From Psychrobacter sp. JB385 (GTDB lineage: Bacteria; Pseudomonadota; Gammaproteobacteria; Pseudomonadales; Moraxellaceae), in assembly GCF_900163785.1 (NCBI RefSeq), contig NZ_FUKN01000010.1:298994-362993 (forward strand): a stretch of DNA of 64,000 nt, in the 5' to 3' direction. Every line of letters begins with the position of its first letter. The first letter of the stretch is position 1. Below the pieces are notes generated by a model. The model made no database searches. It was not told the DNA's origin and saw only the letters and a list, made by a program, of their open reading frames with translations. Below, one piece after another: positions 1-64,000 of the stretch. Both the position numbers and the translations under genes were made by a program.

Positions 1-980
1 GTATTAGATGGCGGAGGAACAACGCTGTCAGATAGAGTGTTTAATACTAAGCTTTCATTATCAATATTATTGATAGCACCAAACTGTATGAGCAGCACTT
101 GTTTTTGCTGCTTTGCCTCACCAAAGCCCATGGCGATAGGAGAGCCTGAATAGCGAATCGTCTCGCGACCACCGACTCGCTGCGGCACATGCAAATGCCC
201 AAGCGCCACATAATCAAAACCCTCATCGAACATATCGGCAGAGATCTTGCCGAGTGAGCCGACATATAGCTCACGTACGCCATCATCGTCGGTTGTTTTT
301 CCGCCCGCTGCGAATAAATGACCTGTAGCAATGATAGGAATGTGGCGCTTGTGTACTTTGATTAGTTGAGCCTGTTTGGCTTTGGCAATATTTGCGACTG
401 TATCATAGTGTGCACAGATACCTTTGATAACATTGGCATCTTTACTGTCCGCAGACTCGCCAGCGCTACTGCTACGCACATCGCGATCGCGCAAGTAGGG
501 TACAGCGGCAATGATGCAATGCGGGGCATCGTCCTGATCAGTCAAAACCAATACTTCATCGTCCAAGTTGTCACAAGCCGTACCGATAACGTGCACGTTT
601 AAGAACTTTAATATATTACTTGGCGCATCTAGGAAGGTTGGCGAATCATGATTACCAGCCACAATGACCACATGCTGACAGCATGACTTTGAGACTTTGC
701 CCAAAAACTCATAATACAGCGCCTGAGCTTTATTGCTTGGCGTCATGGTATCAAAGATGTCACCTGCAACAATCAAGACATCTACTTGTTGGACAGTAAT
801 GGTGCCGTATAGCCAATTCAAAAAAGACTCAAACTCTTCATAACGCAGCCGCCCATATAGACGTCGCCCCAAATGCCAATCGGAGGTGTGTAAGATTTTT
901 AAAGGTTTGGTCAGCATGTATGCAGGAGCAACAGGTGTGGGCATAGTCGAATTTGGGCACAGTTGGTAGAAGGCTTTCAT
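1..980 (-). CDS. sbcD: Exonuclease SbcCD subunit D, 3' end beyond the window
   Basis: Reading leftward from 980, the frame stays open to base 1, so about 326 residues are visible and the C-terminus is missing. It is the calcineurin-like metallophosphoesterase subunit of SbcCD, which cuts hairpins and blocked DNA ends together with the SbcC ATPase. Visible metal-binding motifs are HTSDWHLG near residue 31, AGDIFD, then AGNHDS and GHLH further on, in the order typical of the Mre11/SbcD family. The first ATG at 980 gives a 22-residue extension before MLTKPLKILHTSDWHLG. ATG at 917 is an alternative start; neither has a strong ribosome site. sbcC would be expected just outside the window on the left. 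Confidence 0.9.
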   Translation of the reverse strand, partial: MKAFYQLCPNSTMPTPVAPAYMLTKPLKILHTSDWHLGRRLYGRLRYEEFESFLNWLYGTITVQQVDVLIVAGDIFDTMTPSNKAQALYYEFLGKVSKSCCQHVVIVAGNHDSPTFLDAPSNILKFLNVHVIGTACDNLDDEVLVLTDQDDAPHCIIAAVPYLRDRDVRSSSAGESADSKDANVIKGICAHYDTVANIAKAKQAQLIKVHKRHIPIIATGHLFAAGGKTTDDDGVRELYVGSLGKISADMFDEGFDYVALGHLHVPQRVGGRETIRYSGSPIAMGFGEAKQQKQVLLIQFGAINNIDNESLVLNTLSDSVVPPPSN

Positions 981-1016
981 TTTAGCAAGATTTGCGGCGG
1001 TTTGCTTTAATGCATC

Positions 1017-1052
1017 AAAAAAGCCCCGTCAGTAGAGTGGCAGGGCTTTTTT
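1017..1052 (-). terminator. Rho-independent terminator of cysG
   Basis: Inverted repeat AAAAAAGCCC (1017-1026) with GGGCTTTTTT (1043-1052). It lies just past the cysG stop and before sbcD. A/T runs on both sides would let it work in either direction, but the gene order makes it the end of cysG. Confidence 0.8.
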
Positions 1053-1112
1053 CATCTTATTTTGCAATCAACCATACATATTTTTTAATGAATGATAACT
1101 TTATATCGATTG

Positions 1113-2702
1113 CTACTGCGCTGCTATATTGGCAATCATAGAGAGCGCATGTGCTTGCTGGCCTGTAGATGATTGTGCGTCCTTATTCGGAGCAGCTGAG
1201 CCTTCACGTAGCCAGTTATTTGCGGTATCACCAGTGTTTTGATTGTATTGATTATACCAAGACAAATCATGATGCAAGCTGACCACATCGCCCATAATCA
1301 GTAGGGCAGGCGTGGGTAATTGCGCGTGTGCTTGTTTGGCGACAATGGTGTCAAGCGTGCCTGTTAAGACTTGCTGGTTTGGCATACTGGCATTAGAAAC
1401 AATAGCAATGGGGGTATCAGCGCTACGGCCAGCGTCAACCAAGCCTTCAGTCAAACGTGCGAGCGAATGGAGACCCATGTAAAACACCACCGTCTCATCG
1501 GTATTTAAAAAGTTTTCAAAATTACTATTGGGCGCGCCTGCCTTCAAAAAGCCAGTCACAAAGCGTACGGATTGCGAGTGGTCACGATGTGTCAGTGGGA
1601 TGCCCGCATAGCTAGCAGCGGCATTGGCAGCGGTGATGCCTGGTACGACCTGATAAGGCACACCATGAGCACGTAAGCTTTCAATCTCTTCGCCGCCTCG
1701 ACCAAAAATGAATGGATCACCGCCTTTTAGGCGCACCACCCGCCGACCTTGTTTGGCACTATTGACCAATAACTCATTGATACCAAGCTGTGCCACTGCA
1801 TGATTGCTGCGTTTTTTACCCACAAATACTTTGTCCGCATCACGGCGGCACAAATCCAGCACTTGTGGCGATACCAATGCATCGTAGTAGACAATATCAG
1901 CTTGCTGCATCAGACGCAGCGCTTTAAATGTGAGCAATTCTGGATCACCGGGGCCTGCACCAACGATATAGACTTCGCCAACGGGGGGTAGTTTTTTTTC
2001 TAACTCGTCTGACAGAGTAGGCGTTGTATTTTCCGCAGCATTAGGGTGGGCTTTATCATGAATAGCAGCGGCAGTGCTATCTAAGTCAGCTTGCAGCTGC
2101 GCAACGGCCTCTTTTTCATTGCCAGCAAACATCAGCTGACTGACTTGACCTTCAAAGGCACGCTCCCAAAATTGGCGGCGGCCCGTCAGCGTCGGTATTT
2201 TGGCTTTCACGTCATCTCGAAACTCGCCCGCAAGCTTCGCTAGTTTGCCATAACCTTGTGGGATTAAGGTTTCAAGGCGTGCCCGCAATAGCCGTGCTAG
2301 CACTGGCGCTTTACCATTGGAGGAAATACCGATCACAATGGGATTACGATCCACAATGGCTGGAAAAATAAAATCACACAGGTGCGGCGTGTCCACTACA
2401 TTGACAGGAATGTTTAGCTCAGTCGCATCGGCATGAATCTGATGATTTAGTGTCTCGTCATCGGTGCCTGCAATGATGATGCGAGCGTCTGACATATAGG
2501 TTTTATTATAATTTTCATAAATCAATTCGTGCTTATTGTCACTCAGTAACTCTCGTATTTCATGGCTGATATCAGGCGCAAGAATCGTAATACGGGCACC
2601 TGCGCGGCTAAGCAAGTCAGCTTTACGTAGCGCTACTTCACCGCCACCCACGATAAGCACTTTTTGATTTTCTAATTTAAAAAATAGGGGAAAGGTGTTC
2701 AT
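1113..2702 (-). CDS. cysG: Siroheme synthase (precorrin-2 dehydrogenase/ferrochelatase plus uroporphyrinogen-III methyltransferase)
   Basis: Multifunctional enzyme that makes siroheme, the cofactor of the sulfite reductase encoded at 8917-10602. The N-terminal part has the NAD-binding glycine motif VGGGEVALRK at about residues 18-27, followed by the Sirohm_synth dimerisation region. The C-terminal methyltransferase starts near residue 246 with VGAGPGDPELLT and continues with VVRLKGGDPFIFGRGGEE near 320-337. At 529 residues it is longer than the roughly 457 of E. coli CysG: there is an Ala/Asp/Asn-rich linker around 210-240 and a low-complexity tail of about 50 residues. It is a single gene ending in its own terminator, near the other sulfate-assimilation genes. 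Confidence 0.95.
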   Translation of the reverse strand: MNTFPLFFKLENQKVLIVGGGEVALRKADLLSRAGARITILAPDISHEIRELLSDNKHELIYENYNKTYMSDARIIIAGTDDETLNHQIHADATELNIPVNVVDTPHLCDFIFPAIVDRNPIVIGISSNGKAPVLARLLRARLETLIPQGYGKLAKLAGEFRDDVKAKIPTLTGRRQFWERAFEGQVSQLMFAGNEKEAVAQLQADLDSTAAAIHDKAHPNAAENTTPTLSDELEKKLPPVGEVYIVGAGPGDPELLTFKALRLMQQADIVYYDALVSPQVLDLCRRDADKVFVGKKRSNHAVAQLGINELLVNSAKQGRRVVRLKGGDPFIFGRGGEEIESLRAHGVPYQVVPGITAANAAASYAGIPLTHRDHSQSVRFVTGFLKAGAPNSNFENFLNTDETVVFYMGLHSLARLTEGLVDAGRSADTPIAIVSNASMPNQQVLTGTLDTIVAKQAHAQLPTPALLIMGDVVSLHHDLSWYNQYNQNTGDTANNWLREGSAAPNKDAQSSTGQQAHALSMIANIAAQ

Positions 2703-2756
2703 AGCGTCACCATTTATTGTATTTAAGAGATATCGTCATTATGAGGTATCATAAAC

Positions 2757-2799
2757 GTACGCTCACGTAGTGAATTGGCATTAGTATATTCGTTTTTGT
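2757..2799. repeat. Intergenic repeat, copy A (43 bp)
   Basis: This 43-bp stretch matches 5633-5675 at 40 of 43 positions in the same orientation. Read on the minus strand, both copies can encode NEY-x-NANSLRERT in an open frame, which hints at a decayed coding element rather than a regulatory site. Copy A lies about 55 bp upstream of the cysG start. Confidence 0.7.
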
Positions 2800-2937
2800 C
2801 ATGATACAGACATTTTTCAGTGAGAAATGGAATAGTAATAGAGATATGCTTGCTCTTGATATCCTGCTCAAACAGGTGTCAAAGCTGGACAGTATGTAGT
2901 CAGGAGTAGGGCAAAATCAATCGATAAGGAGTAAGTT

Positions 2938-3042
2938 ATGGAACATAGGGAGGTAGTCGTACCGATATCAAAAGAGGCTGAGTTCAGACTAAATTATGAC
3001 GAATGTGAAGATAATCACTTACTTGAATACCCTTTAAAATAA
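2938..3042 (+). CDS. Small ORF of 34 residues, function unknown
   Basis: Begins ATG at 2938 with a good ribosome site AAGGAG (2926-2931), 6 bases upstream. The product is acidic (starts MEHREVVVPISKEAEF, ends LLEYPLK) with no signal peptide or membrane segment. It is the only plus-strand reading frame with a clear ribosome site in the 514-bp gap between cysG and the acyltransferase. It could be a genuine small protein or the front of a decayed gene. No family was recognised. Confidence 0.35.
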   Translation: MEHREVVVPISKEAEFRLNYDECEDNHLLEYPLK

Positions 3043-3140
3043 CCAGTGAATACTAGAGGAATAAAAACTATAGAGATCTATTTATACATATTTGATGCTT
3101 GCATATAATTTGAAACGTTTGAGAGCAAACATGAACTTGA

Positions 3141-3174
3141 TACACTATTGCAGTGAAAGTAGCGCAATAGTGTA
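3141..3174. terminator. Hairpin, possible weak terminator
   Basis: TACACTATTGC (3141-3151) pairs perfectly with GCAATAGTGTA (3164-3174). There is no strong T run. It sits between the 34-residue ORF and the convergent acyltransferase gene, so it may end either transcript. Confidence 0.45.
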
Positions 3175-3216
3175 TTAATCTTCGCCAAAAAATATAGGCA
3201 GCCGTAACTTTAAAAC

Positions 3217-4167
3217 TTACTCAAACTCACTTAACATCTTGGTAATGCGGGCGTCTTTTTGTTGCCAGATTTCCTCTAACCAATCAAACATCATGTTTTT
3301 AGTGGCTTCATCACGGTCATAACCGCCTTCCATGATCGCGGCAAACAACTCATCAGGAACCTTCAAACGGGTCACATCGACCCCCAAACGGCGAATATTG
3401 CCTTTCCACAAGTCATCGTAGTCAGGAATGCCATCTGGGTAAACAATTGTGATGTCCAAAATTGAGTCCAATTGATCGCCTAATGCATTAATCGCTAATG
3501 ACAGACCACCAGCGCGTGGTTTTAGTAAATGCTGATAAGGGGACTCTTGTTTGTCGTGCTTCTCTGAAGTAAAACGCGTACCTTCCAAGTAATTGAGTAA
3601 GGCAAAAGGTTTGTTTTTTAATTGACGACACGCACGCTTGGCCTCAATTAAATTTTTGTTTTTAAGCTCTGAGTTCTTTGCCATCGCTTTGGGTGAGAAG
3701 CGCTTAATCATGGGAAAGTCTAGAAAGTAGAAAGCTTGACCAATGACAGGAATATAAATCAGATTAAACTTTGTAAAGAAACGCGTTAATGGCAGAGTAT
3801 CTTGGCTAATGTATTGCACGATACTGGTATCGACCCAAGACTGATGGTTGCTCACCAGCAGGTATTGTTTGTCTTCGCTAAGGTCTTCCGGTAGGTTGAT
3901 ACGCCAGTCTTTGTGGGGTAACGCATGATCGATAACAGCATTATTACTATTGATCCAGTATTTGGTAATCTCAATTAAAGCCTTATCGGCACGTTTTGAT
4001 CCGGTCAACACTTTAGCTGCACCAAAAGTCCAGATGGGTAAACCAACAGCGATACTATTGGCAGTGAGGACACCTGTACCAGTCAAAAAAGAAGCTGCTT
4101 TGCCGACTGGCGGCAACTTATCATGTAGCTTTGCGTAAAGTGAATTGAGCTTTCGCGTAGAGGCCAT
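3217..4167 (-). CDS. PlsC-like lysophospholipid acyltransferase (YihG type)
   Basis: Membrane-associated acyltransferase expected to transfer an acyl chain to a lysophospholipid. It carries the family's HX4D motif NHQSWVD near residue 107 and the acceptor motif EGTRF near residue 195. A hydrophobic stretch near the N-terminus (VLTANSIAVGLPIWTFG) is the likely membrane anchor. The frame is open to 4272, but the upstream 35 residues look untranslated. ATG at 4167 gives 316 residues, close to the roughly 310 of E. coli YihG. It is monocistronic. The acyl donor and substrate cannot be read from sequence. Confidence 0.85.
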   Translation of the reverse strand: MASTRKLNSLYAKLHDKLPPVGKAASFLTGTGVLTANSIAVGLPIWTFGAAKVLTGSKRADKALIEITKYWINSNNAVIDHALPHKDWRINLPEDLSEDKQYLLVSNHQSWVDTSIVQYISQDTLPLTRFFTKFNLIYIPVIGQAFYFLDFPMIKRFSPKAMAKNSELKNKNLIEAKRACRQLKNKPFALLNYLEGTRFTSEKHDKQESPYQHLLKPRAGGLSLAINALGDQLDSILDITIVYPDGIPDYDDLWKGNIRRLGVDVTRLKVPDELFAAIMEGGYDRDEATKNMMFDWLEEIWQQKDARITKMLSEFE

Positions 4168-4408
4168 AACAGAGATCCATATTGATGAATACAACAAAAG
4201 TATTAATGATTGAGCGCTAGGTCTATGTCTAATAATGAGCACATCTCGAAGACATGCCATAGAATAACTCAATGTTATCGGATAAGAAGTAAAGAAAACG
4301 TTAAAACATTGCGCAAAAGCATTAGATCAGCAATTTAACAACTAACAACGTTTTACTATAGTCGGCGAAAATTTGAATCGTTTCTGTATCAAACACCTTA
4401 TTAGATAC

Positions 4409-4447
4409 AAAAAAGCAGGGATGACAGTAAAATCATCGCTGCTTTTT
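4409..4447. terminator. Terminator-like hairpin, duplicated with the cysH fragment
   Basis: AAAAAGCAGGGATGA pairs with TCATCGCTGCTTTTT with one mismatch. It resembles the terminator after intact cysH (7551-7588, core GCGATGA/TCATCGC) and lies at the same side of the duplicated cysH 3' end, so it probably came with that duplication. Confidence 0.65.
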
Positions 4448-4488
4448 GCAACACGGTTCGTTATTGAGTTTTATCTGTCAGCTTTTAT

Positions 4489-4611
4489 TTATAGCTGAGT
4501 ATGAAGACCACACTCACGGCTTTCTTCTACTTTGGTTGGATCAAAGTAATCAAACTCGTTCGGTAAGTCATGCTCTTCAAGATACACGTCTAGATCCGCG
4601 TCTGTTTTCTC
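4489..4611 (-). pseudogene. Duplicated 3' fragment of cysH
   Basis: The minus strand here encodes the last 40 residues of CysH including the stop codon. It differs from intact CysH (7611-8249) at only about 2 of 40 residues: LEEHDLPNEF here, LDEHNLPNEF there. The C-terminal active-site motif ECGLHTQL is intact. Upstream of the codons for EKTDAD the similarity ends abruptly at about 4611, so there is no start codon or body. Silent differences from the intact gene (roughly a tenth of bases) show the duplication is old or came from a related strain. Intact gene and fragment bracket the SDR and PAAR cassette. Confidence 0.9.
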
Positions 4612-4740
4612 GTACGATGAAATCACTTTCTCAAATCAATAAATTATTTAACACACGCTAACATATCCCAAATCAGGTTGTGCTAGCATCTCTTAAGACA
4701 ATCAATCGAATTATCAATAATTAAAAAGAGTAAGCATACT

Positions 4741-5481
4741 ATGAAATTACAAGACAGAGTGGCGATTATATTTGGTGGCACTTCAGGATTGGGTGAAGCA
4801 ACGGCTAAAGCGTTCGCTAATGAAGGCGCTAAAGTAGTCGTCACAGGGCGCGATGAGGAAGACGGCAATCGAATAGTTAAAGATATTACAGATAACAATC
4901 AAGACGCCATCTTTGTAAAAGCTAATGTGACGCAAAAGAGCGATATTCAAGCAGTCGTTGACAAAGCGTTAACGACTTATGATCAGATTGATATTTTGTA
5001 CAACGGTGCTGGTATCCATGACGCTTATGACAATGCTGTTGAGCTAGAAGAAGATTTTTACGATCAATTGATGGCGATTAATGTCAAAGCCCCTTATCTG
5101 GCTGCCAAGATGGTGATTCCACATTTTATTAAGCAAGGTGGCGGCACCATTATTAATGTCGGTTCGCAAGCGACACAAATGGCAGGGCCGGGCGGCTCAG
5201 CCTATGTGACGTCCAAACATGCTATTTTGGGATTCTCGAAACAGTTGGCTTTCGATTTTGGTAGTCAAGGCATCAAAGTTAATACATTGTCGCCAGGTTT
5301 TATAGAAACACCAATGACTGAGGGTATTGACGATGAGCGTTTAGATCGTATTCCGGCTCAACGTGCTGGTAAGCCTGAAGAAATTGCTGCACTTGCCGTG
5401 TTTCTGGCCTCTGAAGATTCTAATTACATGCAAGGCGCTAACGTTTTGATGGATGGTGGTTGGGTACTAGGCCGCAAATAA
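4741..5481 (+). CDS. Short-chain dehydrogenase/reductase (classical SDR)
   Basis: A 246-residue cytoplasmic NAD(P)-dependent oxidoreductase. The Rossmann glycine motif GGTSGLGEA starts near residue 12, the NNAG-type motif is present as NGAG, and the catalytic pair appears in AYVTSKHA (Tyr near 156, Lys near 160). The C-terminus GANVLMDGGWVLG matches the 3-oxoacyl-ACP reductase/glucose dehydrogenase-like subgroup. The substrate cannot be predicted. A ribosome site AAAGAG precedes the ATG. It is a single gene followed by a strong terminator, lying inside the segment bracketed by the two cysH 3' ends, so it may have arrived with that cassette. Confidence 0.9.
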   Translation: MKLQDRVAIIFGGTSGLGEATAKAFANEGAKVVVTGRDEEDGNRIVKDITDNNQDAIFVKANVTQKSDIQAVVDKALTTYDQIDILYNGAGIHDAYDNAVELEEDFYDQLMAINVKAPYLAAKMVIPHFIKQGGGTIINVGSQATQMAGPGGSAYVTSKHAILGFSKQLAFDFGSQGIKVNTLSPGFIETPMTEGIDDERLDRIPAQRAGKPEEIAALAVFLASEDSNYMQGANVLMDGGWVLGRK

Positions 5482-5549
5482 CGTTAGTCGTAAATAACGT
5501 CAATAGTCATCAACAATATAACGAACGTCTCGCACGTATCTGCCCCAAT

Positions 5550-5581
5550 AAAAAACCCTCTCATTTTGAGAGGGTTTTTTT
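5550..5581. terminator. Strong bidirectional terminator
   Basis: AAAAAACCCTCTCA (5550-5563) pairs with TGAGAGGGTTTTTT (5567-5580) around a three-base loop. It ends the SDR gene. Confidence 0.9.
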
Positions 5582-5632
5582 ATAGTTGCCTAACGTTGTG
5601 AGCGGGTATCAAAGATTATAAGTAACACCATG

Positions 5633-5675
5633 GTACGCTCACGTAATGAATTAGCATTAATATATTCGTTTTTGT
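5633..5675. repeat. Intergenic repeat, copy B (43 bp)
   Basis: Matches copy A (2757-2799) at 40 of 43 positions. It lies in the 311-bp gap between the SDR terminator and the PAAR gene, about 118 bp upstream of the PAAR start. Read on the minus strand it is part of an open frame with the words KNEYINANSLRERT, also seen (one residue different) in copy A. Confidence 0.7.
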
Positions 5676-5792
5676 TATAAAAGTGGTTTTTTGATGGTGA
5701 AAGAAATAAATTTTCCATAAAATCGTACAATTGTTTATTTATAAGATTATGTGTTAATATCAACTTTAAGATAGAGAGCATAGGATAAAGCT

Positions 5793-6338
5793 ATGGCAGC
5801 TTATATCACTGTAGGGGCAAAGACTACTCATGGTGGCACGGTCATTACTGGCTCACCGCATACCACACATAATGGCGTTCAAGTCGCTCGCAAAGGCGAC
5901 AAGGTTATGTGTAAAAAATGCAAAAAAGTAACTACCATTCTTACGGGTGATCCTACATTTGTTATAGATGGCTCTCCAATCGCACGAGGCGGTGATGTAA
6001 CCAGCTGTGGCGCAAAGCTGATTGCTATTCAACAGTCTTTTTGTGAGTCAGATTTTGAAGTGATAGGTGTGGAGCAAGCCGAGAGTATGAAAAAATCAGC
6101 TCAGGATTATGCTAATAAAGTTATGAGTAGATACAATACCGCTTTTCAATTTTTAGCTGACGATGATACGCCTTATGCCAACTTTAATTACATTGCTAAA
6201 AACAAGCAGACCGGCGAGACCTACCAAGGTATTACAGATGAAGATGGTTGGACGGAGCGCTTCTATTCCGATAACGATGATGAGATTGAGGTTATGCTAG
6301 ATTTAGAATGGCAAAAAGGTTTAGGAGCGTTCGAATGA
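5793..6338 (+). CDS. PAAR-domain protein (type VI secretion spike tip)
   Basis: Residues 1 to about 90 form a PAAR domain: repeated glycine and turn motifs (THGGTVITGSPHT, RKGDKV, ILTGDPTFVIDGSPIARGGD), with Cys and His positions suited to metal binding (CKKCKK, TSCGAKL). PAAR proteins cap the VgrG spike and carry effectors. Residues 90-181 are an extension with YANFNYIAKNKQTGETYQGITDEDG, resembling the carbohydrate-binding-like tail seen on many PAAR adaptors. It overlaps the next gene by four bases (ATGA), so the two are translationally coupled. No core T6SS genes are in the window, so this is an orphan cargo module. Confidence 0.9.
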   Translation: MAAYITVGAKTTHGGTVITGSPHTTHNGVQVARKGDKVMCKKCKKVTTILTGDPTFVIDGSPIARGGDVTSCGAKLIAIQQSFCESDFEVIGVEQAESMKKSAQDYANKVMSRYNTAFQFLADDDTPYANFNYIAKNKQTGETYQGITDEDGWTERFYSDNDDEIEVMLDLEWQKGLGAFE

Positions 6339-7174
6339 GCAATAGTACTAATGGGAATATGAGAAGGGGAGATATCTCTACTAAGATTACGTCCAGACCT
6401 TTTATATCAAGACAGCATCCTTTAAATGATCCCAAGGATCCTTTTACCGCAGCAAAAGTAAATCAAGAGCTGTCGGATAGAATGGCGCTTAAGACTTATC
6501 CTACTCAAGGGGCATCTTCCTTGTGTGGACCTGCCACACTTTTTTATTGTTTACTTGTTGATTACCCAAAGTTATACAAACGGGCTGTCGCAGAGCTCTG
6601 GAGAGATGGTAAGACAACAGTTAACAATTTAAAAATTGAGCCGAATGCAAGAACAAAAAACCCTAAAGATTTATTCAAGACGAAAGATGAATTAAGGATA
6701 TTAGCTATTGACTGGATAACCTTGGCAAGCCTACGAGACTCAACCAATAATATTATGTCTTATAGCTCACCGTTCGACCAAGCAGCGGGAATTACTTTGC
6801 CAGCAGATATTATCGACTGGTTTAAAAAAGCTGGCTATCGACATGTTGATACATTTGTCTTGGACAGTTCTACAAACATTATAAAAATAAACGGCTATCA
6901 AAATAATTCTAATTATCATGTTATCTCTTTAGTCAATTCGGGGTTTATTTCGGGACAAGGCTTACCTACTATTAATTTCCCTAACCATTGGGTAATGTGG
7001 ACTGACCAAGTACGTAATAGGGACGGTAGTCCTATAAGAAGCGACATAAAATCTCATGATGCTGTGAAGCTAAAATTATTTACGTGGGGAGAAATTGCAA
7101 GACCCATACAAGCGAACTTGAGTTTTGCAGAATTTCAGAAATATCATTTCCAAGCTATCGTTATAGGGAGGTAA
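6335..7174 (+). CDS. Putative T6SS effector with cysteine-peptidase-like core
   Basis: 279 residues from the ATG at 6335, chosen because it overlaps the PAAR stop (ATGA). A frame-consistent upstream ATG exists inside the PAAR gene but would give a longer overlap. The central motif SLCGPATLFYCLL supplies a candidate nucleophilic cysteine at the start of a helix, and NHWVMWTD near residue 220 supplies a candidate histidine. Together these give a papain/C39-like fold signature common in secreted toxins of bacterial competition. Linkage to PAAR in front and a lipoprotein behind supports an effector delivered to the periplasm. The enzymatic target (peptidoglycan amide, protein or other) is not determined. 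Confidence 0.65.
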   Translation: MSNSTNGNMRRGDISTKITSRPFISRQHPLNDPKDPFTAAKVNQELSDRMALKTYPTQGASSLCGPATLFYCLLVDYPKLYKRAVAELWRDGKTTVNNLKIEPNARTKNPKDLFKTKDELRILAIDWITLASLRDSTNNIMSYSSPFDQAAGITLPADIIDWFKKAGYRHVDTFVLDSSTNIIKINGYQNNSNYHVISLVNSGFISGQGLPTINFPNHWVMWTDQVRNRDGSPIRSDIKSHDAVKLKLFTWGEIARPIQANLSFAEFQKYHFQAIVIGR

Positions 7175-7175
7175 G

Positions 7176-7535
7176 ATGATAAAAAAATATCTAGTAGCTG
7201 CTACAGTCTTGCTACTAGTAGGATGCAGTGATCCTGTGAAAGTGTCACCTGATAGATTGCCTGACGCTCATCTGAATAAACCTTATGAAGCAAATATAGA
7301 GATCACAGGCGGTGTCGTTGTTAAAGTTGGTTTTTACTCTGAAGTATCTGACGGTAATTTCGAGATTATCCCAAGTATTGCAGAGGGAGGTTATAAAGAC
7401 TATAACCTTTTGACTGTTACCGGTACTCCAACTACGCTAGAACCTATTCATATTGAAATCGTAGGCGATACCTATGGAACCAATTTTCCTGGTAAGCAAT
7501 TTGAAAAGATGTACACCATTGAGGTAAAAGAATAG
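7176..7535 (+). CDS. Lipoprotein, candidate immunity protein of the effector
   Basis: 119 residues with a lipoprotein signal (MIKKYLVAATVLLLVGCSD, lipobox LVGC, mature Cys17). The rest looks like a small beta-sandwich (PDRLPDAHLNKPYEANIEI, VTGTPTTLEPIHIEI, YTIEV), resembling bacterial Ig-like domains. It begins one base after the effector stop, so the three genes form one operon ended by 7551-7588. Position and periplasmic lipid anchor fit an immunity protein for a periplasm-acting effector. That role is inferred from order, not from a known family. Confidence 0.7.
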   Translation: MIKKYLVAATVLLLVGCSDPVKVSPDRLPDAHLNKPYEANIEITGGVVVKVGFYSEVSDGNFEIIPSIAEGGYKDYNLLTVTGTPTTLEPIHIEIVGDTYGTNFPGKQFEKMYTIEVKE

Positions 7536-7550
7536 CGGGCCAAATATAAT

Positions 7551-7588
7551 AAAAAAAGCGATGACATGACTATCATCGCTTTTTTTTA
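7551..7588. terminator. Bidirectional terminator between the effector operon and cysH
   Basis: AAAAAAAGCGATGA (7551-7564) pairs with TCATCGCTTTTTTTT (7573-7588). It serves two convergent transcripts. A related hairpin accompanies the duplicated cysH fragment at 4409-4447. Confidence 0.9.
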
Positions 7589-7610
7589 CTACAAATTCTT
7601 AAGCAAAAGA

Positions 7611-8249
7611 CTATAGCTGAGTATGTAGACCACACTCACGACTTTCTTCTACTTTGGTTGGGTCAAAATAATCAAACTCGTTTGGTAGGTTATGCTCATC
7701 AAGATAAACGTCTAGATCGGCGTCTGTTTTTTCAAACAACGGCGCGACTTTTAATACGCCATCTTTTGATAAGCTTAGAACATCAAGACCTTGGCGGAAC
7801 TCGGTTTGATCTTTACGAATGGCGTTGAACCAAACGTCAGGCTGTAACTCATCTAACGCACGGCGGAATGGCTCAAGTTTCACTTGGTCCGTGAACTCGT
7901 CATGCTGCGGGTTATCGATTCCTGGGATACCATTCATGGTTGCGTCACGGTAAGCAGCCGTTTGCTTAGGAATATATGTGATGACGTTTAGGTTCAAATC
8001 ACGAATAACTTTGTTGGCAAATTGATAGGTCGCATCCGTGTTATAACCTGAGTCAACCCACAATACAGTGATATCAGGACGCTGTTTGGCAACTAAATGC
8101 AAGATGGCTGATTCATAAGGACGGAAGTTCGTTGTGATGATTGGATTTTTTGCTTGGGTCAATGCCCATGCCACGATTTCTTCGGGTGATTTACCTTGCA
8201 AGTCTTGGTTGGCTTGATCGATATCTAGATTTGGATGTAATTGACTCAT
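7611..8249 (-). CDS. cysH: Phosphoadenylyl-sulfate reductase (thioredoxin)
   Basis: Reduces PAPS/APS to sulfite with thioredoxin. 212 residues with the nucleotide-binding region VLWVDSGYNTDATYQFA and the C-terminal catalytic-cysteine motif ECGLHTQL. The CC...CxxC cysteines of iron-sulfur APS reductases are absent, which favours the PAPS-type enzyme. However, no cysC/cysN was seen here and the sulfurylase is of the single-subunit Sat type, so substrate preference stays open. It is the last gene of the cysI-DUF934-cysH operon, and its 3' end is duplicated at 4489-4611. Confidence 0.92.
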   Translation of the reverse strand: MSQLHPNLDIDQANQDLQGKSPEEIVAWALTQAKNPIITTNFRPYESAILHLVAKQRPDITVLWVDSGYNTDATYQFANKVIRDLNLNVITYIPKQTAAYRDATMNGIPGIDNPQHDEFTDQVKLEPFRRALDELQPDVWFNAIRKDQTEFRQGLDVLSLSKDGVLKVAPLFEKTDADLDVYLDEHNLPNEFDYFDPTKVEESRECGLHTQL

Positions 8250-8327
8250 TATATGTTCCTTAATGGTTGTGAGTATAAAATAAAAATGATTTATTAAAAG
8301 GGAGTAAGAATATTAAGCGCCTGAAAA

Positions 8328-8924
8328 CTAGCTACCAGAAAACATCGGTAATGCAGCTGCATTGCGACCATCATAACTACTGGCAAGGGCGCTAAATGCT
8401 TGAGAGATATCCGAGATAGACTGCATGTCATGCTCATTGAGCACAAAGCTATCAACGCCCGTCCGCAGCAAATAAGCAATTTGATCACGGCCAAACTGTC
8501 CTGCTATACGAATCTCTCCCTGATAGCCGATTTGGCGTAGGGTTTGGGCGTAACTAAAGCCGCGTCCATCGGTGAACGCAGGCACATGAATGACAATCAA
8601 ATCTTGTTGCAACAAAAATTCTGATAAACCGATCAGTAGATCTGTATCACTGTTGGCGGTCACCCACACACCAACGCGGCTGGCATGCTGGGCAATGAGG
8701 TCACGCACCTGCTCTAAGAGACCACCCGCCAACTTGCCTGCTGAATCCAGTAAATCAGAGAGAGGAAGTAAAATCTCAAGTTTTTCTTGTTTTTGTAGTA
8801 GCTCAAGTAATGATATATGAGACAGGGCGATACCATCTGGCAGCTCATTAGTACTAAGCGCTAACCACGTATCGTTTTGACTGATATCAGCACCTTCATG
8901 GTTTAACACATGATGATTACCCAT
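8328..8924 (-). CDS. DUF934 protein of the sulfite-reduction operon
   Basis: 198 residues from ATG 8924, chosen for its ribosome site AAGGAGAAGG and its 8-base overlap with the end of cysI; an upstream in-frame start would lie deep within cysI. The conserved DUF934 block is present in the C-terminal half: FTDGRGFSYAQTLRQIGYQG, then AGQFGRDQIAYLLRTGVDSF. The family is consistently encoded between cysI-type reductases and cysH and is thought to help sulfite reduction, perhaps in electron transfer or assembly, but its biochemical role is not settled. Confidence 0.88.
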   Translation of the reverse strand: MGNHHVLNHEGADISQNDTWLALSTNELPDGIALSHISLLELLQKQEKLEILLPLSDLLDSAGKLAGGLLEQVRDLIAQHASRVGVWVTANSDTDLLIGLSEFLLQQDLIVIHVPAFTDGRGFSYAQTLRQIGYQGEIRIAGQFGRDQIAYLLRTGVDSFVLNEHDMQSISDISQAFSALASSYDGRNAAALPMFSGS

Positions 8925-10602
8925 AGACCTTCTCCTTAAAGGGCGCAATACCAACACGATCGACCAGATCACCAAAACGTTCTACGTCTTGCTCATTGCT
9001 TACGCGCTGTTCTAGATAAACATCTAGGATTTTTTGTAGGGTAACTGCTACATCAGTCGCTGGGACAGCCTTGCCCAATATTTTACCGATCTTGGCGTCG
9101 TTACTTGAGTTGCCACCAAGGCTGATTTGATACCAATGCTCACCCTTCTTATCCACACCCAAGATACCGATATCGCCTGTATGATGATGCGCACAGGCAT
9201 TCATACAGCCTGACATATTGAGACGAATCTCGCCCAAGTCATATAAGTAGTCGAGATCATCGAATTGTTTCTCGATTTGCTCAGCGATGTTGTGGGTCGT
9301 CGCATTGGCAAGTGAACAATAATCCCAGCCTGGGCAGACAATCATGTCTGTGAGCGTATTGATATTGGCGCGTGCCAAATGCAATGTCGTCAACTGTTGC
9401 CACAGTTCATATAACTGATTGGCCTGCACATCAGCGAAGACCAAATTCTGCTGATATGTACCGCGGAGCTCACCAAAGCTATATGTATCAGCAAGATCGG
9501 CGAGGGCATCCATTTGTGACTCGCTCACATCCCCTGAAGGCACATAGCGACCATCGACCACACCAGCTTTTAGAGAAATCACCACGGCACGATAACCTGC
9601 AACTTTATGTGCCACTGTATTTTGGTTGTACCAATTGGCAAACGCTTTATCGGCATCCAGCTGCTTTTGTAAGTCGTCCTGCACTTGTAGCGCATCAAAG
9701 CTCAGATAGTCAGGCTCAGTGAAAAAGCTACTGGCAGTCGCAAAATTTTCCTCAGTCAGTGTTAAAGGGCCGTCTTTGGTATGCGCTTCCCACTCAGCAT
9801 TGACCAATTTGGCAAACGCAGGGCCGCCCATGCTCTCTACCAATATTTTGATACGGGCTTTGTATTTATTATCGCGGCGGCCATGCAAGTTATAAACGCG
9901 TAAAATGGCATCCAAGTAACTGAGCAGGTGCTGGCGAGGTAAAAACTCATTGATCACTTTACCAATCACTGGCGTACGACCAAGTCCGCCGCCAACCAAC
10001 ACTTCAAAACCAAGCTCTCCAGCTTCATTGGTTTTGACATGTAGTCCTATGTCATGTACTTGCGTCGCCGCACGATCATTGGCAGTACCAACCACCGCAA
10101 TCTTGAATTTACGCGGTAAAAACGCAAACTCAGGGTGAAAGGTTGACCACTGGCGGATAATCTCACAGTAAGGACGCGGATCTGCAATCTCTTCTTGGTG
10201 GATACCAGCATAAGGGTCGGTTGTGGTATTGCGAATACAGTTGCCCGACGTTTGAATCGCATGCATCTGCACTGAAGCCAGCTCTGCCAAAATATCTGGC
10301 ACGTCTTCAAGTTTTGGCCAATTCAGCTGAATATTGGTACGGGTGGTGAAGTGCCCGTAGCCCTTATCATATTTACGCGTGATTTCTGCTAACTTGCGCA
10401 ACTGATAAGAAGCAAAGAGCCCATAAGGAATCGCAATGCGTAACATCGGTGCATAACGCTGAATATAAAGGCCGTTTTGCAGGCGTAGTGGCAAAAACTG
10501 CTCTTCTGGCAGCTCACCTGCCAAAAAACGTTTGGTTTGGTCGCGAAACTGGGCAACTCGTTCGTCTACCAAAGTCTGGTCAGCGTAATTGTATTGATAC
10601 AT
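8917..10602 (-). CDS. cysI: Siroheme nitrite/sulfite reductase hemoprotein
   Basis: Six-electron reduction of sulfite to sulfide in the cytoplasm. 561 residues with two ferredoxin-like half domains. GYGHFTTRTNIQLNW lies in the first; siroheme-pocket residues follow in TSGNCIRNTTTDPYAG. The 4Fe-4S/siroheme cysteines are visible as CPGWDYCSLA and SGCMNACAHHHTGDIG in the C-terminal part. The sequence resembles the CysI form used in pseudomonads and relatives that works with DUF934. First gene of the cysI-DUF934-cysH operon, transcribed away from sat. CysG (1113-2702) provides its siroheme. Confidence 0.93.
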   Translation of the reverse strand: MYQYNYADQTLVDERVAQFRDQTKRFLAGELPEEQFLPLRLQNGLYIQRYAPMLRIAIPYGLFASYQLRKLAEITRKYDKGYGHFTTRTNIQLNWPKLEDVPDILAELASVQMHAIQTSGNCIRNTTTDPYAGIHQEEIADPRPYCEIIRQWSTFHPEFAFLPRKFKIAVVGTANDRAATQVHDIGLHVKTNEAGELGFEVLVGGGLGRTPVIGKVINEFLPRQHLLSYLDAILRVYNLHGRRDNKYKARIKILVESMGGPAFAKLVNAEWEAHTKDGPLTLTEENFATASSFFTEPDYLSFDALQVQDDLQKQLDADKAFANWYNQNTVAHKVAGYRAVVISLKAGVVDGRYVPSGDVSESQMDALADLADTYSFGELRGTYQQNLVFADVQANQLYELWQQLTTLHLARANINTLTDMIVCPGWDYCSLANATTHNIAEQIEKQFDDLDYLYDLGEIRLNMSGCMNACAHHHTGDIGILGVDKKGEHWYQISLGGNSSNDAKIGKILGKAVPATDVAVTLQKILDVYLEQRVSNEQDVERFGDLVDRVGIAPFKEKVYG

Positions 10603-10917
10603 GACGTAATCTCAGTTTTTTTAATCTTAAAAGCAGCGATGAGGGGCGTTTTTTGTGGCTATGTGACTCACCCAGTACTAATCGCAATATAAATAATTCA
10701 GCTTACCATCATATAAGCTTGCTTCTATAAACATAAATTCCTTTCAGACATATCCATATCCAAACACAGCATAAATTTTCATAAAGAAAGTTAGGTAGCC
10801 TATGCTTATCTTATTTAACGTCTGATTATTGGTACACGCTTCTCAGTTTTAGCTACCTTCTTGCGTTATCTCTTATTTTTTTTGACCACTTTTTTCATGT
10901 AAGGTTTTAATACTCCT
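10603..10917. promoter_or_regulatory. Divergent promoter region between cysI and sat
   Basis: A 315-bp A+T-rich region separating two divergent sulfate-assimilation units, which suggests shared control, most plausibly by a CysB-type regulator. CATAAATT occurs twice (about 10733 and 10772), but I could not assign a confident CysB site or a specific -10/-35 pair. No coding potential was seen. Confidence 0.5.
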
Positions 10918-12156
10918 ATGACTCAGACCACATCAAAACTTGTTCCTCCTCACGGTAGCCCAGTACTTAAGCCATTACTGTTAAATGGCGAAGCTCGCAC
11001 CCAAGCATTGAAACTTGCCAGCACACTACCAACTATCACCTTAAGCTCAAGAGAGCGTGGTGATTTGATTATGTTTGGTATTGGTGGCTTTACGCCATTG
11101 AATGGCTTTATGAATCAAGCTGATTGGAAAGGCGTGGTAGATGACATGCGCTTGCAAAGTGGCGACAACGCTGGCTTGTTTTGGCCGATTCCCATCACTT
11201 TATCTGCGCCCAAAGAAACTACAGACAGCTTAAACCAAGGTGACAAAGTGGCATTGGTGGCGCAAGATGGCGAGATCATGGGTATTTTAACGGTAGAAGA
11301 AACCTATACGATTGATAAAGAGTATGAGTGCCAAAAAGTATTCACTACCACAGACTCAGAGCATCCTGGGGTTCAACAAGTCTTAAACCAAGAAGCGGTC
11401 AATGTAGCAGGTAGCGTTGAGGTATTAAGCGAAGGCGAGTTCCCAACATTATATCCAGAAATCTATAAAACGCCCGCTGAAACCCGCGAAATTTTGGATG
11501 CCAAAGGCTGGAAAACAGTCGCTGCCTTCCAAACTCGTAATCCAATGCATCGCTCGCATGAGTACTTGGCCAAGATTGCTATCGAAATCTGTGATGGAGT
11601 GTTGATTCATTCCTTGCTAGGCGCTCTAAAACCGGGTGACATCCCAGCAGAAGTACGCCAAGAAGCAATCAAAACTCTTATTGATAACTACTTCAGAAAA
11701 GACACCGTGATTCAAGCCGGTTATCCACTAGACATGCGTTATGCAGGGCCACGTGAGGCATTATTACACGCTGTGTTCCGTCAAAACTATGGCTGTAGTC
11801 ATCTGATTGTTGGCCGTGACCATGCAGGTGTTGGCGATTATTATGGTGCATTTGATGCGCAGACTATCTTTGAACAGGTTGGCAAGGACGACTTGATCAC
11901 GCAGCCCCTAAAGATTGGCTGGACGTTCTGGTGTAACGCTTGTAACGCCATGGCATCTGATAAAACGTGTCCGCATGATGCTTCTGAGCACGTTAAGGTT
12001 TCTGGTACCAAACTGCGTAAAGCCCTATCAGAAGATGAAGATGTGCCAGAGAACTTTAGTCGTCCAGAAGTGTTAGAGATTTTGCGCAATTATTATGCTG
12101 GCATCGCGCGTGAGGAGCGTGCTGAAGTTAAGCTCACAGGCGCTTCTGCTGTATAA
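10918..12156 (+). CDS. sat: Sulfate adenylyltransferase (single-subunit ATP sulfurylase)
   Basis: Activates sulfate with ATP to APS, the first step of assimilation. 412 residues of the Sat/MET3 type rather than the two-subunit CysDN. Nucleotide-binding motifs are [13 protein letters not shown] (the QxRNPxHxxH signature) and [14 protein letters not shown] zinc-type cluster, [17 protein letters not shown], is present near residue 340, as in bacterial Sat. The ATG directly follows TTTTAATACTCCT and its ribosome site is weak. It ends at a strong terminator. Confidence 0.95.
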
Positions 12157-12177
12157 ATAAGGCCAAGCGTTAAAGAT

Positions 12178-12215
12178 AAAAAAGGAGTCAGATTTATAAT
12201 CTGACTCCTTTTTTT
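12178..12215. terminator. Terminator after sat
   Basis: AAGGAGTCAGAT pairs with ATCTGACTCCTT across a short loop, flanked by A and T runs. Serves sat and the convergent lipoprotein gene. Confidence 0.9.
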
Positions 12216-12239
12216 ATTTGCAGTTTCCAATCAATGCGA

Positions 12240-12755
12240 TTACATCAACTCTATCGGCGCTTTTAGCTTTTGATATTTGCCTGCCAATGAGCCACCGCCA
12301 GAACAAAAATAACTTAATGCGCCTGACTCTTGTCCATCAATGGTTAGGGTGTTTTCTTTAAACTGAAAAAAGATCTGAGTGTTATTGGCGTTGGTTTGAA
12401 AAATGATGCCATGTGCCTCGTCTTGACCCATTAGCACGGCTTTACCATCAAACTGGCACGTGGGTTTTTTGAGATCGCTGCGCGCACGCACCTTAATGTC
12501 AATCTGTTTGTCACCTGCTGCTCGTACTATTACACCCACCCAATCATAACCTTGTGCACGGTCAGCATAGCCATCATCTGCATAGTCTCCTACCACCGCT
12601 TGCATAACAGGTGAAAGTACGGGACTACTGGGGTTGACCACTTGGCTAGTGGTATTACTGGTCATATTATGACAGCCACTCAGCGTCAACAAAACCGAAG
12701 TAGTCAATGAAGCGGCAACAAAAAAACGAGAGACATGGGGAAGGTGAGGGGTCAT
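12240..12755 (-). CDS. Hypothetical lipoprotein
   Basis: 171 residues with a lipoprotein signal ending LLTLSGC (mature Cys28). The body begins with a Ser/Thr/Pro-rich linker and then a compact domain with AVVGDYADDGYADRAQGYDW, two cysteines (PTCQFDG and SYFCSGGG) and the C-terminus GKYQKLKAPIEL. I do not recognise the family. It is a single gene between the sat terminator and the sulfate-transport promoter region; no functional link to sulfur is visible. Confidence 0.75.
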   Translation of the reverse strand: MTPHLPHVSRFFVAASLTTSVLLTLSGCHNMTSNTTSQVVNPSSPVLSPVMQAVVGDYADDGYADRAQGYDWVGVIVRAAGDKQIDIKVRARSDLKKPTCQFDGKAVLMGQDEAHGIIFQTNANNTQIFFQFKENTLTIDGQESGALSYFCSGGGSLAGKYQKLKAPIELM

Positions 12756-13121
12756 AAGATGCCTTTGAAATCATAGTGGGAAAATAAAAAACGATAAGCA
12801 AACAAGGTACTGGCAATAGTGTATTCAAACCGTTCGCGTGACAGGAAAAATTCAAAATATTGACTGTTATCTTGTTTGATTGGAAATTTTCTCTACGCTT
12901 AGCTGTTATGCATAGCCGAAAAATCCATCGTATGAGACACAATAATAACATTACTTATGCCAAGTTAATCACTCGATAAGCTGATTCGTCATTAAGCCTT
13001 TTTCAAACAAGCTGCTAGCATATGACCATTATCCATAGAGCCGCACTTAAGTCGTTATCATTTGTAGACCCTGATAGCGAAATTCTAAAAAAATGGCGCT
13101 AACATTTTATCGAGAATATTT
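12756..13121. promoter_or_regulatory. Promoter region of the sulfate uptake genes
   Basis: 366 bp with no convincing gene. Close to the sbp start, the motif ATGGCGCTAACA (about 13092) echoes ATGGCGCTGTTAGCA upstream of the second binding protein (about 14443), so both paralogues may share an operator, plausibly for CysB. No -10/-35 pair was assigned with confidence. Confidence 0.4.
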
Positions 13122-14231
13122 ATGCAATCAATAAGTAAAAAAACACCCAAACCTAATAATAAAGGCGCACAGGCGCAACTGCTTGGCATGAGTGGCGTAC
13201 TTGCGATGAGTTTATTGGTAACGGGCTGCGGCTCTAACAACGCCGAAACAGCCCAAGATGCGTCAAGCGCCGATGGCAGTTCAAAAAACGTTAGCCTACT
13301 GAATGTCTCTTATGATGTGTCGCGTGATTTTTATAAGGATTATAACGAACTCTTTAGCGAAAACTATCAAAAAGAGAATCCAGGCAGTAAAGTGAATATT
13401 AAGCAGTCGCATGGCGGTTCAAGTAAGCAAGCCCTGTCTGTTGCCAATGGCTTGCAAGCAGATGTGGTGACTTTTAACCAAGAAAGCGACATGAACTTGT
13501 TGGTTGAAAAAGGGTTGGTTGCTACCGATTGGAAACAGGCACTACCAAACAACGCCGTCCCTTATACCAGTACCATGGTACTGCTTGTGCGTAATGGCAA
13601 CCCAAAAAATATCAAGGATTGGTCAGACTTAGCTCGTAGCGATATTAAGGTCGTTATGCCAAATCCAAAGACCAGTGGCACCGCTCGCTATGCATTTTTA
13701 GGCGCTTATGGTTATGGCTTGCATCAATTTAAAGAAAGCCCAGAGACTCATGTGAAAACGGATGGTTTTATCAAAGACATGTTGGCAAACGTGGTGACTT
13801 ATGACAATGGCGCGCGTGCAGCAACGACCAGCTTTACCCAGCGCGGGCTTGGTGATGTATTGATTACCACTGAGAATGAAGCCCACTTGGCAGCTAAAGA
13901 CTTTGCTAAAGGACAGGTTGATATCGTTTACCCCAGTTACTCTGTATTGATCAACAACCCAGTAGCAGTGGTGACCGCCGTTACCGATAAAGCAGGTAAG
14001 ACTGATGCTGCCAACACCTATCTAAAAGGTCTGTGGGAAACCCCAGCTCAAGAGCTTATGGCACAGATGTATATGCGTCCTAGTGATGAGCAAATCCTTG
14101 CTGAACACAAAGATACCTTGCCTGCCATTACAACCTTTGAACCAGTGAGTGTCTTAGGGCCGTGGGAACAAATTATGGATACATTTTTTGTAGATGGTGG
14201 ACGTTTTGATCAGCTGGCACAAGTGAAGTAA
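13122..14231 (+). CDS. Sulfate ABC transporter substrate-binding protein, paralogue 1
   Basis: 369 residues. An N-terminal export signal is followed by a lipobox-like LLVTGCGS (Cys36), so it is probably a lipid-anchored periplasmic receptor. The Sbp/CysP body is clear: LLNVSYDVSRDFYKDYN, then QSHGGSSKQA for sulfate binding, FLGAYGYGL and FVDGGRFDQL. It precedes a second closely similar receptor (14491-15585), with the shared CysT/CysW/CysA channel downstream. Two receptors for one channel may differ in affinity or in sulfate versus thiosulfate preference; the sequence alone does not say. Confidence 0.92.
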   Translation: MQSISKKTPKPNNKGAQAQLLGMSGVLAMSLLVTGCGSNNAETAQDASSADGSSKNVSLLNVSYDVSRDFYKDYNELFSENYQKENPGSKVNIKQSHGGSSKQALSVANGLQADVVTFNQESDMNLLVEKGLVATDWKQALPNNAVPYTSTMVLLVRNGNPKNIKDWSDLARSDIKVVMPNPKTSGTARYAFLGAYGYGLHQFKESPETHVKTDGFIKDMLANVVTYDNGARAATTSFTQRGLGDVLITTENEAHLAAKDFAKGQVDIVYPSYSVLINNPVAVVTAVTDKAGKTDAANTYLKGLWETPAQELMAQMYMRPSDEQILAEHKDTLPAITTFEPVSVLGPWEQIMDTFFVDGGRFDQLAQVK

Positions 14232-14267
14232 TAAGCAACGGCAATGTTATATCTGATTCATAGACTG

Positions 14268-14322
14268 CCGAAAATACCAGATACTATGGTCGTAAAGATA
14301 ATGGTCATAGAGGTATTTTCGG
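14268..14322. terminator. Hairpin between the two receptor genes
   Basis: CCGAAAATACC (14268-14278) pairs exactly with GGTATTTTCGG (14312-14322), with a further short pairing inside. The T run after it is weak, so partial termination or mRNA stabilisation is as likely as full termination. Confidence 0.6.
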
Positions 14323-14490
14323 TGGTCTTTTGATGACGCTGTTAAAATTTTTGATCAATCTCCTTACTGCGTTAAAGCCAGTGCTTTGTTATTCCATTTT
14401 GGCAATAACATACGCATATTCATCATTAAACATAATAAGATGGCGCTGTTAGCATACTGATATTATTTAACAGATACCTCTGAGGGATTT

Positions 14491-15585
14491 ATGACATACG
14501 CCACGCGATATCAACAGAAAAGTAAAGCATTGAACGTCCTAGGTATGGCAGGCGTTGCATTGACCCTAGGTCTTGCTGGCTGTAGCAATAATGAGCAGGC
14601 AGACACAACTGCAAGTGCGGATGGGGCGGCGACAGACAGTCAAAATATCGAGCTATTAAACGTCTCTTATGATGTGGCCCGTGATTTTTACAAAGACTAT
14701 AACCCGCTATTTATCGAGCATTATAAAGCAGAAAATCCAAACGCTAATATCACCATTAATCAGTCACATGGTGGTTCGAGCAAGCAAGCACTCTCTGTCG
14801 CCAATGGCTTGCAAGCAGATGTAGCCACCATGAATCAAGGCTCTGATATTGAGCTGCTTGAGAAAAAAGGGCTGGTTGAATCAGATTGGCAAAGCAAATT
14901 CCCAGATAATGCCGTGCCATTCACCAGTACCATCGTGTTTTTGGTGCGTAAGGACAATCCAAAGGGCATTAACGATTGGCAAGATTTGACCAAAGAGGGT
15001 GTGGAGATTGTCATGGCCAACCCAAAAGTGACGGGTAATGGTCGCTATGCATTCTTAGGTGCTTATGGTTATGGCTTGCATGCTTTTAATAACGATGAAA
15101 CCGCTGCTAAAAACTATGTGAAAGACATGCTCAAAAACGTCAAAGTTTATGAGAATGGCGGACGTGCTGCTACGACCACCTTTGTTCAGCGTGGTATTGG
15201 TGATGTGTTGGTGACGTTTGAGAATGAAGCCAATCTTGCAGCCACTGATTTTGGAGCGGGTAAAGTAGACATCGTTTATCCAAAGTATTCTATTAAGTCA
15301 GAAAGTCCAGTAGCCGTTGTGAAGTCGGTGACTGACAAAAAAGGCACCACTGAAGCCGCAAAAGCCTATCTTGACTATCTATGGAGTGAGCCCGCTCAGC
15401 AGTTGGCAGCTGATCTCTATCTGCGTCCTAGCGTCAAAAGCGTCCTTGATAAAAACAGTGACAAACTGCCACCTGTTGACACTTTCCGTCCGAATGATGC
15501 GTTTGGTACATGGGATGAAATCATGAGTACTTATTTCAGTGATGGCGGTGTTTTCGATCAATTGGCTATCAAAGCGCCAAAATAA
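14491..15585 (+). CDS. Sulfate ABC transporter substrate-binding protein, paralogue 2
   Basis: 364 residues, same architecture as the preceding gene: lipobox-like TLGLAGCSN (Cys31), ELLNVSYDVARDFYKDYN, NQSHGGSSKQALSV, RYAFLGAYGYGLH and FSDGGVFDQLA. Extensive identity over the mature part points to tandem duplication. The signal region and the acidic spacer after the lipobox differ most. A ribosome site TGAGGG precedes the ATG. A stable hairpin follows at 15664-15698, between it and the permeases. Confidence 0.92.
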   Translation: MTYATRYQQKSKALNVLGMAGVALTLGLAGCSNNEQADTTASADGAATDSQNIELLNVSYDVARDFYKDYNPLFIEHYKAENPNANITINQSHGGSSKQALSVANGLQADVATMNQGSDIELLEKKGLVESDWQSKFPDNAVPFTSTIVFLVRKDNPKGINDWQDLTKEGVEIVMANPKVTGNGRYAFLGAYGYGLHAFNNDETAAKNYVKDMLKNVKVYENGGRAATTTFVQRGIGDVLVTFENEANLAATDFGAGKVDIVYPKYSIKSESPVAVVKSVTDKKGTTEAAKAYLDYLWSEPAQQLAADLYLRPSVKSVLDKNSDKLPPVDTFRPNDAFGTWDEIMSTYFSDGGVFDQLAIKAPK

Positions 15586-15663
15586 TTACCGTCTAACGGC
15601 AACAGCGTGCGCTTAATCACGCCTTGTCATGCAATGAGTATGAGCATTAAGTCATTAACAATA

Positions 15664-15698
15664 ATAAAGGACATGGCGTTCTGCGCTATGTCCTTTAT
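15664..15698. other. Stable stem-loop between receptor and permease genes
   Basis: ATAAAGGACATGGCG (15664-15678) pairs with CGCTATGTCCTTTAT (15684-15698) with one G-T pair. There is no T tract after it, so it may stabilise the receptor mRNA and lower permease expression, a common arrangement in ABC importer operons, rather than terminate. Confidence 0.65.
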
Positions 15699-15791
15699 AA
15701 CATAGACTTTATAAGACAGACGGACTAACCATAAATTTGATACGACATGGTCTTACGATAAGTACCATCAGATAGGCAATAGGACATCACT

Positions 15792-16673
15792 ATGAGTGCA
15801 ACATCTTCTTCTGCCAGTAAACCGCTTAAAAAAGGTTGGCTGACACGTTTGCGTCAACGCAATGTGTTGCCAGGTTTTGGTTTAAGTATGGGTATTACTG
15901 TCTTTAGCTTATCGTTATTGGTGGTGCTACCCTTTGCCATGATGGCCTATACCACAACGCAGATGGGCTGGACTGGATTTTGGGAAACCATTACTCAGCC
16001 GCAGGTCACCGCTGCTATCAAGCTGAGCTTATGGATGTCGTTTTTGGCCATGCTGACCAATATGGTGTTTGGTACGTTGGTTGCTTGGGTGCTGGTACGT
16101 TATGAGTTTTGGGGTAAGTCACTAATCAATGCGTTGGTTGATCTGCCTTTTGCGTTGCCAACAGCAGTGACGGGAATTTCACTTACCACGCTTTATGCCC
16201 CGAATGGCTTGATTGGGCAGTGGTTTGCAAAGTTTGACATACAGGTGGCTTTTACGCCGATAGGTATTTGGCTTGCGTTGGTGGTGGTTAGTTTTCCCTT
16301 TATTGTCCGTGCTGTACAGCCTGTGCTTGCCGAGCTGTCGGTTGAGTTTGAAGAAGCCTCAGCGGTGCTGGGTGCCAATCGCTTAACCACATTCCGAAAG
16401 GTTATCTTACCAGAGCTTTTGCCTGCCTTATTGATGGGTGCAGGGATGATGTTTGCCCGTGCCACTGGCGAGTACGGTTCAGTTATCTTTATTGCAGGTA
16501 ATATTCCGATGCAGTCTGAGATTTTGCCACTCATTATTATCAGTAAGCTTGAGCAGTTCGATGTTCAAGGTGCCTCGGCTGTTGCGCTATTTATGCTACT
16601 GATCTCCTTTGTGATTTTATTGACCATCAACATCGTACAGTGGAAGCTGTCGCGCCGCGTAGGAGCCCGCTAA
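15792..16673 (+). CDS. cysT: Sulfate/thiosulfate ABC transporter permease CysT
   Basis: 293-residue inner-membrane permease with six predicted hydrophobic segments. DLPFALPTAVTGISL and the cytoplasmic coupling (EAA) loop EEASAVLGANRLTTFRKVIL are characteristic of CysT/CysU. It pairs with CysW to form the channel driven by CysA and is fed by the two receptors upstream. The cysW ATG follows the stop by one base, so the two are co-translated. Confidence 0.93.
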   Translation: MSATSSSASKPLKKGWLTRLRQRNVLPGFGLSMGITVFSLSLLVVLPFAMMAYTTTQMGWTGFWETITQPQVTAAIKLSLWMSFLAMLTNMVFGTLVAWVLVRYEFWGKSLINALVDLPFALPTAVTGISLTTLYAPNGLIGQWFAKFDIQVAFTPIGIWLALVVVSFPFIVRAVQPVLAELSVEFEEASAVLGANRLTTFRKVILPELLPALLMGAGMMFARATGEYGSVIFIAGNIPMQSEILPLIIISKLEQFDVQGASAVALFMLLISFVILLTINIVQWKLSRRVGAR

Positions 16674-16674
16674 C

Positions 16675-17607
16675 ATGCAAATATCCAATAGCTACGACTA
16701 CCAAAGCAATCCAGCCACCAAAGATACACCGTGGATACGCCGAACCTTTATTGTGATTGCTGTCTTATTTATGGTTGTCATGTTGGTCATACCGTTGTTG
16801 GCGGTATTTTATGAAGCTTTTAAGAGTGGTTGGCAGCTGTATATTGCCTCACTGGTCGATCCAGAAGCACTGGAAGCCATCAAACTTACGCTAATCACTG
16901 CTGCTATTGTCTTGCCGATCAATATGGTGATGGGTATTGCTATCGCTTGGTTGGTCACGCGTTATCAGTTCAAAGGCAAGCAGCTGGTCACCACGTTACT
17001 TGATTTGCCGTTTTCTGTGTCGCCCGTTGTTGCCGGTTTGATGTTTGTATTGTTGTTTGGTTTGAACTCTACTCTTGGCGGCTGGCTTGAGAGCATGGGT
17101 TTCCAAATTATTTATGCGGTTCCTGGTATTGTTTTGGCGACCTTGTTTGTGACGTTTCCCTTTGTAGCACGTGAGCTGATACCTTTGATGCAGACCCAAG
17201 GCGATAGTGAAGAGCAAGCTGCGCTAACTTTGGGCGCCTCTGGATGGCAAACTTTTTGGCACGTGACACTACCCAATATTAAGTGGGCATTGCTATATGG
17301 TTTGATTCTGACCAATGCGCGCGCGATGGGAGAGTTTGGCGCTGTGAGTGTGGTGTCAGGCCATATTCGCGGTGAAACCAATACGATGCCATTGCTGGTT
17401 GAGATCGCTTATAACGATTATAACTTCACTGCTGCATTTGCCTTGTCGAGCTTACTTGCTGCGTTAGCGCTGATCACCTTATTGATTCAGCAAGTCATGA
17501 CCAAGCTGCAGGAGCGCAAATTCGCTAAATCTGAAAGACTGGCAAGCGCACCTGAGCTTCCAGCAAGCGCGAGTGCGACCATTCCTACCAGTCCAGATAA
17601 GCCGTAA
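16675..17607 (+). CDS. cysW: Sulfate/thiosulfate ABC transporter permease CysW
   Basis: 310 residues, second channel subunit. The EAA coupling loop EEQAALTLGASGWQTFWHV and the CysW hallmark LTNARAMGEFGAVSVVSGHI are visible, and hydrophobic segments are spread through residues 25-275. The last 30 residues are an Ala/Ser/Pro-rich hydrophilic tail. Starts one base after cysT stops. Confidence 0.93.
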   Translation: MQISNSYDYQSNPATKDTPWIRRTFIVIAVLFMVVMLVIPLLAVFYEAFKSGWQLYIASLVDPEALEAIKLTLITAAIVLPINMVMGIAIAWLVTRYQFKGKQLVTTLLDLPFSVSPVVAGLMFVLLFGLNSTLGGWLESMGFQIIYAVPGIVLATLFVTFPFVARELIPLMQTQGDSEEQAALTLGASGWQTFWHVTLPNIKWALLYGLILTNARAMGEFGAVSVVSGHIRGETNTMPLLVEIAYNDYNFTAAFALSSLLAALALITLLIQQVMTKLQERKFAKSERLASAPELPASASATIPTSPDKP

Positions 17608-17722
17608 AAAATAAATGGTATTTGAGTCGGTGATGTGACTTAAACCTTTAATAATTGAGACATTGAGTGTCGCCCAGATACACTGACACGATACGCCAAA
17701 AGAGACAATAAGAGATATTATT

Positions 17723-18445
17723 ATGAGTATCGAGATTCGTAACGTTAATAAAAAATTTGGTGATTTCGTTGCTTTAGACGACATCAATATCACCGTGCCA
17801 ACGGGTAAGCTGACCACGCTGCTTGGGCCATCAGGTTGCGGTAAGACCACGTTGCTGCGTATTATTGCAGGTTTGGAGTATGCGGACTCTGGACAAATAT
17901 TATTTGATGATTTGGATGTCACCAATACTCCTGTGCAAAAACGTCACATTGGTTTTATGTTCCAGCACTATGCGCTGTTTCGACATAAAAACATCGCTGA
18001 TAACGTGGCATTTGGATTGACACTATTGCCAAAAAACGAGCGACCCAGTAAAGCTGAGATCAATAAGCGTGTCGTAGAATTGTTGGATTTGGTACAGCTA
18101 CCCCAAGTTGCCAATGCTTATCCGCACCAACTATCAGGTGGACAGCGTCAACGGATTGCACTGGCACGAGCACTTGCCGTCAAGCCAAAGCTGCTATTAC
18201 TTGATGAGCCATTTGGCGCACTTGATGCCAAAGTCCGTAAAGAGCTCCGCACTTGGCTCAAAAACATTCATCATGAGCTGGGTATCACTAGTATCATGGT
18301 TACTCATGATCAAGAAGAAGCACGTGCGGTATCTGATGAGATTGTAGTCATGAACCAAGGACGGGTAGAGCAGGTGGGCACGTCGGAAGAGTTGATACAC
18401 AAGCCTGCCAATGCTTTCATCAGTGACTTCTTAGATCTTGTATAA
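17723..18445 (+). CDS. cysA: Sulfate/thiosulfate ABC transporter ATPase, short form
   Basis: 240 residues with Walker [11 protein letters not shown]-loop [12 protein letters not shown], signature [15 protein letters not shown], Walker [13 protein letters not shown] and the switch histidine in MVTHDQEEA. This covers the whole nucleotide-binding domain, but the protein ends at ISDFLDLV. Typical CysA is about 350-365 residues, so the C-terminal TOBE-like regulatory domain is absent. The stop is followed by a terminator and no leftover coding sequence was noticed, suggesting a genuinely short form rather than a recent truncation. It drives CysT/CysW. Confidence 0.9.
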
Positions 18446-18529
18446 AATGCTATTTTAAATAAAATGATTCTCTTATAACATTGTAAGTATGCTCTATACT
18501 GATTGTATGGATATGATGAGCTTCTCAAA

Positions 18530-18572
18530 GGCAATAAAAAAGACCTATCTTAAATGGGTCTTTTTTATTGCC
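18530..18572. terminator. Strong bidirectional terminator after cysA
   Basis: GGCAATAAAAAAGACC (18530-18545) pairs with GGTCTTTTTTATTGCC (18557-18572). It ends cysA and the convergent ArsR gene. Confidence 0.92.
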
Positions 18573-18616
18573 TTTAATCATGGTTAAAAGCCAGTCGCGC
18601 GGTATCCATCTGCTAT

Positions 18617-18940
18617 CTAAGCAGGTTCTGACATCTCAATGTCTTTGGTTAATATTTGCTTGTAGGTAATCTCCAGAATATCCTCACACCACTCTGGCAA
18701 ATCATCAGCAACCTCATACCACATCCAAGTACCATCACGAACACAGCTCAAAATACCCAGCTTTTTTAAATGGTTTAAATGACGAGAAATGGTTGGCTGC
18801 GGCTGATCTAATATATCAACCAACTCACCCACACAGCGTGCTTCTTTGCGAAATAATATTTGAAATATTTTTAAGCGTGTCGGATCAGATAAGACTTTAA
18901 ACAACTCAATAGGTCGTATTGTAAAATTATTATCAGACAT
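18617..18940 (-). CDS. ArsR/SmtB-family transcriptional regulator
   Basis: 107 residues with a winged-helix DNA-binding domain: FKVLSDPTRLKIFQIL, then helix-turn-helix CVGELVDILDQPQPTISRHL, then NHLKKLGILSCVRDGTWMWY. Cysteines at the start of the recognition region (ARCVGEL) and in SCVRDG could sense a metal or an oxidant, but the classic ELCVCDL arsenic motif is not intact. The effector is unknown. A palindrome at 18980-18993, upstream of the start, is a candidate self-operator. Confidence 0.88.
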   Translation of the reverse strand: MSDNNFTIRPIELFKVLSDPTRLKIFQILFRKEARCVGELVDILDQPQPTISRHLNHLKKLGILSCVRDGTWMWYEVADDLPEWCEDILEITYKQILTKDIEMSEPA

Positions 18941-18979
18941 AGCATGGTTCCAATAAGGCTAGGTTAATAGGCCTTCAAT

Positions 18980-18993
18980 ATAACAGCAGTTAT
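18980..18993. promoter_or_regulatory. Palindrome upstream of the ArsR gene, candidate operator
   Basis: ATAACAGCAGTTAT, with five-base arms ATAAC/GTTAT, about 40 bp before the regulator's start. ArsR proteins usually bind such short inverted repeats over their own promoter. Confidence 0.4.
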
Positions 18994-19153
18994 CAGCAAA
19001 ATCGATGAAAAGATAAGCTAAATTACAGTTCGTCGTTAATTTACTACCTTTTATCTTGTTTTGTTACAGTAGTAACCATATTAATCCACACCAGTTAACT
19101 GACTGTAATAGAAGACTATTTTTTTGCGCACTCAATTGTAAAATACTATTGCA

Positions 19154-19172
19154 AATGATAATAATTATCGTT
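19154..19172. promoter_or_regulatory. Fur box upstream of bfd
   Basis: AATGATAATAATTATCGTT closely matches the Fur consensus GATAATGATAATCATTATC. It lies about 160 bp upstream of bfd in a 387-bp gap between the divergent arsR and bfd genes. This predicts iron-dependent repression of bfd (and perhaps the downstream bfr genes). Nothing else coding was seen in this gap. Confidence 0.75.
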
Positions 19173-19327
19173 ATTATACTTAAACCGCTACGCAGAGTTT
19201 TATTAAGTAGTGGATTTATAGAATGAATGAGATGAGAAACTGTTTATCTACAAGCCTCATCATAAATGCTCAGTATTTATAAGCCGTAAAGTAGTTACCG
19301 AACAGTGGTATTTAGGAGAGCTGGTGT

Positions 19328-19519
19328 ATGTACGTATGTATCTGTAATGACGTAAAAGAAAAACAAATCAAAGCTGCTATTGCTTCAGGTATTGATACTC
19401 TTGAAGGTCTAAAAGATACGCTTGACGTTGCAACCTGTTGCGGCTGCTGTGAGCCGATGGTTAATGATTATCTAGATGAACACCATGCAAAATTAGATAT
19501 CTTAGCCTATGCTGTCTAA
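19328..19519 (+). CDS. bfd: Bacterioferritin-associated ferredoxin
   Basis: 63-residue [2Fe-2S] protein that reduces and mobilises iron from bacterioferritin. Cluster ligands are in MYVCICNDV (Cys4, Cys6) and CCGCCEP near residue 38, the BFD-like Fer2 pattern. AGGAG lies just upstream of the ATG. It is preceded by a Fur box, as expected for a gene needed under iron limitation, and is followed by the two bacterioferritin genes on the same strand. Confidence 0.93.
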   Translation: MYVCICNDVKEKQIKAAIASGIDTLEGLKDTLDVATCCGCCEPMVNDYLDEHHAKLDILAYAV

Positions 19520-19555
19520 ATATAATTAACCTAAAAGTTTTCTATTTCAAACATG

Positions 19556-19594
19556 TTAAATGTACTGTTATACAATAAAATACAGTACATTTAA
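19556..19594. terminator. Hairpin after bfd
   Basis: TTAAATGTACTGT (19556-19568) pairs perfectly with ACAGTACATTTAA (19582-19594). Probably ends the short bfd transcript, though no clean T tract follows. Confidence 0.6.
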
Positions 19595-19933
19595 TCTTAA
19601 GCTTTTATCCTTAGTAAATACGTAATATAGAGTCATTATAATATTACTGGCACTTTTCTATATTGCCTGTCAAAGAGCAGTTGTCCTTTTACTCATGTTT
19701 TTTAAACGTGATACACAGCTGTCATCTCTACAAACGCTAGCTAATTATGATTCTCAACTAGCATCTTATTCTTAGTTCACAATATTACATGTCATATAGC
19801 GCCTGTATGTTACTATATTTGCATAAAGTAACAGAGCATATTATTGCATCTGATTTTTACTGGCATTGCTATTAAGACGTGATGAGTTTTAGGTATACGG
19901 TAATGTATAAATATACATAGAGGAGTATGGATT
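19595..19933. other. A+T-rich gap before the bacterioferritin genes
   Basis: 339 bp without coding potential. It must contain the bfr promoter. Only the ribosome site AGAGGAG just before the bfr ATG is clear; no second Fur box was identified. Confidence 0.4.
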
Positions 19934-20422
19934 ATGATAGGTAGCCAAAAAGTCATAGATTATTTAAATTTTTTATTAGGTGGTGAACTCGCTGCTCGTG
20001 ACCAGTATTTTATACATTCAGAGATGTATGCTGAGTGGCATTATGGCAAGCTGTACGACCGTATCCATCATGAGATGGAAGATGAGACCTTACACGCGCA
20101 AGCCATTATTCGCCGTATATTGATGCTCAGCGGTACGCCAAAAATGACCGTGGACACCATCAATATTGGATCCACTGTCCCTGAGATGCTACAACTGGAT
20201 CTTGATTTAGAGTATCAAGTGCAGAAGCACTTAAAAGACGGGATTGCATTGTGTGAAGAAGAGCGAGATTACGTCACGCGTGAGATGCTTGTTGAGCAGT
20301 TAAAAGACACTGAAGAAGATCATGCTCATTGGCTAGAGCAGCAGTTGCGTCTTATCGACATGATTGGTCTGCCAAATTACCTCCAAAGCCAAATGGCTGA
20401 AGTCACTCCCAATCTTATTTAA
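19934..20422 (+). CDS. bfr: Bacterioferritin subunit with ferroxidase centre
   Basis: 162-residue four-helix iron-storage subunit. All ferroxidase ligands that can be placed by E. coli Bfr numbering are present: Glu18, Glu51, His54, and later Glu-Glu-Asp-His around 127-130 (TEEDHAHW). The heme-binding methionine at position 52 is replaced by Thr (DETLHAQ), so this subunit probably oxidises iron but does not bind the inter-subunit heme. The following gene encodes the reverse combination, implying a mixed shell. AGAGGAG ribosome site. Confidence 0.93.
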
Positions 20423-20500
20423 TATCACAGCAGATATGAATCGTCATAAAAACTGGCCAATAGGGTCAGACAAAATAATAAATAAGTAGGGAGAGAGGTT

Positions 20501-20983
20501 ATGAAAGGGGACAAAGAGGTTATTCGTGCTTTAAACAAGGTACTGGGACAATCGCTTATTGCTATCAATCAGTATTTTTTGCATGCACGTATCGCTCGCC
20601 ATTGGGGCTTAGAAGCGCTTAACGAAAATTTTTACAAACAATCTATCGCTGAGATGAAATGGTCAGATGATCTGATTGCACGTATTTTATTATTAGGTGG
20701 CTTACCCAATTTGCAAGATTACGGTAAGATGTTTATTGGCGAAGATGTGCCAGAGCTGATCGATTGCAATTTGCGTTTAGAAAAGCAAAAATTTGCTATT
20801 ATTACTGATGCCATCGAATTGTGTGAATCAAAAGCCGATTATGTTTCTCGTCAATTATTAACCATTTTAAAAGATGGTAATGAGGAATATGAAGATTGGC
20901 TTGAGACGCAAGAAGACTTAATCCAAAGTATGGGCGTAGAACGATACATTCAATCACAGATCAATGATGACGATACGCTCTAA
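20501..20983 (+). CDS. Bacterioferritin subunit with heme ligand but no ferroxidase centre
   Basis: 160 residues, clearly Bfr (starts MKGDKEVI; YFLHARIARHWGLEALNENF). Position 18 is Ser instead of Glu, 54 is Trp instead of His, and 130 is Tyr instead of His, so the diiron site is lost. Met52, the axial heme ligand, is kept (SIAEMKW). It lies 78 bp after the ferroxidase-type subunit in the same transcript. Paired Bfr subunits of this kind are known in Neisseria and pseudomonads and form hetero-oligomeric shells, which is the likely arrangement here. Confidence 0.92.
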   Translation: MKGDKEVIRALNKVLGQSLIAINQYFLHARIARHWGLEALNENFYKQSIAEMKWSDDLIARILLLGGLPNLQDYGKMFIGEDVPELIDCNLRLEKQKFAIITDAIELCESKADYVSRQLLTILKDGNEEYEDWLETQEDLIQSMGVERYIQSQINDDDTL

Positions 20984-21021
20984 GCGTCGAACTTATTGGT
21001 GATTGGTGACAACGCCATATC

Positions 21022-21071
21022 AAATGCCAGCATGAGTTTTGGTTTGTGCCAATTCGCATGCTGGCATTTTT
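21022..21071. terminator. Terminator after the bacterioferritin operon
   Basis: AAATGCCAGCATG (21022-21034) pairs with CATGCTGGCATTTTT (21057-21071), followed by T residues. Confidence 0.85.
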
Positions 21072-21128
21072 ATGTCTGATATTTAATCAATATTATGGCA
21101 ATCAATACCAATACTCACTTTCCACCCA

Positions 21129-22505
21129 TCAGTACAAACCACGACCATCTTCAGGTTTCAAGCGCATAAAGACCATTCCTGATAAGATAGTTAGAACCCC
21201 CATCACAAAAAACGTAATCTGGAACGCGGTGAGCGTATCCATCTGCATACGCTCACGTAATATGTTTAGCACAGCTGCCCCAAAAGCAATACCGAAACTA
21301 ATGGCCAACTGCTGGTTGACTGCCATCAAACTGTTGCCACTACTGGTCTGCGTGCCTTGTAGGTCACCAATGGTAATCGTATTCATGGCACTAAACTGTA
21401 AAGAGTTACAGGCGCCCATAATGGTTAAGATAGGAATAAACCAAAGCCATTGTGAAGCATCACTGAACTGTGTCAAAACGAGTATGAGACAACCCATGAT
21501 AGAGGTATTGTAGACCAAGACTTTACGGTAGCTATAACGCTGAATGATCTTACTCACAAACGGTTTAATACCGATGGCGCCTACAGCGATAGGAGCCAGC
21601 AGCCAGCCTGCCTGCGATGGTGAGTATTCAAAAACGACTTGCAATAGTAATGGCAACAAGAAAGGAACGGCACTAATACCAAGCCGTGTAAATAAGTTAC
21701 CAATGATGCCTGTCCGAAACGTACGAACATCGAACAAGGCTAGCGGGAACAACGAGGCAGATTGACGTTTGGCATGCCAAATATAAGCGCCTATCAATAG
21801 GCTTGCGCCAAGACTAAAGAGCAGACCATAAAGTCCATGTCCTGTTTGTGAGCCGAATTCTACGGCCAACGTAAACCCGCAAGCCGCTGCCGCAAAGAGT
21901 AAAAACCCTGACCAATCAAGACGTTTGGTATCCTCAAATAACGCAGGAACCAGTTTTTTCCCCATCACAAAACCCGCTATTCCCATTGGTATATTAATCA
22001 AAAATATCCAATGCCAGCTGGCATATTGCACAATATAACCACCCAAAATCGGTCCTACCAATGGCGCAACCAATGCTGGTATGACCGCAAAATTCATGAC
22101 CGTTAGTAGCTTATTGCGTGGGTAAGATTTGACCAATATGAGACGAGCAACCGGTGTCATCATTGCGCCACCGATGGCTTGAATAACCCGCGAAGCAACC
22201 AAAAGATTCAACGTTGGCGAGGCGGCGCACAATAGTGAGCCAATACAAAATATAATGATTGCAGATAAAAATACGCAGCGAGTTCCATATTTATCAGCCA
22301 AAAAGCCACTGAGGGGGATAAATATGGCCAAGGTCAATGCATAACTGATGACTGCCCACTGCATTTTTAAGGGTGATTCACCCAGTGCTTGCGCCATTTG
22401 CGGTAGTGAGGTATTTAGTATAGTGGCGTCTAATATTTGCATAAATAACGCTACTGCTAGTACATAAGGCAGATACTTATCTTGTATTGGGGTGAGCGTT
22501 ACCAT
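21129..22505 (-). CDS. MFS drug-efflux transporter (DHA2 family, MdtD-like)
   Basis: 458-residue inner-membrane protein with many hydrophobic segments. LDATILNTSLPQMAQAL in the first helix and the loop motif GFLADKYGTRCVFL are typical of DHA2 proton-driven exporters, as is GPILGGYIVQYASWHWIFLIN (motif C and the following helix). The N-terminal half resembles MdtD/EmrB. The substrate is unknown. It is a single gene without the membrane-fusion partner normally seen with EmrB, which favours an MdtD-type stand-alone pump. Confidence 0.88.
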   Translation of the reverse strand: MVTLTPIQDKYLPYVLAVALFMQILDATILNTSLPQMAQALGESPLKMQWAVISYALTLAIFIPLSGFLADKYGTRCVFLSAIIIFCIGSLLCAASPTLNLLVASRVIQAIGGAMMTPVARLILVKSYPRNKLLTVMNFAVIPALVAPLVGPILGGYIVQYASWHWIFLINIPMGIAGFVMGKKLVPALFEDTKRLDWSGFLLFAAAACGFTLAVEFGSQTGHGLYGLLFSLGASLLIGAYIWHAKRQSASLFPLALFDVRTFRTGIIGNLFTRLGISAVPFLLPLLLQVVFEYSPSQAGWLLAPIAVGAIGIKPFVSKIIQRYSYRKVLVYNTSIMGCLILVLTQFSDASQWLWFIPILTIMGACNSLQFSAMNTITIGDLQGTQTSSGNSLMAVNQQLAISFGIAFGAAVLNILRERMQMDTLTAFQITFFVMGVLTILSGMVFMRLKPEDGRGLY

Positions 22506-22783
22506 GTAAATCTCGTTAAATATTCTGTCATGAAAACGGACAAATAGTGTTGTTTACCACTTACCAATAAATGGTGAGTCAGCATATAAGCCAAGTAGTA
22601 TAAGAAAGACGTACTGAGAATAAAAGTGACTCAAGGTAACGATTCCCAATTGAGGCAAAAAAACGCTAAAACAAGGTACGATAACATTGCTTACAAGAGA
22701 GGACTTTAATATAAGGGTGAATTCTCGTTATAGTGAACATCCATTATAGAGATACACCAAAAAAAATAAATTGAGGATATGTT

Positions 22784-23638
22784 ATGAGTCAGGACAACAA
22801 TAATTCAAACAATCATGCTACTGAACAAACCAATACTTATGTACCTCCAAAGGTTTGGGTACAAGACAAAGAAAATGGTGGTAAGTTTGCGAGCATCAAT
22901 CGTCCAACGTCTGGCGCTCGCTATGACAAAGAGCTACCAGTAGGCGATGCTCCGTTACAACTATACTCGTTGAATACCCCCAATGGGGTAAAGGCAAATA
23001 TATTATTGGAGGAGCTGGCAGAGATTGGTGTAAAAGGCGCTGAATATGATGCTTATAAGATTGATATCTCTAAAGGCGATCAGTTCGGCTCAGGGTTTGT
23101 GGCAATCAATCCCAACTCAAAGATTCCAGCCTTAGTCGATCACTCAGGCGGTGACGGCAGCGAGCCTATCGCAGTCTTTGAGTCAGGTGCGATTTTAATG
23201 TATTTGGCAGAAAAATTTGGTAAGTTTATTCCTGTATCAGCAGGTAAGGCGCGTGCAGATTGTTTGTCTTGGATCATGTGGCAAATGGGTAGCGCACCTT
23301 TCTTAGGTGGCGGTTTTGGTCATTTCTATGCTTATGCACCTGAGCCGTTAGAATACCCCATCAATCGCTATACGATGGAAGTAAAGCGTCAGCTTGATGT
23401 GCTTGACACGCATCTGAAAGACAATGAGTACATGTGCGGCAATAATGAAGACGATTACAACATTGCGGATATGATTATTTGGGCATGGTATGGTCAGCTG
23501 GTACTGGGTAAGCTTTATGAGGCCGCAGAATTCTTGCAAGTAGATGACTATAAACATGTGAAGCGTTGGGCACAAAAAATCGCCGAGCGCCCTGCGGTGC
23601 AACGTGCGGTTGATTTGGCATTAACGCCAATTGATTAA
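22784..23638 (+). CDS. yghU: Glutathione-dependent disulfide-bond oxidoreductase (YghU-like GST)
   Basis: 284 residues. An N-terminal extension (YVPPKVWVQDKENGGKFASI, then NRPTSGAR) is the YghU signature. The thioredoxin-like domain follows (LQLYSLNTPNGVKANILLEE, NPNSKIPALVD, FESGAILMYLAEK), then an all-alpha GST domain. It uses glutathione to reduce disulfides, probably in the cytoplasm. ATG preceded by TGAGGA. It ends at a long perfect hairpin, as a monocistronic unit. Confidence 0.92.
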   Translation: MSQDNNNSNNHATEQTNTYVPPKVWVQDKENGGKFASINRPTSGARYDKELPVGDAPLQLYSLNTPNGVKANILLEELAEIGVKGAEYDAYKIDISKGDQFGSGFVAINPNSKIPALVDHSGGDGSEPIAVFESGAILMYLAEKFGKFIPVSAGKARADCLSWIMWQMGSAPFLGGGFGHFYAYAPEPLEYPINRYTMEVKRQLDVLDTHLKDNEYMCGNNEDDYNIADMIIWAWYGQLVLGKLYEAAEFLQVDDYKHVKRWAQKIAERPAVQRAVDLALTPID

Positions 23639-23665
23639 ATAAATTGATCACTGATTGATCACTGC

Positions 23666-23714
23666 AATGTCACTAAGGCCGATAAGTATTCTACTTATCG
23701 GCCTTAGTGACATT
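23666..23714. terminator. Long perfect hairpin after yghU
   Basis: 23-bp arms (23666-23688 and 23692-23714) with a three-base loop, core CTAAGGCCGATAAGTA. It is A+T-rich at the base and unusually perfect for a terminator. The following 286 bp to the next gene show no other structure that I can support. Confidence 0.85.
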
Positions 23715-24000
23715 TAATATATTATATTTAGGTATAAGCATATTATGATGATTATAAAATCGTATTTTTACGAAAAATTACATTATAATAACAAACAGAA
23801 ACACTGGTGCGTTAAGATAGGTAAGTAATATTCTGACAGACAGATGTTTATCACCAGTTTATAAGTAAAAAATGATGTGAGCTAGGATGATCAAGTGGTT
23901 GTCTTTAATCCTTATTCATCGCTTAATTTTATCAAAAATTTTGGTATGGTTTTAAAAATATCAATTGATATATGCCAATAAATGCTTAAGGTCGTACTAT

Positions 24001-25134
24001 ATGACTTATTCTACAATCAAATCCAATATAATAAAAAAGATGGCTTCATTGGGGATAAAAAACCACAGGCTTACTCCTGTGGTCGTTGCCATGAGCGCAG
24101 CTTTGCTTAGTAATGCCACTATGGCGCATGCAGGTGTTGAGTTTGCCAACCAAGACTGGCAGGTTGCCTGCGACAACACCATGACTTGCAGGCTAGCAGG
24201 TTATCAAGCTGAGAATAATAGTGAGCTGCCTGTTTCTGTGTTACTTGTGCGCCGCGCAGGTGCGAATGCCAGCGTAGAGGGCAAAGTGAAGCTTGGAGGC
24301 GCTAAAGAAAGCTCATCCAAGGCACTCATGCAATTGGGTGATCGCCATCGTATTTCTTTGTTTATTAACGATAGAAACTATGGCGAAACCAAGACTTTTT
24401 CAACCACTGCAGGTAACGCTGAGTTGACTGAAACACAAGTAAGTGCATTATTAGATGCGTTAACCAAATCCAGCAAAATCGAGCTGGTACTGCGTAATTC
24501 ACGTTGGCAGCTTTCTGATAAAGGTGCTAGCGCCGTTATGTTGAAGGCAGACGAAGTCCAAGGTCGAGTAGGGACGGCAAGCGCCTTTATTGATCGTGAT
24601 GGTACGTCTAAACCCAATAGTAATGTAATCGCCCCGAAGGCTGCTCCAAAATTAAGCTTTGTAATGCCTAATCCCAAAGCGGTTTCTAACGACAATAAAA
24701 AATTTGGCATGCGCTCTTCTCAGCTAGCAGCCATTATGAAGGGTACAATAAAAGATGCGGATAGTGATTGCCCAAATCTATCAGATAAGTCGCTATGGCG
24801 TATCAATCGTTTGAATGGCTCGCAATTATTGGTACAGCATGAATGCTGGCGAGGAGCCTATAATGTCGGTACAGGCGTGTGGGTAATGAATGATAGTAAA
24901 CCTTATAATCCGACCTTAGTCACTACTAGTGCCACCGGTTATGATGATGGCAAAATAACCTCAGTGCAAAGAGGGCGAGGTATCGGTGATTGTTTAGCCA
25001 AAAGTGATTGGATATGGACGGGCAAATCATTTGCAAAAAGTTATGAAAGTACCACTGGGCTATGTCGTTTGATTGAAGCTGGCGGTGCGTGGGAGTTACC
25101 CACCTACGTGACTGAAGTCAGAGCAGTTCAATGA
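24001..25134 (+). CDS. DUF1176 exported protein
   Basis: 377 residues from ATG 24001, chosen over an in-frame ATG at 23965 because it follows AAGGTCGTACT and gives a better-placed signal peptide (VVVAMSAALLSNATMAHA). The mature protein starts GVEFANQDWQVACDNTMTCR, matching the DUF1176 family (disulfide-bearing cell-envelope proteins). Several further cysteines (DSDCPN, HECWRG, GDCLAK, GLCRLI) suggest disulfide bonds. The biochemical role is unknown and it is monocistronic. Confidence 0.85.
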   Translation: MTYSTIKSNIIKKMASLGIKNHRLTPVVVAMSAALLSNATMAHAGVEFANQDWQVACDNTMTCRLAGYQAENNSELPVSVLLVRRAGANASVEGKVKLGGAKESSSKALMQLGDRHRISLFINDRNYGETKTFSTTAGNAELTETQVSALLDALTKSSKIELVLRNSRWQLSDKGASAVMLKADEVQGRVGTASAFIDRDGTSKPNSNVIAPKAAPKLSFVMPNPKAVSNDNKKFGMRSSQLAAIMKGTIKDADSDCPNLSDKSLWRINRLNGSQLLVQHECWRGAYNVGTGVWVMNDSKPYNPTLVTTSATGYDDGKITSVQRGRGIGDCLAKSDWIWTGKSFAKSYESTTGLCRLIEAGGAWELPTYVTEVRAVQ

Positions 25135-25689
25135 TAGTAACTGATAGACGTCCTAATAGCGTGTGGAAACGGCAATATGGCAACTGTTTCTACACTAATC
25201 AAAAAAACAGCTACAAATAATTTTTTAATGTGATATACTGCGTCGCCACGCAAGCTTAGGCTTTCGTGAATTATGAGATTGATAACATCGCCTGCGATTT
25301 TGGGTCTAGGATGACCATAAGTAATTGTTGCCGATGATTTTGTGTACTTAAATAACACTTTATATAAATAATCGTTATTTTTGACTCATATCTTATCTAC
25401 TGACCTGTAAAGAGGGGTCAAATTGGTTGTTATATGCGGTTATCTGCTTTGGACAAAGCATCAATAATACGTCTATATCAAACAAGGATGAGACACTCGG
25501 CACTACCACCAAAATACGTCAGACAGCACAAATGCATTTATTATCGAGGCTTTATTGGCTTCGTTTCTTATTATCGGCACTTTTATGTGCTGCGATGATA
25601 GGTTAATAAAAGCTGCGTGATGAACGGTTATCAGTGGTATGCATCAAGATTGCTGAATTTACAGCAACTTATACTTACCAAGGATTCTC
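25135..25689. promoter_or_regulatory. Long leader region of the DEAD-box helicase gene
   Basis: 555 bp with no coding potential on either strand, ending at the helicase start (ACCAAGGATTCTC before the ATG). The gene is probably preceded by a long 5' untranslated region, as is common for cold-induced RNA helicases. The 3' part contains repeated TTATC-rich tracts but no riboswitch that I recognise. Confidence 0.45.
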
Positions 25690-27360
25690 ATGACTGATAT
25701 CTTATCTACAATCGCTGCTGAAAACGGCATCATCGAAAGCAACAATACTACTGCAAATACTGACACTAATACTCAAGCGGCTACTACTGACGCTGCTGAA
25801 GAAAATAAAGTCACCTTTACCGATCTTGGCATTGCCAAACCAATTCTTACGGCCCTTGATCGCAGTGGTTACACCAACCCAACTCCTATTCAAGAACAAG
25901 CCATTCCTTTTGCTCTAGAAGGTCGTGACCTATTGTTGTCAGCGCAAACAGGTAGTGGTAAAACGGCGGCATTCGTCATCCCAGTACTTGATCGTTTGAG
26001 CCGTGCAACCAGCTTTGACAAACTAACCAAAGCCCTTATCCTAACGCCAACGCGTGAACTTGCTCAGCAAGTACATGATAGCGTCCGTACGTATTCTAAA
26101 GACATGCGCGGTCTATTTTGTGTACCACTTGTTGGCGGCGCACCATACAACGGTCAGATCACGGCTTTGAAAAAAGGCGTTCAAGTAATCGTTGCGACGC
26201 CTGGTCGTTTGCTTGACCATATCAATGCAGGCCGTGTTGATCTATCAAACCTAGAAGTATTGGTACTTGACGAAGCTGACCGTATGCTAGACATGGGTTT
26301 TGCTGATGACATCAGTGATATCCTTCGTGCAGCGCCAATCGATCGTCAAACGATCATGTGTTCAGCAACTTGGGATGGCCCAGTCGGTAAAATCGCTGCC
26401 AGCTTCACTAAGAACCCTGAGCGTGTATCAATCAAAGTAGAATCTGCACACATCGAAGAAAAAGTGTACTACTGTGATGATTTTGATCATAAGAACCGTT
26501 TGCTTGACAAAATTGTTTGCCAACAAGATATGGAACAGATCATTATCTTTGCTGCCACCAAACGTAGCACTGAAAAACTGGCTAAACAGCTACAAGAAGC
26601 GGGCCATAAAGCCAGCTTCCTACATGGCGATTTGCCACAAAGCAAGCGTAACCGTATCGTTCAAGACTTGCGTAACGGTAAAGTTAAAATCCTAGTAGCG
26701 ACTGACGTTGCGGCTCGTGGTTTAGACATACCAGCAATTTCACACGTTATTAACTATGACTTGCCACGTCAGACTGAAGATTACGTCCATCGTATCGGTC
26801 GTTGTGGCCGTGCTGGTCGTACTGGTATCGCAATCAGCCTATGTAGCATGGATGATCGTCCACAGTTGAACGCTATCAACCGTTATTTAGATCGCAAAAT
26901 GGAAGTCTGTGTTATCGAAGGTATGGAGCCTAAGAAAACATACGTGCCTAGCGAAAACAAAGGTAATGGTCGTGGCCGTGGTCGCGGACGCTCTAACGGC
27001 GGTGGTCAAGGCCGTGGTCGCTCGAGCGGTGGCTATGCGGGCAAATCTAGTGGTGGCGGTCAAGGCCGTGGTCGTTCAAGCGACAGCGCAGCAACCAGCC
27101 AACGCGCCAGCAATGACAGCGGTTATCAAGGCAAACCACGTGACACGTCTGGTAAGCCGAATGAGCGTTCAGGTGGCAAGCCTTATCAAGGTAAGCGTAC
27201 TGGTGGCCCAAGCCGCGGTGATAGCACTGGCGTTCCACGTGGTGAGCGTGCAGCAACTGGTCGCGGTCGTCCAAGTGGCAGCCAAGGTCGCCCAGCAGGT
27301 CGTTCTGATAGCCGTGGTCAAGGTCGTCCAAACGGCGGCAACCGTGGTAAAAACTCGTAA
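25690..27360 (+). CDS. DEAD-box RNA helicase with RGG-type tail
   Basis: 556 residues. Q motif region FTDLGIAKPILTAL, motif I SAQTGSGKT, Ia PTRELAQQ, II VLDEADRMLDMGF near 194, III SAT, and VI HRIGRCGRAGRTG. This covers both RecA domains in residues 1 to about 415. From about 420 to the end the tail is almost only Gly, Arg, Ser and Gln (repeats such as GRGRGRGRSNGG), an RNA-binding low-complexity region. An acidic, Thr/Asn-rich N-terminus precedes the core. Resembles RhlE/DeaD-type helicases of cold-adapted bacteria that remodel structured RNA or ribosomal intermediates. Confidence 0.93.
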   Translation: MTDILSTIAAENGIIESNNTTANTDTNTQAATTDAAEENKVTFTDLGIAKPILTALDRSGYTNPTPIQEQAIPFALEGRDLLLSAQTGSGKTAAFVIPVLDRLSRATSFDKLTKALILTPTRELAQQVHDSVRTYSKDMRGLFCVPLVGGAPYNGQITALKKGVQVIVATPGRLLDHINAGRVDLSNLEVLVLDEADRMLDMGFADDISDILRAAPIDRQTIMCSATWDGPVGKIAASFTKNPERVSIKVESAHIEEKVYYCDDFDHKNRLLDKIVCQQDMEQIIIFAATKRSTEKLAKQLQEAGHKASFLHGDLPQSKRNRIVQDLRNGKVKILVATDVAARGLDIPAISHVINYDLPRQTEDYVHRIGRCGRAGRTGIAISLCSMDDRPQLNAINRYLDRKMEVCVIEGMEPKKTYVPSENKGNGRGRGRGRSNGGGQGRGRSSGGYAGKSSGGGQGRGRSSDSAATSQRASNDSGYQGKPRDTSGKPNERSGGKPYQGKRTGGPSRGDSTGVPRGERAATGRGRPSGSQGRPAGRSDSRGQGRPNGGNRGKNS

Positions 27361-27425
27361 TAATACGATTATTTATGGTTAACGAAGGCTTTTATAAAAG
27401 CGACTAAGTTAACGGTAAAGCTAAT

Positions 27426-27460
27426 AAAAAAAGCCAGATACGTGTTATCTGGCTTTTTTG
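27426..27460. terminator. Terminator after the helicase gene
   Basis: AAAAAAGCCAGATA (27427-27440) pairs with TATCTGGCTTTTTT (27446-27459). It overlaps the open frame upstream of the next gene, which helps exclude the far-upstream GTG as that gene's start. Confidence 0.9.
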
Positions 27461-27579
27461 TGTCTACTCATCCGTGTGAGATCAACTATTTTGAGTGGCA
27501 AGTACAAGATAGTGGCTTGCGCGTTTTTTTTGCCTTGTCTATACTGGCAGGCTTTTATCGTATGCTTTGGAGCTATTTG

Positions 27580-28824
27580 ATGCCCGCTTTCTCAGATTTA
27601 GCAATTGATAGCCTGCCATTAGCGTTTGGTATCATTATGGCAATCATTGGCCTAGTATTTTATACCCAAGGCTTACCCGGCAAGTTTTGGCGACGATTTT
27701 ATGCGGTATTACCAGGTATTGTTCTGTGCTGTTTTATACCCGCCACATTAAACAGCTTAGGGGTGTTCGCTGACGGAGTTGGTTCGCAGATTTATGGCTT
27801 CACAGCCACTTATCTGTTGCCTGCAAGTTTATTATTAATGACTCTATCAATGGATGTGCCTAAAATCCTTGGCTTGGGCTGGAAAGCCATTGCGATGTTC
27901 TTTGCCGCCAGTATCGCCATTATTATCAGTGGTCCTATTAGTTTAGGAATCGCCAAATGGGTGTCACCTGACATGTTTGTCGATGATACGTTATGGCGCG
28001 GATTTTCCGCTGTGGCAGGCAGTTGGATTGGCGGCGCCGCCAACCAAGCGGCGATGAAGGAGCTGTTTGGCGTCAGCGATGATTTGTTTGGCATGATGAT
28101 CTTGGTCGATGCGACCAATGCCTCATTGTGGCTACTCGCAATCTTAGTCATGGCGAAACATAGCGAAAAAATAGACCGCTTTTTAAAAGCAGATACCAGC
28201 AGTATTGATAAAGTCATTACAGCTGTCGAAAGTTATGAGCGTGACCATGCGCGGCCTGCTACTTTGAATGATTTGATGGTGATGTTTGGATTATGCTTTG
28301 CCATGGTTGGAGTCGCGCATTTTGTTGGTGGACAAGTTGCTGACTTTTTTGCCCCATACAAATGGGCAGTGCAATATAGTTTTGCCAGCTCGTTCTTTTG
28401 GATGGTGGTGATTATTACCTTAATCGGCGTTATCTTTTCTTTTACCAAAATCCGACGTCTTGACCACGTGGGCGCGTCCAAAATGGGTACCGTATTTATC
28501 TTCGTGTTGATTGCCGCCATTGGTATGCAGATTAATTTGGCGGGTATTGTCTCGCAGTGGCGTCTGTTGCTCATCGGCTTTTTATGGATGAGTATCCATG
28601 TTGTGATTATCTTTGCTGTCGCAAGGCTTATCCGTGCGCCATTTTTCTTTTTGGCGGTTGGTTCTAATGCTAATACGGGCGGCGCATCGTCGGCACCGAT
28701 CGTCGCGACGGCTTTTCATCCGTCGCTTGCACCTGTTGGGGTGTTTTTGGGTATTCTTGGTTATGCGGTAGGGACGTTTGGTGGTTATATCAGTACCCAA
28801 ATGATGCGGTTGGTTGTGGGGTAG
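27580..28824 (+). CDS. DUF819 integral membrane protein (YjcL-like)
   Basis: About 414 residues from ATG 27580, chosen for GGAG at 27569-27572 seven bases upstream. The frame extends to a GTG at 27442, but that lies inside the helicase terminator. Multiple hydrophobic segments. A conserved core GSWIGGAANQAAMKELFGV and a C-terminal GSNANTGGASSAPIVATAFH are typical of DUF819, where Asn/Gly/Ala-rich motifs suggest a transporter. The substrate is unknown. Confidence 0.8.
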   Translation: MPAFSDLAIDSLPLAFGIIMAIIGLVFYTQGLPGKFWRRFYAVLPGIVLCCFIPATLNSLGVFADGVGSQIYGFTATYLLPASLLLMTLSMDVPKILGLGWKAIAMFFAASIAIIISGPISLGIAKWVSPDMFVDDTLWRGFSAVAGSWIGGAANQAAMKELFGVSDDLFGMMILVDATNASLWLLAILVMAKHSEKIDRFLKADTSSIDKVITAVESYERDHARPATLNDLMVMFGLCFAMVGVAHFVGGQVADFFAPYKWAVQYSFASSFFWMVVIITLIGVIFSFTKIRRLDHVGASKMGTVFIFVLIAAIGMQINLAGIVSQWRLLLIGFLWMSIHVVIIFAVARLIRAPFFFLAVGSNANTGGASSAPIVATAFHPSLAPVGVFLGILGYAVGTFGGYISTQMMRLVVG

Positions 28825-28870
28825 CACTGACGTTATCATACTTACAACGACAGTCTCTCCTTTACCAATC

Positions 28871-28898
28871 AAAGAACCTGCATGAATGCAGGTTCTTT
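28871..28898. terminator. Terminator after the DUF819 gene
   Basis: AAAGAACCTGCAT (28871-28883) pairs with ATGCAGGTTCTTT (28886-28898) with a two-base gap between arms. Confidence 0.85.
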
Positions 28899-29043
28899 GT
28901 TATTTATGAGTGAGTAGATTAAGTTATCGTTTTGTCTGTCTATGCTGCTAATACGTAAGCTCTATCAACTCATCACATGTGCCCGTGTTAATATTTCTGC
29001 CAATTATAAAAATAACCACACATTCGGTAGGAACAATAGCGCC

Positions 29044-31611
29044 ATGGCGAACTCCAAAATTTTAGAAGAAAAATCAGATAAGACCATCCCTGCGAAACAC
29101 ATTCTCCATCACTCCAATCAGGATAGCATCCAAATCAGAGGCGCGCGCGTTCATAACCTAAAAAACGTCGATGTGGATTTACCGCGTGATGCACTGGTGG
29201 TCTTTACAGGCATATCAGGCTCGGGGAAATCCTCCTTGGCATTTGGGACCTTATTTGCTGAGTCACAACGTCGCTATCTTGATTCGGTCTCGCCTTATGC
29301 CAGACGGCTTATTGATCAGGTTGATGAACCCGATGTTGATACCATCGAGGGGTTACCACCAGCGGTGGCATTACAGCAGCAGCGCGGCACACCCTCGGTA
29401 CGCTCATCTGTCGGTAGTGTCACCACAATATCCAATGGTCTGCGCATGTTGTATTCCCGAGCCGGAGAGTACCCAGCCGCCCAAGAGCTGCTCTATGCCG
29501 ATGCGTTTTCTCCCAATACGCCAGATGGTGCTTGCCCGAGATGTTCGGGGATTGGCCGTGTGTTCGAGGTCACTGAAGAGCTGCTTGTACCAGATAATAC
29601 CAAGACCATTCGCGAACGCGCAATTGCCGCATGGCCACCCGCATGGCAAGGTCAAAACCTGAGTCGTATATTAACAACGCTGGGTTATGATATCGATAAG
29701 CCTTGGCACACCCTGCCAAAAGAGACCCGCGATTGGATTTTGTTTACGGATGAGACACCAACAGTACCCGTTTATCCTGAATACAATATTGAGCAGACAC
29801 GTGAGGCCATCGAAAAAGGCGAGAAGCCAAACTACATGGGCACGTTTACCAGTGCTAAGAATTTTATCTTACATTCCTTTGCCACCACTCAAAGTCCGCG
29901 CACCAAAAAACGCGTCTCACAATTTATGCAGATATCTGAGTGTCCAGAATGTCATGGCAAAAAATTAAAAAAAGAATCGCTGTCCGTCAAGTTTGCTGGA
30001 TTGGACATTGGTGAGCTGTCGCAGCTCACATTGACGGATATGGCCATCAAACTTGAGAAAACAGCACACACCAAAGTGGCTGATGACACACCAAACCGTG
30101 AAAAAGCCATCGTTGCCCAGCGTATTTCCAGTGATATTCTTTCTCGTATTGAGGCACTAACAAGGCTTGGTCTGGGCTATCTGTCGCTTGAGCGTACCAC
30201 GCCAACGCTATCGCCTGGCGAGCTCCAACGATTGCGATTAGCGACCCAAATTCGCTCACAGCTTTTTAGCGTGGTTTATGTGCTAGATGAGCCATCCGCA
30301 GGGCTGCATCCAGCCGATACGCAAGCGCTGCTAGGAGCACTAGATGAGCTCATCGCGTCTGGTAATTCAGTGTTTGTCGTTGAGCATGACGTGAGTGTCA
30401 TTCGGCATGCCGATTGGATAGTCGATGTCGGGCCACAAGCTGGCACGCATGGTGGCGAGATTGTTTATAGTGGGCCGGTAAATGGCCTGCGTGATGTTGC
30501 ACAGTCGCATACGGGGCGCTACCTTTTTGCTGATACAACCTCTAACGCTCAGTCTAAATCTGATACCAGAGAGCCAACAGCATGGCTTAAGCTTGCAAAT
30601 ATTGAGCGTAACAACATCACAGGTTTAGACGTTGCGTTTCCACTTGGGGTGATGACGAGTGTCACTGGGGTATCAGGCTCAGGTAAGTCGAGCCTCGTCA
30701 GCCAAGCGTTGGTTGAGCTTGTCAGTGAAGCACTGGGACAAAAAACGGTTACAGAAGCCCCTGTAGGTGAGGCAGATTTGCTTGAGCAAGAGCTTGAATC
30801 GGCAACAGGCGGCGAAATCAAAGCTGGCATGGCGCATATCCGTCGTCTTATCAATATTAATCAAAAAGCAATCGGACGTACCCCGCGCTCAAACCTAGCA
30901 ACTTATACAGGATTGTTCGATGACGTACGTAAGCTATTTTCCGCCACCAAGCACGCAAAGGCACATGGCTATGGCGCTGGACGTTTCTCATTTAATACAA
31001 CAAAAGGCCGCTGTCCAAATTGTGAAGGTTTGGGTTTTGTCAGTGTAGAGCTGCTATTTTTACCAAGCGTTTATGCACCTTGTCAGGTATGTCATGGACA
31101 GCGCTATGATAAAGAAACACTTGCCATCACGTATCGAGATAAAAATATCGCTGAGGTACTGGACTTAACTGTAGAGGCGGCTTATGAGTTTTTTGTTGAT
31201 GAAACGCCTATCTTGCGGGCATTGGATGCGCTCTTACAAGTTGGGCTTGGCTACTTACGTTTGGGTCAGCCAGCCACGGAGCTATCAGGCGGGGAGGCAC
31301 AGCGCATCAAGCTTGCCACTGAATTGCAACGTATACAGCGAGGCGATACCTTATACATATTAGATGAACCTACCACTGGTCTACATCCCGCTGATGTGTC
31401 CATGCTAATGACGCAGTTAAATGATCTCGTCGATGCTGGCAACACGGTCATCATGGTTGAGCATGATATGCAAGTGGCCAGCAATAGCGATTGGATTATT
31501 GATATGGGGCCAGGGGCTGGTGATGCGGGCGGGCTAATTGTCGCTCAGGGCACGCCAAGTGACGTTACCCAATCAGAAGACAGTCGTACCGCCCCATTTT
31601 TATTGGTGTAA
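29044..31611 (+). CDS. UvrA paralogue (UvrA2-like ABC ATPase)
   Basis: 855 residues from ATG 29044 (TAGGAA upstream); an in-frame ATG at 28942 lacks a ribosome site. Two ABC modules, each with Walker A (GISGSGKSS; GVSGSGKSS) and signature (LSPGELQRLRLA; LSGGEAQRIKLA). Zinc modules are present (CPRCSGIG with CPECHGKK; CPNCEGLGF with CQVCHGQRY). It is shorter than UvrA (about 940), mostly because the region between the first Walker A and zinc modules is reduced; that region in UvrA binds UvrB. This suggests a class II UvrA, possibly for drug-adduct tolerance rather than canonical repair. Confidence 0.88.
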   Translation: MANSKILEEKSDKTIPAKHILHHSNQDSIQIRGARVHNLKNVDVDLPRDALVVFTGISGSGKSSLAFGTLFAESQRRYLDSVSPYARRLIDQVDEPDVDTIEGLPPAVALQQQRGTPSVRSSVGSVTTISNGLRMLYSRAGEYPAAQELLYADAFSPNTPDGACPRCSGIGRVFEVTEELLVPDNTKTIRERAIAAWPPAWQGQNLSRILTTLGYDIDKPWHTLPKETRDWILFTDETPTVPVYPEYNIEQTREAIEKGEKPNYMGTFTSAKNFILHSFATTQSPRTKKRVSQFMQISECPECHGKKLKKESLSVKFAGLDIGELSQLTLTDMAIKLEKTAHTKVADDTPNREKAIVAQRISSDILSRIEALTRLGLGYLSLERTTPTLSPGELQRLRLATQIRSQLFSVVYVLDEPSAGLHPADTQALLGALDELIASGNSVFVVEHDVSVIRHADWIVDVGPQAGTHGGEIVYSGPVNGLRDVAQSHTGRYLFADTTSNAQSKSDTREPTAWLKLANIERNNITGLDVAFPLGVMTSVTGVSGSGKSSLVSQALVELVSEALGQKTVTEAPVGEADLLEQELESATGGEIKAGMAHIRRLININQKAIGRTPRSNLATYTGLFDDVRKLFSATKHAKAHGYGAGRFSFNTTKGRCPNCEGLGFVSVELLFLPSVYAPCQVCHGQRYDKETLAITYRDKNIAEVLDLTVEAAYEFFVDETPILRALDALLQVGLGYLRLGQPATELSGGEAQRIKLATELQRIQRGDTLYILDEPTTGLHPADVSMLMTQLNDLVDAGNTVIMVEHDMQVASNSDWIIDMGPGAGDAGGLIVAQGTPSDVTQSEDSRTAPFLLV

Positions 31612-31649
31612 TGAATATTCTTTGAACAAGCTTTGATAGTGCGAAAAAT

Positions 31650-32390
31650 CTAACCCCAATAATCGTTCGGACATTCAGGCAATTCAATCAAGGTATTGCG
31701 CAGGGCTGCTGACCACTGGCGACTGATGGTCTTAAAATACTCATCGTCTTCTTCGATACGGCGGCCTTTTGGTAGCATGAGACTGTCATTTTCATAAATC
31801 ACAAAATCAATGGGCATGCCGACAGACAAGTTAGAGTGTAGCGTTGAGTCAAAAGACAACATCAACGCTTGAGCTGCATGATTGACGTTGGTGTCATATC
31901 TGACCGAACGATCCAGAATCGGCTTACCATACTTGCTCTCACCCAACTGAAAAAATGGCGTGTCTCTTGTGGCTCTAATACAGTTGCCTTCAGGGTAGAT
32001 CATATATAGCTCAGGCGGCTGGCCCTTTATTTGACCGCCCAATAAAAATGAGCTGGTAAACGTGCGACTATTGTTATCATTGGCCACTCGTTGCGCGTTT
32101 GCCATGACGTTACGCATACATTCGCCAACCATTTGCGCCCCATCGAACAGCGATGGGACAGTGTTTAAGCTACCCTCTGCACGTGAGTTAATATCGCTTT
32201 GAAGTTTATTAAACACAGCCTGTGAGGTCGCCAAACTACCCGCAGTTTGCAGTATCATGAAACGCTCGCCTTCAACGCCGTATTGGTACAGTTTTCTAAA
32301 GGTTGAGATGTGATCAACCCCTGCATTGGTGCGAGTATCACTGGCAAAAATCATCCCTTCTTTGAGACGAATGGCAGCACAATAAGTCAT
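31650..32390 (-). CDS. Anbu, proteasome-like peptidase
   Basis: 246 residues from ATG 32390, chosen because it puts Thr2 at the N-terminus after Met removal, as needed for an N-terminal nucleophile. The start MTYCAAIRLKEGMIFASDTR matches Anbu (ancestral beta subunit), with conserved Asp and Lys (FRKLY). Last gene of a three-gene operon with a transglutaminase-like protein and a circularly permuted ATP-grasp/alpha-E fusion, the standard Anbu neighbourhood. The physiological substrate of Anbu is not established. Confidence 0.92.
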   Translation of the reverse strand: MTYCAAIRLKEGMIFASDTRTNAGVDHISTFRKLYQYGVEGERFMILQTAGSLATSQAVFNKLQSDINSRAEGSLNTVPSLFDGAQMVGECMRNVMANAQRVANDNNSRTFTSSFLLGGQIKGQPPELYMIYPEGNCIRATRDTPFFQLGESKYGKPILDRSVRYDTNVNHAAQALMLSFDSTLHSNLSVGMPIDFVIYENDSLMLPKGRRIEEDDEYFKTISRQWSAALRNTLIELPECPNDYWG

Positions 32391-32424
32391 AACGGATCCT
32401 TTGAAGACAATCGTAAAAAATACT

Positions 32425-33210
32425 TCATGATAATCTTGAAACCAGTACCTGACTGTAAAGATTTTCGTAACCACCGCCCATTCTCACACCGCGTACAGGC
32501 GCTGCATCTAGGTAATCTCGACCAATGGCAACATACACATGAGAGCTTGGCTGGAACAACTGGTTTGAGATATCAAAGGTGTACCAGTAGCCATCTAGCC
32601 ACACCTCTGCCCATGCATGACTGGCCATATGATTCTCAGTGTCATCATAGAGATAGCCTGATACATAGCGCGCTGGAATCTGCTGATCTCGTAAGCATCC
32701 TAAAAAGATATGGGTATGGTCTTGGCACACGCCAGCGCCAATATCAAAAGCTTCGGCAGCCGTTGTGCCGACATGAGTGATATTTTTGATATAAGGGACT
32801 TTTGTGAGTAGCTCAGCTGCCATCACCTTTAAATTGTCATGGGTCAGCGTTTTTAAATAAGGGGCCGCAAACGCCCGCATGTTGTCCGAGCACGCTGTCA
32901 AAGGGCTTTGTACGGTAAATAACAGATAGGGGACATGGTCCATATCCTCTAATCGCTCTGTACTCGTGTTAATCTCAACAATACCCGACGCCTGCATTTG
33001 TAGATTGTTGTGCGCCTCATTACGGCTAAGCGTCAGCCAATCGTTGCCAAACCCATCTTTTTGACTGGTGGCGACCTTGGGTAGCATGACGTTCCACTGA
33101 TGAATGACTTGATGCGGCAGCTGCATGGGCGTCATGCGAATATATTGCACACTTCGATGGGCCAACTCATCGTAGTAATAGTTGGTTTGGTGACTGATTT
33201 GAAGTTTCAT
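32425..33210 (-). CDS. Transglutaminase-like cysteine protease of the Anbu cluster
   Basis: 261 residues: an N-terminal beta domain (bacterial transglutaminase-like N) and a core with the triad motifs FDIGAGVCQDHTHIFLG (Cys), MASHAWAEVWLDGYWYTFDI (His, Asp). Located between the ATP-grasp/alpha-E gene and Anbu on the same strand. The cluster may make and then process a peptide-tagged substrate, which is an inference from the co-occurring ligase-like and protease-like enzymes. Confidence 0.9.
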   Translation of the reverse strand: MKLQISHQTNYYYDELAHRSVQYIRMTPMQLPHQVIHQWNVMLPKVATSQKDGFGNDWLTLSRNEAHNNLQMQASGIVEINTSTERLEDMDHVPYLLFTVQSPLTACSDNMRAFAAPYLKTLTHDNLKVMAAELLTKVPYIKNITHVGTTAAEAFDIGAGVCQDHTHIFLGCLRDQQIPARYVSGYLYDDTENHMASHAWAEVWLDGYWYTFDISNQLFQPSSHVYVAIGRDYLDAAPVRGVRMGGGYENLYSQVLVSRLS

Positions 33211-33276
33211 GGTATGTTCCTCATAGTCTTTTCTTATTATTTCGTACTTAATGCTTTGTCATTAAGTGATGAGGCA

Positions 33277-35547
33277 TTAGACCCCTTGCTGCAATATCGT
33301 GTTACATTCTTGACTCAAGAGCTGAAAGTCACTGAGCTGTTGCGACTTGATCATCTGATTGGTTAGACGAATCAGCTCACGCCAGCGTGTGTTTTCTGGC
33401 AGTTTATTGATCCAGTGCTTGAATTCAAGGCTGATATTAACTGAGTCTTCATTGAGAAATACCGTACGCTCCAGTTGTTCAAAATGCCGGCCCAATTGCC
33501 AAAAGCATGTCACGATAGGGTGCTCTTGCGCCATGGCAGCATTACAGGCGTGTAGTTGTAACGTCGCCGCTCGGTACGTGCCCGCGCTCGACAGTCGTTT
33601 AATCAGGTTGTATAGCTCAGCGGTATCTTTACCAATGACACCCTTGGCTTCTTGTACATTGGTCTCAATAGATTGAACAATATTGGGTATTTTGTCTTGC
33701 TCCAAGTCACTCAGCATCTGAGTTTTCATCGACTTTAGCGGCTGATTTGGATCAACGTTGAAACCCAAATGATTAATCAGGTGCTGCAATTGTGTTTTTT
33801 TAATATTGCCTTTTACCAACTGTTTGATAATGTTGTCATAATAATACAGGCGCTCACTGTAGCGACCGAGCCACACCAAATGATTGGCAGTAGATAACAG
33901 CAATATCATTGGTGCATTGTCAGGATTCTCGTAGCCTGCTTCAAGCGGCTGCACAGGATCATGATAATGTGAATGACTTGCTGTGATGGCCTCTAACGAC
34001 TGTTTATCCAGTTGGTTGTCTGGTTTTTTGATGATTTGCCTAGATGATGATGTCAAGTTGCTGTCATCAATAATCCACGTGTCTTTGATGCCGCCGCCTT
34101 GCGACGAATTGACTACCAAAGAGCCTTCAACCATGGCCACTCGCGTTAATCCGCCAGGTACAATATCTACAGAGCCATCACCATGACTGAGAATAAAGGG
34201 ACGCAAGTCGATATGACGCGGTGCAATCCCGTCACTGACCGCAGTAGGGTTGGTGGAGAGTGAAATTGTGGGCTGAGCGATAAATCCAGCCGGATTGTCT
34301 AAAAGACGCTGACGGTAATCACTGATTTCTTGCTTGGTAGAGGTGGGGCCAATAAGCATGCCATAGCCACCAGAACCTTGGGTTTCTTTGACAACCAGCT
34401 TATCCAAATTATCCAGTACGTATTTGAGTTCATCAGGTTTACGGCACTGGTATGTCTCGATATTAGGTAGGATAGGCTCTTCGCCCAAATAAAACTTAAT
34501 CATATCTGGTACAAAAGGATACAAGCTCTTGTCATCGGCCACACCTGTCCCTGGAGCGTTGACAATGACCACGTTGCCTGCGCGGTAGGCACTCATCAAT
34601 CCTGACACACCCAAAATAGAATCTGAACGAAACGCCAGTGGATCAATATAAGGATCGTCAATGCGGCGATAAATAATATCGACCTGTACTTTGCCACGAA
34701 TGCCTTGCATGTAGACCTTGCTGTCTTCGACAATCAAATCATAGCCATGTACGAGCGGGACATTCATTTCGTGCGCCAAAAAAGCATGCTCATAATAAGC
34801 ACTGTTAAAACGTCCTGGCGTTAAGATGGCTATCTGTGGATCGTATTTGCTGGTTGAGCTGGCAAGACAAGATTTTAGGCGCTGCGGATAGTCACTAACG
34901 CCCAAAATAGAGCTTTGGGAAAATTGATCAGACAATAGTGTCTCGGATATCTTTCGGCTCTCAAGCATATACGAGACCCCAGATGGGGTACGTAGATTGT
35001 CCTCTAATACACAAAACCGACCTGACTCATCTCGAATAAGATCAATACCGCTGATATGTGAGTAGATGGGCTTATCCAGCTCAATGCCTATCATCCATGG
35101 CTCGTAGCAACCACTGGCATAGACGTAGCTGGCAGGTACAATACCAGCTTTCATAATCGCTTGGTCATGATAAATGTCATGCAAAAATGCATTGAGAGCC
35201 GTAATACGCTGCTTACAGCCTGCTTCTATTTGACGCCACTCACTGGCAGCAATGATACGCGGAATGATATCAAAGGGGATCATGCGCTCGATGTTTTTCG
35301 CATCGCTATAGACCGTAAAGGTCACCCCTTTACGATAAAATATATCGGCAGCTTGCTCGTTAAGGTGATTCAACGCATCAATACTGGTGCTGTCCAGCCA
35401 ATTGCCGACAGAACTTGCTACCAATCGATACTGTCCTTTGCCGTTTTGCAACTCATCAAAACTTTGCGGTTTTTTCGGTATGCTTTTTGGGGGTTTGTCC
35501 GCAGAGCTGGTGGTTTGACTCTGAAGCTGAGATGACTTTTGATTCAT
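33277..35547 (-). CDS. Circularly permuted ATP-grasp plus alpha-E domain fusion
   Basis: 756 residues. Residues about 60-490 are a circularly permuted type 2 ATP-grasp ligase domain (SGIDLIRDESGRFCVLEDN, VVKETQGSGGYGMLIGP, SHGDGSVDIVPGGLTRVA). Residues about 540-756 are an alpha-E domain (LSTANHLVWLGRYSERLYYYD). In many bacteria these are separate genes; here they are fused. The N-terminal 40 residues are low-complexity Ser/Gln/Pro/Lys. First gene of the Anbu operon, with a 66-bp gap before the transglutaminase gene. It probably forms an amide bond on an unknown substrate. Confidence 0.88.
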   Translation of the reverse strand: MNQKSSQLQSQTTSSADKPPKSIPKKPQSFDELQNGKGQYRLVASSVGNWLDSTSIDALNHLNEQAADIFYRKGVTFTVYSDAKNIERMIPFDIIPRIIAASEWRQIEAGCKQRITALNAFLHDIYHDQAIMKAGIVPASYVYASGCYEPWMIGIELDKPIYSHISGIDLIRDESGRFCVLEDNLRTPSGVSYMLESRKISETLLSDQFSQSSILGVSDYPQRLKSCLASSTSKYDPQIAILTPGRFNSAYYEHAFLAHEMNVPLVHGYDLIVEDSKVYMQGIRGKVQVDIIYRRIDDPYIDPLAFRSDSILGVSGLMSAYRAGNVVIVNAPGTGVADDKSLYPFVPDMIKFYLGEEPILPNIETYQCRKPDELKYVLDNLDKLVVKETQGSGGYGMLIGPTSTKQEISDYRQRLLDNPAGFIAQPTISLSTNPTAVSDGIAPRHIDLRPFILSHGDGSVDIVPGGLTRVAMVEGSLVVNSSQGGGIKDTWIIDDSNLTSSSRQIIKKPDNQLDKQSLEAITASHSHYHDPVQPLEAGYENPDNAPMILLLSTANHLVWLGRYSERLYYYDNIIKQLVKGNIKKTQLQHLINHLGFNVDPNQPLKSMKTQMLSDLEQDKIPNIVQSIETNVQEAKGVIGKDTAELYNLIKRLSSAGTYRAATLQLHACNAAMAQEHPIVTCFWQLGRHFEQLERTVFLNEDSVNISLEFKHWINKLPENTRWRELIRLTNQMIKSQQLSDFQLLSQECNTILQQGV

Positions 35548-35775
35548 AAATACCTCACGTATCCTTGGTAAAGTTATACTTTATGATGAATACACTGTTT
35601 GTGCTAAACAGCAGAGCGCTTGTATGACGCCCAACAGGTAGTCTATCTCCTGTATAAACTATACAACGGATACTGAGCAATATACAACAAGAGTTAAATA
35701 ATAGGTTTTGAGTAATATCAGCCTAATTCTGATAAATTTAACTCAATTTGTATAAAAAAGAGGAAAAGAGTAGAC

Positions 35776-36414
35776 ATGAGGATATGTGGTAAGTTTTTGG
35801 TGCTGGCTAGTATGGGATTGGCAGGTATGATGAATATGAGTGGTTGTAGTGACGACTCCCAGCAAAACAGCTTGCCAGCTGGTAGCACAGTAATTGCGCT
35901 TGGGGACTCGCTGACTTACGGTTATGGTGCGAGTCTAGATGCAGCTTATCCAACGGTACTTGCCAATTTGAGTCAGTGGAAGGTGATAAATGCAGGCGTC
36001 AATGGCGATACCTCCGCCGATGTGCTGGCTCGTGTCGATGACATTACTGCTCAAAATCCTGACTTGGTACTGCTGGGAGTGGGCGGCAATGATGTATTAC
36101 GTCGTATTCCCTCTGAGACCACGCGCGCCAATATTAATACCACTATTAAAACATTGCAGTCTGAGAATATCGAGGTTGTTCTCATTGCTGAGCCATACTT
36201 TAGCACCAGTGCGCTGTTTGGTAAGGCCAGTGACAATCCGATATACGAAGAGATTGCTGACGCGAAAAAGTTACCGTTATATTCAGGTGGTTGGTCTGCG
36301 GTATTGTCGGATAATACGCTAAAATCTGATCGCATTCACGCCAATGCTGCAGGCTATCGGCAGTTTGCAGAAGGGCTGCATGATTATTTACAAGAAGAAG
36401 GGGTGGCACCATAA
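35776..36414 (+). CDS. GDSL lysophospholipase/arylesterase, lipoprotein form
   Basis: 212-residue SGNH hydrolase of the TesA type. Block I ALGDSLTYGYGAS has the nucleophile Ser, block II has Gly in NAGVNGDT, block III has Asn in GVGGNDVLR, and block V has Asp/His in SDRIHANAAG. The N-terminus has a lipobox-like MNMSGCSDD (Cys24), suggesting lipid anchoring instead of free periplasmic location as for TesA. Monocistronic, divergent from the ATP-grasp gene. Confidence 0.9.
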   Translation: MRICGKFLVLASMGLAGMMNMSGCSDDSQQNSLPAGSTVIALGDSLTYGYGASLDAAYPTVLANLSQWKVINAGVNGDTSADVLARVDDITAQNPDLVLLGVGGNDVLRRIPSETTRANINTTIKTLQSENIEVVLIAEPYFSTSALFGKASDNPIYEEIADAKKLPLYSGGWSAVLSDNTLKSDRIHANAAGYRQFAEGLHDYLQEEGVAP

Positions 36415-36459
36415 TCTCTGGTCTAAATAATCTTTTGACTAAACAGTATCTTGACCAAA

Positions 36460-36505
36460 ATAGGGATAAGCAAAACGGATTTTTGGTTTTATTGCCTATC
36501 CCTAT
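36460..36505. terminator. Hairpin between the esterase and the retron RT genes
   Basis: ATAGGGATA (36460-36468) pairs with TATCCCTAT (36497-36505), with T-rich sequence inside the loop. It lies between two convergent genes. Possible terminator for either. Confidence 0.5.
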
Positions 36506-36522
36506 GAATGATCTTAATTTTT

Positions 36523-37950
36523 CTAAAAGACCACGTCAGATTTTGTCTGGCTTCTCGTCTTAGACAGCTTACCTTGGTCTTGTAACGCCTCAATTTTTTC
36601 TAAGTACTGTTGTCCCAATTCAGGCTCTGCTGAGGCAATCCAAGCAGCATATCCTGATAAGGTGTCAAGGGTTTCGCCATCCCGTAAAGACTGTCCTGAA
36701 TCCAGATTGTGAAGAGCCGCCCGTAGCATACGCTTTATTTTACGTGGTACACGTGGCACACCTTCGCCATTGACCACCATACCAGTGACCGTATGCTGAT
36801 TACCCATACGAATGACGCGCGTCTTATCATCATTCAAGATAAAGCCTTCTTCTCGCAAAATCTTATGTACAGAACCCAATAGCTGCCCAATGAGTTGATT
36901 ATGATCAGACGGCTGAGCAGCATTCTCGGTGCTGGTGGAATTGGCTGGTAAGCTAAACGTCAAGTCATCGGCGTAGCGGCTATAGCGCAGACCTACTTTA
37001 TCCGCCAGTCCTGTCAGGCGGCGGTCAAGGTTGATACAGACAATGTTGGTCAAAGCAGGACTGGTTGGTGCGCCTTGTGGTAAGGCTCTATCACTGAGCG
37101 CCACGTAATACGTTTTGCCATTTTGCTGCACCATCTGTCTTGGCGATTCTGTACACAATAAAGCCAATAAGGTGGCTATTTGCTCAGGATAGCCTGCGTG
37201 ACGAAACACGCCTTTGACGCGCCGCCAATGCACACTAGGAAAAAAATCTTTGACATCCAGCTTGATGAGCAGGGCGCTATTACTGTGTACCGCTGCATTG
37301 GTGACAATGGATTTACCACGAACAAAGCCATGAGCGGCGCCATGCGTCGTTAGATTGTTTAGAATGTTCTCCAAAATCCAGCGCTGGACAAATTTGAGCC
37401 GAGGAATAGGCGACCATATCTGCCGAGGCGTGCCGTTACGTTTATTGATCGTAAAATGCGTGTAGGGGATATTGGTTGCCACCTCTCTTTGATAGCAAAG
37501 CCCTTTTAGCTGCGGCACGCTCAGATTGACAGCGTCTGCCAACTGCGTATGTTTGTTAATGAGTGGGAGTTTATTTTCAATAAGACGATTGCTGGCGTCT
37601 TTGATATCCCATTTGTCTATACTGGTGTCATCTGACCAATAAATGTGGCGACCCAAATAGACAATATGCTGTGCTTTGTAAGCTTGCCATGCCATTTTTT
37701 TAAAGTTCTTTTCTTCAGCTGCTTCTTTTTTAAGCGCTTTTTTATAGCGTTCGCGCTCTTTTGGCGTCATGTTATCGATGGGCTTGCGCTCGACCATAAA
37801 CCCGTGCTGTATCATTTGCTGCTGGATATACTGATAACGCCCACCAGCGTCTTCAATGTTTTGCCACAGTTGTTGCCATTGACGCTCAGATGAGGTCATA
37901 GTCTGAACGGAGCTAATGTAATCGGTTTGCTGATTGTTTGGTGCGGTCAT
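36523..37950 (-). CDS. Retron-type reverse transcriptase
   Basis: 475 residues. Polymerase motifs are clear: LDVKDFFPSVHW (motif A Asp), QGAPTSPALTN, and the catalytic RYSRYADDLTFS near 326. The retron-specific NAxxH motif is present as TNAAVH near 217 and the VTG motif as HTVTGMVVN near 387; these bind the cognate msr RNA and distinguish retrons from group II intron RTs. The N-terminal 150 residues extend beyond short retron RTs. Last gene of the four-gene operon; AAAGGGG lies at the end of the preceding SWIM gene, only 3 bp away. The template RNA is proposed at 51657-51981. Reverse transcription of that RNA would give a hairpin msDNA. Confidence 0.93.
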   Translation of the reverse strand: MTAPNNQQTDYISSVQTMTSSERQWQQLWQNIEDAGGRYQYIQQQMIQHGFMVERKPIDNMTPKERERYKKALKKEAAEEKNFKKMAWQAYKAQHIVYLGRHIYWSDDTSIDKWDIKDASNRLIENKLPLINKHTQLADAVNLSVPQLKGLCYQREVATNIPYTHFTINKRNGTPRQIWSPIPRLKFVQRWILENILNNLTTHGAAHGFVRGKSIVTNAAVHSNSALLIKLDVKDFFPSVHWRRVKGVFRHAGYPEQIATLLALLCTESPRQMVQQNGKTYYVALSDRALPQGAPTSPALTNIVCINLDRRLTGLADKVGLRYSRYADDLTFSLPANSTSTENAAQPSDHNQLIGQLLGSVHKILREEGFILNDDKTRVIRMGNQHTVTGMVVNGEGVPRVPRKIKRMLRAALHNLDSGQSLRDGETLDTLSGYAAWIASAEPELGQQYLEKIEALQDQGKLSKTRSQTKSDVVF

Positions 37951-37953
37951 GGG

Positions 37954-40128
37954 TTATACCCCTTTATTTTCGATAAAGCCTTTGGCTTCAAATCTGGCAA
38001 TGTGTTGTAAAAATGCGGCATGAGCGTCGGCAGGTTGATTGAATACGAACTGCTGACGCGTACTGTCATCATCGATGACCTGCTCAATCAACAATTTTTT
38101 GTGGTCACAAGTCAAATACACGTAGCGGACAGTATGCGCCGTAGGGTTATTTGACGACGGCTTTGCGTGTGTGTCATCTGATGGCAAGCCTTGAGCAAGA
38201 GTCGATAAATCTAAGATATTACTGGTGGGCAATATTGATTGAGCAGTCTCTTTAGTAAATGACGGTTTTGCTTTATTTTTTGGTTGAACCTTAGGGACCC
38301 GTTTGCTAAGGGTGCGCGTGTCATGCCAGCTGTTTGTCTGCGTGTGGTCGTATCGATGGTAGCTTAAGCGTAAGGCGATAAGATGCGCGCAGATGCCTTG
38401 GCTAAGACGGTGCTGCAAATACTGCGGACAGCTGCACACGGCGCGACTGACCAAGCCATCTTCGCCCAATTGCAACTGACTTTGATAAGTGTGGCGATCT
38501 TCTTTGACATGAATATCGGCGCTGATGGATACGCCTTGCGTCGCTATTGTCTGCACGCTTAGATTTTGTACGCTATCCTTACGACCAACTAAGTCAAATG
38601 CCTGTTTTTCTGCCTCACTATGATGCGAAAATTGCGCCATATCGAGTGGCGTCTGCGTCAATGGACGATAATAATAAGACTGGTTGGCCGTGTCATAACG
38701 AATCAATCCCTGCTGAGCACCTGATAATAACTGCTGGCGTACATAACTAGCTGTCAGTAAATTATCTGATGTACGTAGCGCGGATAAACGCTCGGTTAAG
38801 ACATCGATATGGCTTGGTTGCTCTGCAAGCGCTTGTATCAGCGGTAACACATCATCGTTATGGCTTTCATCCTTTAGTGCGTTTTGCTGCGGGCGCGTGG
38901 GTAATAGCAAATCAAAATTTAGAGATTGCGACCAGTTTGCTTGGCTAAAGCCTGTCATGGCAAAGGTAAAATGAAAGCCTTTACCCGTAAGCGTCCAGTA
39001 GCTTGGCATGCCTTGTCCAAGGAGCGACACACTGACGGTGTCGGTATGCGGCAACAAGCGCTTTAATAAGCTTAGGCGGCGACGACCCCACAAGCGAATG
39101 AGCTTGGCTTTTTGTCCTTGATAGGGCGTTTGCTGGCGACTGACTTGGCTGGTGACGGCAATATCAAATGGCTCTAAAATAATCACTGGTAACTGCTGCG
39201 GTATCAGCTCAATCAATAAACCGCGGCGCTTACCTTTGATGTCGGCATGCATACGCAGCTCAAATAAAACGTTGTATAACGCAATAGGATCAAGATCAAT
39301 GCGTTCGTGTGCCAGCTGACCTGCTGACTGCACTTGCAACAATGCGCGTATCCAACTCTTAGGCACATTGATACGTTTTTCGATGACTTCATGTTTATTA
39401 TCATCGTTTACCGTAGCATCCATTTCGGACTCAGCATTGTCTGTCGACGCTAATAAGTCTGAACGCTGTAGACGTACTGCTTCTTGACCAATATCTAAGG
39501 TGGTTGTTTGATGATCACGGATTTGCTCAATACCATCAAATAAGGCGCTACTGTAATCAATACTGGTGGTGCCAAGCACTGGCGCTGCGTCCGTTTCAAA
39601 CAAATCATGCTGCAAGGTCAATTGCGCATAGCAGCCTTCATCACGGCTAAATACCTCAAAACTGACACCTGTTTGGTGCACTTGAATGATAGGGTCAAGA
39701 AGACAGAAGGCCAAAGGATCATTGTCAAACAGCCATGTGAAGTAATCACGCTGGGCAGAGAATAAGTTCTTATGACGACTGGCGCGGCGCATTTGCATAA
39801 AAACGGCATAGGCGGCGCGGTCTTTTGGCACGTAGCGGTAGTCGCTGCTGACCACGTCAAATAAGGCAAGTAAGCTATCTCGAAACACCAGTGGATCTTT
39901 TACCGTGCCATGAAAGCTGACGGCATCACGTTCTAATTGTGTGAACAGCGCCACATGTCGGCTGTGGGTGGATTGTTGATCTACCGATAAGCAGACATGA
40001 CTTGGCGCAGCATAATTTAGCGCCATTATCAGGCCATCATTGGTCTTGTCATTGCCTGCTGGCGTGTCATCTTGACTGATTGCTGAGGCGTCTTGCTCAA
40101 TTGGGTTGTCTACTTGATTATTGGTCAT
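37954..40128 (-). CDS. Winged-helix and SWIM zinc-finger protein of the retron operon
   Basis: 724 residues. A SWIM zinc finger is visible as SCPQYLQHRLSQGICAHLIA, with Cys at about 564 and 566, Cys near 580 and His near 582 (CxCxnCxH). A helical region before it (DVLTERLSALRTSDNLLT, then YVRQQLLSGAQQGLIRYD) looks like a winged helix. Acidic and Asp/Asn-rich linkers occur at both ends. SWIM fingers bind nucleic acid or protein. It overlaps the 3' end of the HEAT gene by 11 bases, so the two are coupled, and RT begins 3 bp after it. Retron systems with WH-SWIM and ARM/HEAT partners are, to my recollection, called type XIII. Confidence 0.88.
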   Translation of the reverse strand: MTNNQVDNPIEQDASAISQDDTPAGNDKTNDGLIMALNYAAPSHVCLSVDQQSTHSRHVALFTQLERDAVSFHGTVKDPLVFRDSLLALFDVVSSDYRYVPKDRAAYAVFMQMRRASRHKNLFSAQRDYFTWLFDNDPLAFCLLDPIIQVHQTGVSFEVFSRDEGCYAQLTLQHDLFETDAAPVLGTTSIDYSSALFDGIEQIRDHQTTTLDIGQEAVRLQRSDLLASTDNAESEMDATVNDDNKHEVIEKRINVPKSWIRALLQVQSAGQLAHERIDLDPIALYNVLFELRMHADIKGKRRGLLIELIPQQLPVIILEPFDIAVTSQVSRQQTPYQGQKAKLIRLWGRRRLSLLKRLLPHTDTVSVSLLGQGMPSYWTLTGKGFHFTFAMTGFSQANWSQSLNFDLLLPTRPQQNALKDESHNDDVLPLIQALAEQPSHIDVLTERLSALRTSDNLLTASYVRQQLLSGAQQGLIRYDTANQSYYYRPLTQTPLDMAQFSHHSEAEKQAFDLVGRKDSVQNLSVQTIATQGVSISADIHVKEDRHTYQSQLQLGEDGLVSRAVCSCPQYLQHRLSQGICAHLIALRLSYHRYDHTQTNSWHDTRTLSKRVPKVQPKNKAKPSFTKETAQSILPTSNILDLSTLAQGLPSDDTHAKPSSNNPTAHTVRYVYLTCDHKKLLIEQVIDDDSTRQQFVFNQPADAHAAFLQHIARFEAKGFIENKGV

Positions 40129-43100
40129 GATGCTGTCCTTCGCCCTGATTTTGTTGCGTATCTGCGGCCTTTAAATGAGTTGCCTTCATCACCTGTAAGT
40201 TAGGCGCTTGCGGGCGTTTTTGCTGAACGCGCGTCATATTGCGTTGCCAGCGACGCAAAACTTTGTAAGCCAGTTTTTGAATATCAGAATTAACCTCAGC
40301 AGATGCTTGAATTAAAGCATCCAGCCACGTGCCAATATTGGGGTCATGCAACTGTCCGAGTGCTTCGATGGCGCGTATTCGTATGGCAGTTTCAGCGTGA
40401 TGATTCTGTGCGCAGTGATATAGCGCAGCAGCGTCTTTAGCCTTTATTGCAGCCAGTAACTGCTCATTTAGGTCTGTTTGAGGCGTTACGTTGAGTACCT
40501 CCGTATCATCACTACGTTGTGAAAACAAACCCACCAACCGTGACAACGCACCCGCTTCATTTACTTTGTTTACTTGAGCATCTTGCACACTCAAGCGCTC
40601 GAGTAGGGTGGACAATAGCGCGTTATCGTCTGTAGCTAATTGCACGGTTTGATCATGGGCAATGCCGGTCAGAGTTGGTATTAGCTCAGTCAGCAAATGA
40701 TCGTCGCTCGCCTGCCGTGCCAGTAGCCCTAATAAGGCTTGCTGCCAATAGTGGCTGACCGCAGTAGCAAGCGCGGTCACGCTACTAATAACAGGTGAGG
40801 CTAGCTGCGCTGCTAACCATATAAACACGGCTTTATCAGGTGTAGTATAGCGACAAGTGATCCACAATAGATGGGTGATAGTATTTGCTACTTGCCGTAC
40901 CTCGGTCAGCCATGAATCATCCTGCCGCATTGCTGGACGCGCTATGAGGCTATCAAGTAGTGCTTGCCATTGCTGCTGAGCGTTGACTAGGTGTTGCTTG
41001 CAGTCAATCTGCATCTGCGTATCAAGATACTGATTAGGGTACTGAGTGATATATCGTAGGCCTATGTGCTGTATCTGCGCATCCGGATTGTCCATCAAAC
41101 TACGAAGCTGCGGATGGCTCATATCTGGTTTTGCCAATAGCGCATTTTGTAATACGGTATATGTCTGTGCGGGTAGTTGATGAATATGCTCAGTGATGAA
41201 AGGCGCCAGCGTATCAATGCTGCTATACGTTACGATACGTTTGAGACTCAGCGTTGCTAATATCGCAAAGTCCTCATTTGGGTTTTGTATTGCCGCCCAA
41301 TCGTATATATAGATATGATCAGCATGGCTGCCCCATAGGTTTTGTGCCGCTGTATAAGCGGTTTCTAGTATCGCTGTCTGCTCGCTGTATTGTTTGAGAA
41401 TATCTAGTAGCAGTGTTTTATTTGCCTCACTATCATGATGTGACAATAAAGAGATGGCGTGCTGCTGCGGTGCAAACAGTAATTGCTGATGCAGCTGGCG
41501 CTGTATGTGACTACGGATTTGCGCCCAAGCGGCATTTGTATTCAACCAGCGCAGCCCATTTAACCAGTGAGTAATAGCTGGGTTATAAGGCTGTAACTCA
41601 GGGTCTGATAACTGCGATGTCAGTAAGTCAAAAATCTGAGCGCTATATTCAAAGTGACCACCTTGCGCGATATGCCCCAACGCTTCAGAGGCCACGTCTT
41701 GCAAGTAATGCTCATCATCTTCTGCCAGTTTGATCAACTTATCATAAGCTTTGTATAGTGCATTTGTCATGTCCGTGGTTTGGACAGCAGAGGACTGTAT
41801 CGACTTGTCGGCAGGTTGAGGTTCAACCTGCATCATCTCCCCGATGGCAAGGACACTACGGCGACGAATATCACCATCCGTATGATAATCAATACTTGCC
41901 ATTAACGTGCTCAAGCCCTCACTATTACCGCAAAGTGCCAAACCTTCCGCGGCCAAAAATGGTATGTGCGCGTCTTTGTTCGATAGCGCTTTTTTGAGTA
42001 TGTTTTTTAGGGTATCTGCATTATTTTTGCATTTTTTTGCACGGTAAGCGATGGCTTCAATCAGGTTTTGAGTATATTTGGCAGGTAACTGCTCATAAGC
42101 CAAAGCCAAGGCTTTATCAATACGCGTAGCAATATCTTCTTTGTCGGTGCTATGGTGTTTACCAATGATATCTTTAATAATAGTAGTGTTTGGCTCGCAG
42201 ACAGCAGGTATCCAAGCCAGTGATTTTAACAGCTGGGCGGCATGGGCGTAGTCGGCATAGCGAAGGAGTAAAACAAATAAAGACAGTAGCCCTGCAGGAT
42301 CTCTTGGATACTGCTGTTGTAGCCAGCGCAAATCCTTATCCTCACCCAAGTAATCAGAAATAGGTTGGTCGTAGCCGCTTATCATCACAAGCGTATCAAA
42401 CAGCTGCTGGCGCTCTTGATGTGAGTGAGAAGCTGGATGTTCGAACAGTTTTTGTAAGCGGTGGCGTAAAGGCGCTGCCATATACTTATCACGAAGCGCG
42501 CCAATATTTCGATACAAGTCAGCATTTGATAGCTTGAGTGTTGAATTATCTAGTAAGTCCAATAGCTTGTTGTAGGCTGTCTGAGCCACTTGCTCAACAC
42601 TCTTTTTATCAAGTTCTTTATTAATATCGTTATTGTGCGCGGCGGCTTGCACGCGCTGGCAAGATTGCAATACTTGAGTAATAAGAGACAAAATTTGACC
42701 TTGCTCATATTTGTTTGTACTGTCGAGCAAAAAGGCAAACAGCTCGTCAATAAGCTTTGTATTGTTAAACGCAGTATCGGTAAACAAGACCTCGTCAAAC
42801 TCTATAAGCTGCATAAAGGTCTGATAACGTGCCTGCCAGTCATGACAATGGCGCGCTTGTAATAAAAAAGTCAGCTTGTCTTGGCGCAATGCTTGCTCTG
42901 ATAACACCTGATCAGAGGTATCTAGTGTGGTTGCCGTCGTAATGGTCGAATTGGAAGCGCGAGTTGTGATTTGACGCCACTCACTGACCAACTGGCGCAA
43001 GAGCGGTAAGCTCTCGGTATGCAGTGCCATTAGGCTTGCTGGTAGATGCCCCACGCGCGCTTTTAATAGCTGATAAGTCTCTTCTGCCAATAGCTGATGA

Positions 43101-46100
43101 TTGGTGAGTAGTAGGCTTCTGAGCTGTTTATCAATAAGGGCAGCGTCATCTTTGCTCTCAATCAGACACTGCAAACCGCGCTTGACCATATCACGATACG
43201 GCGTACTCATTGCATACTCAGCCAGCTTTGACGCCAGAACAGGTAGCTGGGTTAGGCAATCCCATGCCAGCTCGCGCGTCTCAATATGAGGACGATGCAG
43301 TAGAGGCAACAGCGCACGACTGACACTATCCGCCCAGTCGATAGCTTTAGATGGATTGCTATCGGCTGATGCTTTGGTCAGCCACATTAGCCCGCGAATT
43401 GCTTGCTCGGTGCTGCTATTGTCATTGTCGCTTTCACGAATCACACCAAGCCACGCGCCAAACGCAAGTGTCTGGTAGCTATGATCGGTGTCAATTCTGC
43501 GTAAACCTTGCTGACTGGCATCATCAGTAACAGGTACACTGTGGTGACGCTGAAGTAAGGCCTCGATACTGCGTCGCCATGATTGTATGGCAGTAACTAC
43601 TTGTGCCACATCGTCATAAGGTTGCTGCGTCAGTAGATGGGATAAATGACCCAATACTGCTACCGCTTGCGCACGTATCAAAGGGTGCTCATGCTGGGTC
43701 AAGTGTGCAAAGTGCTGCAAGTCTGCGACATCCACAGTACTAAGGATATTGGCGCGTGCGTCAGTCGTGCTAAGCGCGTTTGTGCCACTTGTCTCTGATA
43801 ACAGTGTTAGCGTCTTTGGGTGGGCAGACAAAATGCTGTCAATCTTCTGCGAGAGGTATTTACTGAGGTATTGCCAATTAGATATTAAAGGCAGGTCAAA
43901 GCGTGCCAATACATGTGCATAAACAACAGCGGTCTCATTGTCTGCAAAGCTAAGCGCCTCAATCAAGCGCTCAGGTCGCATGAGCGGTAGTGCTAATGGT
44001 GACGCCAAGGCATTAAATATGAGCAATAATCTAGCTGCTGGTGCATAAGATTGCGTATCGAATAACTCGCGCAGTTGCTGTGCCTGCGTAATACCCAAAC
44101 CTGCGCGCGCTTGTAGCCACTGAATAGGGCCAATAGGCTCGACAAGATGGCGCAAGCTACCTTGGTTGTTATCGTTGGTACGAGCACTGTTGCTCGATGT
44201 GTTGCTAAAAAAATGCTGGCCGCGACTGTCGCCCCAAACTGCCAAAGCCAAACTGGCTGATTGACGAATAATAGGTCGCTCGTCTTTTTGCCATGTGCCT
44301 AACACATCAGCCACTTCGGCATCTTGTGCAGGCGCAACGTACATAAGCTTTGGGGCAAGCGCTTTAAAATCTGCATCTGGATGATGTAGGTAACGCGCAT
44401 ACCAATCTAAAGCGTGATATTTTTGTGGATCAGAGAGCGTTGCTAAGCCCGTTAGTGCTTCTGTGATATGGTGATGCCACTGCTTATAATCCTCATTATT
44501 TTTCTTATCAATGACGACTACAGGCATTTCTTTATTTAGATACTGCTCAAAGACTGCGTAAGCACTGGCTTCATACTGCGTTTTTAGCGGTTCAGGGTAA
44601 TCACGAGATTGACGTGCCAGCAATTTGGCAACGGTCAGTTGAATATCAGGATAAGGACTACTTAGCCCTGCGCTGAATAATGCCTCATGATCGATTGGAC
44701 TGGTATCATTGTCATTTTTACGACTACTGTTATGGTTTGGACTGAACGAAATGCCCATATCAGTGGCCGCCAAAGCGACCTCTAATGCTTGCTGGCGTAA
44801 GTCCATACTATCATCGGCTAACAAAGCGATTAAGGCAGGCATCAAGTCACGCAGATGCTGGGTGCTGGCTTTGGTTTGCAAATGGCTGAGCGCCAAACGT
44901 TTGATATCGAGATAAGGGCTCGCCAGTGCGGTCAACATCAGCTCGGTAAATCCGAGGCGCTTGCTATTTTTAAGTGCTGTATCAAACGCTTGCTTACGGA
45001 TATTGGCAAAGTTATCTGCAAATAGCAAAGTCAAAACGGCTTGATAGGTGTCTGTAGTACTGTCTTGCGTCGTAGCTGATTTTGACGCGCTTTTTAGTAA
45101 TAACCGCTGCCATTCTTCTAGTGCCACTTGATGCACATCCTCAAATAGACTGTGCTGTAGCTGCTCAATCATATTGATAATGGCGGTTTTGGACGCGCGT
45201 TCAAGCGCTCGATTGAGCAGCACTTTGACCACTTCAAGGCGAATACTGGTGAAAGGGTTATTAAGTGCTTGCGCTAGTATTGTGCTCATGCTTGATGAGT
45301 CAGCAGATACTTTTTTGTCATTGAGCACTTGTGTCAGCAATATCGCAAGCGCGCGCTCATGAATGTCTTGATGCTTTGATGCAAAACCAAACGCCACCCA
45401 AGAAAGATCATCACTGACAAGCTTACCTAACGCGCTCATGGCCACTTGACGCACGCTTGCGTCAGGATCATCAAGCAAGATGGGCAAAATGGCTTTACCA
45501 TCGACTAACTGTAGATATCCCAAAGCAGCAGCGACGCCTGCACGAATGAACGCATCATTCTTGTGATGCATAAACCGTATCAAGGTGCCAAATGCGCGCT
45601 CATCTTGCAAGCAGGCAAGGGCATAGGCGGCACGAAACCCGATGTCTTCGTAGCGATTACTCAAGTTTTGTAATAAAGGCTCAAGGCTTGAGTTATTTAG
45701 TATGGGGCTTTTATCTGTTGCTCGTTCTGGTGTGGACGTTTGTGCTGCTGATGCAGCAAAATCCTGCGTATTCAATACAAGGTTGATGGCAGCGCTGTCC
45801 TCTTCGGTGCCCTGAGTAGTACGCCCAATCGCATTTTTATTTTGTTGATCAAAACGTTTGCCTATCTTGATAGTTACTAGCTCATCATGATCGGACGTAC
45901 GCTTATCCGCTTTTACGTTATCAAAGATTGTACCGCGCAGTAAGCGAAAATCATCAAAGTCGGTCAATGTGCGTAGTAACTGAGCGTCATCCAGAGCATG
46001 CGCTTGCTGTTTTAAAGCAGTGATGAGCTCAGGCTGCGCCAGTAAAGCGGCATAAAAGGCAGTTTGTCTGACGTCGGCTTGATGATGGCTTTGTAGTAGC

Positions 46101-47893
46101 ATCAGCTGGCGCGATACTTCTGGGTTATCCAATAAGCCACGCTGATAGAGTCGAATCAGACCTGCTTGAATAATGTCAGGGTAGCGACTGTCCAAAGCCA
46201 TAAAATCTGCTTTTGGACTGATATCTGGCAGTAAATGCTCAAGCGATGCCAACGCTTGCCGGCGAATGGGCAGCATAGAATGTGACAGCGCTTGTTGCAA
46301 AATCGGCAATACACGAGGCTGTTTGTCCGCGTCTTGAACGGCGATTTTTAGATAGCTTTGTAGTGCGGCGCTAATGACGTCTTCGTTGGCGCATCCAAGA
46401 GCATATTCTAAATAAGCAGGTAGTACGTGAGGACTTGCCGTATGAGTGGCAGCGATAGCCAGACCCTCAAACGCTGCAAGGCGGACACTACTACTGCGCG
46501 GTGAGTTGAGCTGCTCCTCGAGTATCGCTAAGCGCGTCTCAAGCGTTGTGCCAGCGAGCCACTGTACTAATTGTAAAGCGCGACTGGCGCTCAAACTATT
46601 ACTACGATCTGCTAAAAGGCGTCCAACCAGCTTGATCGTTTGCTGATCCGCTTGTGATTCAAGCAGTGCCAAGCCCTCTAAAAACGCTACTTCACTGTTA
46701 TTGCTATGGTCAGTGAGTAGCTGCTGAACGCGATGATATCCATCCTCGATGACAGTGGCAACCGTTAGGAGCTTACTGTTTTGTGTCTCATCAATCGGCA
46801 AAAAACGCAGGCTTTGATCCGTGCCAACTACCAGTAGTGCAGGTTTTTCTGCATAGCTTGAATAGACCAGTCGCTGCGTTTTACTAAGGTCTTCCTTGCA
46901 GGTGTTTGGCTGACCTTTATCAAACGCCCATGATTTAATACTGTTGTCATCGGCACTAGTAAATAGGCGCGTATCTGAGACACAAAGCGCAGTGATCATT
47001 TGACTGTGCTGGCTTGATTTGGCTCTATCTATCGCTTGTAGTTCACCTTGTACATGAGTGCGATAAAGTTGCTTGTCTGTACCTGCTGAAAAAAAGTAAT
47101 GACCAATAGGCTCAAAGCACAGGGCATTGACGCGGCCTTGATGTAATGGCTTATGGCTACTTTGAATCAGCTGAGCGCCAGTATCATCATTACTTAGCCA
47201 TTGATAGCTACTGACGTTACCGAGATTATCGCCTATTACGAGCCACTTACCATCACTGGATGTCGCAAGCGAAGTGGCTTTTTGAGATTTACTATCTGCA
47301 TAAGGTTGCACGATAATCTGATTGGCGATTGTCTGCACTAATGGGCTTAAAGAATCATTACTAGCAAATGGACAGACGACGATGTCATTGGGATATAACA
47401 CAAGGACAGCTTGATGCAGCGTGGTCATCGCAATTGCTTGCGGGCTGCTATTCGTTGATAAGGATTTGGTGACAAACTCAGTGTCTGTATTAGTCTCTGT
47501 ATTTTCAGTGCTATTCTGAGCCTCAATCATGCTTGCAAATAATGACTCTTGACTGATTTTATGGATTATCTCTCCTTGCCAGTCGGTCTGATATAAGTGC
47601 CCATCACAGCCGAGCAATATAATAGTGTCATCAGTTATCGTGGTAATGGCATCCATCGCACAGGGTAATGCAGTGGTTGATAAGCTTATTTGCTCACCGA
47701 TATTATCGAGTCGATACAAGTCTGCATGGCTGCTTTCAGCACCTAGCGGCTGTCGAGTGATGAATAAACTGCGACTCTGTGCGACTGGTAGCGCTGCTGA
47801 TTTTGTGGTTTTTTGCGGTGTATACTCAGGAGTGAATGGTCTGCTGACCAAACCTATAATCTGACCCCAATAGGGCAATACAATTGTTTTCAT
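40118..47893 (-). CDS. Giant WD40/HEAT-repeat protein of the retron operon
   Basis: 2591 residues, the largest gene here. The first 400 residues have WD40-like blades (SSDGKWLVIGDNLGNVSSYQW, HQGRVNALCFEPIGHYFFSA, TSADDNSIKSWAF), forming a likely beta-propeller. From about 400 to 2560 there are repeated helical HEAT/ARM motifs, for example DASVRQVAMSALGKLV, DPELQPYNPAITHWL, and HAETAIRIRAIEALGQLHDP near the end. Such solenoids act as scaffolds. The C-terminus is basic. It follows the BRCT gene by 68 bp and overlaps the SWIM gene by 11 bp. No catalytic motif was recognised. Confidence 0.88.
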   Translation of the reverse strand: MKTIVLPYWGQIIGLVSRPFTPEYTPQKTTKSAALPVAQSRSLFITRQPLGAESSHADLYRLDNIGEQISLSTTALPCAMDAITTITDDTIILLGCDGHLYQTDWQGEIIHKISQESLFASMIEAQNSTENTETNTDTEFVTKSLSTNSSPQAIAMTTLHQAVLVLYPNDIVVCPFASNDSLSPLVQTIANQIIVQPYADSKSQKATSLATSSDGKWLVIGDNLGNVSSYQWLSNDDTGAQLIQSSHKPLHQGRVNALCFEPIGHYFFSAGTDKQLYRTHVQGELQAIDRAKSSQHSQMITALCVSDTRLFTSADDNSIKSWAFDKGQPNTCKEDLSKTQRLVYSSYAEKPALLVVGTDQSLRFLPIDETQNSKLLTVATVIEDGYHRVQQLLTDHSNNSEVAFLEGLALLESQADQQTIKLVGRLLADRSNSLSASRALQLVQWLAGTTLETRLAILEEQLNSPRSSSVRLAAFEGLAIAATHTASPHVLPAYLEYALGCANEDVISAALQSYLKIAVQDADKQPRVLPILQQALSHSMLPIRRQALASLEHLLPDISPKADFMALDSRYPDIIQAGLIRLYQRGLLDNPEVSRQLMLLQSHHQADVRQTAFYAALLAQPELITALKQQAHALDDAQLLRTLTDFDDFRLLRGTIFDNVKADKRTSDHDELVTIKIGKRFDQQNKNAIGRTTQGTEEDSAAINLVLNTQDFAASAAQTSTPERATDKSPILNNSSLEPLLQNLSNRYEDIGFRAAYALACLQDERAFGTLIRFMHHKNDAFIRAGVAAALGYLQLVDGKAILPILLDDPDASVRQVAMSALGKLVSDDLSWVAFGFASKHQDIHERALAILLTQVLNDKKVSADSSSMSTILAQALNNPFTSIRLEVVKVLLNRALERASKTAIINMIEQLQHSLFEDVHQVALEEWQRLLLKSASKSATTQDSTTDTYQAVLTLLFADNFANIRKQAFDTALKNSKRLGFTELMLTALASPYLDIKRLALSHLQTKASTQHLRDLMPALIALLADDSMDLRQQALEVALAATDMGISFSPNHNSSRKNDNDTSPIDHEALFSAGLSSPYPDIQLTVAKLLARQSRDYPEPLKTQYEASAYAVFEQYLNKEMPVVVIDKKNNEDYKQWHHHITEALTGLATLSDPQKYHALDWYARYLHHPDADFKALAPKLMYVAPAQDAEVADVLGTWQKDERPIIRQSASLALAVWGDSRGQHFFSNTSSNSARTNDNNQGSLRHLVEPIGPIQWLQARAGLGITQAQQLRELFDTQSYAPAARLLLIFNALASPLALPLMRPERLIEALSFADNETAVVYAHVLARFDLPLISNWQYLSKYLSQKIDSILSAHPKTLTLLSETSGTNALSTTDARANILSTVDVADLQHFAHLTQHEHPLIRAQAVAVLGHLSHLLTQQPYDDVAQVVTAIQSWRRSIEALLQRHHSVPVTDDASQQGLRRIDTDHSYQTLAFGAWLGVIRESDNDNSSTEQAIRGLMWLTKASADSNPSKAIDWADSVSRALLPLLHRPHIETRELAWDCLTQLPVLASKLAEYAMSTPYRDMVKRGLQCLIESKDDAALIDKQLRSLLLTNHQLLAEETYQLLKARVGHLPASLMALHTESLPLLRQLVSEWRQITTRASNSTITTATTLDTSDQVLSEQALRQDKLTFLLQARHCHDWQARYQTFMQLIEFDEVLFTDTAFNNTKLIDELFAFLLDSTNKYEQGQILSLITQVLQSCQRVQAAAHNNDINKELDKKSVEQVAQTAYNKLLDLLDNSTLKLSNADLYRNIGALRDKYMAAPLRHRLQKLFEHPASHSHQERQQLFDTLVMISGYDQPISDYLGEDKDLRWLQQQYPRDPAGLLSLFVLLLRYADYAHAAQLLKSLAWIPAVCEPNTTIIKDIIGKHHSTDKEDIATRIDKALALAYEQLPAKYTQNLIEAIAYRAKKCKNNADTLKNILKKALSNKDAHIPFLAAEGLALCGNSEGLSTLMASIDYHTDGDIRRRSVLAIGEMMQVEPQPADKSIQSSAVQTTDMTNALYKAYDKLIKLAEDDEHYLQDVASEALGHIAQGGHFEYSAQIFDLLTSQLSDPELQPYNPAITHWLNGLRWLNTNAAWAQIRSHIQRQLHQQLLFAPQQHAISLLSHHDSEANKTLLLDILKQYSEQTAILETAYTAAQNLWGSHADHIYIYDWAAIQNPNEDFAILATLSLKRIVTYSSIDTLAPFITEHIHQLPAQTYTVLQNALLAKPDMSHPQLRSLMDNPDAQIQHIGLRYITQYPNQYLDTQMQIDCKQHLVNAQQQWQALLDSLIARPAMRQDDSWLTEVRQVANTITHLLWITCRYTTPDKAVFIWLAAQLASPVISSVTALATAVSHYWQQALLGLLARQASDDHLLTELIPTLTGIAHDQTVQLATDDNALLSTLLERLSVQDAQVNKVNEAGALSRLVGLFSQRSDDTEVLNVTPQTDLNEQLLAAIKAKDAAALYHCAQNHHAETAIRIRAIEALGQLHDPNIGTWLDALIQASAEVNSDIQKLAYKVLRRWQRNMTRVQQKRPQAPNLQVMKATHLKAADTQQNQGEGQHHDQ

Positions 47894-47961
47894 GATCTAA
47901 TCTCAGTTGAAATGGCGTCGTGTGATGTGCTCATTTTTCTTATTTTTTCGCTACTTACTCT

Positions 47962-50900
47962 CTAACTTGAGCTAGCTGTTAAGGGCTGTAAATGTTCGGA
48001 CAACTGGGGGTAGCGGTGCAATAAGCGCGTGACAGCGGTCAGACATGCATGACGCTCCATCTTGCCTGCAGAATGGGTAAAGGTGTACAACAAAGGCATA
48101 ATCAACTTAGCAAAATACTCATCCGCCAATCCCACATCACGGAATGTCTCAATCAATGCCAGTTTTGCTTGGCTGGCAGGTATGGGTTTGGGTGAGAGGA
48201 TTTCTGCTTGATCTGTCGCTCCCTGTGTTTTGTCAGGGCGCTGCGAATATTTTGAATGACGACCTTGCTCGTTTTTTTGTGAGTTTGATCGTTCATTGTT
48301 GTTAGAAGGACTCAATCGTCCTGGTGGCAACTCAAACAGTCCACGTCTTAATAGCATTAGTAATTGATTCAAATCAGCAGGGGGGTTGGTTGACCAATCA
48401 CTTGGCGCGGTATGCGTAAAGGTTTTTGTGTCAGTTTTTGCATGGGGCTCAGTGTTAGCAGTGCTTGTTTTGCTTGCTAGTGCACTCTCATTTTTATCAT
48501 GCTGGTTTGCAGGCTGCCAAAGAGGCGAGACATGGCGCGCCTTATACTGCTTCCACAGCATAGTCACTGCGGCATAGCGTATTTCACGATCAGCGCTTTG
48601 GCTTAATAAGTAAAGAGACTTCGGATTTTGAAATTGATGATGTCGCTGTAATAATTTCATGCCAAGCTGCCGTGCCAGTCGTTTTTTGCTACCAATGAAT
48701 GCGTTGAGCATAGCCTCGTTAAACTGCTCTACAGGTACATGGTAAGCGCGATTGCTGACAGAAGGTGCTGCCAATAGCGCTTGTTGCAACAGCTTCGTGA
48801 CCTCAAGATAAGGCGATTCTGCCATTATCAGCCAAAGCGTCGGCGTTGGCGACCACTTAGCCAGCTCATATTTTGTTAATAAGAGGCCGAAATGACGTAG
48901 CGCTTGCTGACTGCTTTGCAATAACGGTATAACGCGCTTGGCGCTAAAAAATGCAGAGGGAATAATCGCATCGGGATCGACAGGCCTATCCGTTAATGCC
49001 ATACAAATCTGCTCGTGATGATGACTGAGATAACTGATCGCCAGCTCGCTGACGGGTGCCGTAGGATCGTCGATTGCCATTGACCACAGCACTTCTGCAC
49101 CTGCTACTGTATCGTCTTCGGATGCTGCACGTGATTGTCCTGTCAGCATCTGCAAAAATGCGGTTTCTGATATGATTTTGAGGGGTGCGCCTGCGGTAAT
49201 TAATGCCTCGGCTTTGAGCTGCTTACTGCCTTTGCGACCAGCGCCGTATAGAGGCGAGCCATCATCACCGATTACCAAATAGTCCAACTTATTATTCACG
49301 GCACTACTGATCGCACCATTGGCTGCTTTGACCAGCTTTTCAGCATCGCCTCGGCTCATGCTTTGCATTTTACCTGTAAACAAATAACGCTGATTGTCCA
49401 AATCGACAGTAACTTCGTTGGCTCCAGTGGTTTGAGTGGTGTTTGTATTTTTAGCCTGATCTTCTTCTAATGACATCTTCTGAGTGGTCGCAAAATCAGC
49501 GGGCAAGAAACCTTTATTAATGCGTTCAATCGCAAATTCACGGTATGCTGAATGCTCACTGCGAGCAAGTGTCATGAGCCACTCAAACCCTAACTCAGTT
49601 GGTACAAACCGGCGCACATCAGCTAACCAACCGCGCACGGTATCAGCCAAATATTCATCAAAGGTTAGATCTTTTTGCCACTGTTTGACCGTATTTACAT
49701 TTGAGGGAGTTTTTCCCTCATCATCATAATGGTTGAGATAGGGAGTGTTTTTGAGCTGTGCAATCTCCTTACTGCTATGCCAATCAGGCTCATAGGCGAG
49801 CGCGTGCCAATAGGGCATGGGAATCTTATTTCCTGACAAGATATCTTCATCGATCCAATCAACGATCGTCTGCTGCGCTAGTGGATGCAGCAATAAATAC
49901 TGCCATACTTTGTTATCTACAGTGCTCAGATCAAGACGCTTGAGTTCTTGTAGCGCAAAGTTCATGCACAGATAGCTGCTGTCACCGCTTTGCGTCATAT
50001 CCAGATGCATTGCTAAGCGAATAAAATAATCGATCCCAAGCTCTGCTGCGCTATATAGCTCAGGTAGCCTACGTATGGCAAAGCGCATGCTGTAATACTG
50101 ATTGCTGATCAATCGTTCAAAAAACCATTCAGCCGTCAGATCACGGCGTGTGAAGTGCTTACCGAGTTGCTCGGCGGCAATATTGTGGTGATAAGAGGTA
50201 TCTAATAACTGTCCCCAACCTGATACCCCAATATCATTGACGGGATGACGACTCAAAATAACACTGATGGCAAAGCTGCGAATAGGCTCATGATCTGACA
50301 TGGCTAGCATCATTAGCTCTGCCAACGGGAGAGATTGTGCATAACTTTTGGCATAACCGATGGCATACTGATAAGCGGCAGGATAGCTTGAACGTAATAA
50401 CTTGAGAACCACCTCATGCAATCCAAGCGCTACAAATTTTGACTTCTCAAAATGCGGGGATTGCTCAATCAGCCATACGATCATCTCATCGCGTGCCTGA
50501 CTGTGTGCATAGCCTGCCGATAGATATTGAATGGTTTGATGGCTCACATCACGTAGCTGGATCTTAAAGTCGTGTTTTAGACTGTCCGTCGCAAATTGCC
50601 GTATGGCCTCGTTCTTCGCTGTTGCTAATAGCCTAATCAGCGGTTCAGAATCACGTTGCCATGCGTCTTTAAACGCGCGACCTTTATTATCAAACAATTT
50701 ACGCGGTGCGTGGCTATGAAATCGACTGACACCATAGTCCGCTGAGTTGTGAAAACAAATGTGATTGAGCACCCAACTGTTGATTTGTGGCAATTGACCG
50801 ATGGCCATAGTTTCATCATAGCTGGCAAGCACGCAAACTGCGGCCTCAATATAGCCCATTGGCATCTGCTGACCCAATTTACGCAGATAGCGCCATGCTC

Positions 50901-51420
50901 TGAGGCTCATATAGGTTTTGGTAGCAAGACTGACGGAGTCTCGGGCCTTTTGGTCAAAACGATGCAAATCAATTTTGGCAGTGATAGGCGCAAAAATCTC
51001 ATAATCTTGCTCATATTCAGCCGCTTTATAAATATATTTTAACCCGCGCCAAACGCCGTAACTCAAAGGCAAATCATTGATAGCTTGCTTTAAGATGGCT
51101 CTTGAGTAGGCGCTTTTATCTTCCCAAAGTGCGATTAATATTAAGTGAATTTTGTAGCGATCAGGGAGAGGGTAGGTGCCTTCATCTGATTCTAAGACTG
51201 CCATCATCGCTACACGCTCTGCAAACTGTGTTCCAGGATGCTGCTCGCGGAATGAATAACTCAAAATCTTATGTAAAAATCGCTCAAATGTCAGCTCATC
51301 CTCTGGTATCGGCGATTCAGGTAACGGATCGGGCTGCTGGGATAATAAACAAAGCTTTTCGACCAAGCTTGGATCTTGTACCTGCCAAGCATGCTGAATT
51401 TGTTCGAACGACAGACTCAT
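47962..51420 (-). CDS. HEAT-like repeat protein with BRCT domain, first gene of the retron operon
   Basis: 1152 residues from ATG 51420 (AAGGCA upstream; the frame is open to an ATG at 51471 inside the proposed promoter). Long helical repeats flank a BRCT domain at about residues 665-757: VDLDNQRYLFTGKMQSMSRG, then AANGAISSAVNNKLDYLVIG, GSKQLKAEALITAGAPLKI. This has the pattern of ligase/RFC-type BRCT domains, which bind 5'-phosphorylated DNA ends or other partners. A Ser/Asn/Gln-rich linker lies at about 1030-1085. A BRCT domain in a retron operon is notable, since it might contact msDNA or invading DNA ends. No enzymatic motif was found. Confidence 0.87.
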   Translation of the reverse strand: MSLSFEQIQHAWQVQDPSLVEKLCLLSQQPDPLPESPIPEDELTFERFLHKILSYSFREQHPGTQFAERVAMMAVLESDEGTYPLPDRYKIHLILIALWEDKSAYSRAILKQAINDLPLSYGVWRGLKYIYKAAEYEQDYEIFAPITAKIDLHRFDQKARDSVSLATKTYMSLRAWRYLRKLGQQMPMGYIEAAVCVLASYDETMAIGQLPQINSWVLNHICFHNSADYGVSRFHSHAPRKLFDNKGRAFKDAWQRDSEPLIRLLATAKNEAIRQFATDSLKHDFKIQLRDVSHQTIQYLSAGYAHSQARDEMIVWLIEQSPHFEKSKFVALGLHEVVLKLLRSSYPAAYQYAIGYAKSYAQSLPLAELMMLAMSDHEPIRSFAISVILSRHPVNDIGVSGWGQLLDTSYHHNIAAEQLGKHFTRRDLTAEWFFERLISNQYYSMRFAIRRLPELYSAAELGIDYFIRLAMHLDMTQSGDSSYLCMNFALQELKRLDLSTVDNKVWQYLLLHPLAQQTIVDWIDEDILSGNKIPMPYWHALAYEPDWHSSKEIAQLKNTPYLNHYDDEGKTPSNVNTVKQWQKDLTFDEYLADTVRGWLADVRRFVPTELGFEWLMTLARSEHSAYREFAIERINKGFLPADFATTQKMSLEEDQAKNTNTTQTTGANEVTVDLDNQRYLFTGKMQSMSRGDAEKLVKAANGAISSAVNNKLDYLVIGDDGSPLYGAGRKGSKQLKAEALITAGAPLKIISETAFLQMLTGQSRAASEDDTVAGAEVLWSMAIDDPTAPVSELAISYLSHHHEQICMALTDRPVDPDAIIPSAFFSAKRVIPLLQSSQQALRHFGLLLTKYELAKWSPTPTLWLIMAESPYLEVTKLLQQALLAAPSVSNRAYHVPVEQFNEAMLNAFIGSKKRLARQLGMKLLQRHHQFQNPKSLYLLSQSADREIRYAAVTMLWKQYKARHVSPLWQPANQHDKNESALASKTSTANTEPHAKTDTKTFTHTAPSDWSTNPPADLNQLLMLLRRGLFELPPGRLSPSNNNERSNSQKNEQGRHSKYSQRPDKTQGATDQAEILSPKPIPASQAKLALIETFRDVGLADEYFAKLIMPLLYTFTHSAGKMERHACLTAVTRLLHRYPQLSEHLQPLTASSS

Positions 51421-51471
51421 AGTGGTGTGCCTTAATAATAATGTAGTCAGCGAATGATATTTTGTAAGCAT

Positions 51472-51500
51472 ATAAAAGCCTATTTGATAATAAATATCAA
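51472..51500 (-). promoter_or_regulatory. Candidate promoter of the retron protein operon
   Basis: On the minus strand TTGATA (51500-51495) is followed after 17 bp by TTTTAT (51477-51472), each close to the sigma-70 consensus. It would start transcription shortly before ATG 51420. This is prediction only. Confidence 0.45.
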
Positions 51501-51622
51501 GAACTTTTGTTAATTAAAAAATAGAAACACGACATTGTATGACGCGCAAATAGACAAGTAAAACTGTGCGACACTAGATGACGCATCCATATTAAAAGTT
51601 GCTACTATTGAACAAAGATTGA

Positions 51623-51652
51623 TTGACAGCTTGATTGAGATTAGGGCAGAAT
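51623..51652 (+). promoter_or_regulatory. Candidate promoter of the retron RNA
   Basis: TTGACA (51623-51628, perfect -35) and CAGAAT (51647-51652, 4/6 match to -10) with an 18-bp spacer. The predicted start falls at about 51657-51660, right at the 5' end of the a1 arm (51659). This supports a plus-strand RNA here, divergent from the protein operon. Confidence 0.7.
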
Positions 51653-51656
51653 AGGG

Positions 51657-51981
51657 ACGTTGTGAGATTTAGCGTTTCGCCGTTTTCGGTGAAGGACGAT
51701 GCTGCGTCGTCCACGAGTCAAGCCATTACATTTTACCCAAGGAAGACTGTTTCAGTCCTGCTAATACCTAGATAGTGCCCCTAGTGTCATTAGCTCGCTG
51801 GCGCAACCACGCAATCGTGGTTGAGCTAATGCACTAGGGGCACTATCTAGGTGCAGTCCAGTGAGTCTTCCATGTACCAGGTTATGAGGTAGATTACACA
51901 ACACTGAATGAGACATCGTTATGATGCTATTCAAAACACTAAACCCAAGTCAGTCATTATGTACTGGCTTGGGTTTTTTGT
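51657..51981 (+). ncRNA. Retron msr-msd RNA, divergent from its RT operon
   Basis: Order on the plus strand: a1 arm GTTGTGAGATTTA (51659-51671) that pairs, with one mismatch and two G-U pairs, to a2 TAGATTACACAAC (51890-51902). Immediately after a1 is TTTAGCG, matching the branch-guanosine context of known retrons such as Ec86 (G at 51672 as candidate branch). Two msr hairpins follow: 51676-51693 (loop TTTT) and 51694-51712 (GGACGA/TCGTCC). Then the msd: an outer stem GGAAGACT/AGTCTTCC (51741/51864) and a 21-bp perfect stem at 51766-51786 with 51832-51852. That stem extends through CATTAGCTC/GAGCTAATG and AACCACG/CGTGGTT to a CAAT loop at 51812-51815. A terminator is at 51941-51979. The protein operon runs the opposite way, which is unusual. 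Read on the minus strand the a1/branch arrangement is lost. Confidence 0.85.
51941..51979 (+). terminator. Terminator of the retron RNA
   Basis: AACCCAAG and CTTGGGTT form the main stem, extended by CAGT/ACTG, followed by a run of six T on the plus strand only. This gives strand direction to the RNA. Confidence 0.85.
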
Positions 51982-52078
51982 TGTCCTAATTATCATCGAT
52001 GTACTTAAAAGTTAGATAGCTTAAGATATCGTTATTTTTATTAGATTATAGTGTGATATCACGCGACGAGAGCTTTTT

Positions 52079-53077
52079 ATGAATGATGATGCGGTAAGAG
52101 TAGAGATATATGAAAGTGCAGATGGACAGACTCAGATTGAGATTCGCTTAGAGCATGATACTTTATGGCTCTCACAAGCACAATTGGCCACACTATTTGA
52201 AAAAGACTCTGACACGATTGGTTTGCACCTAAAAAACATCTATAAAGAAGGTGAGTTAGACCCAGAAGCAACTACCGAGCAATCCTCGGTAGTTCGTCAG
52301 GAGGGTAAGCGACAAGTCCGTCGTAATATTCGATTTTATAATCTGGATGCCATTATCTCTGTGGGCTACCGTGTGAACTCCAAAAAAGGCACTCAGTTCC
52401 GCATTTGGGCCACCCAGCGCTTACGTGAGTATTTGGTACAAGGATATACGCTTAACCAACAGCGTCTTGATAAAAACTCTAATGAGTTGCAGCAAGCGTT
52501 AAACCTTATCAGAAAAACAGCACAAAGCCCTGAGCTGAATACCGATGAAGGACGCGGCCTAGTTGAAATAATCAGTCGCTATACACAGACGTTTTTATGG
52601 TTACAGCGCTATGACGAGGGTCTATTAGATGATCCAGCAGGGCAAGAAGGCGGCATCTTACCCAGTCCAACTGACGCAATGGACGCGCTCAACAACTTAA
52701 AATCACAGCTAATCGATAGAGGCGAGGCGACTGAGCTATTTGCCAAGCCTCGTGGTGACGGCTTGAGTAGTGTGCTTGGCAATTTAGAGCAAACGGTGTT
52801 TGGGGAGCCTGCTTATCCGACTATCGAGAGTAAGGCGGCGCATTTATTGTATTTCATGGTGAAAAACCATCCCTTTACTGATGGCAATAAACGTAGCGGA
52901 GCCTTCTTATTTGTAGATTTTTTACATCGTAACGGACGCTTACTTAATGATAAAGGTGAGATGGTGATCAATAACACAGGTCTTGCTGCTTTAACCTTGT
53001 TGGTCGCTGAGTCTGACCCGAATCAAAAGGAAACCTTGATTAAATTGATTATGAACATGTTGTCGCTGGAAGTTTGA
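52079..53077 (+). CDS. RhuM-type N-terminal domain fused to Fic/DOC domain
   Basis: 332 residues. The N-terminal half is of the RhuM virulence-protein family (LWLSQAQLATLFEKDSDTIG, RFYNLDAIISVGYRVNSKKG, TQFRIWATQRLREYL). The C-terminal half has the complete Fic active-site motif HPFTDGNKRSGA near residue 265, so the enzyme may transfer AMP or another phosphate-containing group to a target protein. It starts 98 bp after the retron RNA terminator on the same strand. It could be an independent toxin-like gene or an accessory of the retron; linkage is only by position. Confidence 0.88.
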   Translation: MNDDAVRVEIYESADGQTQIEIRLEHDTLWLSQAQLATLFEKDSDTIGLHLKNIYKEGELDPEATTEQSSVVRQEGKRQVRRNIRFYNLDAIISVGYRVNSKKGTQFRIWATQRLREYLVQGYTLNQQRLDKNSNELQQALNLIRKTAQSPELNTDEGRGLVEIISRYTQTFLWLQRYDEGLLDDPAGQEGGILPSPTDAMDALNNLKSQLIDRGEATELFAKPRGDGLSSVLGNLEQTVFGEPAYPTIESKAAHLLYFMVKNHPFTDGNKRSGAFLFVDFLHRNGRLLNDKGEMVINNTGLAALTLLVAESDPNQKETLIKLIMNMLSLEV

Positions 53078-53171
53078 TTTAAAAAATGCGTTGTTTCTTT
53101 TTCTTGTAAACCACATTTAATTGAGTTATTTTTTAGTGTCGATTACATTTCTTTAACCAAGGAGAAACAGT

Positions 53172-55223
53172 TTGCATAATAGATTATCACCGCTCACGAT
53201 TTCAGTGGTCGCTGCACTGACACTACTTACAGGCTCACAAACATTTGCAGAAGCCCAATACGGTGATTATGGTAAAGAAACGGCGTTAACGCTCGCGCGC
53301 GACTATGCTGGTCGCTATACCGGATCTGACAAGGAAACCCAAGCTGCTAACTATATGCAGCAACGTATGACCATTGATGGCAGTAACAATCAAGTTGATC
53401 GTCAGACTTTTGATTTCGTTGCACCTCGCGGTTTATTTAGAGGTCAAACACTAACGAGTAATAACATTATTGTGACCCAAAAAGGTATTGCTGATACCAA
53501 TAAAACACTATTTGTCGGCGCACATTATGATTCTGCCGTCGCCTATCCAAACTATGAAAATCTAGAGGCATTGGACGATAATGCTTCTGGCTCTGGCGTT
53601 TTGACTGAGTTGACAAGAAATCTGAGTGGCATTGACACAGAACATGACATTCAGTTTGTGGCGTTTGGCGCAGAGGAGGGCGGTCTCAATGGTTCAAAGG
53701 CGTTTGTTGATCAGCTCACTGACGCAGAAAAGTCTACAGCACTGGGTATGATCAACTTAGATAGCTTGATTACAGGCGATAAGATGTATGCCAATGCAGG
53801 ACGAAATGCTTATGACGATGACGGCAATGAAGTGGCTGCCAATGTAGAATTACGTGAAAACGCGCTGCGTATTGCAAAAGAGCTAGGTATCACACTCGAA
53901 GTCAATCCAGCCATCATTGCACCTGGCGCGACAGAACCCTACGAGCCTTATGGCGTTGGCTGCTGTAGCGATCAGGAGTCTTTTGACAACGTGATGCCCG
54001 TCGTAGGATTTGAGGCGACCAATTGGGCCCTTGGCCCTGATTATGATGGTTACACGCAAACGGAAAACCCAAATATCCCAGGTGGCTACACGTGGCACAA
54101 TCCCGAATTAGACAATGAGGACGTGCTGACAGCTGCCTTTGGGGAAGAACGTATCGCACAAAGAATGCGTGACTATTCGCGTATCATTAGCAGATTGATC
54201 GTTGAGCAAACCAATGCTGATATCATTGCCGCAAATAAAAGCGCGCTTAATCTTCAAAATAGAATGGGGGCTGCGTTAAAGAGCAGTGCTACTGATTCGC
54301 ACTCAGCTATTCTTGAGCGTGCCAATGCTTTGGCTTTACCTGCTATTGATAACAATGGCACCCTTGATGCTTCGCGTACTCATGTTTGGGTAGACGGCTC
54401 TCAAAGCTATGTTGATTCTGATAACGTACAAGAAGGTACTCGCGCCAATATTGGTATCTATGGTGAATACATTGTGCAACCTAGCTGGCGTGTTGGTGCA
54501 GGTCTACAAGCGGCCAATCAAAACAATAAAACTGTAGAGAACGGTATCAAAAAAGACACCAGCTATGGCATTCAAGCTTACTCGCTATTGGGCGGTAAAG
54601 ACACGGCTTGGTGGAATACGACTTCTGTAAGCTTATCTAAACATGACTTAGATGTTAATAGCACCGTTAGACTAGATGGTAATAATGGTATCAACATTAT
54701 TAACAATAGCGAACGCGGTAATACTGATGCCGATGTTTTTAGCGCTTACAATGAGCTTGGCTACAACTTTCTTATTAAGAAAAACATCGCGCACGGTGCT
54801 TTTTTAGGTTTGAACTACAGTGATACCGACATAGACGGCTACACGAGCGGCAATGCCAACTCTCGCACAGCCCTAAAAATTGACCGCACATCTAGTGAGG
54901 CATGGGACTCAGAGCTTGGTTACCAGCTACAGTATGGTTTTGATTTGATGGGTACACCCGCCAAGCTTCAAAGCAAACTCGCTTACGTACATGTCATCGA
55001 AGATGGTTTAATGGATCGTTTATCGACGACCTCTCTTGCTGATGGGCAAGACAGAAATATTAGCATCAGCCAAGCAGATAGAGATGATGATTATGGACGC
55101 TTTGAGCTGAGTGTTAGCAACAAGGTGCATAACAATGTCTATGCTTATCTGAATGGCGATACCACCTTTGCACGTGATGATAAAGACAGCTCAGTACAGC
55201 TAGGTTTACAATATCAATTTTAA
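53172..55223 (+). CDS. M28 aminopeptidase-like autotransporter
   Basis: 683 residues from a TTG start with AAGGAG seven bases upstream; no in-frame ATG lies nearby. Signal peptide about residues 1-26 (cut after TFAEA). Residues 40-345 form an M28 zinc peptidase: FVGAHYDSAV (His, Asp), LEALDDNASGSG (bridging Asp), FGAEEGGLNGS (catalytic Glu and Zn Glu), GMINLDSL, and GYTWHNPE (His). From about 360 on there is a helical linker, then an autotransporter beta-barrel ending LGLQYQF with C-terminal Phe. It probably displays or releases a surface aminopeptidase. A peptidase-barrel fusion like this is unusual compared with serine-protease or lipase autotransporters. Confidence 0.85.
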   Translation: MHNRLSPLTISVVAALTLLTGSQTFAEAQYGDYGKETALTLARDYAGRYTGSDKETQAANYMQQRMTIDGSNNQVDRQTFDFVAPRGLFRGQTLTSNNIIVTQKGIADTNKTLFVGAHYDSAVAYPNYENLEALDDNASGSGVLTELTRNLSGIDTEHDIQFVAFGAEEGGLNGSKAFVDQLTDAEKSTALGMINLDSLITGDKMYANAGRNAYDDDGNEVAANVELRENALRIAKELGITLEVNPAIIAPGATEPYEPYGVGCCSDQESFDNVMPVVGFEATNWALGPDYDGYTQTENPNIPGGYTWHNPELDNEDVLTAAFGEERIAQRMRDYSRIISRLIVEQTNADIIAANKSALNLQNRMGAALKSSATDSHSAILERANALALPAIDNNGTLDASRTHVWVDGSQSYVDSDNVQEGTRANIGIYGEYIVQPSWRVGAGLQAANQNNKTVENGIKKDTSYGIQAYSLLGGKDTAWWNTTSVSLSKHDLDVNSTVRLDGNNGINIINNSERGNTDADVFSAYNELGYNFLIKKNIAHGAFLGLNYSDTDIDGYTSGNANSRTALKIDRTSSEAWDSELGYQLQYGFDLMGTPAKLQSKLAYVHVIEDGLMDRLSTTSLADGQDRNISISQADRDDDYGRFELSVSNKVHNNVYAYLNGDTTFARDDKDSSVQLGLQYQF

Positions 55224-55248
55224 AACATAATGTATGGATGACAGTCTG

Positions 55249-55284
55249 CGCCGCTCAGTAATTTATTTATGAGCGGCGTTTTTT
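55249..55284 (+). terminator. Terminator after the M28 autotransporter
   Basis: CGCCGCTCA (55249-55257) pairs with TGAGCGGCG (55270-55278), followed by TTTTTT. Confidence 0.9.
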
Positions 55285-55354
55285 ATATTTTAATGTATCT
55301 ATAAAATTCGCGGTGGTTCAAACCTAGCCTACTATCATCGTTAAGGATTTAACT

Positions 55355-55807
55355 ATGAATAAACAAGAAACAGTTTATAAAACCTCTCTAGTTTTAGTTG
55401 AACATTTTCTTAACTGTATTGAACGAAAAAAATTAGGCATTAATTTAGGAGTGCATTCTAGGATTTTCTCCTATATTCTACACCCAGAAGTAGAGTTTGT
55501 TACCGTTGGAAAATCACAAGAAGTCGCTGATGGAGCTCCTCCTCATCCAGAGCATGTCGTTCCATGTTCTATTATAATATGGGAGTCTATTCGTTTACTT
55601 GAAGAAGGAAAACCAAAAGAAGAGGTAGCTAAACTGATAGCTAAGCACTGGAAAATAGTTTTCATATCTAAAGATGAATCAAGTTTTATTGATACCAAAA
55701 AGGGACTAAATCTCAAAAGTAGTATGCCTGATAATTGGGACTTTGAAACAGGTGATAGTTTTGAGCGACTAAACTTAGCTGGAATACAGGTTTTACCTCT
55801 TAATTAG
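55355..55807 (+). CDS. Hypothetical protein, 150 residues
   Basis: Soluble, no signal peptide. Hydrophobic and helical stretches (CSIIIWESIRLLEEGKPKEE, VAKLIAKHWKIVFISKDESS) alternate with a Pro/His-rich turn (GAPPHPEHVVP). A+T-rich codon use differs from its neighbours, so it may be acquired. Family not recognised. It lies 28 bp before the MtfA gene on the same strand; ATG is preceded by AAGGATTTA. Confidence 0.65.
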   Translation: MNKQETVYKTSLVLVEHFLNCIERKKLGINLGVHSRIFSYILHPEVEFVTVGKSQEVADGAPPHPEHVVPCSIIIWESIRLLEEGKPKEEVAKLIAKHWKIVFISKDESSFIDTKKGLNLKSSMPDNWDFETGDSFERLNLAGIQVLPLN

Positions 55808-55835
55808 GTTTTTAATGATAAAAAGGATAACTTGA

Positions 55836-56591
55836 ATGTTTGACATCATCAAAGACTGGCGTGAGCAGCGCATATTGGACAACAGCGAATTCACACATGA
55901 CGACTGGACACGGGCAGCTGAGCGTATCGTTGTCCTTGATAGATTAAGCGAGGAGGAGAGAGATCGTTTATTTGACTTAGCGACTTTGTTTTTGGATGAT
56001 AAGTCTTTTACAGGCGCACAAGGGTTTGAAATTACTGATGCGGTCAAACAATCAATCGCGCTACAAGCATGTTTGCCTATCTTAAACCTAGGTCTTGAAT
56101 GGTACGCTGGCTGGTCGTCTATTATTATTTATCAAGGTTCGTACAAAAGCGAGAGTACAACGGTAGATGAGTTTGGCATCGTCCACGAAGGCAGTCAGCA
56201 CCGTAGTGGAGAAGCATGGCAGCGAGGCCCTGTTATTCTTTCTTGGAAGGATGCTAAACATTCAGGTGAGCGTGATGGTCATAATGTGGTGATTCATGAA
56301 TTTGTGCATAAGCTCGATATGATGAATGGCCGCGCTAATGGCTTTCCACCGATGCAGCCTGACATGGACCCTACGCGTTGGACACAAATTATGTCGCGAG
56401 ATTTTGAAGATTTTCAAACGCACCGAAAGTCAGGTTTAGATCGTTATGGTGCGACCAATCCAGCCGAGTTTTTTGCCGTGCTCAGCGAAGTATTTTTTGA
56501 GACGCCGCAAAAGTTGGTTGACGCGTATCCTGATATTTATGAGATTATGGTGAAGTTTTTTAAGCAAAGTCCGCTTCAGCCAAAACTATAA
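55836..56591 (+). CDS. mtfA: MtfA-like zinc peptidase (M90 family)
   Basis: 251 residues. The zinc-binding motif VIHEFVHKLDMMNG is the HExxH pattern with Glu as base. LGLEWYAGWSSIIIYQGSY and NPAEFFAVLSEVFFETP (third zinc ligand region) match MtfA. E. coli MtfA binds the glucose regulator Mlc; whether an Mlc exists here is unknown, so the peptidase role may be different. Cytoplasmic, no signal peptide. It may be co-transcribed with the preceding hypothetical gene. Confidence 0.88.
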   Translation: MFDIIKDWREQRILDNSEFTHDDWTRAAERIVVLDRLSEEERDRLFDLATLFLDDKSFTGAQGFEITDAVKQSIALQACLPILNLGLEWYAGWSSIIIYQGSYKSESTTVDEFGIVHEGSQHRSGEAWQRGPVILSWKDAKHSGERDGHNVVIHEFVHKLDMMNGRANGFPPMQPDMDPTRWTQIMSRDFEDFQTHRKSGLDRYGATNPAEFFAVLSEVFFETPQKLVDAYPDIYEIMVKFFKQSPLQPKL

Positions 56592-56636
56592 CTTTATATA
56601 TTGAAAAATGAATATAATGCAATATGAAAAAGAGAC

Positions 56637-56677
56637 AAAAAGGGCAGTGCTTCATATATGACGCATTACCCTTTTTT
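56637..56677. terminator. Bidirectional terminator after mtfA
   Basis: AAAAAGGG and CCCTTTTT pair as the stem base, with GTGC/GCAT around a loop. Serves mtfA and the convergent lipoprotein gene. Confidence 0.75.
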
Positions 56678-56717
56678 AATAGACTATATCTGGCCATTCA
56701 AATGCTTACGCTTTTAT

Positions 56718-57380
56718 TTAAACAGTCCATTGGTCGCTAATGATAGCCACCAAATATCGTCTTCCTTGATATTCATCAAATACCAATCGCAGTACACGCC
56801 AGTCCATACCAGCGTATTCATCGCTGCCTTTGTGATAAAATTCAACCACCTCTGAATTTTGATATACGTCTTTTAAGTTGTTGATAGAATTACCATTATT
56901 GTTTAACTCATTGAGGCTAATACTGGCATCATTAAACGTTGCACCTTTTACCCAAGTGTCCAAATACGTCGGCAGTGGCGTGATTAATAGGTCGCCAGTA
57001 CCGTCTTTTTCACCCCATGTGAAGCGAATATTTGACTGTTGTAAGTATTGTGCATATTGCGCGCGGCTAAACACTTTATCAGACTCAGGGCGGACATAAG
57101 CATACATCGAAAAGCGCACACCACGTGTCGGATGAATGTCATTGGTGATTCTAGCAAAGTCTTTATTAGCAAGGGCACGCTGTATACGTAACGCTTGTTG
57201 TCTAAGAGTCTGCTGGCTCATATCTGAGGTAACCGATGTTGATGAATAGGCGTTTGATTGATTAGATACCGTCACATCAGATTCGACAGAATGGCAACCA
57301 GTTGCCAATAATAAGAACGCTAAAAGGCCACCAATCGCTAATTTGAAAGAATGGGTTTTAGAAGCACATGGCTTAGTCAT
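56718..57380 (-). CDS. Hypothetical lipoprotein
   Basis: 220 residues. Lipobox LLLATGCHS (Cys29) after a hydrophobic signal, then a Ser/Asn/Thr-rich linker. The body has helical and beta portions (ALANKDFARITNDIHPTRG, VRFSMYAYVRPESDKVFSRA) and the C-terminal YLVAIISDQWTV. Reads like an envelope protein of the family that follows a DUF-type NTF2-like fold, but I did not identify the family. Monocistronic, minus strand. Confidence 0.7.
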   Translation of the reverse strand: MTKPCASKTHSFKLAIGGLLAFLLLATGCHSVESDVTVSNQSNAYSSTSVTSDMSQQTLRQQALRIQRALANKDFARITNDIHPTRGVRFSMYAYVRPESDKVFSRAQYAQYLQQSNIRFTWGEKDGTGDLLITPLPTYLDTWVKGATFNDASISLNELNNNGNSINNLKDVYQNSEVVEFYHKGSDEYAGMDWRVLRLVFDEYQGRRYLVAIISDQWTV

Positions 57381-57569
57381 AAAATATCCTCACTGTGGTT
57401 GTTAGCGAAACAAGTATTATTAATATAAATAAGCAGTTCTCAAAAAGGTTGATAAACAAGATTTTTAGTATATGAACCTGAATAATACGATAATACAGCA
57501 CAGTCACAATATGAGTATGATGTAATAAGTGTGACACATCTTAGATGAGCAAATCTTATAGAGAACGCC

Positions 57570-58046
57570 ATGCAAACATACCATTCATTGCCGATATTAT
57601 TGACCGTAGGGTTGTTTGCAATCAATCCTGTGGCTGCGACTGCAACGGAGTCATCTCAAGCGCTCGATGTCATAAAGATTGCTACTGTCACCAAGATGTA
57701 TCAGCAAGATATCGATCATGAAGGCATGGATAATCCAGTTGTGTTGGAACAATACGCCAATGCTGACTTGCAAGCAGCCATGCAGCTTGAGCAGGATTAT
57801 TTTGATAAAACTCAAATGTCCTGCAATGTTGATTATGATGTGTTGTGGAATTCTCAAGATCCTGATTACACGCAAGACAAAAAGTTTTCGATGGCTGATA
57901 AAGGATTGGTTCAAGTCAGCTTGGCGCAAGGTAGCAATATCTATTATGATTTGACGTGCAATGATAAAGAGTGCCAAATCGCAGATGTTAGCTTAAATGA
58001 AGACGGTGAAACTTTGAGTAAGCATTTGCTTGAAGCGTGTCGTTAG
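57570..58046 (+). CDS. Hypothetical exported protein
   Basis: 158 residues with a signal peptide (ILLTVGLFAINPVAATA). The mature part has four cysteines (MSCNVDY, DLTCNDKECQI, LEACR), likely forming two disulfide bonds in the periplasm. Family unknown. It is the last chromosomal gene before the prophage. Confidence 0.7.
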   Translation: MQTYHSLPILLTVGLFAINPVAATATESSQALDVIKIATVTKMYQQDIDHEGMDNPVVLEQYANADLQAAMQLEQDYFDKTQMSCNVDYDVLWNSQDPDYTQDKKFSMADKGLVQVSLAQGSNIYYDLTCNDKECQIADVSLNEDGETLSKHLLEACR

Positions 58047-58101
58047 TAGAAAACTGAATTGATATTAAAGATGTCAGCGCTTCTACTGAAACCGTTGGTA
58101 T

Positions 58102-58150
58102 GTTTTCGCATAATGTAACAGACGTTATGACAAATCAGCCCCATGCGACA
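58102..58150. repeat. Left 49-bp direct repeat (Xer-type att site)
   Basis: Identical to 63952-64000. Contains a dif-like site: XerC arm TTTTCGCATAA (58103-58113), an 11-base centre and XerD arm TTATGACAAAT (58125-58135, 9 of 11 to E. coli dif). The remaining bases are the left arm of a 17-bp stem (58131-58147 with 58159-58175). Confidence 0.9.
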
Positions 58151-58213
58151 ATCTATGACGCATGGGGCTGATTTGCCCTCGAGGGCGCAGTCATAATGTC
58201 CATTATGCGAAAT
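58102..58213. other. Inverted pair of dif-like sites with a central hairpin (CTXphi-like attP)
   Basis: Site A (58103-58135, forward) and site B (58186-58213, reverse). B has a XerC arm ATTTCGCATAA, a six-base centre TGGACA and a weaker XerD arm. Between them lies a perfect 17-bp stem, then the palindrome GCCCTCGAGGGC (58175-58186). When single-stranded, A and B would pair at both Xer arms and leave unequal bulges in the centre, the forked-hairpin recombination substrate described for CTXphi. Confidence 0.75.
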
Positions 58214-58219
58214 CTAACG

Positions 58220-58277
58220 CGCCCCGCAACTTTGGTACGCCCGCCCAATGGACGGACGGAAGCAAAGTTGCGGGGCG
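58220..58277. other. 15-bp hairpin, candidate packaging signal or second-strand origin
   Basis: CGCCCCGCAACTTTG (58220-58234) pairs with CAAAGTTGCGGGGCG (58263-58277), with a G+C-rich 28-base loop. Inoviruses carry such hairpins in the noncoding region, as packaging signal or minus-strand origin. Which role applies is not shown by the sequence. Confidence 0.55.
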
Positions 58278-58327
58278 TAAAAGAGTCCACGTATTCTAAT
58301 GGTGGACTCTAGTCCGAGATTTCGGAA

Positions 58328-58531
58328 TTATTTAATCTTACCATCCATTCTCAGGTTCAAATATTTCTCTATATCTTCGTTTTTTATTACCTCCAATCCC
58401 TTTAGTATTAGAGCGTTTATCACTTCTGCTTCGTCTACAACTTCCTTTCTGTCTATTACATATTTCATTTGTTTCTCTTTTGCCTTCTTCACCAAATCCG
58501 CTTTTACTCTGTATGTTTTGCTCTCGTTCAT
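58328..58531 (-). CDS. Small DNA-binding protein, candidate phage repressor
   Basis: 67 residues from ATG 58531, chosen because AGGGGGAC precedes it (the frame is open 14 codons further). Basic-acidic alternation (MNESKTYRVKADLVKKAKEK) and helix VVDEAEVINALILKGLEVIK fit a short ribbon-helix-helix protein. It lies opposite the replication gene with a shared 116-bp intergenic region, the place of the CTXphi RstR repressor. The ATTGTTGC repeats in that region are candidate operators. Confidence 0.7.
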   Translation of the reverse strand: MNESKTYRVKADLVKKAKEKQMKYVIDRKEVVDEAEVINALILKGLEVIKNEDIEKYLNLRMDGKIK

Positions 58532-58573
58532 TTCGTCCCCCTTTGTTAAAGATTTACAGATATATATTGTCAC

Positions 58574-58622
58574 ATTGTTGCATTGTTGCGTGTGTCAGTG
58601 TTATGATTTGCTAAATTGTTGC
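58574..58622. promoter_or_regulatory. Three ATTGTTGC repeats, candidate operators over the rep promoter
   Basis: ATTGTTGC at 58574-58581, 58582-58589 and 58615-58622, all same direction. A candidate promoter for the replication gene lies within: TTGCAT (58578-58583) and TATGAT (58602-58607), 18 bp apart. The repeats flank it, so a repressor binding there would block rep transcription. Confidence 0.5.
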
Positions 58623-58647
58623 GTGCAACCATGTTACGAGGGTATTT

Positions 58648-59880
58648 ATGCTAGACCATCTCCGAATATCCATACCGTTTCGTGAATCGTGTCTGACGCG
58701 AGTCAGCGATGGTACTGCATTTTTGAACGGTAATATAAGTGATTATGGTTTCGAAATGGCGTCTCGCCATGTAGAGGTGCTGGAGAATGGCGAATTTAAG
58801 CCGCAAGACTTATATTCACCTTACGACACTTTACCAAGCTCGTTCACAGGCTTAGCCGTTAAGCTCTTTCATCAGTCCAATTATTCTGACCCCTACGTTG
58901 AGATAAAAGCGTCCCCAGCCAAGTTGTTGCAAGGTCACAACGTGTATGGCGGGGAGAGCATTGGAAATGCGGCTTGTGAGATGCTGGGTATACTGTTTCA
59001 GTCTATCCCGCAGGTAGCGCCGTTTTTAAATGTAGATCTCGCAACGGTTCGCCATCTTGATGTGACATACAGTAGTCAAGTGCAAAATGAGAAAGTGATA
59101 CCCGCTGTTATCGACTACTTGAGTCGTATAAAAAGCGGGCAAACAAAGCCTACGAAGAATAAGAAGTATTCGACTACAGCATACTGGGGCGGTGAAACGT
59201 CTAGGCTTGTGCAACTGAAATGCTATGCCAAACACCCTGAAATGCTCGTACAGTTGGAGAAATTTAAGAAGAAAGCAGAGGCTGGAGACGAACAAGCGCG
59301 ATTGATAGTAGATACGGTTTACACGGATGAGTTACTTGATTTCGCTCGTAAGTTGATGCGCTGGGAAGCACGCATCAAGGCTAGGAAGCTCGAAAGAATG
59401 GGGCTACCTGTCGGCTTGTTAGACCTGATTAAGTATCAGGAAGCAAACCCTAATTTCTTGCGTGATTTATGGTTCCAGTCATTTAATCCGATATTTGAGA
59501 CGTTTAAGGGGCAAGCCATGCCGTATGCAACCGACAATGATTTACATGAGCTGCTAAAGCGCAAGCTCGGGACAATCACTAAAGCGGGCCGTCCATCTTA
59601 TACACGTGCTAATAATGCAATGAATTTTTTCCATCTTGTTCGTGATGTGGGTTTGGACGTTGTGAAAGACCGTTATTCGTCTAGCACCTATTACGATAAT
59701 TTGAAGCATCTAACTGATGCTGGTCTGTCAAAAGCATGGCTTGAGAACTTACATGCCAAGCGCAAAGGCGACATTGTTCCCCTTGTTAATTTTACCCATG
59801 TTGATTTCGCTCATCAGTTCCCAGTGGGCTATGAGCCGCCAATATCGCAATTTAATCTAGCTAATGTATTAGCCGCCTAA
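58648..59880 (+). CDS. Inovirus replication initiator (pII/RstA-like)
   Basis: 410 residues, expected to nick the double-stranded origin and start rolling-circle replication. Conserved blocks are HLDVTYSSQVQNE, WGGETSRLVQLKCYAKHPEM, FARKLMRWEARIKARKLERM and a C-terminal helix region. This is the phage replication protein family used by filamentous phages (Rep of CRI/gpII type). The ATG at 58648 follows GAGGGTATTT. First of the plus-strand phage genes, read after the repressor-operator region; the ssDNA-binding gene follows 10 bp later. Confidence 0.9.
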   Translation: MLDHLRISIPFRESCLTRVSDGTAFLNGNISDYGFEMASRHVEVLENGEFKPQDLYSPYDTLPSSFTGLAVKLFHQSNYSDPYVEIKASPAKLLQGHNVYGGESIGNAACEMLGILFQSIPQVAPFLNVDLATVRHLDVTYSSQVQNEKVIPAVIDYLSRIKSGQTKPTKNKKYSTTAYWGGETSRLVQLKCYAKHPEMLVQLEKFKKKAEAGDEQARLIVDTVYTDELLDFARKLMRWEARIKARKLERMGLPVGLLDLIKYQEANPNFLRDLWFQSFNPIFETFKGQAMPYATDNDLHELLKRKLGTITKAGRPSYTRANNAMNFFHLVRDVGLDVVKDRYSSSTYYDNLKHLTDAGLSKAWLENLHAKRKGDIVPLVNFTHVDFAHQFPVGYEPPISQFNLANVLAA

Positions 59881-59890
59881 GGAGATAGTA

Positions 59891-60196
59891 ATGAAATATA
59901 TCGTGTCACGAATTGAAAGAGTTAAGAAAGAAGGTAAGGCAAAAGAGACGGGTAATCCTTACTCACTTGATTTTACCAATATTACGGTTTTAGTCCCAGT
60001 TAGCGATACCGATCAGTATGGGTCGAAGGAAACAACTTATCAGTATGGTAGTGCTGATAATTTTGCCAAGCTTGACGCCCTGCGCGGCAAATTGCCTTGT
60101 GAGGTTGAAATGGATTTGGGCATCGAGATGGACAAATACGGAAACCCAAAGACAGTTTTTACAGACGTGAAGCTGCCGCAGGCTATCAAAGCTTAA
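59891..60196 (+). CDS. Single-stranded DNA-binding protein (pV-like)
   Basis: 101 residues, small beta-rich protein with DFTNITVLVPVSDTDQYGS, then KLPCEVEMDLGIEMDK and DVKLPQAIKA. Size and position between rep and coat genes fit the pV-type protein that coats phage DNA before packaging. Preceded by AAGGAGATAG. No strong sequence-specific motif was seen; the call rests on position, size and fold propensity. Confidence 0.75.
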   Translation: MKYIVSRIERVKKEGKAKETGNPYSLDFTNITVLVPVSDTDQYGSKETTYQYGSADNFAKLDALRGKLPCEVEMDLGIEMDKYGNPKTVFTDVKLPQAIKA

Positions 60197-60253
60197 TTAG
60201 TCATAGGCGTTTGTATCAACACAAGCGCTGTTTCAATTAGAGGATTTATCGTT

Positions 60254-60454
60254 ATGTCTTATGCTTGCGCCCAATTGGATACACAGCAACACACACAGTG
60301 TTTAATGTGGGTAGAGCAAACTAGCATTGTCGATGAGTTATCTATAACTAGAGCACAAGCTAGTGATTTATCTGTTGCCATTTGTGCGTCACTGATACTC
60401 GGTTGGATAATTGGTGAAATTGGTAGCCTAATGAAAACGATGCTCAGGAGATAG
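60254..60454 (+). CDS. Small membrane protein, minor coat candidate
   Basis: 66 residues with one clear hydrophobic segment (LSVAICASLILGWIIGEIGS). Located between the ssDNA-binding gene and the major coat gene, where pVII/pIX-like minor coat proteins or the assembly partners are usual. It ends at 60454, only 5 bp before the coat ATG. Confidence 0.65.
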   Translation: MSYACAQLDTQQHTQCLMWVEQTSIVDELSITRAQASDLSVAICASLILGWIIGEIGSLMKTMLRR

Positions 60455-60459
60455 TGTTT

Positions 60460-60669
60460 ATGAAATTGTATCGATGGTTTGTGGGTCTTGCTGTCGCGCT
60501 CTACGCGATGCTAGCACCTGTGCTTGCCCAAGCCGAAGCAATAGATGTTACCAACATCATTGGTGAGATTGACGGCAACAAAGCGCCGATGATGTCGACG
60601 GGTACGGCCATGCTTGGACTTACCGTACTTGTTGTCTTGATTGGAATGGTTCGTAGAGTTCTGAAGTAG
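60460..60669 (+). CDS. Major coat protein (pVIII-like)
   Basis: 69 residues from ATG 60460 (CAGGAG nine bases upstream, GTG at 60454 is a poorer start). A typical export signal WFVGLAVALYAMLAPVLAQA is followed by a short mature protein with an acidic front (AIDVTNIIGEIDG), a hydrophobic helix (MLGLTVLVVLIGM) and a basic end (VRRVLK). This is the inovirus major coat layout. A terminator follows at 60694. Confidence 0.85.
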   Translation: MKLYRWFVGLAVALYAMLAPVLAQAEAIDVTNIIGEIDGNKAPMMSTGTAMLGLTVLVVLIGMVRRVLK

Positions 60670-60693
60670 TCATGCTGTTGTTTTTTCTTTTGG

Positions 60694-60732
60694 GGGTTAG
60701 TTAGCGCAAGTTAGCTAACCCTTTATTTTTTC
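60694..60732 (+). terminator. Terminator after the major coat gene
   Basis: GGGTTAG (60694-60700) pairs with CTAACCC (60715-60721), followed by a T-rich run. Placement after the coat gene mirrors Ff phages, where it boosts coat expression. Confidence 0.7.
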
Positions 60733-60734
60733 AA

Positions 60735-60784
60735 GTTGTTTAATTAATGGAAATAGGCTTTTTTATTTTCATTAATTAAATAAC
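60735..60784. other. A+T-rich hairpin in the phage middle
   Basis: GTTGTTTAATTAATG (60735-60749) pairs with CATTAATTAAATAAC (60770-60784) with one G-T pair, extended by AAATA/TATTT after one mismatch. It is followed by GGGGTGTAGCCCC. Function is unknown; possibilities are mRNA processing or an origin. Confidence 0.5.
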
Positions 60785-60823
60785 TACGGGGTTTGGGGTG
60801 TAGCCCCAATGGATGGTGATTTT

Positions 60824-60988
60824 ATGGAATATGTTACTCATGATGAAATGATTAATTTGATTAATTTTTTCATGCCTTTTTTTGCTCTTTTCTTTGCCGC
60901 TTCTTTGGTTGTTTGTTTTCACATTATTAAAGTCCTTATAGATAATTTATCTTTTTTTTATGATGTTTTAAAGAATAGGTCTAAGTAG
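60824..60988 (+). CDS. Small single-span membrane protein (54 residues)
   Basis: Frame ATG 60824 to TAG 60988; an in-frame ATG at 60809 would add five residues. The central hydrophobic region NFFMPFFALFFAASLVVCF spans the membrane; charged ends MEYVTHDE and KNRSK. It resembles pVII/pIX-type minor coat proteins by size. Its stop overlaps the GTG of the next tiny frame. Confidence 0.5.
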   Translation: MEYVTHDEMINLINFFMPFFALFFAASLVVCFHIIKVLIDNLSFFYDVLKNRSK

Positions 60989-61059
60989 TGGATATTTTTT
61001 GCAATGTCTTTTTTATGTTTTTAATCGTTGGTTTCGCTACCCTTATTTTTAGGAATTAG
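60988..61059 (+). CDS. Tiny hydrophobic ORF (23 residues)
   Basis: GTG 60988 to TAG 61059, product VDIFCNVFFMFLIVGFATLI and RN at the end. One transmembrane segment. It overlaps the previous stop codon at one base, consistent with coupled translation of minor coat proteins. Confidence 0.35.
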   Translation: MDIFCNVFFMFLIVGFATLIFRN

Positions 61060-61061
61060 TT

Positions 61062-61142
61062 ATGGATGCTCCTAGTATTTTTAATTGGTTAATCGTCTTT
61101 ACTGCTGTGGCGACGGTTCGCATTATGATTTCTAAGATATGA
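61062..61142 (+). CDS. Tiny hydrophobic ORF (26 residues)
   Basis: ATG 61062 to TGA 61142, product starts MDAPSIFNWLIVFTAVATVR and ends IMISKI. One transmembrane segment with a basic end. Its last codons overlap the next gene's ATG (ATGA), so it is probably translated with the adsorption protein gene. Confidence 0.4.
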   Translation: MDAPSIFNWLIVFTAVATVRIMISKI

Positions 61143-62500
61143 GATATTTTTTCTCGTTCGTCTTGCTCTTTACCTGTGCTTTTTCCCTAAGCTCTTTGGC
61201 TTCTGTTGCCTATGCAATGGGTGGTGCTGGTGGCAGTTGGGGTGGTGATTACACTGGTGACGGTGGTTCTACTGGTGGTAGTGGTGGTGGTGGCAGTTGG
61301 GATAGTGGTTTTACTGGTAACGGTGGTTCTTCAGCTACAGCTCAATGTCCGTCTGAGTATTTGTATTATCGTAACAGTGCTCCTACCGTTTTCTTTCCCT
61401 CTGGCGAAGCTGCTTGTCAGTCTCGTGGTGATGCTCCCAATTTCAATGGTTCTGCTTGTATTCGTGACAATGGTACTACTCTTGTCTTCGTCGGTAAGAA
61501 ATCAAACCCTGATTATGATCCTAATTGCGCTTGCCCTGGCGATTCTGTCCGAAATTCATCTGGTCAGTGTGTTGCCCCTTTAAAATGTCCTGCTGGTTAC
61601 GTCAAAGACGGTAACAAGTGCATTTGGCAGTGTCCTGCGGGTATGAAGATGCTCGGTGGAAACTGTGTGAAAGATGACATGCCAGAAGACTGCGACCCAG
61701 TCATTCAGACGTGCGATGAGGATGGAAAGCCTGTTTGTGATTGCTGCGCAACTCTCAAGCAGCTTGTTAGCCAAAATCAGACCATTATAAACAATGACAA
61801 TCGCATCATATCTCTCACAGAGAATATGACATCAAATCAGAATACAATCATAAACAATACTGAAAATATCAATACTAATATTACGACGACAAATAATAAA
61901 TTGGATGAGCTGATTAATGTAATTAAGCAGAATAATCCTGATTTTGATACCACTGGTATTGAAAATAAACTTGATGATTTAAAACAGGTTTTAAACGACA
62001 AGGAATTTACTATTGACGGTGATATTAATCTTGATATGTCAGAAACAAATGCAAAGTTAAATGATTTAATCCAAGCGGTAAAAGACAATAAATATGACGA
62101 TACATCATTGAAATTAAAACTAGACGAAGTGATTGATGCAATAAGGGCGCTTGACTTAAGTCAAGTTACAGATAGACAAGACGAGCAAACAGGCTTGTTA
62201 GAACAGATAAGAGACTTGTTAAGACCTACGCAACAAGCCGATTTAGCTCCCCAATTAGAAGATATGGAGTTAGATGCTCATCTAGACCCATGGTCTGCAA
62301 TTAGGGGTTTCAATGTTAATCAGAACATGATTAATGCAAAGGCGCAGTGCCCATCAGGTGAAGCTTATAGTTTTGATGTGTTTGGTGAGCACTTTGCGTT
62401 GCCTATGCCTATCTTGTGTGGCTATCTCGGTCAACTTGGGGTAGGGATCATGTTTCTTGCCTATGTCAGTGGCGCTTTTATTATCATAAAAGGAGAGTAA
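61139..62500 (+). CDS. Adsorption protein (pIII/TspB-like)
   Basis: 453 residues. Signal peptide to about residue 26 (FVLLFTCAFSLSSLASVAYA). Then a glycine-rich stretch (GGAGGSWGGDYTGDGGSTGG), a cysteine-rich region (CPGDSVRNSSGQCVAPLKCP), a long low-complexity Asn/Asp/Thr coiled region (INTNITTTNNKLDELINVIK), and a C-terminal membrane anchor (GIMFLAYVSGAFIIIKGE). The C-terminal block FDVFGEHFALPMPILCGYL resembles TspB-like inovirus proteins. Would bind the host receptor at infection. Confidence 0.85.
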   Translation: MRYFFSFVLLFTCAFSLSSLASVAYAMGGAGGSWGGDYTGDGGSTGGSGGGGSWDSGFTGNGGSSATAQCPSEYLYYRNSAPTVFFPSGEAACQSRGDAPNFNGSACIRDNGTTLVFVGKKSNPDYDPNCACPGDSVRNSSGQCVAPLKCPAGYVKDGNKCIWQCPAGMKMLGGNCVKDDMPEDCDPVIQTCDEDGKPVCDCCATLKQLVSQNQTIINNDNRIISLTENMTSNQNTIINNTENINTNITTTNNKLDELINVIKQNNPDFDTTGIENKLDDLKQVLNDKEFTIDGDINLDMSETNAKLNDLIQAVKDNKYDDTSLKLKLDEVIDAIRALDLSQVTDRQDEQTGLLEQIRDLLRPTQQADLAPQLEDMELDAHLDPWSAIRGFNVNQNMINAKAQCPSGEAYSFDVFGEHFALPMPILCGYLGQLGVGIMFLAYVSGAFIIIKGE

Positions 62501-62504
62501 TAAG

Positions 62505-62783
62505 ATGCCAGCGGTTTTAATAGCTATTCTTCGGTGGTTTATCGGTTTCTCTATTGCCAAAGTTGTCATGAGCCTTGCGGTTGGTATTGTGAGCTACACC
62601 ATTATTCAGTATTTCTTTGATAAGTACATAAACCTTGCTTTAGGGCAAATTAGCTTAATGGGTGATGTGGCAGCACTCATGGCGATAGCGCAGCTTGACC
62701 ATGCCATTAGTGTTGTGTTTGGTGCGTTATCTATCAAAGGGTTTATGATTGCGACTAAGATTGCAGTAGGGGCTAGGGGTTAG
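62505..62783 (+). CDS. DUF2523 membrane protein (pVI-like)
   Basis: 92 residues with hydrophobic segments at both ends (WFIGFSIAKVVMSLAVGIVS, AISVVFGALSIKGFMI). DUF2523 proteins sit between the pIII-like and Zot genes in inoviruses and probably form part of the virion end. It starts 4 bp after the adsorption gene and ends 2 bp before the Zot gene. Confidence 0.85.
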   Translation: MPAVLIAILRWFIGFSIAKVVMSLAVGIVSYTIIQYFFDKYINLALGQISLMGDVAALMAIAQLDHAISVVFGALSIKGFMIATKIAVGARG

Positions 62784-62785
62784 CT

Positions 62786-63952
62786 ATGGCAATCGAGTTA
62801 ATCACAGGACAGCCGCGTAACGGTAAGTCGCAGCGTTTGATGCCAATCCTACATGCCCTTGAAAAGGACAATGATAAGCGTGAGAAGAAAGGGCAGCCGC
62901 GTGTTCCTGTCTATATCGATATAGCAGGGATCAACGGAGACGACACACCAATCCATTTTGTAGACTGCATAACGACACTGACGAAAGAAGAGAAAGAAAC
63001 GATTTGGTTTGGTCTTCATGAAGACCCAGCCAAACCTGAGAATTGCTGGTGTCCGCCTTATGGCTCGTATTTCGTCTTTGATGAGTGTCACAAACTAGAG
63101 TGGGTGAAAGATACACATGGTTCTGTCTCGAAGAACCCTGTTACTGTGTCACTCAACGAACACGGTCATGCTGGTCACACAATCTATCTACTTACACAGT
63201 TTCCCCAGTATATACACACCCATGTTAGGGGTTTGATTGCTAATCATTGGCACGTCAAACGCAAGATGAACTTAAGATGGGCGAAGGTCTATAAGTTTGA
63301 TGATTTCAAATTAAGCCCACGTAGTGAATCGACATTAAAAGACGCGCAATCCGTTGAAAATTTTTTCTTCAGAAAGAAATGGGAGAACTCTTATAAGTCA
63401 GCATCCGCGCATGAGGCGCAGCCGTTTAAGTTTCCAATGATTCTAGCGTTACCGATTTTTGCTCTTTTTGTGATAGGCGTGATTGTGTATCAGACTGGTA
63501 AAGACAGCGAAATATTGAACCCCAGTGCAAGAGAAGATGTGCCAACCGATCAAACCCAAATCACTGATTTACAGTCACAAAATCAGCAACAGTTAGAACG
63601 TATTAATGAAATTACCTTTGAGTTGGCAGAACTCAAAGCTAAGTACTTACCAAAACACATAGCGATACTTGCAGAGCATGAGGACGTAAGACCAGCTATG
63701 ATAATCGCGAGTGACAGCAGTTGTGTCGCATACAATAGGTATGGTGAGCCGTTGCTTGTGTCTGATAGCTTGTGCTATCAGATGAATGAATCCCCAGCGC
63801 TTATTCCGCGTTCCCGTCAAGTTACCCAAGTCAGTGCTAATTCTTCGACCGATGACACCAGTGGCAGCGGTGACCTTAATCCTTTATCAGTTTCTAGTAG
63901 TTCTGCGCCAGTTGATATCCCAACTTTTGAGTCCCCAAGGCCTTATAGTTAG
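62786..63952 (+). CDS. Zot/pI-like assembly ATPase
   Basis: 388 residues. Walker A variant GQPRNGKSQ near residue 8 and a hydrophobic strand with Walker B FVFDECHKLEW. The transmembrane helix is at about 212-230 (FPMILALPIFALFVIGVIVY), then a periplasmic tail with Gln/Leu coiled region and two cysteines. It powers phage secretion through the inner membrane. Its TAG stop is the first three bases of the right repeat minus two (63950-63952). The resemblance to Vibrio zonula occludens toxin is to the ATPase domain; no toxin role is claimed. Confidence 0.9.
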   Translation: MAIELITGQPRNGKSQRLMPILHALEKDNDKREKKGQPRVPVYIDIAGINGDDTPIHFVDCITTLTKEEKETIWFGLHEDPAKPENCWCPPYGSYFVFDECHKLEWVKDTHGSVSKNPVTVSLNEHGHAGHTIYLLTQFPQYIHTHVRGLIANHWHVKRKMNLRWAKVYKFDDFKLSPRSESTLKDAQSVENFFFRKKWENSYKSASAHEAQPFKFPMILALPIFALFVIGVIVYQTGKDSEILNPSAREDVPTDQTQITDLQSQNQQQLERINEITFELAELKAKYLPKHIAILAEHEDVRPAMIIASDSSCVAYNRYGEPLLVSDSLCYQMNESPALIPRSRQVTQVSANSSTDDTSGSGDLNPLSVSSSSAPVDIPTFESPRPYS

Positions 63953-64000
63953 TTTTCGCATAATGTAACAGACGTTATGACAAATCAGCCCCATGCGACA
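63952..64000. repeat. Right 49-bp direct repeat, truncated by the window
   Basis: Identical to 58102-58150 over all 49 bases available, including bases beyond the XerD arm. Could be the right att of this prophage or the beginning of a second tandem copy. Confidence 0.9.

What the first reader, a model, noticed from the sequence alone, without database searches (positions are those of the whole stretch)
51657..51981. Complete retron msr-msd RNA in its own divergent transcription unit, about 13.7 kb from the RT gene
Seen: promoter (TTGACA/CAGAAT), a1/a2 arms (51659-51671 with 51890-51902), TTTAGCG at the branch position, two msr hairpins, a near-perfect 37-bp msd hairpin and a plus-strand terminator. 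Known: retron ncRNAs usually lie just upstream of RT in the same transcript. Here the RT is the last gene of a 15-kb operon pointing the other way, and no room for an ncRNA exists next to it (3-bp gap to the SWIM gene). A trans-acting, separately regulated retron RNA would be notable, and it gives a predicted RNA for a retron class whose RNA I cannot recall being described.
Basis: partly seen in the sequence, partly recalled or inferred. Interest (0 to 1): 0.95.

Follow-up and report, generated by a model that had tools for sequence, protein, structure and literature searches.

The report
Retron RNA far from its enzyme
In a Psychrobacter genome, a conserved folded RNA that is likely the template of a retron (a bacterial reverse transcriptase that would make phage-defence DNA) lies 13.7 kb from the enzyme's gene, on the opposite strand behind its own predicted promoter, whereas in some distant relatives a similar RNA lies directly in front of the enzyme gene.

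The parts
51623..51652 (+). predicted sigma-70 promoter of the RNA (TTGACA, 18 bp, CAGAAT)
   Evidence: not above chance by itself; TTGACA in 22 of 24 aligned Psychrobacter rows
51659..51671 (+). a1 arm
   Evidence: pairs with 51890-51902; a1/a2 pairing scores higher within a locus than across lineages (mean 11.7 vs 7.7; 13 of 200 cross pairs as good; 17 of the 21 aligned copies used)
51672..51672 (+). predicted priming (branch) guanosine in AGC
   Evidence: TAGC invariant in 21 of 21 head-type copies; AGC rule from PMC6868368
51676..51693 (+). msr hairpin 1
   Evidence: sequence and length vary outside Psychrobacter
51694..51712 (+). msr hairpin 2
   Evidence: 8 pairs, 4 with changes on both sides, 97.6% of cells paired
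51741..51748 (+). msd base stem, 5' side (GGAAGACT)
   Evidence: pairs with 51864-51871; nearly invariant, one pair with a change on both sides
51758..51856 (+). long msd hairpin
   Evidence: 33 pairs in helices 5 and 6, all 33 with changes on both sides
51864..51871 (+). msd base stem, 3' side (AGTCTTCC)
51890..51902 (+). a2 arm; copying is predicted to start at about 51889
   Evidence: start site inferred from retron rules (PMC8989520 passages)
51941..51983 (+). intrinsic terminator of the RNA
   Evidence: such a site follows the RNA on its strand in 19 of 21 copies, against 6 of 400 random windows
47962..51420 (-). gene 1, HEAT/ARM protein of retron XIII with a BRCT-like segment; start inferred (longest ORF to 51471)
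   Evidence: PADLOC PDLC02921, 1020 bits; weak BRCT match to RFC1, E 0.0096
40118..47893 (-). gene 2, HEAT/ARM protein of retron XIII with WD40-like N-terminus
   Evidence: PADLOC PDLC02919, 1403 bits; Pfam
37954..40128 (-). gene 3, SWIM_XIII protein; model residues 71-401 have a PCNA sliding-clamp fold
36523..37950 (-). gene 4, retron reverse transcriptase, type XIII
   Evidence: PADLOC PDLC02956, 532 bits; NAAVH, YADD and VTG motifs; PDB best match Ec86 RT, E 1.3e-37

Best explanation
Window 51659-51902 (+) is a conserved structured RNA that is likely the msr-msd template of the type XIII retron encoded by the operon on the other strand, predicted to be made from its own promoter and to work in trans with the reverse transcriptase whose gene starts 13.7 kb away. 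Inferred steps: the RNA ends at its own terminator; a1 and a2 pair; the RT binds the msr, primes from the 2'-OH of G51672 and copies the msd from about 51889 leftwards into a hairpin DNA of at most about 150 nt. The msDNA then joins the SWIM and HEAT proteins in a phage-defence complex whose activity is released when a phage disturbs it. Shown here: the predicted structure's covariation and conservation, its co-occurrence with the RT, its place and strand in relatives, and the RT motifs. Evolution, inferred from a tree with an unsure root: a template just before RT (the usual retron place, kept in other type XIII loci), then a template at the operon head in the same direction, then an inversion in Psychrobacter.
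For: RT with retron motifs NAxxH, YADD and VTG, best PADLOC profile RT_XIII. RNA found by covariance model R1 in 25 of 25 genus genomes with the RT and 4 of 80 without; in three of those four (G008, G021, G061, perhaps one shared event) the operon is reduced to a gene-1 stub, the msd has lost about 65 nt and msr hairpin 2 three nt, and in the fourth (G068) the operon is broken. In 369 class genomes R1 rings in 3: of the 8 with a SWIM_XIII match, the own genome and the two with a full-length gene-1 match (G178, G409). 46 of 67 pairs with changes on both sides, 94.1% of cells paired (shuffles 75.5%, slid partners 36-40%). The RNA is 93-97% identical to the window's in 16 full-length Psychrobacter copies whose gene-1 DNA is 65-93% (84-85% in the three most divergent). 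Single RT match in the genome at E up to 0.001. The flip argues for a diffusible product: a cis leader would not survive inversion away from its operon. A similar RNA lies directly before RT in 8 of 8 other type XIII loci examined; two of them (L179, L180) were found out of sample by model R2 at E 1.2e-42 and 2.5e-53.
Against: No RNA or msDNA data. The promoter scan alone is not above chance, and for Thiothrix (L141) the same scan found no promoter and no terminator on the RNA strand, though the looser rule finds a short one. Two of 21 copies lack a terminator by that rule; 5 of 21 also have one on the reverse strand. Similarity between head-type RNAs and those before RT is weak: R1 with default filters found only L136 of the five such loci searched; counting also later loci and a search with filters off it reaches E < 0.001 in 6 of 8 (0.027 and 0.21 in the other two), and R2 finds a head-type RNA only at E 0.036 (L147) beside short partial hits. 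The root of the RT tree is unsure because its outgroup branches are very long. G068 keeps an intact RNA without a detectable RT. In two of the ten genomes outside the genus gene 1 with its RNA and SWIM-RT are on different contigs (L143 with L129, L151 with L134), so their linkage is assumed.
Confidence: 0.9

Rival explanations
1. The element is a cis-regulatory leader or attenuator, or a regulatory small RNA, of the HEAT/SWIM/RT operon and not a template.
For: It sits 132-398 bp from gene 1 in 23 of 23 genomes and is followed by a terminator-like site in 19 of 21 copies.
Against: It keeps its structure on the other strand in Psychrobacter, where it cannot be in the operon's leader. It has the retron parts a1/a2, AGC and msd hairpin, and the similar RNAs of eight other loci lie right before RT.
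Confidence: 0.05
2. The element is a mobile palindrome or insertion remnant that happens to lie beside the operon.
For: Very strong inverted repeat; the hairpin interior is inverted in G035 (L018) and G068 (L170).
Against: One place in its own genome; no match in the plasmid or phage collections; 3 of 369 class genomes ring, all with the operon.
Confidence: 0.01
3. The RNA is an RT-bound template but not of retron type: no 2'-5' primed msDNA is made, as in DRT systems with neighbouring RNAs.
For: No msDNA shown; the large HEAT/ARM proteins differ from well studied retron effectors (recalled).
Against: The RT has the retron motifs NAxxH and VTG and its closest solved relatives are retron RTs, with Drt2 far behind (E 1.3e-37 against 7.7e-8); AGC after a1 is invariant.
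Confidence: 0.03

Closest known systems
Type XIII retrons (PADLOC RT_XIII, SWIM_XIII, HEAT-ARM_XIII)
   Same: All four window proteins match these profiles best; so do the four Thiolinea proteins, and the RTs tested from a Planctomycetota, a Desulfobacterales, a Massilia and a Rubritalea locus are best matched by RT_XIII.
   Different: Here the template RNA is a divergent unit at the operon head. Whether the type's authors described any RNA for it could not be checked (Mestre 2020 not held).
Retron-Eco1 (Ec86) and other canonical retrons
   Same: Arms a1/a2, AGC priming site, msr and msd hairpins, RT motifs (features from PMC6868368 passages and section 5, and PMC8989520 passages).
   Different: Canonical retrons are described as one polycistronic cassette with msr-msd before RT (PMC6868368, section 5); here RNA and RT lie 13.7 kb apart on opposite strands.
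Other type XIII loci with the template before RT (L135, L136, L137, L164, L165, L178, L179, L180)
   Same: RT_XIII is the best profile in the two tested with PADLOC (L136, L137); SWIM protein upstream in six of eight; weakly but detectably similar RNA.
   Different: RNA just before RT on the same strand; RTs of 510-643 aa in five of the six listed (L135 is cut by its contig) against 420-506 aa in the intact head-type RTs of that call. L179 and L180 were not placed in the tree.

Membership tests
Retron (type XIII) | RT with retron motifs NAxxH, YxDD and VTG | tested here: met
   NAAVH, YADD, VTG in the window RT; RT_XIII 532 bits
Retron (type XIII) | msr-msd RNA with inverted a1/a2 arms | tested here: met
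Retron (type XIII) | priming G in a conserved AGC next to a1 | tested here: met
   invariant TAGC after a1 in 21 of 21; priming itself not shown
Retron (type XIII) | hairpin msd under selection for structure | tested here: met
   33 of 33 hairpin pairs with changes on both sides
Retron (type XIII) | accessory genes of the type (SWIM, HEAT/ARM) | tested here: met
Retron (type XIII) | RNA next to RT in one transcript (the usual layout; I treat it as layout, not as definition, since other type XIII loci with a similar RNA keep it) | tested here: not met
   13.7 kb, opposite strand; 3-bp SWIM-RT gap; no copy beside RT in the window
Retron (type XIII) | branched msDNA made in the cell | not testable with these tools
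   needs DNA gel and sequencing
PCNA-type sliding clamps (SWIM_XIII protein) | two-domain clamp fold | tested here: met
   [not shown]
PCNA-type sliding clamps (SWIM_XIII protein) | ring formation round DNA | not testable with these tools
   no assembly modelled

The most novel reading that the evidence does not exclude
Type XIII retrons have freed their DNA template from the RT transcript: the msr-msd is an autonomous gene at the operon head that can flip strand, and its product is a DNA hairpin handled by a PCNA-fold clamp (the SWIM protein) with HEAT/BRCT partners, so that the msDNA acts as a clamp-held mimic of a replication intermediate that phage replication proteins would disturb.
Probability: 0.25. 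Interest if true: 0.92.

Novelty: new variant of a known kind. Interest (0 to 1): 0.76.

Why it matters
It gives a testable RNA, with predicted priming site and DNA product, for a retron class for which my searches of the held papers turned up no RNA. It indicates that a retron template can live as its own gene far from its RT, so RNA finders that look only beside RT genes would miss it. The PCNA-like fold in the SWIM protein suggests a link between this retron and DNA replication machinery that can be tested directly.

Tried and rejected
Rejected: (1) cis leader only, because the RNA keeps its structure when flipped. (2) Mobile palindrome: one place in the genome, none in plasmids or phages. 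(3) A second RNA beside RT: none by R1 in the window and L102-L134, none by R2 in the window, L123-L129, L131-L134 and 5 of the 22 Psychrobacter loci. (4) The 40-nt DNA hit in G018 lies inside a long ORF and is not found by R1; I count it as chance. (5) Nine of the 34 genus genomes with an RT match have only weak ones (E 1.9e-13 or worse) and are not counted as type XIII. (6) G049 and G088 RTs are in pieces but are counted among the 25. (7) Viral contigs: 29 pattern matches, no relative of the SWIM protein. (8) A phylum-wide profile search was asked once, not answered, and not repeated. (9) A first SWIM model was poor (mean pLDDT 62) though it already matched clamps; the conclusion rests on the second (72.3). 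The rest of the SWIM protein was not searched alone. (10) Gene 1 was not modelled; its BRCT match is weak. (11) SWIM profile against PDB sequences: nothing convincing. (12) G221, G263, G344 and G105 also have SWIM-like genes without an RT beside them on the contig stretch read; not pursued. L138 has a SWIM piece only and no RT was seen. G227, G454 and G228 have lower-scoring RT matches and gave no hit with R1 or R2.

Literature: all ten searches used, seen as listings. 'retron' with 'XIII' gave 4 papers, none about this by title; 'retron' with 'ncRNA' and 'Psychrobacter' gave 0; the search with retron, PCNA, sliding clamp, SWIM domain and anti-phage gave nothing relevant by title. Passages only were seen of PMC12548924, PMC12262390, PMC10221251, PMC13405049, PMC9252829, PMC8867640 and PMC8989520; of PMC6868368 passages and section 5. 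Mestre 2020 and Khan 2024, which may describe type XIII RNAs, are not held. PADLOC has msr-msd covariance models; which types they cover could not be seen.

Full report
What is there. The window lies in a Psychrobacter genome (the named nearest RTs are Psychrobacter). On the - strand four genes run from 51420 (or 51471) to 36523: two HEAT/ARM proteins, a SWIM protein and an RT. Their best PADLOC profiles are HEAT-ARM_XIII, HEAT-ARM_XIII, SWIM_XIII and RT_XIII, that is, a type XIII retron. The RT has NAAVH, YADD and VTG, of which PMC6868368 gives NAXXH and VTG as conserved in retron RTs (passages), and matches solved retron RTs best. It is the only RT match in the genome at E up to 0.001. No gap between the genes has room for a template: SWIM-RT 3 bp, genes 1-2 68 bp, genes 2-3 overlap.

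The RNA. 51659-51902 on the + strand folds with z -10.9 (on 51657-51906). It has the parts of a retron template in order: a1, AGC, two msr hairpins, msd base stem, long msd hairpin, a2, and then a terminator. No Rfam family fits. Being a palindrome, it also scores on the other strand, but far less (266.5 against 34.7 bits).

Within the genus. Among 105 genomes, 34 have some RT match and 25 of these have the type XIII RT (best piece 71% identical or more). The covariance model R1 finds the RNA in all 25 and in 4 of the other 80 (Fisher p 2.4e-20, which ignores shared ancestry). Of the 25, G057 has an N run inside the msd and G095 is cut at a contig end. The four without RT: G008, G021 and G061 keep only about 96 residues of gene 1, and their RNA has lost about 65 nt of the msd and 3 nt of msr hairpin 2; the rest of their RNA is still close to intact ones, and the loss may be one shared event. 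In G068 gene 2 is cut short and transposase-like sequence (my reading of the letters) lies at a contig end, and no RT was found. So the RNA's hairpin decays where the operon is gone. Orientation: 23 of 23 genomes with gene 1 and RNA on one contig are divergent, with the RNA 13.0-14.6 kb from RT in the 21 measured. The RNA is more conserved than its neighbours: 93-97% identical to the window's in 16 full-length copies, 84-85% in the three most divergent (G078, G079 and the inverted-loop G035), while gene-1 DNA is 65-93% and the flanks often do not align.

Outside the genus. A scan of the species collection with a SWIM alignment gave 37 loci, 22 of them Psychrobacter and 15 not. Of the 15, ten belong to genomes with gene 1 of this operon: Thiolinea, Thiofilum, two Thiothrix, a Thiothrix MAG (HyVt), a Thiotrichaceae MAG, a Proteobacteria MAG, a Moraxellaceae MAG, a Planctomycetota MAG and a Desulfobacterales MAG. 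In eight of the ten all four genes are on one contig in the same order (in the Moraxellaceae MAG gene 2 appears in two frames); in two MAGs (L129 with L143, L134 with L151) gene 1 is on another contig than SWIM and RT. All ten have the RNA before gene 1, the Thiotrichaceae one only its 3' part at a contig end, and all ten are co-directional with gene 1. L133 ends before its head; L135, L136 and L137 are of the other layout; L138 shows no RT. Thiolinea has two RNA copies in tandem (L139). Structure: 21 copies were aligned (11 of the 29 Psychrobacter genomes with a hit, and 10 full copies from outside), giving 67 pairs, 46 with changes on both sides; 94.1% of cells pair, against 75.5% in shuffles and 36-40% with slid partners. 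These controls favour a structure derived from the same alignment, as the tool warns, but the margin is large. A terminator-like site follows on the RNA strand in 19 of 21, on the reverse strand in 5 of 21, upstream in 3 of 21, in random windows 6 of 400.

Specificity. In 369 class genomes R1 rings in 3 (G000, G178, G409, with strict filters). The SWIM_XIII profile rings in 8 and RT_XIII above 500 bits in 7. G178 and G409 have a full-length gene-1 match (G221 has only weak ones; G105, G263, G374 and G344 were not asked); their matches have the same coordinates as those of the genomes of L125 and L124.

Other type XIII loci. L135, L136, L137, L164, L165 and L178 have about 300-440 nt between SWIM and RT, which fold into arms, msr hairpin and msd hairpin. 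Model R2 built on these six finds L179 and L180, not used in building, just before their RTs (E 1.2e-42 and 2.5e-53). R1 of the head type also recognises 6 of these 8 places at E below 0.001, three of them in a search with filters off. In the RT tree of 35 rows (14 of the Psychrobacter RTs) the six form one side of a branch (100/100), Psychrobacter another (100/100), and the co-directional head type lies between, needing 3 changes. The root is unsure. The simplest reading is template before RT, then moved to the head, then flipped once.

How it works (inferred). RT and RNA meet in trans. PMC8989520 (passages) describes initiation from a conserved guanosine beside a1/a2; by that rule the DNA would begin opposite about 51889 and include the long hairpin. 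PMC12548924 (passages) describes RT and RT-DNA neutralising an effector until a phage disturbs them; I assume the like here. Which protein is the toxin is unknown.

Known or new. The protein set is known (PADLOC). Canonical retrons are described as one cassette with the RNA before RT (PMC6868368 section 5; PMC8867640 passages). I found no description of a type XIII RNA or of a head-of-operon or divergent template in the ten searches listed under Tried and rejected, but the defining paper was not readable here. Hence: new variant of a known kind.

Noticed in passing
[not shown]
   Followed up: partly
L139 5160-5414 and 4807-5061 (-): Thiolinea disciformis carries two tandem copies of the RNA with different msd hairpins before one operon: perhaps two msDNAs from one RT.
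   Followed up: partly
L179 (G221 C36) and L163 (G221 C39): In G221 the RT with its RNA lies on one contig and HEAT plus SWIM genes on another, so the parts may be unlinked.
   Followed up: partly
L018 (G035) and L170 (G068): The interior of the msd hairpin is inverted relative to other Psychrobacter copies (a flip within the palindrome).
   Followed up: no
window 52079-53077 (+): RhuM/Fic-type gene just beyond the RNA's terminator, matching the PADLOC candidate PDC-S23.
   Followed up: no
L175 8387-9057, L176 9993-10663, L177 9042-9712: Three Psychrobacter genomes keep a gene-1 stub and a decayed RNA where the rest of the operon is missing.
   Followed up: partly
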